NCBI GenBank assembly: GCA_019096065.1
Contig: JAGUCH010000001.1
Span: forward strand, 12,648,001 to 12,712,000
Source of the DNA: Paracyclopina nana
Lineage: Eukaryota; Arthropoda; Copepoda; Cyclopoida; Cyclopettidae
DNA: 64,000 nucleotides
Direction: 5' to 3'
In this document: piece by piece, positions 1-64,000 of the stretch
How positions within the stretch are numbered: position 1 is the stretch's first letter
Layout: the number at the start of each line of letters is the position of its first letter
Notes under the pieces: model-generated
Databases searched by the model: none
Told to the model about the DNA's origin: nothing
The model's input: only the letters and a program-made list of their open reading frames with translations
Translations under genes and position numbers: made by a program

Positions 1-2809
1 CTGTTCATGCTGATGATGCAGCTGTTGCTGTCATTTGAAAAAGACGCAATTTTAACCTGCCTAGCCCTCCAGAGACACGAGCAGGAAAATTGATGCTCTC
101 GACAAAACTTGGGGAGGAGGAGCAGAAGGGAAGTGCTAACAAGAATGCTAAAACTCACCCTCGACGTGTGTTTCTCCTGGAAACTGGGAGTTTCCAGGAA
201 TTCTCTTTCTCATCTTCTTCATATACGCGTCTATATAGTATGTAGCAATGGTGTAAGTTAAAATGTATTGCTCTCCCCATCAAGAGTGACTTTATTGATA
301 TGTATTTTGGAATTCCCAATCGATTCGTATGGCTCAGCTGGGGCGGCTCATAAAGTATGGCAACCAGCTTTTCTTCTGACACTTCTCTCGCGAGAATTAT
401 GCTCTCAGATGGCTTTGGCAACCTAATAAATTCTGCCGCAATTCTAATAACTGTCAATATATGTACTAGCAGTATTACAGTACTATATTGAGAGCGGGCA
501 CTCTGCACAGCTTTATGGCCCGATGAGTGATTTTTTTCGCAAGCAACTTTTGCCTGACATCAATTTGCCTTCTTGTGTACTTTAGCCTGGAGGAGAGGCC
601 ATTATTGAACCCTTGGATCTGCCTATTGCTCCATGGGGAAATCTCCCAGATGGAAGGGATCGGAAAGGGTGATGACCGATACTTGATAAAAGGCGAAAGC
701 TTCCATTTTCATCGAAGGCCATTTAGTAAGTACACACTCAGTAGTAAGCTGGCGTCGACTCGAGAAGCGCGAGAATGTGGCTTTAGAAAAAAAGGGGAAA
801 AGAAGGAGCGCACAATTGGACAATTGGGGCAATTTTCCCTTTAAGGATCCGCTATTGTGGGGCCATTCATTTCGGGCCGTCCTCGTCTCATTTTAGGCCA
901 CTTAACCAATCGAGCCGCAGTCGTTAACCCCTACTTTGTCAAGGCCTTTTCTCAGCAGAACAAATCATCTTTGCGATGACTCTTCTACATTAAAGGTAAC
1001 ACATTGCTGCTATGGGAACAAATGGGCTTTTACTATATGGTATCCTTTTCGTGTGTGTGTGTGTATGCTTTTCAACAACGCCTCCGTGCGAAAATCTGCG
1101 AAAATAAAACTGCACCTTTTTCAATTTGCACGTCTCCTCACACGTTGTATATGAGGCCAGTCAACCTGGCTACTTGGCGCGTTTACCAAAATAAACATCG
1201 TTTTTGTGCGTGTACACACACGTACTGGGCTTTGCACTTTTTGGAAAGTGATTGTGTCTGCAGTTTTCATGGCTGTAGGGGATAAAGATGGCCTGATTTA
1301 TTATCCACCCCTACGCCGATGAAAATCTTAGTTACGAAGTAGCGTCAAATATACTCTACGACTTGCTTCTGGCATTGTTCGCACACACATGTACACACAC
1401 TGCCACTCTAACTGAGCTACTTGGTAGCAAGTGATTGCGTGCGTACCGCAAAACAAATTGTAAAATCAATGGCTTCAGCGTCTCTTCAGAGAGAGACCAA
1501 TTGTGTTCAACAACTAGTTTTGCATATGTTGCTCGCTTACATCTAGTAGTTGTGCCGCAACGCAAAGTGATTTCTCTTTTTCGCACAATTCCCTGATCGC
1601 TGCCATCAATCTTTTGCAAACAATTTTGTCCGCCGGCCAATGTGGCTTTGGAGCAAATGCAGTGTCAATCATTTTTGATTCCTCATCTAGCCTGCTATAG
1701 TTGGAAAACAATGACAAGAAAAAAGGGGTTGCAAGCCGAGAGGGAAATCGATTGATTTCTAGACGCCGCGCACAGTATGCAGTTTAGCACGCGAGAATTG
1801 AATAAATGACACACGTGCGTCGTCCACCTGCAAATGATGGATTAGTGGAAGCTAATACTTTTTTCTTCCAAATTTCTAAAAGTAAAACAATGCCAGCCTA
1901 GCTCTGGCTGATGATCGCGAGCGCGCAGAACAGAACCACAAATAAAAATTATTTCTAATGTGTGCGGTAATTTCAGCCAGTGCATTGTGTGAAAACAAGA
2001 ATAGGGCATACATAAAATTGTAGTGTAATAGTTATTCTTTCAATGCCCTCTTGCTATGAAATCGAACGGTTTCTTGGCTGAATTGTTATTTTTGGTCGAG
2101 CCATCGCCTGGCTACCATTGAACACATCATAATAATTCCTGCTACACGAAACTTGCATTAACTCGTCACCTTGGTTTTTGCTTTTCTTCTCCCCGCTCCT
2201 CAGTTGTTGTCGATAACTCGCAAAAGAAAGCTGGAGAAGCAAAGTTTAGCCGATTTTGGAGCAAGCTACTTCTATGCTCGGATGTGTGTTAAGGTCAATA
2301 TGCACCTGGATTTACACAAATCCCCCACTAAATGGCCTCAACTACAATATTTTGCGTCATCTCAACGCGTACGAAGTAGTGCGGTCCGTTGTCGCTGCTT
2401 AAAAGCAAATGGAATTGAGGCAAAAAAATGTGGGCGCAGCTGTTGCCGTTTTTTGTCGTCGATCTTTTTCGCATATAATGTCATGTACTAAATAGCTTTC
2501 CCGAGTCGCGGTAGCAGCAGCGGCTCTCCAAATACCTATTTTTTGTAGTCCCCCGAAAAAAAGGAAGATGACAAGCTCTCGAGATGAAAGCTTCTCATAC
2601 TTGTAGTAGTATATTAGCAAATCTTCTTCCTTAGCTCAGAATGAGAGCATAATAGCTGCTGTTGTAGCAGCTAGCCTTTCCCGTCCGTCGCTGAAGCACG
2701 TCCAGCTCATAACGGGACTTTTTTATTGCTGCCGAGCTGGCAGCATCGCAAAAGCAATGAGAAAATTGCAACTTCTCTTGGGAGCCGCCACCGCTGGAAA
2801 AAGTTGGGA
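1..2809. other. Non-coding region, no gene supported
   Basis: Only short unrelated open frames on both strands, no codon bias and no convincing splice-linked exons. There are short TG/CA runs near 1039-1053 and 1385-1400. I see no RNA gene or mobile element before the fold-back element at 2819. Confidence 0.6.
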
Positions 2810-2818
2810 GAAAATGGA
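2810..2818. repeat. 9-bp target-site duplication, left copy
   Basis: The 9 bases GAAAATGGA lie immediately before the left terminus (GGGACCAT...) of the fold-back element. They are repeated exactly at 5442-5450, immediately after the right terminus (...ATGGTCCC). A perfect 9-bp duplication abutting both ends fixes the element boundaries. Confidence 0.95.
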
Positions 2819-3020
2819 GGGACCATATAAAATGCCCAAATGGCCCAAAATGGCCCAAATGGCCCAAAATTTTAAAACCTAAAAATTTCAACTCAGGCAG
2901 CACCCTTGGGCAATGAGGAGTCCAAATATGAAAATTATTTTTGCCTAACTCAAAGGAAAGTCACTTAAATATTAACTTAAAGATTGAAAAAATTATTGTA
3001 TAAAAGCCTGGAGGCCCAAA

Positions 3021-4311
3021 TGGCCCAAAATTTTAGATTTGAAAAATTCCAATGCAGAATGATCCCTTGTGACTAGGAGAGTGCACTCATAAAATTTGAC
3101 AATCCTAATACTTAAGGAAGTACCTTAAATAATAACTTAAACATTGTTATTGTGCCAGGCACAAAGTGGCCCAAAATTTTAGATTTGAAAAATTCCAATG
3201 CAGAATGATCCCTTGTGACTAGGAGAGTGCACTCATAAAATTTGACAATCCTAATACTTAAGGAAGTACCTTAAATAATAACTTAAACATTGTTATTGTG
3301 CTAGGCACAAAGTGGCCCAAAATTTTAGATTTGAAAAATTCCAATGCAGAATGATCCATTGTGACAAGGAGAGTGCACTCATAAAATTTGACAATCCTAA
3401 TACTTAAGGAAGTACCTTAAATAATAACTTAAACATTGTTATTGTGCTAGGCACAAAGTGGCCCAAAATTTTAGATTTGAAAAATTCCAATGCAGAATGA
3501 TCCATTGTGACAAGGAGAGTGCACTCATAAAATTTGACAATCCTAATACTTAAGGAAGTACCTTAAATAATAACTTAAACATTGTTATTGTGCCAGGCAC
3601 AAAGTGGCCCAAAATTTTAGATTTGAAAAATTCCAATGCAGAATGATCCCTTGTGACTAGGAGAGTGCACTCATAAAATTTGACAATCCTAATACTTAAG
3701 GAAGTACCTTAAATAATAACTTAAACATTGTTATTGTGCCAGGCACAAAGTGGCCCAAAATTTTAGATTTGAAAAATTCCAATGCAGAATGATCCATTGT
3801 GACAAGGAGAGTGCACTCATAAAATTTTACAATCCTAATACTTAAGGAAGTGCCTTAAATAATAACTTAAACATTGTTAATGTGCCAGGCACAAAGTGGC
3901 CCAAAATTTTAGATTTGAAAAATTCCAATGCAGAATGATCCCTTGTGACTAGGATAGTGCACTCATAAAATTTGACAATCCTAATACTTAAGGAAGTGCC
4001 TTAAATAATAACTTAAACATTGTTATTGTGCTAGGCACAAAGTGGCCCAAAATTTTAGATTTGAAAAATTCCAATGCAGAATGATCCCTTGTGACTAGGA
4101 GAGTGCACTCATAAAATTTGACAATCCTAATACTTAAGGAAGTGCCTTAAATAATAACTTAAACATTGATAATGTACCAGGCAAAAATTAGAACAAAATT
4201 TTAGATTTGAAAAATTCCAATGCAGAATGAACCCTTGTGACATGGAGAGTGCACTCATAAAATATGACAATCCTAATACTTAAGGAAGTGCCTTAAATAA
4301 TAACTTAAACA
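3021..4311 (+). repeat. 146-bp tandem array, left arm (9 units)
   Basis: Units begin TGGCCCAAAATTTTAGATTT at 3021, 3167, 3313, 3459, 3605, 3751, 3897 and 4043, a strict 146-bp spacing. A degenerate ninth unit starts at 4189. Units vary at a few diagnostic places: CCCTTGTGACTAGG versus CCATTGTGACAAGG, TACCTTAAAT versus TGCCTTAAAT, and GTGCCAGG versus GTGCTAGG. Each unit starts with the same GGCCCAAA box that is repeated at the element tips. Confidence 0.95.
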
Positions 4312-4329
4312 TGAAACATGAAACAATGA

Positions 4330-5239
4330 AATTTGACAATCCAAAATCTAAAATTTTGGGCCACTTTGTTCCTAGCACATTAACAATGTTTAAGTTATTA
4401 TTTAAGGCACTTCCTTAAGTATTAGGATTGTCAAATTTTATGAGTGCACTCTCCTTGTCACAATGGATCATTCTGCATTGGAATTTTTCAAATCTAAAAT
4501 TTTGGGCCACTTTGTGCCTAGCACAATAACAATGTTTAAGTTATTATTTAAGGTACTTCCTTAAGTATTAGGATTGTCAAATTTTATGAGTGCACTCTCC
4601 TAGTCACAAGGGATCATTCTGCATTGGAATTTTTCAAATCTAAAATTTTGGGCCACTTTGTGCCTAGCACAATAACAATGTTTAAGTTATTATTTAAGGT
4701 ACTTCCTTTTGTATTAGGATTGTCAAATTTTATGAATGCACTCTCCTAGTCACAAGGGATCATTCTGCATTGGAATTTTTCAAATCTAAAATTTTGGGCC
4801 ACTTTGTGCCTAGCACAATAACAATGTTTAAGTTAATATTTAAGGTACTTCCTTAAGTATTAGGATTGTCAAATTTTATGAGTGCACTCTCCTAGTCACA
4901 AGGGATCATTCTGCATTGGAATTTTTCAAATCTAAAATTTTGGGCCACTTTGTGCCTGGCACATTAACAATGTTTAAGTTATTATTTAAGGCACTTCCTT
5001 AAGTATTAGGATTGTCAAATTTTATGAGTGCACTCTCCTTGTCACAAGGGATCATTCTGCATTGGAATTTTTCAAATCTAAAATTTTGGGCCACTTTGTG
5101 CCTGGCACAATAACAATGTTTAAGTTATTATTTAAGGTACTTCCTTAAGTATTAGGATTGTCAAATTTTATGAGTGCACTCTCCTTGTCACAAGGGATCA
5201 TTCTGCATTGGAATTTTTCAAATCTAAAATTTTGGGCCA
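4330..5239 (-). repeat. 146-bp tandem array, right arm (6 full units plus a fragment)
   Basis: Same unit as the left arm in reverse orientation. The boundary motif AAATTTTGGGCCA ends at 4363, 4509, 4655, 4801, 4947, 5093 and 5239, again exactly 146 bp apart. The order of unit variants does not mirror the left arm, so the arms have changed copy number independently. Confidence 0.95.
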
Positions 5240-5441
5240 TTTGGGCCTCCAGGCTATTATACTGTATTTTTTTTAATCTTTAAGTTAATATTTAAGTGAC
5301 TTTCCTTTGAGTTAGGCAAAAATAATTTTCATATTTGGACTCCTCATTGCCCAAGGGTGCTGCATGAGTTGAAATTTTAAGGTTTTAAAATTTTGGGCCA
5401 TTTGGGCCATTTTGGGCCATTTGGGCATTTTATATGGTCCC

Positions 5442-5450
5442 GAAAATGGA
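5442..5450. repeat. 9-bp target-site duplication, right copy
   Basis: Exact copy of 2810-2818, directly following the right tip of the fold-back element. Confidence 0.95.
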
Positions 5451-8400
5451 CTAGTTTTATTTGACGCCGTATAGGGAAACAACACCCATCAACATAAAAC
5501 TGGGCGAAATGGTAGCCGCCTCACCTGGAACTTGAGCAGCTTTCCCCGAATAAGTTTCGTTTCACGATTGCAGCAGCAGTATCGTATCTTGGGGAAAAAC
5601 GAACAAGTTGCTGGTGCTCCCAAATGGACAGGGGCACATTTATTACAAAGAAAACGACGATGAAGCTGGCGAATTTGCCAGCTAGCTCCCTTCCCACATC
5701 CACAGCTTGGATGAGTCAGAATTTGTACACATAATTTCCTTGGCCGGAAATGCTCGTTTTCGAAGCATTTGCTATTCATGCAAACATGTGGCGACTATGT
5801 TAGTAGTGTTATGCATTCGCGTTCTTGTTCTCAAGCAAAATAGCTGTTGCTGCTGGTTTTCAATTTTTCACACACACTGTCAATTATGACCAGTGAAGAA
5901 ACTGTAGTAGCAAGGTGAGTAGTCTATTAAATGGCGCGAATAACGGACAGCACGTCATCTATATAGAATAACCCCGATCGAGAAAAAGATAATTACACGT
6001 CCCAAGATTGATTGGCAGACATTTCACAATAGCGAATATGGATGGGCAACGTCGAAGCTCTGAAAGGAGAGAGATCAACTGCTTTCATCTTCACAGATCT
6101 CGTCCTCCTCTCGCGGCTGCTAGCTTGTACTGCTCTGAAGTAAATGGGCTCCATTGTCCGCCATTTTCCTCTTTTTGCACGAAAAGATATCGTCCTCGCT
6201 GCCACAGGAGCGGAAAATTGGCCTGATTTATTGTCCAACTTATCCCCAACTTGCAATACATACAGATCTCCCTGCCAGTGTTCTGTGCTGTACGTCCTCG
6301 TGTCCTTTATCGATGAAAGATGGCTGGGAGCAAAATTAATCAGGGGGTGCTTGCTTGCCAAATTGCACAACGACAGCAGTAGTAGCACATGTTGTTTTAC
6401 TGTGTGCTACTAAAGTCTCATCTTTTCCAGCAGCAAATATCGAGTCAAAGACACTTGTGGATCTGAATAGTCTCTCGATTCCGTATAGTGGAAGGTGCAA
6501 GTCATAAATCTTATTTTTGCACTCGTAGTAGTAACCCCATCATGCTTTCGGGACTTTTGTTACACTCTACTGCTCATTGTAGTTGATGAGAGTGAGATGG
6601 GATGCTGGATGGCGAAAAGAAAATGGAGCTTTGGGATACTAGTACAAGATGAGTCATCCCTGCTGCAACGTCAAGGAATCCCCCACATCACATCTGCGAA
6701 CATTTCCTCTCCAGGCTTTCTTCTTTGCTCGATCTAGCAAGATTTGGCAAAGACTTGCCAACTTTTACATCACTTAATGCTACCAGCACCAAGCTAGCCA
6801 TTACTGCTGGCGCAATAATTTGATTGGTTTTACTAGTTTGAGTCTGAGCCAAAACGTTGATCAATCACTCCTCATCCAAAGAAAGCTGGAAAAACTGAAA
6901 GAAAGCTGCAGCAACTACTGTAAGTAGCAGCTGGGTAATTGCATGAGTCAGGGGACTTTTTGCTTGGAGTTTTCCCTCAACTGTAATTTACTGAATTTCT
7001 CGGCTGCCTTCCGACGATGGCTGACACGTGGACAGTTAAGCTTTCATCTTGCTGTGCACACAACGAAGACATCCAAGCTCAAATGGGATTTGATGTCCAT
7101 TCAATGGATTGCCGCAGCATTTTTGGTCACCACAAAAGACATCTGCCGCGTACGCAACAACCATGATCCATTCACCGTGGAATATATAGTGATGGCCAAA
7201 AGGGTGACACACAGATATTCTTATATTACTGTGGACTCCACCATGATAGAGTATATCCAGTCTATTTGAGATGAGATTTGGTTCTGCTGCTGCTGCTGCC
7301 ACACAATACCAATTTCTGATGAAAGAGAGATGTCCAGATTTCCAAAGCTGTGGTAGATAAAAGGGCATTAGTCATTCGAGCGAGGCGGAGCCTTCAATTC
7401 TCTAGGCTAGTGACGCAATGCAATGATTTGGTTTGAACATAAATTCTAATTATAGAAACTTAAGAGTACTTGGAAATTTTTATTACTCACTTTTATTTTA
7501 TCAGTAGATCTTAATTACTCTTGCCAAAAAGTTCTTAGCAATACAGAATTTCGCTCGGAACTCGCGACGTGGCGCGTTTCCTGACAAGTTTTCGCCAATC
7601 TTATCGCTACGCAAATATCTGCACTTAAAGCTAAAGTGCAAGCTTTTTCAAAGTACTCCTGAATTTTCCTCAATTGGCCATCTTTAAGAATTGCACTTTG
7701 CTTCGATCGAGTTTTTGAAAAATAAACCGTTTGACGTTTGTTGATTATTGATTTGTAGCCGTTATCAAAAAAAGAAAAATGGTTGACTCCTGAGTCTTTT
7801 CGCAAGTAACGTTCTCTCGTAAGAGTAAATATTGTTGGTTGGTGAAATGTTTACATTTTTATAGGCCAACAATAGAAAAAAAAGCGAAGCAATAAGCCAC
7901 AAAATTTAGATTTGATGCTATTTCTTTACGAAAATTGGTAAATTGATTTAGGTAATAATTTTGTACTGTATGTTAATTGGCTTCTTGCGGTGAGAATGCA
8001 CAATATTTTCGTTTAACAAATTAAAAAAGAGCTTTCGAAGAGTTACTTTTGATCTTTACCGTAAATCCTGAATGTGTAACCGAATTGATATATTTAGGGC
8101 AATTGTAGACGTGTTCATCTTCAAAGTCAAGCAAGAAATCGTAAGATTACGTATTATTATTCAATTATTTATTAGTAAAAGTAAGTTCTTTCGTACATCA
8201 CTTTTGACTAGCTAGCCATTTAAATCCGAAAAAGTGAAGACACGGACAACTTAAATAGTAGTTATAAGTGCTTGGGATAAATTTGGTACTTGATGCCAAA
8301 TCTGTTGCTATGCAAGTCATCATCCATCACAGACCGAAACAAGATGAGTCAAGAAACCAAGGTCTCTGGGGTCTTTAAGCTAGTGCGATACCAGATACCC

Positions 8401-11400
8401 AATCATCTGTAGAGCAGGAAAATGTGAGTGAAAGCTGACGTCAGTCTCTTTGAAGTTGTGCCGAATTTGAAATGTAAAACGAGGCTTTTAACGAGCACGT
8501 GAAATATTTCGCTCCCATCGTCAGCAAAGTCTGGAATGTGTTGGCTCACTTCGCCAAATTTGATGGAAGCCCTCGGCTGCAAATGGTATTTTTTAACGGT
8601 TCTCGCGCCAATTATCTGGCCACTCTCTCGGTCAAACTTGTTTGTTTACCAAATTTGCCAGCTGGAACGTTCCCAACACAGCAGTGAAGAGTCGATTACC
8701 CAATTGGATAAGATAATGGATGAAGTCAGGTAAGGCCTTTTAAACTTTGTGCATGCCAACTATTAGAGCAAGAAAGGCTTGTTTTTACCCTACTCACTCC
8801 TCGGTCCTGAGCCAAGTCAATCAGCAATTAGGGAGAGAGATGAAACTAGTAGCTTTTGGACCAGATTTGAGAAAGAAATTAGGAGAAAAGGGCTGACTTG
8901 AGCTCCCCCCAATTACTTGTACAAACTCCTCCTAAGATTGAAGGTAAGTTAGATACTGCTCCGTCCACAATTGAATTACTTAGCCTGGCGTTTTTCTTCA
9001 TTGACATAATTGTGGTCTCCCCGAATCGAGCCAAGGAGACTTTGTAATTGGAACCGAGACGTCCAACTACTACAAATAGTCGTCTGACTTCCAAGTGAGA
9101 GAGAGAGAGAGCATGAAGTTGGGGTACTCTTCTACCACACCTAACTTGGATTAGCTAATTTCGTGAGATCACATCCTCTTTTTTGGACAAAAAACCTCGA
9201 GCTAATTAAGCAGATCAATAGTCATTACTCATTTGTGCCAAAAACCTCGAGGCTTTGCCACAATCGAGTTTCTAACCGCTAGCCAGACCAGACTAGCTGC
9301 ATTAATTGATATTTGCAATATGCAAACTTGATTCACATTAGTTCCAGCCTGTTTATTACTCCTCTATGGTTTCTACGACGCAAAGCCGAGCACAACTGAT
9401 TGGCTTGGCAGAGTGTCCAGCCAAAAGCTACGTATTTTTAAACCAAAGATAATTCAGAAATAATTGGACCTCGTCTGGACATGATTGAACCCACTTGGGG
9501 AGGATTTTGACACGCATCAATAAAAGTCCAGAAATTATGAATGATCTCCTCAGCTCAGCAAAGAACTCGCCTCTCTTTGCTTAAAAGCTCAGTTGGCTTG
9601 GTACGAAAATTCTTTATTCTTGTAAAGTAGCTACTAGGCTAGAAGATGTTGTTGCTGCAAGCACATTTTATGACAAATGATGATTTTGAAAGAAGGAGAA
9701 AAAAGTTTGAAAAACCGGTGATGACTCGGCTCGTTTCGCTTTGTTTATCTCTTATCTTAAGTATTGCTTTTTTCGAGGTCACTCTCAAGACAAAACGTTT
9801 GATAAGTTCACAGCAACTCGAGTCAGTAGTCTTGATGACGATGATGAGCTGTTTGCTCTGGGGGTCCTCTCAATTAGCTCCAACCTTCTCGGTTTTCGAG
9901 TAGCAGCATTTTTGCCTGCTCTTGCAGCATTCGCAAGAAGTTATCCCATCCTTCTTTTTTGTCGGTTGTCTGGGTGAGACGGCAAGAGTAATCAGCAAAC
10001 TTCCTGCATTCATTAATCACATTCTCAATTAGAAACAAAGCCATCCCTTTTTTAAAATGTATCGAAACTCTCTGCGCAGCGCGAGGAAAGCAAAAACACT
10101 GCTCTTTTTTTGCTGCTGCTGCTGCTGTGTGTGATGGTGCATCAGTGTCCCACTGTGCCAATGTTTTATGCTCCAAGGGCATGGAAATGAGTCAGCAAAA
10201 TGTAATGATGAGTTGCAGGCCAGCATATTGCACTTGCAATCTCCTCGTTAGTCGGCCAGAATTTATGGAGGTTCATTGTCCTTTGGCAGCTTTGTGTGCT
10301 GTAGCAGTCCCTAAAATTCAATAAGCTGCCTAAAAGGACCGGATGATTTCTAATGCAGCGAGGGCGGATAAATTCACACGCACTGCGCTACTACTCACTT
10401 CAGTGAAATGCAATAGGGAAGCTCATCTTTCCGCCAAGTTATACAATAGTGTCGCCGCGCGCGTCTAGCTACCAATGGTCCTAATGAATAAGTTTAAGAA
10501 AGTGCACACAGCAATTTTCAACAACGCGGGGTCGAGGGAAGAAAATTCTCTCTTGGTATGCATGTCATCAACCCTCAAGATGTGAGCCCCGCAAGCAGAC
10601 GCGATGCACACTAGAATTCATAATGGCCCTCTCATATAATCTACACAAAAGTCCTAGCACTGTGCACGAATTCTTGCAGCAGGCAAATCACACACAGCAT
10701 ACCGGCGAAAAAAGCCCCAAGTCATCGTCGTTGCAAGTCGAGATATGGGCTAGTGTCACCTCCTCGGGAGGGCAGCCAATAAAAATGGCAAGAAAGTTCA
10801 TTTGCTCGAGTAGCATGTAGTATATGGAGTCTGCCGTGGAAGCCGCAGCCAAAAGTTTGCTTGCGTTCCCCCCTTTCATCCATCCATCCTCCTCCAACTC
10901 ATAAATTGATGTCAACATGACGGACAGAATTTGGAATGAGACCATGCAGCACCATGTTTAGCAATCACGACGACAGAAAAGGCTGTGCTAGCTGAAGCTG
11001 CCACTGCTGTTTTCAAAGAGCTCTTTTAGAAAAATGATGAAGCTCGTCTCTTCGTTTACTTGTGTGCAATGTGTCTAGCTACTAAGGAAGTCACAGGCAG
11101 GGCTTCCTCATCTGCACTGCGTCAAACCTTGTCATCTTTCGTCAGAATGGTTGTGCTCCTACATACATTTCGCCGAGCATTAATTACGTCCCCTTTTTCT
11201 CCTCCTACACGGCTGGTGTAGCGATGCTATTATTGGGAAAAACTGTGGCCACATTGATGAATCAGGCTGGAAAAAAGTATCGAAGACAGGTTTTTATTGT
11301 CCCACTCCTCTTGGAGCCCTGTAGATGTCCAAATTTGACAAATGCGTCTTCTCTCTCCCACTCAAATTGATTGGATGTGGCAGCGGCGTTGGTAGCAGCA

Positions 11401-14400
11401 ACACTTTGGCCTGCCCAATTCGAGAGAATTAAAGTGACGAAAAAACTGCATTCTCGCCTTGACACATGGTTTCCTCTAGTGCATGTGGGCCTGGCTGCCT
11501 TTTTTGTGCCACCACACACGCACTCGCATCAATGGAGGATGGGTGATGAGTCAGACAAAAGTGGATGATGGTGTTTTGTGAAGTTTAATGAGAAACAAGA
11601 TTCGTTTTTGTGACTCATGCCAGCCAACTAGCAGCACCTTTTTGCCAATGACAAACAATAGCCAGTAAAAAATGGTCGACGAAACAGTCGAGGAGAGAGA
11701 ATGACAAGTATTGACTTTTTTCCATTGCAGCTTCCCAACTACTCTCCCACAAGGGTCGTCGTTAGACGCACAAAAACAAAAATGAGCTCATTTGAATAGG
11801 CACATCCTTCATCATTATAAGCTGAGATAAGCTGTGGGCCAAAAAAGTCCACATTTTTGTGGTGACCCAGAAGAGGACTGAAACCGGTTCAAAGTTGTGA
11901 GCGGAGCGGCTGATGCTGCTTTTTAAATATAAAGTTGGAGAACCATCTGTTGTGCCATGTTTGGAGCTTGCTCATGCGGATTAGCACCATTATACTTTGA
12001 TGGATTACATTTGCTGCTCGATCCCTGCTACACCGTAACCGGGAAAAGCATGACGCAAAATTTTCCCAAACTCCAGCTGGGCGCGTGAAAGGGTCAAAAG
12101 TTTTCTGTTGGGTAAACTGGGCCAGACTAAACAATGCTAATAGCTCGGCAAAGTCAGCCCACTCTCGCGAACGTGAAGAGGAGGAGGAGGAGGAGAAGCA
12201 GGCAAATTGACAAAATGCAGGTTTCCCTCCTTGCAAGCAGCAAACAATTTTGTGTCTGCTGCAGCTACATAGCTAGCACGGTGGCACGACGACGGACGCG
12301 AGCGAAACTGTCAATCCATCAAGCGAAATGCAGCCCTTGTTTACATCAGAACCGGACATCGAGTTTACAGAATTGTTGAATATGTTTGGAATCCGCAAAC
12401 TTTGTATACGTTTCCTACTCCTCTGCATTCGTTCGCGAGCAGGCGTCACCAACGTTATATTAGTAAGTAGCTTCATCTCACGATGCAGTTGATGTCAACT
12501 CCCACAGAAGCGAGCCTCATCATCTTTGTCATGAGAAATGCCATTCCAATTAATTTCAGATTCTGCACCCGAGCAAGCGAGAGGAGGATGAGGAGAGCGC
12601 TGCTTGCCAATTATCCAGTCGTCGACCCTGTGGCTCTAATGACAAGTGTATGATTGAGGAATGCCCATCATAAAATACTCGAAGCTGCGAGCCATCACGT
12701 CCCGAATGGCCAAATGGATCGCTCGGGTCTTTTCGCAGGAGCCTCTGCACCATTGTTCAATTGGCAACATCACAACGACGACACGATGATCAACTTGGTG
12801 CAGCTCGTAATCACGTAATTACGGGTTCGCATGGCAGATTTGCAACAGCCAGCAAGTAGAGGAAGATCAAAGCGTTCCTTCATCCAGAGGAGCTCTGGTG
12901 GTATTTTTGGCCTTACTGGCTCTTCCATATCATCTTCCATCTCAAATTATACAGTGGTTGGCACACAACACATCATTGTCTGCGATGGAGAAGGAGCTCC
13001 CAGCTAGCTGAGGAGGTGAATTCTTCGTCGGCCAAGTTTGGCTCAAGCCTCCCCTAGGGTCAAGATGATAGTACACCCTGCTGCAAAACCCACAGCAATC
13101 ACATCAGCAGCAGAAGCAGCAGGCAGAGGTCTGGCGCAATTAGTCGCAGCTGTAATTTACGTATTTTCACTGCGTATATGCTACTGAGTGGTGAAGGCGA
13201 AGGATGAGCATCATGAAAATTGAGGCTAGCCACTTTTTAACCCTTTGATAATGATCTTGCTACGAGGTAAAAAGTGGCCCAAAAGATAAAATCAGGGCTG
13301 CTGCCGTGACACGAGCTTTTGTTGTAATGACACTGGAAAAGCTTTATTTTTGTTGAAGTGTGTCGCGCACCATGGCTGGTGGTGGTCCATAATACATCCA
13401 TGGGACCCTCTTAAGATGGAGTGCCACGATAAAAGCCACAATACTGAAGCCCAAATTGCCTCAAATGTACCCAGTTAAATGCGTGGCGGCTGTGAAGGAG
13501 GGGAGATTTACGAGAGACGACCGTATTATGACTTGGCCATCCCGGATTTTCTGGCACATCTCTGCCTGATTGAACTCCTCCCATTCATTATGTGAGCCAT
13601 CTATTGTGATTAGGCTAACTAGCTGCTATGCGGCCCCTGATGGCAAATCTGGATCATAATTAACTTCTTCGCTGCTGCTGCTCTGCCTGGTGTCAGATTG
13701 ATTTTAATGAAACCATTTGGATTCAGCAACGGAGCTGCTAGACTAACGTGGCCATCTGTCAGTCCGCATGCAGCAAGTGTCGATGCTGGCTGGACCTGTC
13801 ACGCAATTAACGTGACAAGTGCATTGTGGACGACGATAAGGCAAAGACGGATGATGGCCTCATTCAATGAATATATCGACTCCGCAGGTTAATTCCTCCC
13901 AATTTTCTTCTCCTGCAGCGCTACGTTTGCACTTTTCCTCGACTGCAGATGACCGCTATATGAGATTAGATAGGGTTTTATTGCCCCGTACTTCTTCCAA
14001 CGAACTACTGCGAGAAGAGAAGATACTGCGAGCATATCCTTTCGGCCAGAATGCTGTGTTGATGCAAGATAAAGCTGCTGAAATGGCGAACAGGTGCAAG
14101 TGCAGCAGCACCGAGCGAGGAGCCTGAGAAGGAGGCCATAAATTCCTTGTTTATGAATTTCTGGCTGGATATTGGTGCGAACAAAGAGGCGGATCGGAGG
14201 ATCCTTTTTAGTATGCTTGTGAGCACCGATCGCGAGGAATGCAATATCTTCCATCTTTGTCAGGCGTCGCCATCCATCGCCCAGTGTTTTGTCCAATAAG
14301 CAATATTACGACCTGCTGCTAAGGTCCTGACCATCAGCATCCTTTGTCGTTGTTGCACGAGTACCTACTTCTTTCCAAAAGGAGAGCTTTTTGCCGCTAC

Positions 14401-17400
14401 CACGCACCAAGCGAGACCTGGCCACATGATTGAGCCTCTGTCTACTACGATTGAGAGGCTGAGGTCGATGCCAAAAATATTTTCTTTTCTAATTCAACCC
14501 TCCACCCTGGCAGGAATGCCAAAAGATTTGGTGGGAGACATGGCACTTCAAACATCTGGATCTGGCCCCCAATTTCCCTCTAATGTGGCATTTCTTTGCA
14601 TCCCACACGAGCCTTTCGATATACCGTGATACAGTGGGCGTGCAGCGTTTCTTTTATCAATCAGCAGACCAGCTAGAATTGGGCCTTTAACAGCGCTTGT
14701 CTGGATCCCGTCTCAGGCTGTGGGTGATGCTAGCTTGTAGCCATGCAGGTACGAATTGGAATAATGGGCTCGGAAAATGGTGGCAGATCTTGCGTAGCTC
14801 CTTTGAAAGGAAGACTCGCCGAGTCATCCCTTAAAACCTTATATGGGCGAAATAAAGAGGAGCAGCATGACTCAATAAGAGCAGGGGAGTCCTCCATTAC
14901 TGTCAAATGACTGTTGTTTTGACGAGAACGTTATTTTTGGAGGGAATCTTGGCACCCCCTGCAATGATGATTGAAAACGACCAAAAGCGAGAAGAAATAG
15001 TATAATTACGCGCGTTTTTGTGCGCCGGCGTGCAAGAACGTTGAACGAAGAGTGAGAAATTGAAAAGAATGATAGATGCTGGACGTGGTGCTGCGAGTGT
15101 CTTTTGTTTATCCGTCTTGTTTTTGCTCGGTGAAAAACGACATTAATTACCCTCCTCGCCTCGTACAAGAACACTGATTCTGGGAGCACGCCATCCAGCA
15201 ATCAGACCAATCTGTTTTTGTCCTCATGTGCTTGGCTGGCCCCCATTTGGAAAATGAAGAGGAGAGCAGGCTAATCACAGGTGGAGGGGGCAACAAGAAG
15301 AAGAAGAAGACAAAAGAAGAAGGAGCAAAAAGCAGGGCTAGCTGCAAGTAAAAAATGATCAAAGATTTTAATGCTATTCTCAGCAGCAGCGCCAGACGAT
15401 GACGACTTCTTGGTATCTACCATAAAGGTAGGACAAGTCTCGCTCTTCGTTGAAAAACGTTGGAATGTCAACAACACACATATAGGAGCAGCTCTCTTGC
15501 GTTTTTCAGCGCAGCTTCATCATAAATACACCACAAAATACCGAGAACGTGTCCCGTGGCAAAAAGGTGAAGCCAACGAAAAATCAGTCACGAATGATGG
15601 TGGTGATGAGAAAGAAAAAGCTGCTTTGGACAATGGACAAGCCATTAAGATAAAAAGGCTTTTGCCTCGCAAATAGCCAGTGCAGCTCAGAAACGTAGAG
15701 CTGGCTGTGTGTCACGTTTCACGATGACATTGCTGCTATATAGCACTGACTGCTGCACACCTCGCTATCTATCAGCTTGGTGGAATTCTTTAGCAAGTGC
15801 ATTACAATTTTTGCCGTCCAGTCGTCGTCGACTGCGATAAGCCAGTTTGTCTCCAACTCTCATATTTCAACAATGACGGTTGATGCACCACTATTTCGCT
15901 GGAAAACGCATGGCTGGACATGCTGCCAATTGAGGCTTTTTGGCTAAAAGCATTGTAAATCTGACCACTTTCCGTCGGCCGTCAACCAACGATCTCTCTG
16001 CCTTGATATGATGCAAATGGAAGCACCAACGATGGGAATTGTGGCGGCTTCGAAGAATCATCACTTTTGAGAAGATGAAATTTACCCTGGGGTGTAAAAA
16101 TTGACACTCAAGCACCAAATCAGCATGAGCGCGTCAAAATCACGACAAGCCTCGTGATAGCTGAACAGGAGCTCGTTGTCTGAAAGAATTTTCACGGGGT
16201 CACGATTTGCAGCGCAGCATTCTTCCAAACGAGATCGCTCTTCTGATTTTTAGCTCCTCGACTAGCAGTCAATTAAGGAAACAGGAGCTACGAGGACTGC
16301 ATAAATTGGAATTTATGTTCCTTGTAATGTGTGCTGCTCTCTTAAAGTCGACTTTTTATCTCTCCCCTCCTCTCACAGCTCGCTGTAGTATACCATCACC
16401 TTCATCATCATCTCTAGCAGAGCTCTTGACCCTTATCAGCTCATTTGTTGAGGAGAGGCCATAACCACGGTTTTTGCCGAACCGCAACAATAATGGCCTG
16501 GAAGATCGAAACGGGGTCACCAGTTTACCTCCAAGCGAGTTGGCAAAATTGTATCAATAGATGCAGGGCGGTCAGTGATGATCAGGCCGAGCCTTGCTTC
16601 CAGCTATTTCAATAAAGAAGACGAAGAAGCGCAGCGCGTGGTGGAAAAAACCTAGTACTACAACAATGAAGCATATCATGCATCTTTAACGTCCCCTAAA
16701 TGCAAGCATAAACCGGCCTCCTCCGTGCTTTCGCAGGGCTCTTCCAAATAAAAGAGGGGCTCAGCAAAAATCTTTCCGACTCTAACGAAATTGCAGCCAA
16801 GCCATTGGCTTTTATGAAGAAAATAAGAGAAGATGCTCAAGTGCTCGAGCGCGTAGTCTGTTTTTTCAAGAATGTTGTCGACTTTTACAAGTATTTTTTC
16901 GAAGGGCGGCTGTGATCAAGGCCAAAGAAGGTTATCCCTTGTTTGAGAAACAATCTCCAAATTCCCGCCTGCTGCTGCTGGTGCTGCTGCTGCTTCCCCT
17001 CCAAATCGTGAAGTTAAGTTTCTTTTGACAGGGAAGTAGCTTGCTCTTTTCCTCCATCGTCGTCCCCTTTCGAGCTGTAATTGCCAAGGGGCACGTCTCA
17101 ATTAATTTGTAGTCGCGGTTCATACAAACGTGTGTGTGTACTACGTGTACCCCTACAATTAAGCGAGGCTTTCATTTTCCCAACCATTGTCCTTCGAGGA
17201 GAACATTGATTAGCACATCAAATGCGAAGCAAATTGCTCGGAGCAACGCAGACGGATTGCGAAAGCCGTCGTAACTTTCCTCTTCCTCTTTAGCTTGCTG
17301 CTGCGAAAAGTTGAGCTTGAAGCAAAAGTTTGCGCGTCGTCTTCCTTCCATGCTCAGCTTGGTTTTAGCATAAAGACAGCAATTTGATACACTGCTGCCG

Positions 17401-18250
17401 CGACTAGATTTACAGAAGAACAATTAGCCCAAAAAGCCAATGTTTGCTAATGCTTGTCTTGCGGTCTCGAAAGCATGCGGCATGGTCGTCGTTGTACTAG
17501 CATGATACGAGGGAAAAACCAAGTTGAGAAGAACAAAGTGGAATTGAATTAATGTCGTCTCGTTAACTGAAATAACTACTGCTCCTGCTAGTATATGTAG
17601 AGTGCAGCAGGAGGATAGAGTTGCTCAAAAACTAATTAGAAGAACAGCAGCAGTAGCCTTGCAGCTAGGTGAAACCATGAATGGAAAGCGAGGGGGAACA
17701 AAAAAGAGAGTCGTCGTATTTGCGAAGAAATGGCGTTCCCCTAATCCATAGGGGGACATTACGGTGCACTATGCGGAAGACGTATATTTTATGTTCTCTT
17801 TACGTTTTGCACATGCGGGGGGTGGTTTTGCACTCCCCATTGGGCTCTCGATGATGGCTCTACTTAGCGAAATAAAGTCATTTTTTTCATAGCAAACGAG
17901 CCAGCTCGCTCAGTACTCGCAAAATGTGTAGCCATTTTGTAGCATGCACATGGAAAGTCAGTGGTATAGTCGTCGTCGTCGTGTTTTCCGCATGCGTAAG
18001 CCTCATCATTCCAGCGGATCTTTGTCGTCGTCTCATGAAAGCTATTTGCCTTTCTCCGTCAAGCTAGATTGATTCGTTGTTGCGATAACCTACGGTGCAA
18101 TATAGGGGGATTTCGGCTCGGAGGCTCTTTAAGACTTGGCGAGCGTTTTCCTCGTAACCCCTGCTTATTGTACTATGAAATAATGCAGCATAGAGTCGAC
18201 TAGAGGCGCTGTTGGCCCAAGAGTGGAGGATCTGCATGATTCCTATTTAT
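5451..18250. other. Long non-coding region, no gene supported
   Basis: About 12.8 kb with many short open frames on both strands but none with family similarity, codon bias or paired splice sites. Simple-sequence patches include GAGGAG near 12177-12195, AAG-rich sequence near 15295-15335 and CTG/CAG runs near 10112-10127 and 16971-16992. No mobile element or RNA gene was recognised. Confidence 0.55.
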
Positions 18251-20136
18251 AAGTGGCCTTGATGGGCTAACGTCATTTGTTTATGCCTTCGCTGTTCAAT
18301 CAGATAAGCAACAGGGCTTTTTCGGTCGGCACAAGGCTAGGCCAAAGCGAAGTGAGGAGCAGATCACCTTTTGAGTGCGGCAGCACCGAAAGGGAAAGCT
18401 CTGGCGCGAACGCTCTTTGCCTCCGCGGCTATATCTTTTTTAATTGTTTGTTAATGGTCAAAAGCTTTCACCGTCAGCGCTAATGGGGCTTTCTCTTGTT
18501 TCTTCCCCGTTATAATTACGCCGAGTCAAAACGTCAACCGCAAGCTCGCGTGCATAACATGTTGGGACGTATGCGCCGTAAAATGCCTGGTTAAGTGCAT
18601 GGCGCCCGTTAAATTGGCTTTGATGATGTCGACTTCGACGGCGACGCGTTGCTCGGCTGTTCGCCTCGATTCGCAATAAGGGAAACGAACCGATGGGAAA
18701 GCAAAGTTGACAGCCCGTGTAATGCAATCGGACTAATTTGTTCTCCCCCAGAGAAATTGCCGCTGCTCCTGCTGCCGGGACATTATATGCTAAAGAAGCG
18801 ATCAAAAGCTGGGCTCGACCCGGAGGGAGTTTGCATGCAATGCCCTCTTATCGCGCACGAGGCTCGAGGAGGGAAATGCGATTGAATTCAGCAAAAGCCT
18901 TGGACTCGATTTTACGCCCCGGTCATCAATTCACGCCACGTTTTGGCAACAATGGAAACGCGCCGGGCCGTGCGGCATCCGTCCGGCCTTCGTTACTTCG
19001 CGCATTGGCCTTTGCTCGGGTCGCCTTTTGAAGCTGGTGATGGCATGCGGGCCATATGTGTGTTAAGTCGCGGCCAACGACATTTCCTCGTCGTCGTCTT
19101 CGCAAAAGCTCCTTTGAAGTTAAAAGCAATCGAATGGAATGCAAAGGGGTTTTTCGGTCCCCCTCGCTTTCCTTTACCCCAAAACTCGAGTTACCCCAGC
19201 ACTAAGATGATGATGATGACGACGACGGCCAACACCGGATATTGCCGTCTTATGCACGTGACCGATCCCGATATCAGCTTGCAGGCGAAGGCGAGCGATA
19301 ATGAGGATGGCATTTTTCATGACATTCCTATGTAGCGCGATCGCTGGTGAAACGCGGATCGTTGCCGTTCGGGGCCTCATTTGGCATTCCGTTGGCATCC
19401 TCGTCCGCACCATCATGCTGCAGCGGGGCTGGAACAAAGGGGGATCATCGGCATTGTCTTGCCATGAGGTGACAAGCTTCGCTTTTCCGTCCTTTTTAGC
19501 CGGGATGTGAATCAGTTAGCACCTGAGCGGCAGTTGTCGGTTGGAACCTGGATGAGTCACCCCGCTTTTATCCTGGCAAAGCCATAATATAACGCGCTAC
19601 GACCAAAAGCCGTTGATCCCCGAATGGACGAAGGTCCCGCATCGTCATTATCGTAGCATTGCTGCATCGTCTAGACGAACTTTCTCCGCATGTCCCTGGC
19701 CATAAGTGCGGAAATTTTTGCAAGGTGTCTTCGGCCCAAGAAGCATGTTGGGATCGAGCCGGTCCACGTTAGTGCGGCGCGGAGCGCGACGCTTTCACGC
19801 GCCGCGAGGACGACGAGAGGGACGGCGCATGCATGCGCGCTAACCTAGCCTTCCCTTCCCTTTCCCGCTTGCTTCTGCCTTCTTCCTTTGCAGTTTGCGC
19901 CATGCCATGCTCGAGGAGCGCTTGCTTGCTTGCGTGCTTGCTTGCCGGCCACCAAGTGCTTCTTGTCAGACGTCGCGAAGCCCAGTCCACTCCGTTCGTG
20001 CTTCGGGACGACAACCAGTGATTCCACGCGGTCTCTCCACGTAGTGACTACATAACACGCGACGCGGCAACTGTCAGACGGATTTATGCAGATACGCTGC
20101 CGCTGACCACCCGACGACCCACGGACCCACAGCAAC
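18251..20136 (+). promoter_or_regulatory. GC/CpG-rich upstream region of the KLF6/7 gene
   Basis: From about 18.3 kb up to the KLF6/7 start the sequence is visibly richer in G+C and CpG than the rest of the window. It includes a CTTG tetranucleotide patch near 19920-19945. It directly precedes the gene and probably holds its 5' UTR and promoter. I could not fix a TATA box, initiator or upstream exon. The long open frames here look like a by-product of low A+T content, not genes. Confidence 0.4.
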
Positions 20137-22030
<1,894 letters not shown>

Positions 22031-25030
22031 TCTTCGCTAATCGCTAATTTAGTCAATCCCACCGCTGCCGATCGTCGCTGCGTTCGTTCTCCAGACAAAT
22101 AGTTCGATTTGTGCGCACACACTACCTTGGCTGTTGATATCTACTATTACGACTACTACTACTATTTTCCAAGAAGAAGAATGTACAAACTACAAAGATT
22201 CCGGATCATCATTATCACTATCATCATCTCAGCCGTACGTCGCAACCGACCGAAGAAAGTGAATTATTATTATTATTGCTACTATACTATTATGCATTCA
22301 AGCCAAAGTATTTCTCTGCCCGCCCGAAGTTGTCGTTATCATACAATATAGGTTTTCCAACTACTACAATTACTACTGCTACGTTTAGTGTGATGATTGA
22401 AACCGCTTCTAAATATCTGCTATGATGATCTTACTATTGATGTTCTCGAATGTACACAGGATAATTATACACAATTCTCTGCTGTCTGTAAAACAACGTT
22501 GTAAAACACTGTTGTACGAGCGCGTAAAAGAGTCAACAAAATATATCTACTTCTACTGCTACAATGACTCCCTACTCTTTCTTGGAAGACTTTGACCATT
22601 CATTCGCGATAAACTGAGGATTAACAAGCTCCTATCATTTGCTTTTCTACGAATTTAATCTCTACGCCTAATGAATGTGGGAACTTTACGATGCAGTAAA
22701 TTTTTGCTCGCGCCCAGCTATTCATCGACGGCGACGACGAAAAAAAAACTGCAGCCGCCTTTTTTTCCCTGTGAAAAACTCGTTTTCAGGAATGCACTTC
22801 AATTATGGAGCTTTAAAATGCTCACAGTACGCACAAATCATAATAATGCCTTTGTTGCCCATGTTTTTTTGCCGTATGCTGTGTGAGGACGCGAGCACGC
22901 AAGCTGGGGCGAGGATTGGGATTCCGCTGGAATTCAAAACCTTTTTGTGCCGTGGAAATTAGAAGGGAGCGACGCATTTCTCAATGAGAAAGGAAGATTG
23001 GAGGAGGAGGAGGAGATTGAAGTGGGATCAAAAGTGATTGCTGCGTGGTGGATAGATATATACACCGTGTCCAACAACCTGCCTGAGTGCTAACTTTATC
23101 CCCTGGGATTTGACACGCTTGCCAATGAAATGGATGAAGTAGTAAATTGCTTTTTTTAGCCCATGTTGTCCCTTTGGATTGTGCAATTGTAGGCTGTGTG
23201 TGCATCCACCTGGTGCACTTCGAGATGGCGTTCGACGTGTAAAAAGCTTTATGGTATCCGGCTACTCGGGCACGCAATCCGACGACGACCCCCTTCGAAT
23301 TCCAGCGGAGGATTTGATATTCATTTAGATACGACAGTCCACTGACCTCGGAGCTGCAGCTTGATCTTGGCATCCATTGCTGAAGCTGGTATGGGTGCAC
23401 TTATGCGATGTTGTTGCATTTTGACAGTTAGCCAGCCGCCCCAGCTCGATCGACCGGGTCGAGCTTGGTAGCAGTCGTCGTAGCACCACTCGCTGGCCAA
23501 AACAACCTGTTTTCTTCTTCTTCCCAAACTTGAGTTTGGCCCCGGGCTAGAGTTTCCTATGCGCCAACCTGTTGTGCGCAGGGACGTGGGGGAGGTAAAG
23601 GTAGGTGCACGCGAGAGCTGGCTTAATGGTCAACAATTCAAAAACCATCATTTCTGCCGTTTTCCCAAAAGGCAGGAAGATGATTTTTTCAAGCTCTCGC
23701 TGAACCCACAAAGCCGCGCATGCATTTCCGCCGCTTGATGGAGGGACGACTTCTGACAAAACAGCGAAAAAAAGGGAAGGACGACAGATTTTTCGGAGGG
23801 GGATGGATGCATCATCATCGTCGTCCCTTTGTTCTAATCACGGATCATCATAATAATCCTGAAATCGCACTTGTGAAAACACATCCACATATTACGCGTA
23901 CCGCAGATGTGCTAACGTACTGTAGAGAGGGTGGGGTCATTTTTGACGAATTACCGCGACGATATCGAAGAAGGATTTTCCAGCTGCCCACGTGGTTTTG
24001 CCATTAGGCAGCTATTTTCCTAGCCTTGAAAACTCGTCCATTATTATTGGAGTTGAGGGGGTGCAGCCGCAATATTTCTGAGAGCACAAGAGAGTCGACA
24101 ATGACACATGAGCCTCGATTATCATGGGAGCTGGAAACGGGGTGGAGGGTCTAGCCATAACGGGGTGTGATTACTTTTTCAGGAGGAACACACCCTGAAA
24201 GCGCGAAAAAATAGCGGGGCCATCACCTAATGAGATTGCTGTTGCTACTGCAGCCCCACATCCTCGTAGCCTTTACGATTGTTCATATAATAATAATAAT
24301 CATAACTGAGTAGTCAAGTCATTTATATCGACGGTGCTCTGCTAGACTGGGGGACTTTTATTTCGGGGGATATTTATCGCCACCGGGTAATCCCCGGATC
24401 ACAATGACTTTCTGCTCGTTTGCTCCGCCAAGAAGAAGGAGATCGATTTCGGTCGCATAAATAATGCGATGATGCAGCTAGCTTGCTCTTGGGCTGCTTC
24501 TTAACCCCAGTCGCTCTGGCGCAGCGCGCTAGCTTGTCATAAATCAAGTTTCAACTTTATGGATCGAGAGGCAGCAGCGGGCTTTCACCGGCGGATTTAG
24601 CATTCAATCCTGCCACCGAGATATCTGTTGTTGTAGCACGGAGTGAACCCTGTTCACCACCCATAACTCAGGGTATTGCCAAAGTTGAAGTCTATCGAAG
24701 ACGAGACAGCAACAGCCTCCCCCTTTCTCTATTCCGTCGAAGTCGCGCGCGGTGCGCTCGCGAGAGAAACAGCAGCAAGCTGTTGGCATCCCATAAATTA
24801 CCCCACAAAAAGGAGAAAATGCAGTGTGTAGGAAAAATTCCTGTTGTTGTGCCACTATAGTACTACAGCATGCTCTATACCTTCGCTGCATTCTCTTCGA
24901 TCCGCAGAGACAACAGCAGCTGTTCTGAGAACAAATTGTGCCATTAGGCAAAAGATGAAATCGAACACCTAGCCCGATGCCAAACTAACTTCCACCAAGA
25001 TCTAGCTACTACCATTATAAGGGCTGTTGT

Positions 25031-25050
25031 TGCTGCTGCTGCTGCTGCTG
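25031..25050. repeat. (TGC)n microsatellite
   Basis: An uninterrupted TGC/CTG run of about seven units, preceded by imperfect TGT/TGC units. Confidence 0.85.
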
Positions 25051-26116
25051 TCAAGATGTCGCCGGCAGAAACAATCAAGCGAGTTTCGAATGTTGCCTGA
25101 GTGCATGTTCTGTTAGCTTCAAGTTATTTTGGGGTTCAATCTGTCGGCGTCGTTGTTCACGCCATCATCCAAACAGTCGACTACGTAGCGTGTAACTTAC
25201 TACCTTGCATTCGCGACGACCCCAGAAGCACTCCTCGCTGCTATCACTCGATCCGTCACTTTTGCGACAGCTCACATCAACGGAGCTCATCTACTAGCAA
25301 CAAATGCTAAGATAGTAGTCGCGAGCAAACGACTCTTTTTCTGCTTTGCAGCGATATGCAGGGTCCCCCTTTCCTCGTTATGCAATGCTTGGCTTGCTGC
25401 TGTTGTTGTTGTGATCTCAAGATTTTTTATCATGCAGCCCCATCAAGCTCAGCATTCAGCTTGAGGGGGTTGGAGACGAAATGTCACTCAGTGAGCTTCA
25501 TGCACGATTGCTCACGCCAGTCCGTCATAGCAGCAGCATCTGAGAGTGAACTCAGCAATATGGACGCGCTGTGTATAATAAAAAATAAATTGAAACTGGT
25601 CTCGTCATCTTCGTCGTCGTGATGTGAAGAAGAACAACATCAACAACTACTGCAGCGTCTACTCCTCGTCTAGCCTCGAGTTCTGAAGCTGTCAACTCGG
25701 CCCAGTCTGGCGCTGAGGACCTGTCAAAAGTTAATACCCGAGTTTGAAATCGAACCCAGAGCCTGCTGCTGCTTCTGCCCTAAAAATGTACATAGTGCTG
25801 CTGTAGTAGGAACGAACTGTTTTGTGGTAATGCTCACAAATTCAGTTCATCAAGCGTCGCATTGATGCTACCAGCAATGTGGCGATAAATTACGTTTATA
25901 TCCTAAGATGGCGAAGCTACCAGTCGCGCGCAGATTGGATCTGGCTGTAATTGTTCTGCTGTCAGGGTGATAAGATTTCTGTCGATCGCCTAGCATGATT
26001 GGTTAACGCACAACATTGTTGACTGACTGACGTTGTTGGCCAAGATCGGATTCTACTATGTTTTCTCTGGATCGTAAAGAATTTTTTCAGATTCTACCAA
26101 ATTCCACAGCTCTACA

Positions 26117-26143
26117 ACACACACACACACACACACACGCACA
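26117..26143. repeat. (AC)n microsatellite
   Basis: An AC dinucleotide run of about eleven units with one AC-to-GC interruption near its end. Confidence 0.9.
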
Positions 26144-29100
26144 GGATAAGTTTTCTCAGGTGGAGGAACGTGGTGAGATTTTATTCTGTTTTGCCAGTCA
26201 AAATATGCGCGTTCAAGGTTCAAAAGTTAACCATACAATAAATGCAATCAGGCATGCCAGGGAATTTTTATTTGGACTGCCTTTTTTACCTCTTTTCCTC
26301 TCGCCTCCTTCTTTCGTAAATTCCATGCTATAATGATATGGCTTGATTTAGCCCTTCTTTGTTTGAGGAGACATTTCTTCACGCTTCGTGGCGATTATTC
26401 TCAGGTGCTGTTGGAGGGGTTCCGTTTGGACCACCACCAGCACATATGGTCATAATTTGGGGCATTGCTGTTATAGTGCAGTACTATGCAATATCGTGTC
26501 TCACTTGTACATGCAAGTCACGATTGAGATGGGTCTCCTCAGGCATCGCGCAGTATCTAAATGGGGGAGGCAATGTGAGAAAAAGCGGAATGCGATGGGG
26601 ATGTTTGATTGGTTTTATCCGCAAAGAAACCATCATTATGGCTGCCATCACTTTTTTACAGACCAAGCTAGGGATGATGATGGCACCGCAACAAAATACA
26701 AGAGGAGCTACCACGCATAGTGCAGTGAGAGGAGTTGCACATAATTTCACATCATGAATTATTTTGTACGCCATATAAAGATTATTGCCACTACCATTGG
26801 TCTCGTAATGGAAACGGACAACTGGCCATTCCACGCGGTGTGCTAGCTACGAGTGGAGCATAAACGGGGAACAATTTTTGGTTCAGGTGAGCTGATTCCC
26901 CCGGGATCAGTGAGCAGATGTGTGGGCTTTCTCCCTTCCTTAATGGTTTATGCCATGTTAATGGGAAGAAAAATGGATTTGCCATCCTCCACTCGAGAAA
27001 AAAAGGGGAGAATAATTTTTAACCGCATTGGCTACTCCTGGAAAATTGGTATATTATCCTCCAGCTAGCACCTTTTTACGAAGAACGTGTGTCCACATCT
27101 TTCCTCCGGATGATGATCTCCGCTTTTCGGTGAGAAAAATCTGGTCATCATTTCTGGCTCATTTCAATCTCCTCAAATCCTTTGTCCAGCATGTGCTCGA
27201 GAAAACACACATTTAGTTGAGGCGCAAAACACCCCATAGCATCGGAGAAAATGTTGTTATTGTACAAGGGTGTGTTTTCCTACCATAAAATCTTCTCCTG
27301 TGTATGTAAAATTGCCATCTTTGGGGCGAGAAGTACGCTGCGGCCCAAAGAAGCAATTTGCTGAAAAAAATAGCAGCTCCTAAATCCTTAATGGTCATGC
27401 TATTTGTACACCTACAAAAGTTTGCAAGATTTCCTCTATACCATATTTTGTGAAAAGCAGTTGCACAATCCCCTTCTTCTCCTGCACATAAATACACAAA
27501 CATAGTAGACTCGTATAGCTGAAGTAGTTGTAACACACCCCTCATTCACACATCTTACAAAATAGCCAAGCACATATTTCTTTCCACGAGAAAAGAGCTG
27601 GCGTGACACTTCAAAAGTGCTTGAGTTTGGTGGCCATATTTGCAACAAGCCCTCGCGCGAGAAGAGGGGTCAAATTTTGATTCTAGGGCTGCAGTCAAAA
27701 ATAGAGATCTGATTCTGCTGCTGCGTAGAAAATTAATGGCTCCGATACTTGGAAACGAGAATCAAATTTGACCCGGACCATTCACCCCATGCTGACAAGA
27801 TGGGGTCATTGTGGTTCTTCAAAGATTCTATGGGTTTTAGCCTGATTGAAAAGGAAAATTGCAAAGCATCTTCGTGACTCCTGTAGAGCTGCACCGATTT
27901 CACGGCTAATATCCAGCTATGGCGGCCCCATCGTCATCTGGCACACCAGCATTGAAAAAAATCCCTGAGCTTCATGAATTTTAACGAAGTGGATATCTAT
28001 GGCCACTTTGCAGCTCTGCTGCTGCCCCTGCATGCTGGTATAGGCGAACTTTAAGTGGGTTTTAATGTAATTTGAGCTCAATCTGGGAGAGAATTTCTTC
28101 AGCAGCGATGGGTGCATGACACGGGGTCATATTATCTAGTTTGTTCTCCTCTGGGGAGTTTGTTAGTTTGCAGCAGCACAGCTTTGTCTGGCAAATAGGG
28201 GCTTTTTATGGCCCAATGAATTCCGCGTTATTTTTTCGCACTGTCTCTGTATATTGTAGTCCAATTTCCCTCCTCCCTCGAAACGAACCAATTTATGGAA
28301 GTTGGACTACTGACACACACACACGGCCAATTGGACCATAATAAAAAGTGTCCAATTTCCAAGCAGCGAGCTAGGATGGTCATTATAGAGTATAAGCCGA
28401 GCCTTAAGCTCCCTAGTGGCTGATTTGTGGCTCCTAATCGCGAGATTTGTCAAGCCGAGCTGCTGTAGCGTCGCGGCGGCTTCTTCATCTCCAAAATCAT
28501 CTTCAGCAATGCAATGCTGCTGCTGTTGTGTAGTGGTGGATTTAGTCAATTCTTTGCTTGCGCTCGCAGCAGTGAGCAAAGTCTTTATAATCCTTGGACT
28601 AAATCTTATATACTGTACTATGGGCGCGTCTCTGCTGCCTGGCTCTAAGTCGTAAAACTCACCATATGCACATTTTGTTGACAATTCCCGAGTTTGCGTA
28701 AAAATGCTCCGAGAGTCCCCTGACCTTGAAGCTACACCTAGCAGATTACTGCGCGTCGTAAAATCGTTTTAAATGCTCATGGCTAAATGTTTTTGGCCTC
28801 AGTGCCCTTAAATGAGCAGAATAAATACTGCATAAGGACGAAATTGTTTTCGTCCATACTCAGTGCAGTGGTGGTGAAGCAGCAAGGCAACTAGTCTCAA
28901 CAATGCATTTTTAATGGATGACTTTCCCAAGAATTGGGTGAGTTTGCGAGCTCCAAACTTTTCTTCGGCCGTCTCTCTCTCTCAACTTGGCTCCTTACTC
29001 GAACAAGTTTTGAGTTGGCAATATTCGAAAGCAAGATTTACTCAATCCTCGGGGTGCAAGCCAACTAACTCCAGTGATTAATGGTTCCTAGAAACTCATC

Positions 29101-30604
29101 ATTTTGTTGGTAGCTAGGTGTGCATAGAACGAGCTAGCGCGCGGCAACCTTCAAATAATTATTCGTAGCAGAAGAGCTTTGCTGATGTTTTCGAAGCACT
29201 CAGACAGATTTATGGCCTGTAAATTGCTGTCAGCTTGCATTCATTTCACGTCATGAAAGCAAGCAAGTCTAGTAGAAAGCAATTCCAATTCGCGCAATTT
29301 TTCCAAGTAGTAACAAGCATCATCGTCTTCCCATGGGTGCCATTTTGATGCTCCCCATTCTCTCTTATTTTTCTTCCTTTTGTGGCGGTGGTACAAATGC
29401 TACCAGAAGAAGAAGCTCTCAAATTGTATCCGTCAAACATAATTGAAAGAACTGGTCCCGACTTGATGCCAGAAATAAATAGCTGCCATTTCTCACCACG
29501 TTGTTTCGGGATGGACTAGGGTCCTACAATGTTCAGGAAACCGGGTGGTTCAATAAATGGTACGGTCACTGCTTTTTGCCGTTTTGTTAATCTCCGATAT
29601 AGGCCAGCCAATCTGGCCGAGTTATTTCTCAATTTATATTAATGGCACGGCTGCTTTTTGCTCTTGCATCACAAAAAAGCTACATATCAATAACTTTTGG
29701 CGTTTTGAGAGCGCTTTTTTGCGCCACAAACTGGATACTGTATGGCTCATCCAGAAGGACGACGCAGAAACAATATAATTTGATTAGCTCCTCAATAAGA
29801 ACTCAGCTTCTTGAAAAATAGCATCGCTTTCGTCATTCCAGCGAAATCGTTGGTGCTCTATTTTATGCAGAAAAAAATTCCTCGCCGCATTTTTGACCAC
29901 CCGTTTTGCTCTTGACTTGGAATGATTGTCGTCGTGCGCGTACAGCCTAATTGAATCCATTAGAGCCGCCTTCATAATTGCTTTTCGCCCCTTTTACAGC
30001 GTACAGGTTAACCCTTTTGATTTATTTTAGCCTCCTATAGAAGAAAACACGTGTCCGGACTACATTCCCACTAATTTGCACTTGGAATCGGGTACACACA
30101 CACTCACACAGTATAGTATGAGGAACGTAGGTTTTTTTCACATGTAGTACACCGCGAGGTCGAAGCACCCCCTGCTGCCCGGACTGTCAGAGAGAATGTT
30201 TATCAAGGTGCAAAGTGAGTAAGGAGATATCTAACGCCTTCATTTTTCACGAATTGGAACTGGGCGGTGCTCGTTTGTCATCAATATTCATGACCACCTC
30301 ACTTCTGATGTTATAATGGGCTACGTATGCTAGATTACCACTTGGAGAAGAAGCTGGAAGAAGATGATGAAGCTGTAGCAGCCGTGTTTGACAATCAAGC
30401 AAGCCATAATGCTCTTACTTGCAGCAGTTGTTTGCTCACAAGCTGCATGCTACTCGATGCTTTTAGCCTTCTTCTTCTGAAAAGCTACCACAGTTATTTG
30501 TACATTCCATATACCACGTGAAATGATGTGGAAAGATGCTAAACTCGGTCAGCCAGCTTCACGTTGCCATTTTCGGCCTCTAGCGTTGCAGGTTTTTTGC
30601 AAAG

Positions 30605-31082
30605 CCCTGTTCATCTACAATGACTATTTAGTCGTAACTTTAGCAGTCTTACAAAAAATTGTCATTATTCTATAGTGACAAAAATTGTCTTATGTCAGCG
30701 TAAGACCAAGACCAGTTGTTGGCGTACGAATCCGGTAAGCGAGTCGGTCAAGTTAATCTAGGGTTGACTAAATCATTTTTGATTTGCCTATCTTTAATGG
30801 ATAACACACCAAACTTACATAGGTTTAGTCAGTCCTAAAGTAAAGATGAGTCTTACAGCAAGTAAAGCCGGCCTGCTAGGGGCAACAGAAACATTCTGCT
30901 AGGTCTATCATTTAGCCGGATTCTTTATAAAGTTGCATTTGTTTAGTCAATCCTAGAGGCATCGAAAGCAAAATACCTTTCCGTAAAAGCTACGACAATT
31001 AATAGAAATTCGTGGAGCTACGACAACTTTTTTCGTAAGGTAAGACAAGAGAGTTACGAAAAAGTATAGTAGATGAACTGGG
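30605..31082. mobile_element. MITE-like inverted-repeat element, 478 bp
   Basis: The left end CCCTGTTCATCTAC is matched by the reverse complement of the right end (GTAGATGAACTGGG). Similarity continues inward: TCGTAACT and GTCTTAC occur in the same order in both arms. A second inverted pair lies deeper, CTAGGGTTGACTAAA near 30761 against TTTAGTCAATCCTAG near 30940, and a related TTTAGTCAGTCCTAAAG lies between them. There is no coding capacity. I could not find a convincing target-site duplication, so family and exact borders are uncertain. Arm divergence suggests it is older than the 2.6-kb fold-back element. Confidence 0.62.
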
Positions 31083-34000
31083 AATAACATGATCAGTATT
31101 GAGATTTTTTTGTTGTCGCGCTCGTCTCTTTCGTGAGAAACGTCTTCTCAGCCCGATGAGCTATATTCAGCTTTCATTTTAAAGAGCAACATTTTCGATT
31201 AACTTTTTCTGCCAAGCTGATTTTTAGCTTAGCCATATATAACCTGCAGCTATTCTTCTCTCGGTAAACAGCGGCATTTTGCTCGCCGGATTTATTTGGC
31301 CAAATCTCTTTATGGTTGGCGAGAAGTGTGAAAAAGCACAAAATATCAGGTTTATTGGATTCGGTCTAGAGCTCTTGATTTATTGCGAGAGCCTAAAGCT
31401 CAAGCCTTTCGGTCAAAGTTGGGCAGGGTGAGCTGAGCGGCAAACGATCTCGGGCTAGAATTTATTCCATTCTTAGAGAAGCGAGAACTTTTTGGGGTCA
31501 AGAGTGCACACAGCCAGTAATTGGCAATCAAAGCATCAAGTCGTATTTCGTGAGTTATCATCATGCTCGAAATATGGTGGAATTATTATTGGTTCTAAAA
31601 CAGCTGGCTCGGCCAAGTGCACTTTGCATATCACGACATGATGTTGCTTTCACTGCTCGACCTTGACCTGCTCAGTTGTGCATGTAGTACTTGCAGCGAG
31701 GAAAAAGGCCCTGCTTTTCCGTCAAGTCTTTTTGGCAAGAGCCTACGCTCACCACGCCCCCTATGAATAAAAGTAGTTTCCCTGTCATCGCGAGGCTCCC
31801 AAATTACTTGTACAAGTTTGCCAACCTCTTTAAAGAGAATCGAGAGGCCTCATTACATCTAGCTTGTCGGCTGCCGAGAAGGCGAAAGAAAAAGCTGCGG
31901 CCTTGAGCGGAGGCAAGAAAAGGCCCGACAAAAGGCCGCCGCTGCAGTCGTAGGACTATATATAGCTGCTAGGCTTTCAGATGGCTAGATAACGCCAAGA
32001 AGACGTCTACCGCCACTGTACGCGTCCTTTTGTCTTTCGGGCTTGGAATTACTTTGGGCTTTCTCCCCTCGTTCGACTGATATGCAGCACCGAAAATGTT
32101 CTTCGTGCGTATTCATAAGTTGATGGAACGTCCCAAGGGACATGGAAGAAAAGCGTGGCTTTAAGCGACGCGATGCTTGGCAAGGGGCTAGCTGGCTCGA
32201 CGAGCGCGTTTATTGCCAACGACGAAGAAGCTAGAAGAGGAAGGGATAATGAGTGTGGACTAGAATAGTATAGGGGACTTACGGCTGCCACCAGACAGCT
32301 AAGATGAAAAAGTGCCCTTCTAATTTGCTCCAACATGAAGAAGGAAGGAAAGCTGGCCAGCCATAAGTTCAAGCCCTAGATGATCATCAACTTCCCCTTC
32401 AGTTCTATTCAAAGGGATCTTTCTCTGGTGATCCTCATTGCAACTTGCACATACACAATTCCCCAACCTACTCTGGCAGACTTCCTCTTTATACCAGCAG
32501 TAGTAGTAGCAGCTACAGCAGGGGCAGCAGCTTGTATAGTGATATTGATGATGCTGAAATGGACGCATTTTCCCTTTTTAAGGGCTCGCACACTGTTTTA
32601 GGAAATGACACGGGGGCTCTTCGACATATCATGTGGCAAATACAGCGACAATTTATCTTGAGATGTTGGCCTTGTGTGAACGCCCACCACTTCCTTCAGG
32701 AATGTTCTGGGAACATCATTACACCGCCATTGTGCATTTTCTATTGATAGCTTGCGCTTTTTCTTTGCATAGTGTGGCAAAAAATGGGAGCAAAAAAGGA
32801 AGTAGCTAGCTGCAATCAGAGCAAGATTTGTTGCCTTCGTAATTGGGGCTTATATGCTGACATTATGTTGCAGGCTGCTAATAAGATATGGGCGCTAAGA
32901 CGTATGGTGGACATAATTTTGATGGCCTGAAAGTCCGAGCTGAAAAGAGTCAATTATCACCACAACTTCTTTTATTTATTACAGCTGCTCCTGTAATCCC
33001 TATACATTGCTAATGGTCAGCTAAATCGAATAATGGGGTATTGTGTAGATCTGGAAAGGAGAAATCTTCCCAGGCTAGTCTAGCAATCAGATCAAGCCAA
33101 TAGGTTTTCACCACACTGACTGCTCCTCTGATGAGCTTGACCCAATCTTAGTCCCCTCAAATATTTGGGCAAAAAGTTGGCGTCTAGCTCTCCAAAATGC
33201 GTCGTCCCAAATCTTGATTATGCATTCTGGCAGAATGTAAAACGATTTCTGTCTTGCTGGCTGCTTCTTTTTTGCTCCATGTGGACATTTCGCTCAGCCC
33301 CTGGCCCTAGAGGAGGGTAAAAAACCGACGTCGTAATGAGCGACATTTCATAGCCAGTGGAGAGATGGAGAGGTATTCTTCCATTATTTTCCCAAGGTTC
33401 CCACAGGAGCTCAACATTTCTGGCATGCTTGGAGCAGTCATTTAAATGCTTTAGACTGTAATGTACTGTTCTTATGCATTATAGTATAGGTCGGAGCGGC
33501 GTCGGGATTTGATTACCGAAATTTCCGGCAACATTTCCAAGAAATTATTATCTGGAACGCGCATTGAAGCTAGAGGAAGGGCGGTATAAATGTACTCTGC
33601 CGGCGCGGTGGTAACTTTACTTTTTTGGAACTGCCTGGTGGAAAAACTTTCTTATATGAAAAGTTTTCATCTGTGTGCAGCGCAAAAAAGAGCCACGATT
33701 ATTGTATACGTAGTAGTAGGTCAGACTGAAACATCGAATCGGTTTTCTTCTGCCCAAGAGACTTTTCTCCCGTTATACCTAGCTTGTTTTGCCTCACAAA
33801 AAGTGTACGATTCTGGGGTAAAAAGTGACTGCAGCCCGCAAACAAAGCGACAAATAGCGGAGGACAGCAGCATTTGCCATTGACAAGGCGAAGAAAAAGT
33901 GTTATTTGGGTCGAAAATGCTCTCAAGTGTCAGAGGCAGCAGAAAAAGTCGACTTTTGCTAACATCTTTCAGCCACGGTTTAGAGCCAGCACTCTCCCCC

Positions 34001-36031
34001 TATTGCATTACTATATTGAAAAGAGGTTTTTGGCCGGACCAAATCAGGGCCAGACAAGTCACATAAGTAACAGGTGGTGGGATTGAAAAGTGCACTGTCA
34101 AAATGTCGCTTAAAAGCAATCCTGTTACTCCTGCACACGGAGCCCTTCTTTTTCAATAACGTGCAAAATTGGTTAACTTTTCTTCTACGGCATGGCAGGA
34201 TGTCCGTTACCGCCGCGACGTTAAAAAATGGAAGTGGGCCTAAAAAGTTGTACTATACTCCAACGAGCAAGATTAATTGCATCAAAAGTCGTATTTGTCA
34301 ACTCCTGTAGAAACTGCGAATATGAATAAGTGGACGCGCGTATCTTCTTTGCGAGATCTCTAATGCTTCCTGTGTTGCATGATCTACTACTGATTTTGCC
34401 CTGATTAATACGAATGCTGAACGTCAAGACAGAAATTGTGAGGATTATTCCAGGTGAAATTGATCTTAGAAGAGAGGATATCCTATTTAGCTGAGATAGT
34501 CGTACAGTGTGAGTCATGAAATCTTGTGGGACATAAATTATTTAGTGCCACTATATGACCATCAAATAAACTATGGTAGCCCTATAAAACGTCTTCTTTA
34601 TCAAAATGGCATGCTTTGGAGGAGAGCCTTGCCACAAAATGGCGCAGTTGAATATTACCGTGTACTACATTAGAAGTATATTTCACATGAATGCTTGAGT
34701 GGTGTGGAGCTTTTAAAAAGTTTTGCTGAGGAAATGCTTAATCCTCTTGTAACCGTAAACCTTGGTGAAATTCAAGGCCGCCATCCAGCTCAAGCACTAC
34801 AACTACCTCGGCCAAGTACATGTGTTCGAAAAACTCCTTTGTTGGTCTCCAAGGTGTATTGGTCTCTTCTTATTTTGGTATGCGGCAACCCGCTGCGAAA
34901 AGTTAGCCAAACGACCGCTTGTTTTCCGTGCAGGCCCAGCAGGAAGCAACACCTCAAGCGACCTCAAAAGAATCATGTTGCAGCAGTCGTAGAGAGGTGC
35001 ATCCAAGTCGGCCGCTGCACCAGTCGCGCATATGATCCTGGTTTCGGAAATGATTGCTGACGAATTCATCTGTTTCTGCAATGACTAGCTGGCGCGAGAA
35101 CCATATCGAAATGAGAAAATTTTCATCAAGGATTGGTTTGGAGAGTGTGCCACCTGGTGAGACACAGCTAGCTCGTATCATTCCCTAGTCACAATCTCAA
35201 GCGGCGAGACCACATTGGCCTGTCAATCAATCCATGAGCTCACACACCAACACATTTTCAATCTCCATTCTGCTATAACTGCTGCTGCTGTAGTGCCATG
35301 CACCGAACCACTATTAAACGCGCGAGCACACAAAAATCATGCGCACGTACAGTTTACCATATTGTTGTGGCAGTGACAACAACGATTGGAAAGCCGTTTG
35401 TTGCCAGGCAACTTATGATGTAGCAATGTGGCATGGTATACTTTTCTACCAAATTAGCCTTATACCGAGTCACGATAAGCACCAATTACCCGGCATTCAT
35501 CAAAGGGTCATTGCCGTCGCGCGCGTTTGCACAATACCGAGCGATCCAGCCTTTTACGATTTGTGTCAATATTGCTGCGTGCACTGTGGGGCCCCACCGC
35601 TACAATACCGAAATGGATGGCATGCAGTGAAACTTCCAAACTGCTTGACCTTTTGTCAATTATGGCCCCGTCTGCTGCATAGCCGTACGCAGTGCCACAA
35701 CTACATGTGCGCAAATGTACATTTTTGAGAGAGAGTGGAAGTGTTTGTCATCTGTACCACGTAGTAGATGTCCCACGGCCCACTTGAGTGGGTCGTTAAT
35801 GATCCTTCGTGTATACTTTGCCATGTTGGGACAGTAAACTTTTCGCCCAACAAGAGAGCTGGACATTGCATTTAGGACGAGCAGCATAAACACTCGATTG
35901 CAGCAGCAGCAGACTCTCTTTCATTTATATGCCAAGTGTATTTTTCTTTGGGCGAAATAACAAAAGACTACCCACGTGGACAATATGCAGTTATAAGATG
36001 AGGCTTATGACCGCGCTGCTTTTTATCAGCG
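31083..36031. other. Non-coding region, at most one possible small exon
   Basis: No supported gene apart from the weak exon candidate at 34777-34853. Other open frames show no bias or splice context. Confidence 0.45.
34777..34853 (+). CDS. Possible orphan internal exon with strong G/C third positions
   Basis: In the frame beginning GCC the stretch reads AAIQLKHYNYLGQVHVFEKL. Almost every one of the first 14 codons ends in G or C, in strong contrast to its AT-rich surroundings. An AG precedes it (TTCAAG) and AAG|GTGTAT or CAA|GTACAT could serve as donor. The polypyrimidine tract is poor, an in-frame stop lies just upstream, and I find no partner exon. It could be a small exon of a gene with long introns, a decayed gene fragment, or chance. 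I do not recognise the peptide. Confidence 0.2.
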
Positions 36032-37122
36032 TTAGATTGAGGAGAAAATTGGCGACCAAAATAAGCAGCAAAGAGAAGAAACGAGAGCAACGATCCGCCC
36101 AGCTGCGGCAGTATGCAGAGCCTGAAAAATAAAGATATTTTTTGGCGCATATTGATGATCAAGCTTTGTATTTATACACACACAAGCAGAAGTAGGAAAT
36201 ATGATGATAAGTACCTGAGGCAAAGGAAACCCGTTGGAGTAAACATCCGAGGAAGAAGAGCTTGATGGACTGCTGTTTCCACTGTACAGGCAACAGTTTT
36301 CCAAGTAATTCATAAGCATGTAGTGCACAGAGAACACTTTCAACTCCTCAGTTTGCAAATACCACTGACCCTTCTTCTCATACACGATGTACTAGAAAGT
36401 AGAAAGCGAAAAAGGTAAACAAACAAGAATGTTCAAATAAGAATAAATCCTAGATATAACGAAATTAAAATTGCGCTTCTCCTCTCCAAAAATGCCACAT
36501 TCCAATTTGTGAGGTGGCGAACCCAAATCTAGCAACTCGGGATGAGACGAAATCAAAACAATTAAATTCGAAATCATAACCAGACTGGCATTTCACAAGT
36601 CTATTAACGCAAGTGGCACTTTTCGGTACCAAAAAGTCTATTTTGACCCCCTCCGTAAGCACTCTGCTGATCTAGAATATTTCATCAGTTCTTACTTTAG
36701 ATTTGTGCACGAAGGCTTCGAGGATCATAGAGAGGCCGAACTTGGGATTTGTCCACGCCAAAGTTGGACAAAAGTTAGTGGACGTCTTTGTCACCATATT
36801 TTTGCAACATTTCCGGTGAAAGTGTGCGATAAATCTATCGAGCTGTAGGTCTCCGGCGTAGGATTTAGACATCATCTCAACAATGTGTTGGCTGTCATTC
36901 TTCAACTGCACTTTGACCTAGAATTCAGAAGAGACCGCGAGGGATGCTTATAGCAGCATAGGTAAAGTAAAGAGCTTTTACGTAATAGGCCTCTGCGGTG
37001 ACTTCCACGATAGATTCAAGGCTGGAGTCGATCTTAGTACAGTACTCTTTGGTAGGAAAAGAAAAAGTGGCCGTTGTTCCGATGATGATCAGCATGAACA
37101 GTACTGTGAATGGATGGTTCAT
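36032..37122 (-). CDS. Small secreted, probably GPI-anchored cysteine protein, 4 exons
   Basis: Exons on the minus strand are 37122-36982, 36917-36696, 36391-36215 and 36121-36032. All junctions are phase 0, introns are GT-AG (64, 304 and 93 bp), and the product is 209 aa. Residues 1-22 form a signal peptide (hydrophobic VLFMLIIIGTTATFS). The mature part has six cysteines in the order C-CC-C-CC (about residues 28, 84-85, 97 and 154-155), which could form three disulfides. A Ser-rich stretch (SSPSSSSSSD, about 160-169) precedes a small-residue region (HTAAAG). The protein ends in a hydrophobic tail (RIVALVSSLCCLFW) with no charged residues after it, the usual layout of a GPI-attachment signal. 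I do not recognise the family; a small invertebrate extracellular Cys domain is likely. Function unknown. The exon chain is inferred from splice sites and frame continuity, not from homology. Confidence 0.72.
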
Positions 37123-37194
37123 CTTGAATATCTAATTTTTGAAGGTACACAACGAGCAGAAGAAACTGCACTGACTGATTGAAAATTTTCGATT

Positions 37195-37226
37195 ACTGAT
37201 CTATCTGCTGACTCCAGCCTATTTTT
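37195..37226 (-). promoter_or_regulatory. Candidate core promoter of the GPI-anchored protein gene
   Basis: On the minus strand a TATA-like AAAAATAG (37219-37226) lies about 27 bp before TCAGT (37195-37199), an arthropod-type initiator, some 75 bp before the ATG at 37122. A second TCAGTCAG follows at 37171-37178. Spacing fits a core promoter, but the TATA match is weak. Confidence 0.3.
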
Positions 37227-39359
37227 GCCAGTGCTCTTATCAACTGCCAAAAAATTGCTTTAAGTACTAGAACTGTAGAAAAAGCATTTGCTTGGATTGT
37301 CCAGAAACACGTATACACTCAGGGATATGGGGCCTTCAAATTCCAAGCTTTATGGTGTTTTCTCGTGTTTAAAGGTCAATTAGCGATAAGTAGAGCTTAA
37401 GCAATCTAGATTATTGCAAGTACTCTTAAGGAAGATGGAAGGAAAAGTGGCAATTACTGCCATAAACTGGACCTTGAGCGAATCTTTTGTAGGATCTCTC
37501 AAACTGTTTTCTCATCATTATCAGCAAGAGTCATTAATAAAATTCAAGTTTAGTTAAAGCTGGTTGCCTGAATTGAATCTTCGGTCTCTTGCATATGAGG
37601 CGGGCACAATAGATGCATCAATTATGAATTCTTGAAAATTGTCGACTCAGCCTAACCTGGCTAGTATGCATGCATTAACGACGACAGAGACGACAGCGAA
37701 CAATTAGAGTGTAGAAGTGCCAAGAAATCGAATATTCAGATGAGTCATCCTTTTGTCAAAATGCAATTCGATACGTGAGCTACGGCGGCAAAAATACTTC
37801 TACAGTGGCAATAGTAGGTAGAAAAATGTCTTCCACGTGACAAATCGTTGTCATGCATGATAGCAAAAGTATCAATTTCTGGATGGAGTCGACATTCCCG
37901 GCATGATCGTAATGTCTCCCATGGGCATAGGATCACTTCGGAGGAAAAGTCATTGCCATTTGACAAATAGTCTCTGGAATATTAAAGTGAAAGCTATAAT
38001 TTCATTAGAAAAGCAAGCTATAGCTGCATCAGCAATTTGCGAGATGAGATCACTGCAACAGCAGCTTAGAATGGCTAGTAATACGCAGAAATAGTAGAGC
38101 TTCTTTCAAAGTGAAAAAAATCAAAAATAGTCAACAGCTTTTTGTGGCTCTTTTTCAGAAGTATTTACTAAAGAAGGTAAATTGCCTATCTGTGTGGGTC
38201 TACAGATCGGAAGTAACGAGCAAAAACCAGGATTGGAGAGGAAGCAGAAAAGAAAACAGCTTTTTATATAGGATCACTTCTTCTGAATGAGAATTACTTC
38301 AGTTGAACAAAGGCTCATTTCTGGATAAAAAAAGCCGCCTCCATTAGCATTACAATGTTCTCTGGAGTTTCTAGATCATTTACCAACTCCCGATAGAATT
38401 GGCTAGACTTTTTTCTCAGACTCTTTCAATTATATTAGGAGTATACCATTGTTGTATAATAGCTAGGCCTCCCTACTATCACCTGCTTTTGGGTCACTTT
38501 TTGCTGCTCTCTAGCTCCTAGCCTCGTTTCCTTCAGCTCGTAATCCGCTTAATTTATTGACCGTGCGTCGCTCCTGCTATGTAAAAAACCGCTTATTAGC
38601 CGTATATTTACTGTAACCAACCTTATTGCAACTTTATGGCTAATGGGGGTGCCATAAAACTTGTCATTCTATATTTGGCATGAGGGGTGCAAGGCCTTTA
38701 ATTATTCAGGCATGAAAATTGATTGGTCTCCTGCCATAATCGCAATTTTTTTCTGTCTGTCTCTTGCCAAAAAATAATAATCCTATATTCGCTGATTGAC
38801 AAATGGCTCTGCTAGAGTCACGAAACATTGCTATTGTTTTTGCAAATTGTTCTCCTCCATCAAAAAGTATTTTTAGAGACACTTGTTATTTTTCTGCCAT
38901 CTGCTCCCAGAAAAAAGCATGTTTGCCGTCCTCCACTTTTTTTCGCAAAAAGGGGGGCTTTCACGAGTTATTAAAAGTCCCTTCGACCTCAATATGCTTT
39001 TATGACGCTTTGTCTGCAGGTCAGGTAAGCCATAAAAACAGGGGGTAAAAAGTTGGTTGTAGTGAGCTTTCCAGCAGGAGCAGCAGTCTTGATAAGCTTA
39101 TTTGAATTTTAATTATGACTCATGGGGAAAGCACGACAACTCAGCAGCAGCATTGCATTTAAAATGATAACGGAACGGTGCACAAGATTAAAGTTTGTCC
39201 TGGGCAAATTGAAAGTTAATCCCGCATCGATCTCGAAGTTCCTTGATCCGAGGAACGAGCATGGTCACTATAAACTGCTTCTTTGATCAAAGATACCGTT
39301 CTACTGCGTCGTGACACTCAATAGTTTAAAGAGAGGGAGACCCTGGGAATCTGCTTGTA
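37227..39359. other. Non-coding spacer between the small secreted-protein gene and the intronless KLF gene
   Basis: About 2.1 kb of AT-rich sequence with no supported gene, repeat or element. Confidence 0.5.
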
Positions 39360-39365
39360 TTTATT
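39360..39365 (-). other. Poly(A) signal AATAAA of the intronless KLF gene
   Basis: Canonical AATAAA on the minus strand about 77 bp after the stop codon at 39442, a normal distance for a short 3' UTR. Confidence 0.6.
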
Positions 39366-39441
39366 CTGCAGAGACAACTATTCAGAGTACTCTGGACTTG
39401 CAATGTTTTTCCTTCACAGCCAAAATGCTCACAAAAAGAGG

Positions 39442-40101
39442 TCACTCGTGATAAGGAGAAGCGTGTCTTTTTAGATGCAACGCCAGGTGGTCCGATCGGG
39501 CGAATTTGCGACTGCAGACGTCACAGTGGAACGGCTTGTGGCCAGTGTGCTTTCGCAAATGTCGGGTCAGCTCGTCTGACCGGGCGAAGCGCCAGCAGCA
39601 CCCAGTCCATGTGCAGCTGAATGGCCTCTCCCCTGTGTGCGTCCTCTCGTGGGCCTTCAAGTGGCTGCTTTTTGAGTAGACCTTATCGCATCCATAAAAC
39701 TTGCACTTGTGGCTCTTCCTCTTGGCCCTTTTAGGCCTCATGTGAGTGTCAGGCCCGACACTGTGATACTCTGGGGTATTATGAGTTGTCGTGCTCTCTC
39801 GCTGCTGCGTGTCTATCTCAGCTGCTACTGAACACGCAGCAGTTGAAGAAGGCTGTTGAATCCAACAGTCGAATTGGTCGATTTCCCCGAAGAGTAGCCG
39901 ATTAGTATCGAAGACCTGATGATGGATGAGCTCATCATCGTTCAAGTAGGATGCCAAGTCCTCCTCATCTAGCGGTGGTGAAGAAGTCGTATTTCGCACA
40001 TCTTCGAGAATTTCTGGCAAGTTGACTGGTGCTGCTGCTGTAGGCGAGTAGAAAGAGTGGAGCACGTCTTGCAAAAACCAGTCCTCTGTCGTTTCGTGCA
40101 T
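39442..40101 (-). CDS. Intronless Krueppel-like factor (KLF1/2/4/5-like zinc fingers)
   Basis: Predicted nuclear transcription factor of 219 aa from the first ATG (40101). The N-terminal half is acidic ([15 protein letters not shown]) and Ser/Thr-rich, plausibly an activation region. A basic cluster [11 protein letters not shown] (about 121-131) looks like a nuclear localisation signal. Three C2H2 fingers follow at about 133-155, 163-185 and 193-213, with helices [16 protein letters not shown] and RSDHLALH, followed by only six residues. The second linker HTGHKPF resembles the HTGHRPF of KLF1/2/4, so I place it near that group. The frame is open for six codons before the ATG (from about 40119), and an AG lies just upstream, so a short 5' exon cannot be excluded. 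It lacks the intron that splits KLF6/7 after finger 1, which fits retroposition or intron loss. It lies about 17 kb from the KLF6/7 gene. Confidence 0.9.
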
Positions 40102-43100
40102 TGTCTGCCAATCAATCACTGTGCGACTGAATTATTTGATAAACATGCAAGTGATAGTGGCTCCTATGGGCCCTGCTTCAAAAATTGATTTGCTCTTCTT
40201 ATCGGAGAGACATTTAAGAGCACTTTTTATCTCTGCATATTTAAAAGGTATACTACATGTGTATGTAATATACTTGAGCCCCTTTCCAAAGGGCAGAAGG
40301 CTATCGATTGAAGATGGCATGCACATACAAATTTTCCTCGATGCCACAATGATTGCATTGTCTTCTTCGGATAGCACAACGGCCAGAAAAATGCTGCTAT
40401 ATTCGCTTATGCCACCGTATACGGCTTTTGAAGGTTCGGACGTCTTGTTTGCTCTGAGTCAACACAGTGATCGTACAACATGTTTCGTCGACGTCAAAAT
40501 GTGAGCTAATAGAAGACGAAACGGCCACTTCATGATGATTCGCCAAATTTCTTTGTTTTGCCGACGAAGACTATGGCATGGCAGCAGAAATATACTGGCG
40601 GTATTCAATGCACGTCATCGTTTCACTAATGAGAGGCTCAAAGAGACAGTCGAGACCCCTTCTTCTCCTCCTCCTTCCGCAAGCTGAAGGAGCTAGTTCT
40701 TCGTCAGCACAAAAATCTTTGTGTTTGCCTCTCTTGAGCTCATGCGACTCACGTCGTAATAAAAGTACAAGCTGCGAAAAGTAAACCATAGCCTCATCAG
40801 CAGTGCAAGCGGAGTTAGCCTCCTTGCTCAAGTAGAAAAAATATTTACTACCAGCCTGTTAGAAATTCTGTGTGAAGCAGTATTTTTCCGAATCGCCAAA
40901 ACGAGTCAATGATCATCAAGGCTGCTCCAAATAATGCACACGGCAAGTAGCAATTCAAGTACTAGCTTCCACCGTACGTCAGTGTGCCACCGGCAAAACT
41001 TGCGCTTGCAGTGCAGCGCTTAGGAGTACAAACTTTTTCACGCACTGAAAAACAATGCCACTTTCATGATCGTCAATGCTAAGCAGCGTATGGCAGGTGA
41101 TTTACGACGAATGGTGAACGAGAAAAACGCATTTGAAGAATTCCTACCATTTTTTGTGTGTGTGGAACAAAAAGGCAATTTTCCTAAGGCTGCAGACTGC
41201 AACTACGCGACTGCTACCATTATTCTGTTGAAATGGGCTATGGACATAAAATGACTGCAGCAGCCAGCGCTCCCTATTTCGTAAGACTAGACACACGAGA
41301 AGGAGCTAGGGAATGGCTAAACGCGTTGCGAAAATCCCTCAAGCTGCCTTTTTCTGCACTTGGCTGACGTGTGTTCGTAATGTTCAAGAGGAACTTCCTC
41401 TCTCTTATGGAAATGAGAATAAAATGTTCCTGGCTTTAAAGGGTAGCTAGGCTCTGGTGATGAGCATTGGGGAACCGAGTCACGTCCCCGTACCAGCCAG
41501 TGGACCGGGGGAATCAAACTTTGGGGATTTCACGACGACGAGGGGCAGGAAGACTTGCTGGTAGTGTACAGAAGACATTTTGACGACGTCGCGATCGAGA
41601 CTCCAATCACTTGACCCTTTTTTCCCGCTCTGTCAGGCGGAAATTTCCCCCTTGCAAGATGAGGAGGCCAAGAAGTGAGTAACTTTGCAAGTTCGCTCGT
41701 TGCACTGGGAAACTACTGCTACTACGAGTCCGCATCCCAAAGTTGCTGATGATCCCTCATCATCAGCTCTAGCCCGATGCCACTTTCATTAGCTAACTTT
41801 CATCCTCGAGCTCTATTTGCTGGTTTTACTGCAATGTAGCACTTGGATGCAAGCGCAGCATCCAAATACGCGACTTACATATCCTATGTCGAATCATATA
41901 GTTGGCCGGCACTGTGGGCCGAAATATCAATCAAACCCTTCCATCGTGCATCTGTGATGACGTAAATTGATTCGAATAACATCGTCCTCCGGCAATTTGA
42001 TCTCATGGGTGCACAAAAACTAATGCGCTCTCTGCATTCACCGGCCAAAATTGGCTTCAAACAAAATAAGCTCGAGTGCTTTTTGTGGACCATCTCGTTG
42101 ATGACACACACTCGTAGCACCACACCTACCTTGTTTGCGAGTGGATCAAAATTACGCCCAATTTTGCATACATTCTGTGAAACGTCGACATTGTTTGCCA
42201 ATCTCTCTAATGAATTCCATTCCTCTTTTTTCACTGCCAACGTTAATGCACAATTCTCGTGTCGGAGCCATTATGGGGAGCACTCCATCTTTTCAATTGC
42301 AGTCGAAGTATCCTTATTGGAATTTTATGCTAGAAGACGGCCGCTAACGTGCTACGAAAGAAAATAATCCCATAGAGAGAAAGAGAGAGAGAGAGTTCTA
42401 CTGTTATATTACAATGTCTTCAAGTCATTGCAAAGGAAATATTCAAATTGGCTCAATTTGTATTCAGCATGCACCGACAACAGCACTCCTTCCCTATTGA
42501 GCCGCGCGAGGAGAAGAAGAGAGCCATAGCATCCCGCATCCATCCAGCAGAATTTCAACTTTGAACCCCCCTGAAAGTGTTATGTACTATTGATATAAAA
42601 CGTCTGCTGACCTACTTGTAGGCCTTCTCTCTCGCGTTTTATTCTGGGAAAAAAGAGCATCGGTGAAGAAAGTCGAAAGGCCTTGCCGGCCGCGCAACTT
42701 TGGCGCCAGCCTTTACTGCTTCTGAAGGCCAACTAGGTCTGTCTAGACGCTGTAAATAGCCTTCGCAGCAGCACGCTTCTTGCTGTTCGTTCTGGGACAC
42801 CACTGCGGGGAAATTAGGCCAAGAAAGCATCTTTTACGTGCATGCGTCCTTATCATTACTTTATGGCAATGCAATAAACAGGCATTGTGCTACTGTCTTG
42901 CTTCTGGCCCCCTTCGTGATGTGTAGGCCTATATAACTAGGCCTGCTTGTTCACCGTTAAAGATAGTAGTCATAGCTTTCCATGCCCCTTTTTCGTGATG
43001 TGCACTCGTTCTACGAAAAAGTGCAGATTTGTTTTGTCTGCATGACTTTGGCCTCAATTCGGTGAAGGAGGAATCCAAGCGAAAAAAGCCAAGGTCAGGT

Positions 43101-43194
43101 GCAACTGTATAAGACATAAATATTTATAATAACGATAATAATCATAATGAAATTTGTGATATCACAAAACCGACAAAAATAGTCTCCTTTTGTA
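40102..43194. other. Non-coding spacer between the intronless KLF and HR96
   Basis: No supported gene. A GA-rich microsatellite lies at 42374-42395. The region at 43100-43194 is probably the HR96 3' UTR. Confidence 0.5.
42374..42395. repeat. (GA)n microsatellite
   Basis: AGAGAGAAAGAGAGAGAGAG, an almost pure GA dinucleotide run. Confidence 0.85.
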
Positions 43195-45556
43195 CTATTG
43201 CCGCTGAGGATTGAGGTCGAAGATTTCGATCAGAAGTGGCTCAATGAGTTTTGGGTTGACCTCGAGAAACACTTGGATGTGCGACTCGTTCAACCTGTGG
43301 AGGTCTTGAAGTTTTCCGATTAAACCGAGGTATGCGCGACGTGGCTCGCATCCAGAGTAGACCGTCTCCAAGTACCTTCTTAATAAGTAGTAGTAAGTGT
43401 CCTGCAATTAAAGATGGCAATATAGATTAATGATCGCACTAATTGGCAGTACCCACAAAAGGTAATTAAGCTATATAGCATCACACCAAATTGACTTTCA
43501 AATTGCATTTTTTCTTCTCAAGACGATGTGTGAGAAACTTTATTACCTGCTCAAGCTTAATTACGTCCTTGTGGACCACATTGCATCGTTCAGGGGTGAA
43601 AAGCGCAATTGCAGACAAGAGGAGCATGACATTTTCGTCTGACCTCCACTGTGGCTCAAAGGACTTGACGAACCGTTGATGTTCTTCGTACAAATTAACT
43701 CCCAATTGTGAGGCTTCTTTGAGAACCTCCAGTCGAAGTTCCCGAGGTCTGTCTTTGCTTGGTAACTAAATTAGAGGGGCACAAAAAGAGAGCTTGGTAG
43801 TGGAAAACATCCTAGAGTGACTGACTCGAAAATATGAGGGGAAAGCTTTTCTCTGCTCAATGTGGTAGTAGCGTATCAAAGGGAAATACATAGCCACTCA
43901 CCCGCCAAGAGTTTTTGTCCGGATCATAGTTAAGCACAGAGCGAAGGATCATCAGTTCTGTGCAGCCCCCTTTTAGCAAAGCAATTTGGTCAGCAATGCA
44001 CATATTGGCAAAGGGTGTGATTTTCTTGGTCATCCGGATAATCCGTTTTATGGCAAGGTCAGTTAAGTTGATCACGCTAATCAAATTGTTGGGCTCCGCT
44101 TGTGAATATAGCTGCTGAAAAAAGAAAGAAAGGATCAAGCTAGATACTGTAATTATGTAATATGATTCCACTTCATCCTCACGTCTCGTTCGAGCTCCAT
44201 AGGTTCAACAAGGGACCTCGAAGCAACAAAGAGCTCATCCAATCTGGCTCGTTCTTGATCGTTCAATTGGGTCAACCCCATGGGTATTTGCTGAGCCTCG
44301 GGCTGCTCGACCTTCAATTGGCTCTCGGAGCACGCCGAAACATTCGGCTGGTGGGCCTCATTGGACGTAGTTGCCATATCGGCCAGTTCAAATGTATGAA
44401 ATTCAGCCTTAATGGCGACAGCTACAATGTCGTCCAAATTGTCAAAGGTCCACTCGCCGAGGCTACTTGATGCGTCCTGTAGCTGAAAGGACTGATTGGC
44501 TAGGTTGAACTGGTCAGCTGCTGGAGCGGAGGTGCTGATTGACGAATTTGATTGATTCGAGGTTGACTGACTCTCATTCTCAAAGGCTGCTGCTTGTGGA
44601 ACTTGTCTTTGATGATTCTGAAATTGACCAACAGTGGTGGAGGAAAAGTTGCGACTACTAGCTCCAGAGAAGCTTCCAGGAGACTCTGGTTGCACCAAAA
44701 GTTGATGAAACGTCGCCTGCTGCTTGGACTTGCGTGGCATTTTCGCTGGGTTGATTTCGCCTTCCTCACTCTTGGATCGGGCGGATGGCAAAACCCTTGC
44801 TTGAGGGCGCCTGCTTGACATCAATATAAGATCATTACCCATATTTCCTCCAAGCTCAGAGGGAGACAATGAAATGTTGTTTTGTGGGGACGTTGGCCCT
44901 CCAGATGAATCGTTGGTGGCTGCTGGAGAGCAGCTATCGGTTTCAAGGAGAGATGATGACTTTCGATTCAATTGCCTCTGATACTTTCGCACGCGGTTCT
45001 CCTCGATTTTGATCTTCTTCTGGTGCTTTGCCTCTTCCGAGAGGATGTATTCCTTTTTCATTCCTAGAAAAACATTTGTTTTTGTGAGGAGCAACAATAC
45101 CGAGATAAGTGGAGTTTTTCCGTTTGTTCTCTTTTTTTAATGAATGTACAATCTCCCAGACGTCAGCCGACAGCAAGCCACGTTCAAGGCCAGGGGAAAA
45201 TATCTATAAATCAGGCGAGGAAATATCACCAACAAGTTCTGCTTACCCACTTCGAAGCATCTTTTTAGCCGGCACTTCTGGCAAAAACGTCTCGTTATCA
45301 CGGTTACCTCGCACTCGTTGTTAAAAGGACACTTGAATTCCTGTCAAAAAATAAAATACAACAATCAGGAAAATGGGATTGCTTGATGATGCGATTATTA
45401 AAATCCCACCTTATCCTTCAGAGCATTTCTCCGGAAGAAAGCTTTGCAACTCTCGCATGTGACGGCATTGAAGTTGTGGCCTAAGGCCTTGTCACCGCAG
45501 ACCGCACACACTTTGCACTTCTCCATGGACTCATCACAGCTTTTCTCGGCCTCCAT
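43195..45556 (-). CDS. Hr96: Nuclear receptor HR96 (NR1J class), 6 coding exons
   Basis: Ligand-regulated nuclear transcription factor of the HR96 group, which in arthropods responds to xenobiotics and lipids/sterols. Coding exons (minus): 45556-45410 within an exon starting at 45641, 45340-45247, 45063-44183, 44114-43902, 43765-43547 and 43401-43195. The product is 586 aa. The DNA-binding domain is complete: Cys 17, 20, 34, 37 and 53, 59, 69, 72, P-box ESCKA (residues 35-39), and the C-terminal extension GMKKEYILSEEAKHQKK. A long low-complexity hinge (Ser/Gln-rich) follows in exon 3. The ligand-binding domain spans roughly 340-586 and includes the helix 3-5 region (ADQIALLKGGCTELMILRS) and a terminal AF-2 helix LLIEIFDL (574-581). 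All junctions keep frame. The first in-frame ATG (45556) precedes CAVCGDK by 16 residues; upstream frames lack an ATG. A 5' non-coding exon ends at 45714. Gene is intact. Confidence 0.95.
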
Positions 45557-45641
45557 GACAACAGAAGATTGGGCAACAACTGGAATATGGCTAGCAACAG
45601 CTTTTAGACACCTTCTGATAAGCCAGTTCCAAAGATCATGC

Positions 45642-45713
45642 CTGTAATTTGTGATAGTCAAATGCTGACTTCCTCCTCTTCCTTTGAGAGCGTAGCTCAA
45701 AATGGCGGCTTAC
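45642..45713 (-). other. 5' UTR intron of HR96
   Basis: On the minus strand the donor CGAAG|GTAAGC and the acceptor ATTACAG|GCATG define a 72-bp GT-AG intron just upstream of the coding start. The upstream exon has stops in the HR96 frame and holds only a tiny ATG frame (about nine codons), so it is non-coding for HR96. Confidence 0.6.
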
Positions 45714-45714
45714 C

Positions 45715-46955
45715 TTCGATTTATTAGGTATCGGGGTGGAGGGCGAGGTGTAAGGCTGAATTAACAAACGAGGACGACCTTTAAAATGACACGCCCTTGA
45801 TGGCTTGCATCGTTGAACACGACTTGTCAAACCTCAACAACATAATAATTGCATCAGCTGATTCCGCTCGACGATTTGACGGAAGAATTTTTATGACAGC
45901 TCACGCAACCTTACTCGGATTCAAGTTTTGGCATTATTTGATCTTGATTGAAAATCCGCTTTTAAGGGAGTTGAAATAAAAGTGGGCTACTCTTATGCAG
46001 GTCAGCATGATCATATTCTAATACCAAAAATCTATAGCACAATCTAATTGGAGATAGATGAAAATAATACGGTGAAGAAGCCCTTTAAAACAGTCCTTCA
46101 TGCGTGCCAGCTATTAATCGCGAGCATAATGTGATCAGCTGATGGAATGTGGCCAAGGCTTTTAATTTATGACCTCAGGTGATCTTTTCACATCACTGCC
46201 CTATAATAATAACCTCCCACATAGAATGTTGGGCTATCCTCTCAGGCTTCAACTGAATGCTATAGGTGGAGAGTGTCGCAGCAGCATTTTTGCACGTTGC
46301 CTCGTATCAAGTGGCTCCCATATGATGTTCCAGCTAACATTTTTTGACTGATACGTGTCGATGCTAATTCACCTGAAGGCAAATGAGTGAATGGCGGTAG
46401 GCAACGCCCATTAACGAGTTGCTCAAACAACACTTTGCTGACTAACGAAACAATATTTATTCAACATGGGACAACATGTATGAGCTTACAAGCTCTCCGC
46501 GCTTTACTTCGTGATTCTCACGTTCTTGAATTTTTTGTGCGAGCTTGAAATAGGGATATTCATCGCCCTAAATTCATATATGAAACTTTAATTGAGTTTG
46601 CGAAATGATAAGGTGGCGGCTCGGGGAGTACCAAGCAAATTTGGCACGGGACCAAAATGTCCACCCACCCACGCGCCACATTCTTGAAATGACGCAAGAT
46701 TTTTTTTCTCATCAAGAAAAGACGACGACGGTGACTGTGGACGCCTATTTGGTGGCCAAAAGCAAACTCCGTTGCATGCGCCAGTCGCAGCGCAGCCAGC
46801 AGTTGAGAACTCAGTACGTACGAACGTCGGCGTGAGCTGATTGCTGCTCCACTCCACTCAGTTTCAGTTCTTGATCGTTTCTAAAGGCAGCAATCATCAC
46901 AGCTCCGTTTTTTTCAGTCCTAGAGCAAGAAAAAGTTTATTGGAAGACGACAGCC
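45715..46955. promoter_or_regulatory. Shared head-to-head upstream region (HR96 and the 46956 gene)
   Basis: HR96 is transcribed leftward from about 45.8 kb and the 46956 gene rightward, so about 1.1-1.2 kb holds both promoters. TCAGTTTCAGTT near 46858-46869, about 90 bp before the right-hand ATG, is a plausible initiator. No clear TATA box was seen on either side. Confidence 0.35.
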
Positions 46956-47081
46956 ATGAATCGAGCCGAGTTGGAGGAGGTTTTTAACCGAGTGTACATT
47001 GGGCAATATAAGAAGAACGAGCGCAAAAAGTTCGATGGCTCGAAAACGCTGGACAGAAATTACTTCTCAAGGATACGAAGG
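46956..47081 (+). CDS. First coding exon of an unrecognised gene
   Basis: ATG is followed by 42 codons, ending exactly at a strong donor (CGAAGG|GTAAGT) in phase 0. The peptide starts MNRAELEEVFNRVYIGQYKK and ends TLDRNYFSRIRR, a charged, helix-rich, well-formed sequence with high G/C third positions (GAG, AAG, GTG, TAC). The preceding 100 bp look like a 5' UTR with a TCAGT initiator. The next exon is not adjacent, so the first intron is long. The phase-0 exons at 57121 and 62985 would fit as continuation, but this is unproven. I do not recognise the family; there is no signal peptide, so a cytoplasmic or nuclear protein is likely. Confidence 0.6.
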
Positions 47082-50000
47082 GTAAGTTTGCATTGTTTTT
47101 CACCCTCATCGACCACTTTAGCTGCGTAGTGCGGTTAATGTTCGCATAAATAGCTCGAGCTATCGCTGTAAATACTACACCCTGGGAAACGGGGTCAATT
47201 TTCAAATTTGCTCTTTATTGCCACAAACGTTCGAATAGTCTAGACCTGTTATGAAAAATCATTGCACCAGCTAGCAGTCGTTAATTGCACCAATTTTATT
47301 GCCACACTATGGTGTGTTTTTGCAGTTGGCCAGTCAAGATCTCTCTCTTTCTTGCAATTATTGCAAGAAGGGGACAAGTGAAATTCAATAGTGCTATGTG
47401 CGAACCTTATACGGACAATTGTCGCCATATTTCGCTATCTTCTTATCTCAATGAAAATGGGGTCGCTCGGCTTGAAATGAGCATTGCTGGCAAATAACGC
47501 CAAGTTTCACAACCACCCTACGTTAGGCTATTGTTGTCGCAAATATGAAGACACAATTGATTTCCTGCAAGTTTTCCTCTCGCATGTTTGTGGGATAAAA
47601 TGTGCCATATCTCTTCACGGATCAGTTATTTTTCACTTTATCTAAAGCCACCTTCTTAGCAGCAACAGGTTCCTAAAAAGCCTCTAATGGATCTAGTTAT
47701 TTTCTGCACGAAATTTCCTCTGAATTTCTCAATTATTCCAGTATTTCAATTGCAAGCAGTGTGCAATTAGACGTTTCGAGAAGACTTCTTCGCTTTTCTT
47801 GGTACATGGGTCATTTAACTTTGCATATTTACCTTCAAGTGTCATTGATGCAGGCATGAATATTCAAATTGCGAGAACAGGTCCGATTGCTTGCGCATAC
47901 TCTGTTGCTTTTAAAAGCCATTCATTATTTCTCCTACGTACCTAAATAATATTGTGAAACCCAAATTCCATCAATGGGAATCTCGCTACATTCATCATAT
48001 CGCGCAACCGTCCATAATTCAACTTTCGCTTATTTTGACAGTCTATTTTAATTTCCGAGAAGGACGTTTACGCTTGCCTGCATAACGTATTAAGCCTACT
48101 CTACCCATTTGCCGTCGGTTTACCCGTCAAATTAGCATCAAAGTGCATTAGCCATTCGTAGCATCTGAAATAATGGCGACTGTAATGGCAGTTATCTTTT
48201 TCATATTACCACTGGCCTTTCGATGGTCGTTCACTGCATTGGCTAATCGTTTCTCGAATTGAGTGTTAGATTTTATTCATTGCCATTTATTTTTCCGTAG
48301 TAAACACTTTGCAATATTTGAAGCTATTAAAATAACAAAGCCTTCATTTCATTTTGAAGGTTGTTCTGTCAGAGAACGAAACAATTTTCTCTGTGTAGCG
48401 TCTATACAAATAAATTAGAGTGTCCTAAGCCCAATTTAAACGTAGACTAGTTTTTGAGCTTTTAGCCTCTCAAGTCTATGTTAAAATCAAGCACGCCCCA
48501 TGATAGCAAAATTAGCTCTTTTGTACAAGTGACTTGGCCACTTAAAAAAACCTTTGAGATATCAACTTTCAGTCTGTCAGCTCTTAAGCTATGCTCATGC
48601 AGTGATTTCAATCCGGTGTGTGTATCTGAAAGGGTAATTCAATTCAGAGCACACAAAAGCTATTCGAGGGGTGATCAAGACCTGCCATACCGAGTTGTTT
48701 CCTCAGCCATATGAGAAATCCATTAAACGAACTAGTAAGTCTTGTAAGTCTTCTCTTTGTCCCCTTCCTTTGTTGAGAGGCTGGCTTTGTTACAGGTGCA
48801 CCTTGGCTATTTCCTACCCTACCTTGCTCAGAGGACTATTCCTGGTATTCCACACGAACTGCCCAAAAATGCGAGAAGTGTGGAAAACATATATTTATGC
48901 GTGACTTCAGATTTTGGAAGCCGCATAAGATATGTTTCCACGAAAATCACTCATGGCTTTATAAAGGAACACACATTATTCATGCACACGACTCACGTGG
49001 GCCAAAATTTGATAGAGGAGCCTCAATTTATTTATGTGTGGCAAGGGCATCATCTGCTGCTAATGCTGCTGTGAGCTAGTTTCTCCTGTGTTTGAGCTAC
49101 TTTTACTGATAGTAGTAATAAGCCAACTGTTTGGAATTTTGATGACCATGCTTTTAAGTTTGAGCTCATAATGATTGGGCTGAAAATTAGCATTTCTCCA
49201 ATTCATCCTTGTCAACAGTTCAGTATTGGTAGCAAAAGTTCATCAGTAGTTGGAGAGAGAAAATGAAAAGTGGAAAAAATTCAACATCTCAAGGCTTCTC
49301 ACTGATTCTGTAGGTCTTCCGTAAAGCTGTTCAGGGATTATGTTCTTGTTGATAGCAACTAACATTTTTAAAATCATACACGAGATTAGCGCAGAATTTA
49401 CAACATCTCTGTCAATGTTGAATGCGGAACAACGTAATTCTTGAGACTCTGCGGTTTTACCATAATCTTAATGCCTGTAATAAATTCAATGTTAATATTC
49501 CCATGGACAAGGAAATTTTCAATAACCTTGCTATAAAAATGGTAGAATCTCAAGTTGATGGATGCACGTTAGTTGGAACAATGCAATAAAGGTGGCGCTT
49601 AAGTCGAGCCATTTTATTTGTAGAGGAGCCAAGGCGCCACCTCTGGAAAGCGGCCAAACTTGGAACTTTACTTCGTTTTTTCCGGCTTTTATATAGCATC
49701 AATAGCGTGCTAGTTAAACTGTTCGTTTGATTAAGACTGGCTGCTAATGACGTTTTCTCGTGAAATGCATGCCTAAAAAGACACAGCAGTGAATCAGATT
49801 GCCTATTTTTGGCCCTGAAGATCTTTAAATTGAGGCAATAGAGTTTGCTAATGATGAAGTACGCTTTCCATTGCATTGCCCTTTTGGGAGAGCGAATTAA
49901 CGGATTTTTATAAGGTTTTGAAAGCTCTGCTTGTATATAGGTGAAGCTTTTATTCAGATTGCATGAATGTCTTTTATTATGTAATAGGGCTTAAAGAGGA

Positions 50001-53000
50001 GAGATAAAAATATTTGGTCATTCTCCTAGAGCATGATAATCTGAGGCTCACCGGAAGCTTGTGCAAGGTTTTTCTCACTTTTCTGAGCATTCCCTCAACC
50101 ACTCATCTACAGATAAACCAGAAAAAAAGAGGACAACTTAGGCCACTCTTAGAGAGTATTACTTTCTTAATTAGTTATTGATCTTGGCTATATTGATGAA
50201 ATGTACTTTCGAAAAGCTTTCTTATTGACGTGATGTAAGTCTTTTGTCTAGCGAGGAAGCGCAATTTTAGATGTGAGTTCATTATGAAAGTAATCTTTAC
50301 TGAAAAGTTTAAAAATTGCTATTTTAGTGCCAGCTCCCAACTAGACCATCTAAAAATAGGCGTCTTTAAGCAATCACATTAACGGCAATGACATGCATCT
50401 TCCCGGCAATGACTTGTGAAGCATATTCAATTACGTAAAGCTTGTATTGAGCTTTGAGAAATGCCATGAAGTCCCGCTTGAGGGCGCTGAAGAGACTCGG
50501 ACATCTACGAAAGATTTATGTACTGCAGAAAATAGATTTTGACTTAAACTATGCTAGTTTAACTTAACAATAGACAAGAATTTTGCTCAAAAATATTTCT
50601 TGACTATTTGTCTACATGATAAAGAAGGAAATATATCTATTTGCAACTTAAATTAAAAAATAAAGGCAATAAGTCTGAAAAATAACTCTGAATTGTGGCG
50701 TTATTGGCTGCTAATGGGATGATAACACCAAAGCATATCAATACCACAAATTTTCGCGGAAAACAAATTCTCGGAAGATCTTGTCCCTAAGTTCCTTTTT
50801 ACTGCCCGAGAGACTACAGACTAGAGAGCTGCGATTTTCTGGAGCAAGCACATGTGACTCGGCAGTTTTTCTTTAAAAAGTAAAAACTTTTAGTTTATTT
50901 TGATTCCAGCCAAAAAACGCGCCAATATTGTGCTACTACTGCGCACTCTACTGGCGTTCACAACGCCATCTACGGCAGCTTCGGAACTAATTATTGCTTT
51001 GACCAAGCCTTGCGGAATTGTATAGCTTTTTACTATGTGCCCCTTCTATTAGTTGCGTCGAGGTAAAATTAGGCTCCAGTTACCTAATAGCTTCATCTAA
51101 TGAGCTTACTTAAGGCCCCTTATTTTCCTTAAAAGTCTACAAGTCAGATGGTTGTACACCATCTTTTGCTAGAAAGTTTGGCCAAAAAGTTGGCATGTGA
51201 AAATAGGTAGCATCTCTTCGTTTTAAAGGTGGGATCACAAGTCTTAGCATTGCATTTGTTGCCTTGTTTGATGTCAATATTATCAGAATTAAAAAGACAA
51301 TTCGATAAGATATCAGTGTTTTTAGAAAAGCAAATACTGAGTCAAGGTGAATTGTAATCAAACAAATAGGTATCGGCGTACTTTACCTACAAACAAGTTA
51401 CGTAAGTTTCGATCTCCGCCGTATATAATTCCGATGAACAGATGCTACAGAATACGGTCTTGCAAGTTTCATGCTTGTTCTTCACATTGGTATTCTGTTA
51501 CTACTTTATGTGTTTTTGGAGCCGCTGCTTCTGGGTGGTGGTGGTGCTCGCATTGGAGCCCTTGGCTTCAGGCCAAAAGTTTTGATGGACTCATTTTGAC
51601 TTTCCTAATAATGATCCACAGTCAGTCGGAGAAATTCCTCTTCATCTTCTGCTACAGCGCGGAAGACTTGCTACAAGCAAGCAGCAAATGAATTTTCCAA
51701 CATATGCACAGTTTGGTACCGCGCCGATCATCATCATCTCTTAACAATTGAGGGGTGAAGAGCCAAGATCACTTTCTCTAGCTCTTTCAAACTAGTGACA
51801 TTCCAATGGTCGAATGATTGAGCAGATTTGTTTGGCTAAAGCGCATTTCCCCGTAGAATTGTCGCGTCTCATTGTTGCTGCTTGAATATGTTTGTAAGAA
51901 GTAGCACGTTGCTGGTTCAGCTTCAAACGGTTTATTGTTACCATCAACCATTCATGCCCAAGTATGGCGGAAAAACGCTGTCAAACACAAGCTACAATTG
52001 CATGAAATTGGAATTGACTTCTTTGATGAGATTCCCTCGATCCTCACGGACATGCAGGAAAACACTGCAAAAGGCAATTCGAATATGCATAGCTTTGATG
52101 AACCTTGATTTTCTCCTTTGATCAAGCCATGCTACATTACATTAGAGTCTGTATCGACGCACTCTTTTACACTTATGAAACGGATTGGTTGTATGCCTTC
52201 ATAATGCTACGGGGTAATCGTGCAACCATTTGCACAGTTTTAGCTACAAAATTATTCGTACAACATGACCTTTCTTGCGTCCTAATGGTATTTGCGCCGC
52301 CTTTAATCTATGCCTCCATGCTATTTTTCCCCCTGACAGCTGCTGTGCTTAGTTGTGAGGAGAAATGAACCTTCAAGATGAAAGTGTGCAATTCAAATAT
52401 GGGCCAAAAACGGCATCAAATAATGCGCGCGACAGGATGAAGATGTGCTTTGAAACGGGGATTTTACAATTAAAAACCTGCTGCTGCAGAAGGAAGGTTG
52501 TCAGCCAAAGTTCCTTGATCAATCAACGCTCGCGCGTCCTTCCGATGGATCAGCCGTTGCTCATTCTATTGAATTTAGACAGTTTTGGAACATTGATTAT
52601 GGCTTGTCCGGGCGCAGTGGCAAATTGCGCGACCTTGCTTTTGAGCTTTAATCGAAGAAGCTATGGGGAGACTTTGACAAAAACGCCTCCGCATAATCGT
52701 CCTCTACCGCTGGAAGCTACCGTTTCATCTTCTCATCGCGAAATTGTCCAGCTTCAGGCGAAAATATTTATTTGGACCGAATCTTCTAAGGTCGTCGTGA
52801 CTTGCTCCTAAATTGAGCCAGACTTAAAAACTCATGTCAGATCTGAGATTCCATTAATGAACCCCTACACTTCGCCAGAGCCAAATGTGAGCAAAAAGTA
52901 GGGTTTAATTACGTTTGAAGGACACCGCGGTCAGGATGCACTCGTATTAGTGATAGTTTTGGGCTAAAATTGCTATGGTTAAGTCCAGCTCTGCCAGGAA

Positions 53001-53092
53001 ATAGCATATGCTTTGAAATGACCACTTTCTAGCGAAGATGCGAAATTAGTATGCGTGTGCCCATCTTCACTCGCAGATAGGTCAGTTTTTCG
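47082..53092. other. Probable long first intron, no other gene supported
   Basis: About 6 kb of AT-rich sequence following the donor at 47082. No codon-biased exon or RNA gene was recognised on either strand. Confidence 0.45.
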
Positions 53093-53763
53093 GTATATCT
53101 GCCAAACCGCAAATCCACCTAAACGCAATCCACCTAAACGTAGTCCGTCTAAACGCAGTCCGCCTAAACGCAGTTCGCCTCAACGCAGTCAACACCAATA
53201 CACAGACATGATTATTTCGGAATGCTTGTGAACAAAAAAAGTGATATTAATTTTAATGGTTTCTACGAAATCATTACTATATCAGGTCTTCTGGATTTAT
53301 TACAGCATTGACTTGAAGGTGAATGTAACCCAAATGTTACCAAATTTGAGATTCTGGCCTATGCCATTAATTCTTTAAAAATCCTGTCTATCTGATGCAT
53401 GGGCCATTTTTCTGACAGAATGAACAGCATTGATCCAATCTAATATTTATGTTGCTGAGCATTTGAGAGACTTGCAGATTAGTTTATAGGTAACAAACTC
53501 TTTGAATAGTTCTAACCAAATATGAGCTCATCTGAAAAAGCCTGCCATGTTTACTACGTACTCTGTACAAATATCAAACTTTGAAAGCTTAAAGATTTTT
53601 CTGCATAGGTACCACTTCATATGTGCTCACATTAAAATGTTTAATTACTATGCAGAAAGGTTAATTGCGTTTTTAAAGTAGACTGCTTTTAGATGGACTG
53701 CGTAAAAGCAGATTTGCGTAAAAGTGGATTGCGTTAAAGTAGATTTGCGGTTAGGTAGTACAT
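53093..53763. mobile_element. Small fold-back/MITE element with 15-bp repeats in its arms, 671 bp
   Basis: The left arm (to about 53190) contains AACCGCAAATC followed by about five tandem copies of a 15-bp unit of the type CGCAGTCCGCCTAAA. The right arm (from about 53683) has the reverse complement, with the same order AACCGCAAATC, CGCAATCCAC, CGCAGTCC read inward and 15-16 bp spacing. The direct repeat TCAGTTTTTCG occurs at 53082-53092 and 53764-53774, directly flanking these borders, and is read as an 11-bp target duplication. The outermost ~10 bp of the two ends match poorly, so the borders may be off by a few bases. There is no coding capacity. Confidence 0.72.
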
Positions 53764-56700
53764 TCAGTTTTTCGACTGCCCTTGATGAAGGTCAATTTTT
53801 AACAGGTTTTAAATGGATCTCCTCCTCCTTCTCAAAGTTTGCTCAGTTTATACGATACCAATATTATGATCTGGTCGATACCCCATACTTGTGTGGTGTG
53901 GGTTGAAATGGTTTCTTGTAATTTGGCCACAAGGCTAAAGGGTGTAAGTTTGTCTTTATTTGTTAGCCCAGCCCATCGAAAAAAGTTTTTAGCAGCAGTC
54001 AATGCCATGCAAAGCCCAAAGATAAAGCTTGTGTTTATTCACTTTATACTTGAACTCTACCCCGTAGTTTGTTGGTTGGTTGTGTATGGAAGCATTATAT
54101 CATTCCATCATTTGAAAGATAGCCCAGGAAGCAACAAGGTCTGGTAAATTGAGATTGTAAACTAGCTGTGGCTAAAATTAAACGAGAGTCACTGAGGACA
54201 TGGCTTAGGAAAATTAATAAAGAAAATATTTGAGGATGCTAGGAAACTTGTTTGCTGGGAAGATTAGAAATTTTAATTAATTGCAACAATTTGCTCGTTC
54301 AAGGCTATAGTTTGACTCTATTAGTCAAAAGGAAAAAATTTTCTAGCCAACTATTTTGAGCTTATTTATCATATAGAAAGTTTTTGAGGCTCATGCGTCT
54401 GCATTAAGGAGTAATTTTAAAACTTGCATTTGATAGAAAACAGCAACATAAAAATATCTTAACAGACCTGATGTGAGTTATACAGGACTCTTGTTACATC
54501 ATATATCATTGCACATTGAAGTCGCGACTCTTCTCTTTGATGTATATTTAGCTTCGTCAAGTGCGTTTTCTACTATTGATCGTTCTAGAGCGAATGAATG
54601 AATAAGAATGCTTAGAATTGTAGCTATATTTGGGTTCGATGGCGAGCAAACTGCTTTCTGAATCCTCAATGGGCCTAGTAACACGAGAGAAGATATGCAG
54701 GCCTTTATACGATTATCAGGGGCTTTGATTGATAAGTTTAGACCGCTCTCGTAGACATCTGCGCGAAAATTGGCTAAACTAAGATGAAGAAGTCAAACAG
54801 AAAATCTGAAGTGTCATCGAAAACGGCCGTTTTTGAAATTAGCCGTGCTTGATGGCACCGAAAGCATCATTGGATTTGATCAAGCTTCGGAAGATATAGT
54901 ATGATGATAGGGAGACCACCCAGTGACATCCAGCATGACCTCAGGATATTGCATGCAAATCAGTTTTAACGGCTCCTTTTACATGCTCGGATTTTCCATC
55001 AATGTTGCCCTCGCATATGGTAGTTAGAGCAGTTGTTAAGCCTCACGTTTTCACGCGAGGATGTTACCATACTACATTCATTGGTGAATCAAAAGTTGGT
55101 CCTCCTTTCTAAAGTTGCAATGAGCCTCACGTTTCTCATTGTCTCCCCCGCGCTAGTGTTGATCGACAAGAAACGTGTGTAAAAGTGACGAGGAGAAATC
55201 CAGTTAATGTGGTAGCAAGCGTGATGTCTTGCAATTAAACGTTCTCGTTTTTAGCTTTTATGTTGCCCTCATTATGTGCTCGTGAAGAGGAGCTCTCACT
55301 TTCAATTTTCAATCTTAGGCAACAAAGACGTTTTTGGCCTGTAGCAGCTATAGGGTCAAATTATCCTCTATAGAATTTTTGAGAGCTGCTGTAATGATGA
55401 GACTTGTATACCATAATAATGATTACAAATTGGGATGGAACCTTGAATGGAGCAACGATGTTTTGATTGAATGCTATACCAGAAAATTCTTCATTCTTCA
55501 CTCCTCTTCAGGGTCAGAGGAGAATAACGTTGCCACAAAAAATTTTCCCCGGTTGTCTGAGCAAAGTGGCACAAATTGATACCAACAGCCATTCATATCA
55601 TTCTATGGTATGTTAAGTTGGCCTTGGACAGACGTCGTCGCATATTATTGGGGATCAGAAGGGGTTGGGTTCACTTCCAGGTCGCTTTTTGTGCCACAAG
55701 GCTAGATGTTTTTACAAATCCAATCACTGCTGGTGGCTCTAGGATAATGATGTGACAACATTTTAGGATTTTAAAACCCACACCAAAGGTCACTACTTCT
55801 GCTCCTTGTTGCCTCTGCAATTTTTGGATTGAGCTTATCTTGGCATTTAGATCTAGATCGTAATGACTCTAATGCTCTTTTTTGAGAGCTACTTGAAAAA
55901 TTGGACAACGTCTTGCACAAAGGCCCTTGTTCAGTAAACTGCACTGAGTTTTATGGCTTTTTGGAATCCCTTTAAAGGGTGTCCAATCATCTGCATTGTT
56001 CATCGTGAATGTAGTATATCCGGATATCCGCTGGTGACCTTAGAAACTCAAATCATCGAGCTGATTATTGCATGTTGCGGTCGCATTGTTCTTCTTGGAA
56101 TTTCGATATCATAAATGTGAGTCAGTGTCAAAGAATGAGCACTCCATTATTCACCAATTTCCCCCTAATACCCATTGCACTGCCAAAGAATGCTCACTCC
56201 TCTCTCCCTCTTGCTTGGTAATAGATGTTTCAACGATGGTTCAACCGTCAGGTGCCGGGCTAACGATGCTGCGGCCCCGCTCATCTGCCTCCCAAACACA
56301 TATGGACGGTAGCATTTTCATAATAAGGAATGACGATTTCAAGACGGCCTCTCAAATTCAAGCATATACATACGTATATGGTGTCATGCAAAACATCCGG
56401 CTTGCTTTAAAGTTGTCTAGGCCGCTGAGTGTGCATTTTACGGCAGGTGAGTCGGGCCTAAACGTTGGTAGTATACGCGGGTCGCAGCGCGGCGACCGCG
56501 GTCCATGGGACGTCAGAATAGATCAGTTCAAGCAAAACACTCCAGCAGTGCAGTTTCCTGTGCATGTGAAATGATTGTCTAATTGTGTTAACGAGGACTG
56601 CCACATAACTGGGAGGAATTTTGCGAGAGAGAGAGAGTAGTAGTGAAACCAACGTATTATCATCTATGCATCGTTGACGTGAGCCGATTGGCACGTGGTG

Positions 56701-57120
56701 GAAGGCACAACGCCCTAAAGATGCCTCGATTTCTCCCAGAGGTGCCCACAACCAGGGAAGAAAAGTTGGGCTAGACATACGCAGACACAACTAAATAGAG
56801 ACATACTTCATTCAAAGTTTGTGCGCTACTCCGTTGCACGCTTCTGGTAGCTTATGACGATCACACATCGTGGTTTCCGTAGTTGTGCTCAGATCTTAGC
56901 AACGCCCATTACAGTCATTTGCCGTTACCTTTTTTTGGCCCGTCTTTTTAAGACAGACTTGTTGGTGTACTGATATGGCAAATTCGTGCAAATGCCTCGA
57001 GTTGTTTTGAAAGATCAGCCAGCTTTGTGGCTTTTGATGCAACACGTCTCTTTCTTCTTCAAAAAGATAGCCAAATCGCATAATGAAGTAGCGCACAAAA
57101 TCCTCAAGCATAAATGGTAG
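53764..57120. other. Non-coding region, no gene supported
   Basis: It begins with the right copy of the 11-bp duplication (53764-53774). The longest open frame (56068-56574, +) has no bias or recognised domain and is within the length expected by chance in this much sequence. Confidence 0.45.
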
Positions 57121-57195
57121 AATCGAAGAACGCTGAAAAAAATGCTCAAGTGGGTGGTGTTTGCTAAGCCTCAAGAATTCAGAAAAAGAGTCGTG
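57121..57195 (+). CDS. Short coding exon, paralogue of the exon at 62985
   Basis: Between an AG (ATGGTAG|AAT) and a good donor (GTCGTG|GTAAGT) lies a phase-0 frame of 25 codons containing KMLKWVVFAKPQEFRKRVV. The exon at 62985-63047 encodes KMLKWTVTDKPKEFRRRFV and also ends in GTG|GTAAG. Between them codons differ mostly at silent or conservative positions (CCT/CCC, GAA/GAG, TTC/TTT, AGA/CGA), which points to selection on the plus-strand protein. An ATG inside (57142) means it could be an alternative first exon instead. It may belong to the gene starting at 46956. Function unknown. Confidence 0.5.
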
Positions 57196-60100
57196 GTAAG
57201 TCAAAGCTTTTTATATCAATACTGCGCGTGATCGATGAAAGAGCCTATGGCATATGCCATAAAGCATAACAGTTATTATTGAAGAAATGTCAGCTCCAAA
57301 GATGAGATGCTATTCGGATCTTTGACGCGCTTAAAAGTCGCAGTGAGCAAAACCAAGGTTTCTTTTCTTACTGTGACCTCTTCGCACAAGTATATGGCAT
57401 GAGATGAACAATTTGCAACGCTAGAACCCTGCGGTTTTTCGGCGCGACTTAAAAGTCGGGTTTTTATTGCCAGCTTAGGCTCTTGGCCAATCTTATTAGC
57501 CGATTCGTTTCTACTTGAACGTCTTTCTTGGCCCCCCTTTTTACAAGCCTTTGTTGGACCTGTCATCGGCTGGGCGAGGCAGCATCCATTTGTCAGTATT
57601 GTTAGCTGCTGCTGTATCGTAGACCCATATAGATTATGATTGATAAATCAGGATACTATTCCTTCTATGTTTGGAGCCTTGTTAGTCGTTAGCCTGAAAA
57701 TAGATTTTCTAGAGTTTGAGGCTTCGTTTCAATCTTTGTTAGTGTGCTTATCTAAAAATAATTAGTTGCCAGGGCAACCGCTCGAAAGGCTCCTCTTGGG
57801 ATGATTTCCTCGAAAGGAGAAATCGACAACTTTTGCTGAAAACTGGGATGCTATTCTTGAGCTATTTTCATCCAAAAGCACTGTTTTCTCGAGACAACCT
57901 CATTGGTTATTCGCGCATGTCAACACACCATCTTCTTTTTTACAAATCATGCCTTCGGGAGAGGGGTGGAGAAGCCTGAAGAGTTGCTCGCTGAAGAAAA
58001 GCATTCCTGAGCCACTTCTTGCAGGTAACGGTCTAATGCTCAAATCGTCTTAAGCATATTTTTCCGTACAGACTCACTCGAATGGAACTGCCGTCAACAG
58101 AGGACGGTTTCTAGATACTTACTCTCCTGAGCGTTTTATTGCCATTTCTTGTGGTTTTCCAGTTTTGGAAAAAACGATCTATTAAGCTAGAAAATCCCAC
58201 AAACCAAAGTAGGGTGGATCGAATTTCTTTTCCTAGTGCAGCATTGCAACGCCTCGTCGTCGTGGAGGAAAAATGTTTCTGGAAAATTGGTCCAAACTTG
58301 ACATCTTAGCTTCGTCTTCTTCGTTGGCACCAGCCAATTATAAAGAGCCTCAAGCCGTTTTACGATTACACGGTCTTTACAGACGACGGTGACAAATTCC
58401 ATTACTTTTTTGACAGCTTGAAGGCCGAGATCTGTTTTTGGTGTTGCACTCATGGCAGATGAATAACTTTGTGGCAATGAACTTTGTTTTTCGTATTGTT
58501 GTCCTGTGCAAAAATTCCGTCCGCGCGCTTTGTTTTTGAGGTGCTGCCACAACGTACGCGGCCTTCATGCACAAAAAGTTTGTCGCCTTTTTTTGCTCGA
58601 TTTAACCTGCCCCTACATTTGGGATGTACCTTGGATTTCCTTGTTGAATATGGCTATTTATAGGTTCTTTTAATTCACATTAAGACAGCTTAAAAGCTCC
58701 TTACGAGAGTACATATTGCTCGTAATGTGTATTCTATAAGAAAGTGCTTTAAATCAGGGCAAATGTATAGCAGCTCATTCATGTGAGGCCATACAATCAT
58801 CTCTTAAGAAATCTAGAATGAGTACTTATCATTTTCGGTTCAGTGTACTCTATGCGTACTTTTTTTGGACAAGAAACCTATATTTATTCTGTTTGTTCCG
58901 CTGCGGTCCAAAGGCAATAAAGGGGCGTAGGAGGACAGGCAAAAAACACGCGGTATTGCTGCTGCAGTTGGAGGGATGCTGAGTGAAATTTCAATCAGGA
59001 TGTAGGTCGCGTCCATGTTGTACTATACTCGATTTTATTTGCCTTGTCTCTTATCGGATCTGTGCTTTTTTAGCATTTTTTTTGCTTCCCTTTTTTTCAC
59101 TGTCAACAAGCATACAAAGGTCAAACTTTCACTAATGCCACTTGAGGCCTCCATTTTCCACGCTTGGATGACTGGCTGAAATCAAGTGCTCTTATGAGGA
59201 GCCTTTTTAGCTGGTGCAGCAGTCAGGGTGGTCATGCGATTTGCAGCTGAGCTGAGTTCATCCGGTGGTGACTATACAAACATTGTGCATCTGGCGATGA
59301 TTCAAAATGGGTCAAGTTTTCACTTTTCCTGCATTTTCCTGCTAGTAAAAATTATGCAAATGCGAGTAAATTCAAAGCAGGCTATGGAATATGTAGGTGG
59401 TATATACGCGTAGCGCGCTGTGTACATGAGCGATTGGAAGAACCACTTCTAGTTGCATTGCTTCAGGTGAGGAAAGCTTCCAATCTCCAAAGAAGACATG
59501 ACTCCACTGCTTCTTTTGTGTGTCAAAAATGCGCTTCTTTTAACGGTCTACTTTTATTGGCCCTAGGTGGCGAGATTGCATTATTTTCGTGAGTGGATCA
59601 AGTCGGTCCCTTTGGGGAAAACGCAAATGAAGACCACATTTTTATCAAAAATAGCTAAAGAGGCTTTTTACTGATAGCTTTGGAGTTTGTTTTATAATTT
59701 TAATAATGATGGTAACTCAAGCAAAATCGTGAGACTCTCTTTGTTTACTCTGTTCTTCTACTTCACTTTTTTGTTACTTATGCTTTGTTCATGAATTAAG
59801 AATGCCCTGTGGAATGGAAAAAATTGTCTTTAGGAATAATAGTTCCCTACCCCCTCAGCAAAAGTTAGGCCCCAAGTAAAATCCCTGAGAGGTCGGGACA
59901 GATTTGAGAACCGAGCTACTATTTTTCATCCGAGTGTAGCGAGGAAAGGAAAAATGTGCGAGGGATTTTTGGTTACCAGTAGAGAAAAGTGAATCTCTAT
60001 GCTGACTGCAAATATACGAGTCCAAATCGGGACCGAGCAGCATTTTTAATGGCAATTTTTGCTATTTTGTTTCATTGTTTTCAAAAAATGTTCTCGAAAA

Positions 60101-62121
60101 ACTAGCTTTTCTTCAAGTTTCTTTGGTAAAAGATGAAACTTACTATTGATTTTGCTGAAAAGATCTGAAATCGTGGCAAAATTGACGAAATTTTATTTGG
60201 TTGCTTTCAAGTAGGCTTAAAGTCGATCAGATTTTTTCTTGTATTAGCTAGAGCCTGTCATAAGACTATTTTTCGTGCATTTCCCTGAGGAGTTTTGGGT
60301 GTACATGAACAGGACATTAGGGTTATGTTAATTTAGAAATGTCCAAAGAAAGTAAAGCCAAAATTCATTTCATACCATGTAAAATACAACGGCTGGTAGC
60401 ACTTCACAGGCATGTGATGCGAGCTTGCGTGTGCGCTCAATATCCCATTGGTTATTCTAGTTCTTAAATTTAAATTTCGCGCTCTTTTGATGTACTAACG
60501 CGACTGGAGAGCGCGGAGGATAATAATTGCTACAGTTTAGTGATTCAAGAGTTGAATTTTTCCGTCAGGATCTCTTGATCTAGAGGGCTCTAAAATCTTA
60601 GTGAGCAACTCTTCGTAGGATTTTTAATGTTCCGAATGATTTTGATCTGAAGATGAAGGTTCTCGCAGCTTTCCAATTAATGAAATGGTACGGGAAAATG
60701 GACAGACTTTTCCTTTGATATAAAATCTTATTACCGCCTCCTTTTTGAAGCTCAAAGATTTCGAGGAAACTTGTGCAAATAATAAACCATCATATTCTAC
60801 TACAAAACTAAAAATGAACTAGGAAAAAGTCATATTATTGCGGTAACACCCACTTGTATAAGTCATGGCATCAGTACTTATAGATCAAATAGTACACCGA
60901 CTCATTTGTGGTTGGTTTCTTGGGTTATTAGGTTTGTTGTATTAGGCTAGTAACAGATGGGGTAAACTTGATATTTTCCTTCGCCTACGTTCATATTTGC
61001 TCGGCATCCTTTAAATCATCGTTTTTGGCCACGTCATCGTCTGATATGTAGGTATACCTACATCTGCTATAAAGATGATGCTAATCTTTGCTTTGTGATC
61101 TTTGCGCGCGGTCGTCGCACAAGTTTCGCAATCGAAACCCTTTTGCGCACGCAGTGCCCATAAAACCTGATGTAACATCATTAAATGTGGGGATATCAGG
61201 AAGAATAATAGGAAGAGGACACGCAAGACAATGGCCGATTCAATGACAAATCCGCGCAACATATATCTGGCAAGGACTGGAGTGTTTGTGTATGTATCAC
61301 GTGATTGATGACGACGTGTGTATGTGTGGCATATCTGCGAAGAAGTCAACTCGATTTGAGTCGTCGTTTGATCCTCCTCTAAAAATGCATCGTTTTCTGT
61401 TGGGGGAAGAATTAAGTCGATGTGCGCGGACTTCAAGCTGTTGACCTTCATGCTCGTCGCTAGATGAGCGTGTATTTTATGCCCGTGTAAAATAAAAAAG
61501 CTTGTGATTCTTCCACGCGCGTGTGCTTCGTCCATCGTCTTTTAATCGCAGATTTTTGAGACTCTTCAAATAAGGTCACATGCGCGGGCATGCATGTTTT
61601 GCGTGTGAAATAAACAAGGTGAGCAATGCGAAGGGTCACACGTGGTTTTTTTTCTCCATTAAACGAAAATGCCATTAAGCACGCTTTAAGTAGGTGCTGA
61701 TGCGTGTATGCAAATGGATTCTTGAACGATCAAATATTCGAGTGGAGCTTCCGCAATTATTAGGCCAGCAACGGAAAATGGCCCGTCAAAAATAATTAGC
61801 AATGCCATTACCAGCATTGCAGAATTGCCTTGTAAGGAATGCTGCTTGTACTAATTCGTAGTTCATGAGTGATTCATGTTATAATGAAGGTATCTGCATT
61901 ATCTCTTCAGCTGTGACCTTGTAAAACTAACGTGCATCGCGATTATCACCTTTAATTGTGAAAACACTTGGAAGCGTGGCTTTTACTGAGCAAAAAAATA
62001 TTCTACTACATCAAGGCCAGCTTTATTTTTTTGGCACAAATTGCAGATTGCTTGCGGAAAATCACCTTTGTTTTTATTGCGATGGTTGAGGAAGCCTCAA
62101 TCAAGCGAGAGCGTTATTTTT
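57196..62121. other. Non-coding region, no gene supported
   Basis: About 4.9 kb. Open frames such as 58187-58552 (-) and 61011-61535 (-) look unremarkable in codon use and lack recognisable domains. No element or RNA gene was seen. Confidence 0.45.
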
Positions 62122-62344
62122 TTAGGCTACGTAATTGAAAAGCAGTTTACAGCCTCGATCCCCACAGACTAATTTGATTTCCGTGTGCAAGAATTGGGTT
62201 GCATAAGCGAGCAATCCACCGTTAATGGTTATATTCTCGATAAAGCGTTGAGTGATTGATGGAGTGATCGTCAATGATCCGAAAATGTCAATTAGATCAA
62301 AAAACACCTGAAAGGAGGTGTGCTCAACATATTGTATGAAAAAT
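62122..62344 (-). CDS. Possible terminal exon of an unrecognised gene
   Basis: On the minus strand an AG (GATGCAG|ATTTTTC) opens a frame of about 73 codons to a stop at 62122. It contains VFFDLIDIFGSLTITPSI and ends CGDRGCKLLFNYVA. Codon use and the amphipathic pattern look protein-like, but a frame of this length is common by chance and no upstream exon was confirmed. A CAG-rich stretch lies just upstream. Confidence 0.2.
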
Positions 62345-62984
62345 CTGCATCACTTTGCTGCTGCGGCTGCTTCTGCTGCTGATCCGACCGATAAGAGTGT
62401 TTCCTCTGCATCCAACTCTGATTCTGCCCAGTTGCCCTGAATACAGCTAAAATAAATGCCTCCATCGAACATTCTTGTATTTATGGTTCGAGATTATAGC
62501 CTTTTATCGCAGCTTATCACCCTTCAAGCGAACTTTGGCCCAGTTCATAAATAACGGCAGACGTCATACACTTTTACAGCATTATCATCATTAGCTTTAA
62601 GATTAGCCTAAAATGAGGAACAATTCACCTAAGTACAATGCGAGGTTGAGGTTGTTATGAAAGCAACTGGTTTTTTTCGCTCTGCTTGAAAACACGTTTA
62701 GTTTGGCGTCCTGCTCAGGAGGATTGATCAGGAAACCATAGATGTGTCGATTTCATTCTCATCAAATCCAGAGGCTTCTGGTCATTCGTTCTATTTGCCT
62801 AAGCTGCTTTTCCTCTGCCGTAGTAGTGGTAAAAGTATAACCCTGGCGTGAGTCACTTGCACATGTGCTTTCACGAGTATATTCGTCACCAACTGCAAAG
62901 CAAAGTGCGATAGGAATGCGTCATTTTGTATCAGTATTGCTAGGTGAACAAGTGTGTGCGGACACGGAACTTTTATAGAAGTAG

Positions 62985-63047
62985 ATTGAAAAAATGCTCA
63001 AGTGGACAGTGACAGATAAGCCCAAGGAGTTTCGAAGGAGATTTGTG
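62985..63047 (+). CDS. Short coding exon, paralogue of the exon at 57121
   Basis: A phase-0 exon of 21 codons between AGAAGTAG|ATT and TTTGTG|GTAAGA, encoding IEKMLKWTVTDKPKEFRRR and two further residues (F, V). It is 63 nt against 75 nt for its partner at 57121. Both keep frame when swapped, as required for alternative, mutually exclusive use. It lies 429 bp before the globin start on the same strand. Whether it belongs to the 46956 gene, to an upstream part of the globin transcript, or is an alternative first exon (ATG at 62994) is not decided by the sequence. Confidence 0.5.
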
Positions 63048-63475
63048 GTAAGACTGCCTAACTCATCATTGGTTTACGCGGAAGTGACGAGGCTACTTTT
63101 TTGGATTATAAGGATTCAATCTGAGATCTCATCCGGAATCAATCAGAGCTTGCGCGGGAGAAATTGTCGTACTGCCACACTAATTGTAGCAGATATCATC
63201 TTTGTTGGGTCTTACGTGTCCTCTCAAAAAAAACTTGTTCTCCAAATCGTGTCTTCCATCAAAACTATCCGAATTCAACTAGTTTTAAGAGTCGGTGCAG
63301 TTTAGCCTAGAATTCAATTTAGTTCATTGCGAACTGCCGCAAGAGAGGGAGGGAGAGAGAGCCGCGCGCAACTGCAAAGCGGAGCAAAAGGGAGGAGAAA
63401 GCTCTGATATATCAACAGTTGGTCGCGCGATATCGTCACAGTCTCTCGGCTGACACAGAATCATACACACGCATC
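63048..63475 (+). promoter_or_regulatory. Upstream region / 5' UTR of the globin gene
   Basis: The region has a purine-rich GAGGGAGGGAGAGAG patch followed by GC-rich GCGCGC motifs. The frame of the globin is open upstream of its ATG back to a stop at 63320-63322, and TTTAG|TTC at 63322/63323 could act as an acceptor, so an N-terminally longer form is possible. No clear TATA box. Confidence 0.35.
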
Positions 63476-64000
63476 ATGGGCAACTCAAAGTCTCAACTGA
63501 GAAGGTTCCAGAGGAAGAGCAGTTTTGAGAACAACCGATCATTGGCCTCGCTGCCTCCGATGGCCTTTGAAACCAGATCAATCAAGTCGGGCACTATGGG
63601 CGGCGGTGACAATTCGAGGTCGCATTCCCTGACGTCGTACACGGGAAGCTCCGAAGCCTCCTCAAGATTGAGCGTTCCGGACGTGGATGTCCTGATGGAG
63701 CTGGATGTGCCACCGACCATGCTAACGCCCCAGCAGCTCGAAATCGTGAAAATAACTTGGCATCTCGTACTCCACGACTCTTCCAACATTTGCCTCAACT
63801 TCTTCCACCAGCTTCAGAGAAGGTTCCCGCACATCAAGCGGCTGCAGAAGAACCAAGTTCTCACCAACTCGATGCCATCCTTGCCATCTTCAGTGCAGCT
63901 GATGACAAGGAATCGGAGCTGCAGCTCGGAGCACAAGAAGCAGAGCCAGTTACCCCAGCAAGCTCTCAAATTGGCCTGCTGCATTGACAACCTGATAGGA
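63476..64000 (+). CDS. Divergent globin with N-myristoylation signal (globin X-like), 5' part only
   Basis: Open from ATG to the window end (175 codons, continuing beyond). MGNSKSQL at the start fits an N-myristoylation site, as known for membrane-bound globin X proteins. About 80 Ser/Arg-rich residues precede the globin fold. The A helix is LTPQQLEIVKITW (residues 84-95, with the conserved Trp at 95). The B/C region is LNFFHQLQRRFPHIKRL with the conserved C2 Pro at 118. The E-helix start is ALKLACCIDNLIG (163-175). By alignment to neuroglobin the distal E7 position falls on Gln 162 rather than His. The nearly invariant CD1 Phe would fall on Leu 123 or Gln 124. The proximal F-helix His is outside the window. 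Family membership is fairly firm; the exact subfamily, and whether it binds haem normally, are open. Confidence 0.82.
   Translation, partial: MGNSKSQLRRFQRKSSFENNRSLASLPPMAFETRSIKSGTMGGGDNSRSHSLTSYTGSSEASSRLSVPDVDVLMELDVPPTMLTPQQLEIVKITWHLVLHDSSNICLNFFHQLQRRFPHIKRLQKNQVLTNSMPSLPSSVQLMTRNRSCSSEHKKQSQLPQQALKLACCIDNLIG

Follow-up and report, generated by a model that had tools for sequence, protein, structure and literature searches.

The window analysed here, a stretch of 64,000 nucleotides, contains an insertion of 2,623 bp at positions 2819-5441 whose two inverted arms are made of tandem repeats, and this locus raises the question of which kind of mobile element it is, how its arms were built and which transposase could have moved it. 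The reading favoured, to which a probability of roughly 60% is given, is that of a non-autonomous, foldback-type, cut-and-paste DNA transposon, with arms built from duplicated units and moved in trans by the DDE transposase of a relative, most likely a Mutator-like one.

Boundaries, target-site duplication and anatomy

The insertion shows identical inverted tips of 19 bp, GGGACCATATAAAATGCCC at 2819-2837 (+) and its complement at 5423-5441, and is bordered by two copies of a 9-bp sequence. From left to right, the locus contains the following features:

2810..2818 (+), left copy of the target-site duplication, 9 bp, GAAAATGGA
2819..3020 (+), left outer domain, 202 bp: the 19-bp tip, three TGGCCCAAA and a stretch colinear with the unit from 2860
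3021..4188 (+), left array, eight full units of 146 bp
4189..4312 (+), left array, ninth unit, degraded and truncated, with its TGGCCCAAA motif altered
4313..4343 (no strand), centre between the arrays, 31 bp
4344..4363 (-), right array, stub of a seventh unit, 20 bp
4364..5239 (-), right array, six full units of 146 bp
5240..5441 (-), right outer domain, 202 bp
5442..5450 (+), right copy of the target-site duplication, 9 bp, GAAAATGGA

When up to three mismatches are allowed, the 19-bp tip has two matches in the whole window, which are the two tips themselves, and 0.02 are expected by chance. The two copies of GAAAATGGA are identical and the bases outside them are unlike, with TTGGGA preceding the left copy and CTAGTT following the right one, which confirms the perfect 9-bp duplication that an earlier note on this DNA had claimed. 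Since a shift of the boundary by one base breaks the identity of either the tips or the duplication, its length is exactly 9 bp, a value known from one copy of the element. The probability that two 9-mers outside the element agree by chance is 7.6e-6, and an estimate by random draws (2,000,000 draws, whole window) gives 7.5e-6. The 9-mer is present in the window at four sites on the + strand, both flanks included, and at two on the - strand, so that for this particular word at a fixed + position the chance is nearer to 3e-5, which is still small. The inverted tips and the 9-bp duplication speak against a retroelement or a Helitron, and both were set aside. The A+T content is 66.9% in the element versus 56.1% in 1,991 flanking bases.

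Aligned in register from the tips, the arms (2819-3916 and 4344-5441) show 25 mismatches over 1,098 positions and no gaps (97.7% identity), and the left and right outer domains show seven differences. TRF reports a period of 146 bp in both arrays, with 8.9 copies in the left one (3012-4312) and 6.2 copies in the right one (4344-5248). In the centre, the 16 bases at 4313-4328 are without evident origin in the unit, the 14 bases at 4329-4342 are identical to unit positions 72-85, and one more base completes it. The earlier note had described a palindrome of about 2.6 kb with essentially no unique interior. The scant interior is borne out by the 31 bp found between the arrays, but the arms are unequal, with eight full units against six, and the palindrome is thus without symmetry about a single point. 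The element shows what characterises a foldback element, namely long inverted arms with tandem repeats and a small middle domain or none, together with a target-site duplication (9 bp, in this single copy) at intact tips, and on this anatomy of tips, duplications and tandem-unit arms its description as a complete fold-back transposon stands. Folded as RNA, the central 921 bases give -660 kcal/mol versus a mean of -191 for 20 shuffles, a strong fold which is expected of any palindrome and is no sign of function.

Coding capacity

In the six frames of the element, the longest stop-free stretch comprises 65 codons, and the element is therefore non-autonomous. No transposase was found in the window among the 14 ORFs scanned in Pfam, out of 44 listed (at least 110 aa), and no Rfam family reaches its gathering score across the window.

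Relationship between the outer domain and the repeat unit

The motif TGGCCCAAA heads all 14 full units and is also present in three copies near each tip and in one copy in the right stub; in the degraded ninth unit of the left array it is lost. Read inward, it adds up to 11 copies from the left tip and 10 from the right tip. Bases 42-202 of the outer domain can be aligned end to end with the unit consensus with 106 identities, 38 mismatches and 19 gap letters, and the score of this alignment is 88 versus a best of 31 in 2,000 dinucleotide shuffles. The local alignment, which spans unit positions 1-126, has a score of 56 versus a shuffle best of 36 (2,000 shuffles). Without the first 15 bases of the unit, the scores are 58 end to end (shuffle best 38) and 41 locally (shuffle best 33), and the last 61 bases of the unit alone score 46 (shuffle best 30). 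The signal is located in the head of the unit (TGGCCCAAAATTTTA) and in its last 61 bases, which include the block CTTAAATA-TAACTTAAA-ATTG. The middle of the unit shows a weak similarity: the score of positions 16-85 is reached by 43 of 2,000 shuffles and that of positions 16-100 by 32 of 2,000, and the score of a reverse-complement control is reached by 23 of 2,000 shuffles end to end and by 78 of 2,000 locally. Since the middle does no better than this control, the alignments do not demonstrate that the unit in its entirety descends from the outer domain. The simplest reading of the colinear ends would be that a stretch resembling the outer domain gave rise to the unit. The tandem units of Galileo are said to contain secondary transposase binding sites (PMC3573991), and by analogy with them TGGCCCAAA probably represents a putative site of this kind.

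Probable exchange among units

The 14 full units contain five informative sites (46, 54, 102, 130 and 136), each with a minor base seen in two or more units, and all five are variable in both arms. Of the 10 pairs of these sites, eight contain all four combinations and the other two contain three. Identical units are found within the left arm (L1 and L5) and in different arms (L2 of the left arm and R5 of the right arm). The unit variants do not follow a mirrored order in the two arms, and the idea that one arm was recently copied as a simple mirror image of the other was rejected for this reason. From the distribution of the variants, recombination or conversion among units, including across arms, would be the simplest account, with repeated mutation at the same sites as the formal alternative.

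Comparison with known systems

The FB and FB4-NOF elements of Drosophila, some copies of which have little or no interior, combine 9-bp duplications with long inverted arms built of tandem repeats. The element resembles them in its arms, its 9-bp duplication and its scant interior, and differs from them in its repeat unit and tips, by description and not by sequence.

Tetris is the nearest system in anatomy and Tm1 is the nearest with a known transposase. Tetris, of Drosophila virilis, is an apparently non-autonomous foldback element that contains an outer flanking domain and a variable number of units of about 220 bp in each arm, with duplications of 8-9 bp in three complete copies and of 9-10 bp in four rearranged ones, and a 37-bp stretch common to its unit and outer domain is taken as the origin of the unit (PMC4079207). 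The foldback form, the outer domain followed by tandem units, the duplications of 8-9 bp and the stretch shared by unit and outer domain are the points of likeness (PMC4079207), which is one of description and not of sequence. The unit has about 220 bp in Tetris and 146 bp here. Tetris also differs in that the similarity is found here at both ends of the unit and not in a 37-bp stretch, and in that the element is almost without a middle domain.

Tm1, of root-knot nematodes, shows duplications of 8-10 bp, mostly of 9 bp, in 45 of 53 complete copies, and has a Phantom/Mutator transposase (PMC3169594). It shares with the element the FB-like composite arms of tandem repeats, the prevalence of 9-bp duplications and a repeat number that is unequal between the arms, whereas its repeats are of 13-15 bp, its 7-bp ends are asymmetric and one copy is known to encode a Phantom-type transposase (PMC3169594). 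Rehavkus, whose TIRs are 26-400 bp long, makes 9-bp duplications and carries a minisatellite ahead of its 3' TIR, and it resembles the element in the length of the duplication, in the TIRs and in the tandem repeats near a TIR; it differs in encoding a PHD-finger transposase, and in the account drawn on here its minisatellite is not described as forming both arms (PMC6446971). Galileo shows foldback-like arms that reach about 1.2 kb and in one subfamily contain tandem units of about 210 bp in a number that differs per arm, and is set apart from the element by its 7-bp duplications and its place in the P superfamily (PMC3573991).

Superfamily and alternative explanations

The superfamily is most likely Mutator-like, an assignment that is unproven. 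The 9-bp duplication lies within the range of 8-11 bp given for Mutator-like elements (PMC6446971), and the initial GGG and the arms of 1,098 bp agree with their often long TIRs and with G/C in the first three bases, which is supportive and not diagnostic. Most arthropod MULEs show G/C in the first three bases, and their TIRs range from 13 to 1,193 bp (PMC13359780). The Foldback/Mutator type proposed in the earlier note agrees with the architecture and with the length of the duplication, but parts of the same pattern are shared by Merlin and by Galileo, of the P superfamily.

The hallmark of the Merlin superfamily is a DDE transposase of the IS1595 type. A non-autonomous Merlin element with foldback-like arms, moved in trans by a Merlin transposase, is the alternative that survives best, as an unlikely one. 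Merlin elements are defined by 8- or 9-bp duplications and conserved 5'-GG ends, and contain TIRs of 24-462 bp and, in several families, internal tandem repeats (PMC8101967). The element starts with GGG and has a duplication of 9 bp, and it is because of the duplication length, the GG ends and the internal tandem repeats that Merlin has to be considered. However, the in-register arms of 1,098 bp are above the Merlin TIR range, and long inverted arms of tandem units are not described for any Merlin in the parts of PMC8101967 drawn on here. In Daphnia pulex, one Merlin family is listed, a point that matters only for a host of that kind, together with ten Mutator families, all said to be Phantom-like (PMC2884549), and this list leaves the choice between Mutator and Merlin undecided even for a Daphnia host.

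Next in rank, and improbable as well, is a foldback element from a different superfamily (hAT, P or another) or from one not yet described, which has to be considered because foldback architecture is convergent. Elements of the hAT superfamily have target-site duplications of 8 bp, versus exactly 9 bp here. Galileo is foldback-like yet belongs to the P superfamily, but its duplications of 7 bp do not agree with the 9 bp of the element (PMC3573991), and for Tetris the transposase that moves it was not found (PMC4079207).

That the locus is no transposon but a satellite array duplicated in inverted orientation, or else a product of misassembly, is very improbable. The long arrays, the highly similar units and the inverted orientation might suggest it, but the ends are precise, the 9-bp duplication is perfect and lies in unique flanks, the arrays are unequal, and nothing outside the element in the window matches it convincingly (best E = 0.49 among the 30 matches listed). 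An assembly artefact in particular would be unlikely because the unique flanks, the target duplication, the unequal arrays and the 2.3% divergence between the arms are unlike an inverted chimera.

Search for relatives

An exact pattern of the first 16 tip bases has matches in four viral contigs (L001-L004). All four diverge from the tip directly after these 16 bases, L001 and L003 share one unrelated context, and no other match of the four contigs to the element is longer than 30 bases among the matches listed; as relatives they were discarded, and they would be chance matches. The 19-base start of the unit and a gapped pattern of the tip repeat gave no viral contig, and exact patterns of 33 bases of the unit and of the 19-base tip gave no match in prokaryote genomes, results which say little, as both are poor places for an animal transposon. 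Two 16-base motifs of the element were not found in published full texts, where sequences are rarely printed. No crustacean foldback element was found in the literature searched, judged by title and start of abstract, and the word "foldback" has no occurrence in the paper on D. pulex transposons (PMC2884549). The search was narrow, and in the sequence collections and literature it covered the family of the element is unnamed.

Proposed mechanism and significance

For a non-autonomous foldback transposon moved by a Mutator-like enzyme, the following course can be proposed. An autonomous relative, most likely a Mutator-like one (of the Phantom or the Rehavkus/FB kind), would have provided a DDE transposase in trans. 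This enzyme would have recognised the tips and probably also the copies of TGGCCCAAA along the arms, and insertion would have taken place by a 9-bp staggered cut, later filled in as GAAAATGGA. The 146-bp units may have come from duplication of a subterminal stretch akin to the outer domain, with growth of the arms as a result. The arrays would then have expanded, and unequal exchange or conversion within and between the arms would have reshuffled the units until the interior was almost gone; the order of these events is a presumed one.

A further idea, put forward tentatively and as an unlikely one, treats the element as a foldback taken to an extreme: copying of a subterminal segment with a transposase site would have gone on until little more than mirror-image sites remained, and units would have been exchanged between the arms. 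Such a self-built array of binding sites might recruit or titrate the transposase, and could seed a satellite.

The element fits the known foldback kind and leaves the established picture unchanged. Its value lies in being a cleanly readable copy: a single sequence shows both where the unit probably came from and its later reshuffling between arms. Since foldback-like elements are known to cause inversions, as in Galileo (PMC3573991), and to be sources of satellites, as in Tetris (PMC4079207), a family of this kind would be worth mapping in the host.

Surroundings of the element

Of the 14 ORFs scanned in Pfam, 11 show no match, and the other three match families of zinc fingers or receptors, in two cases with a score under the curated cut-off. 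A Krueppel-like zinc-finger coding sequence is found by Pfam at 39442-40131 (-). Zinc finger protein 568 (E 3.5e-56) ranks first among its 180 matches in PDB, and KLF5 (E 5.7e-43) ranks first among the Krueppel-like factors there. A second C2H2 stretch at 20107-21231 (+) contains one finger-like match at the end of the ORF, with 20.1 bits, below the Pfam cut-off of 25.2. An inverted match of 114 bp (71%) joins 21849-21962 with 39522-39635, which suggests that the gene at 20107-21231 may have further fingers around 21.9 kb.

The stretch 43857-45136 (-) contains what appear to be exons of a nuclear hormone receptor. The ligand-binding exon, 43857-44204 (-), matches Hormone_recep in Pfam with 23.3 bits, just under the cut-off of 23.5, and its best match of 190 in PDB is a nuclear receptor domain (E 1e-9). 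The best 60 of these 190 matches also include designed proteins and kelch proteins, with no individual stretch that passes. Pfam gives no match for the neighbouring ORF, 44153-45136 (-). The zinc-finger and receptor sequences suggest that the window comes from an animal, and an HR96-like motif might hint at an arthropod, perhaps a branchiopod such as Daphnia. Finally, a direct repeat of 64 bp (73%) is found at 57137-57200 and 62989-63052 (+). Both copies contain an open frame in a common register (MLKW..KP.EFR.R.VV) with GTAAG at the end, and they could be the ends of paralogous exons.
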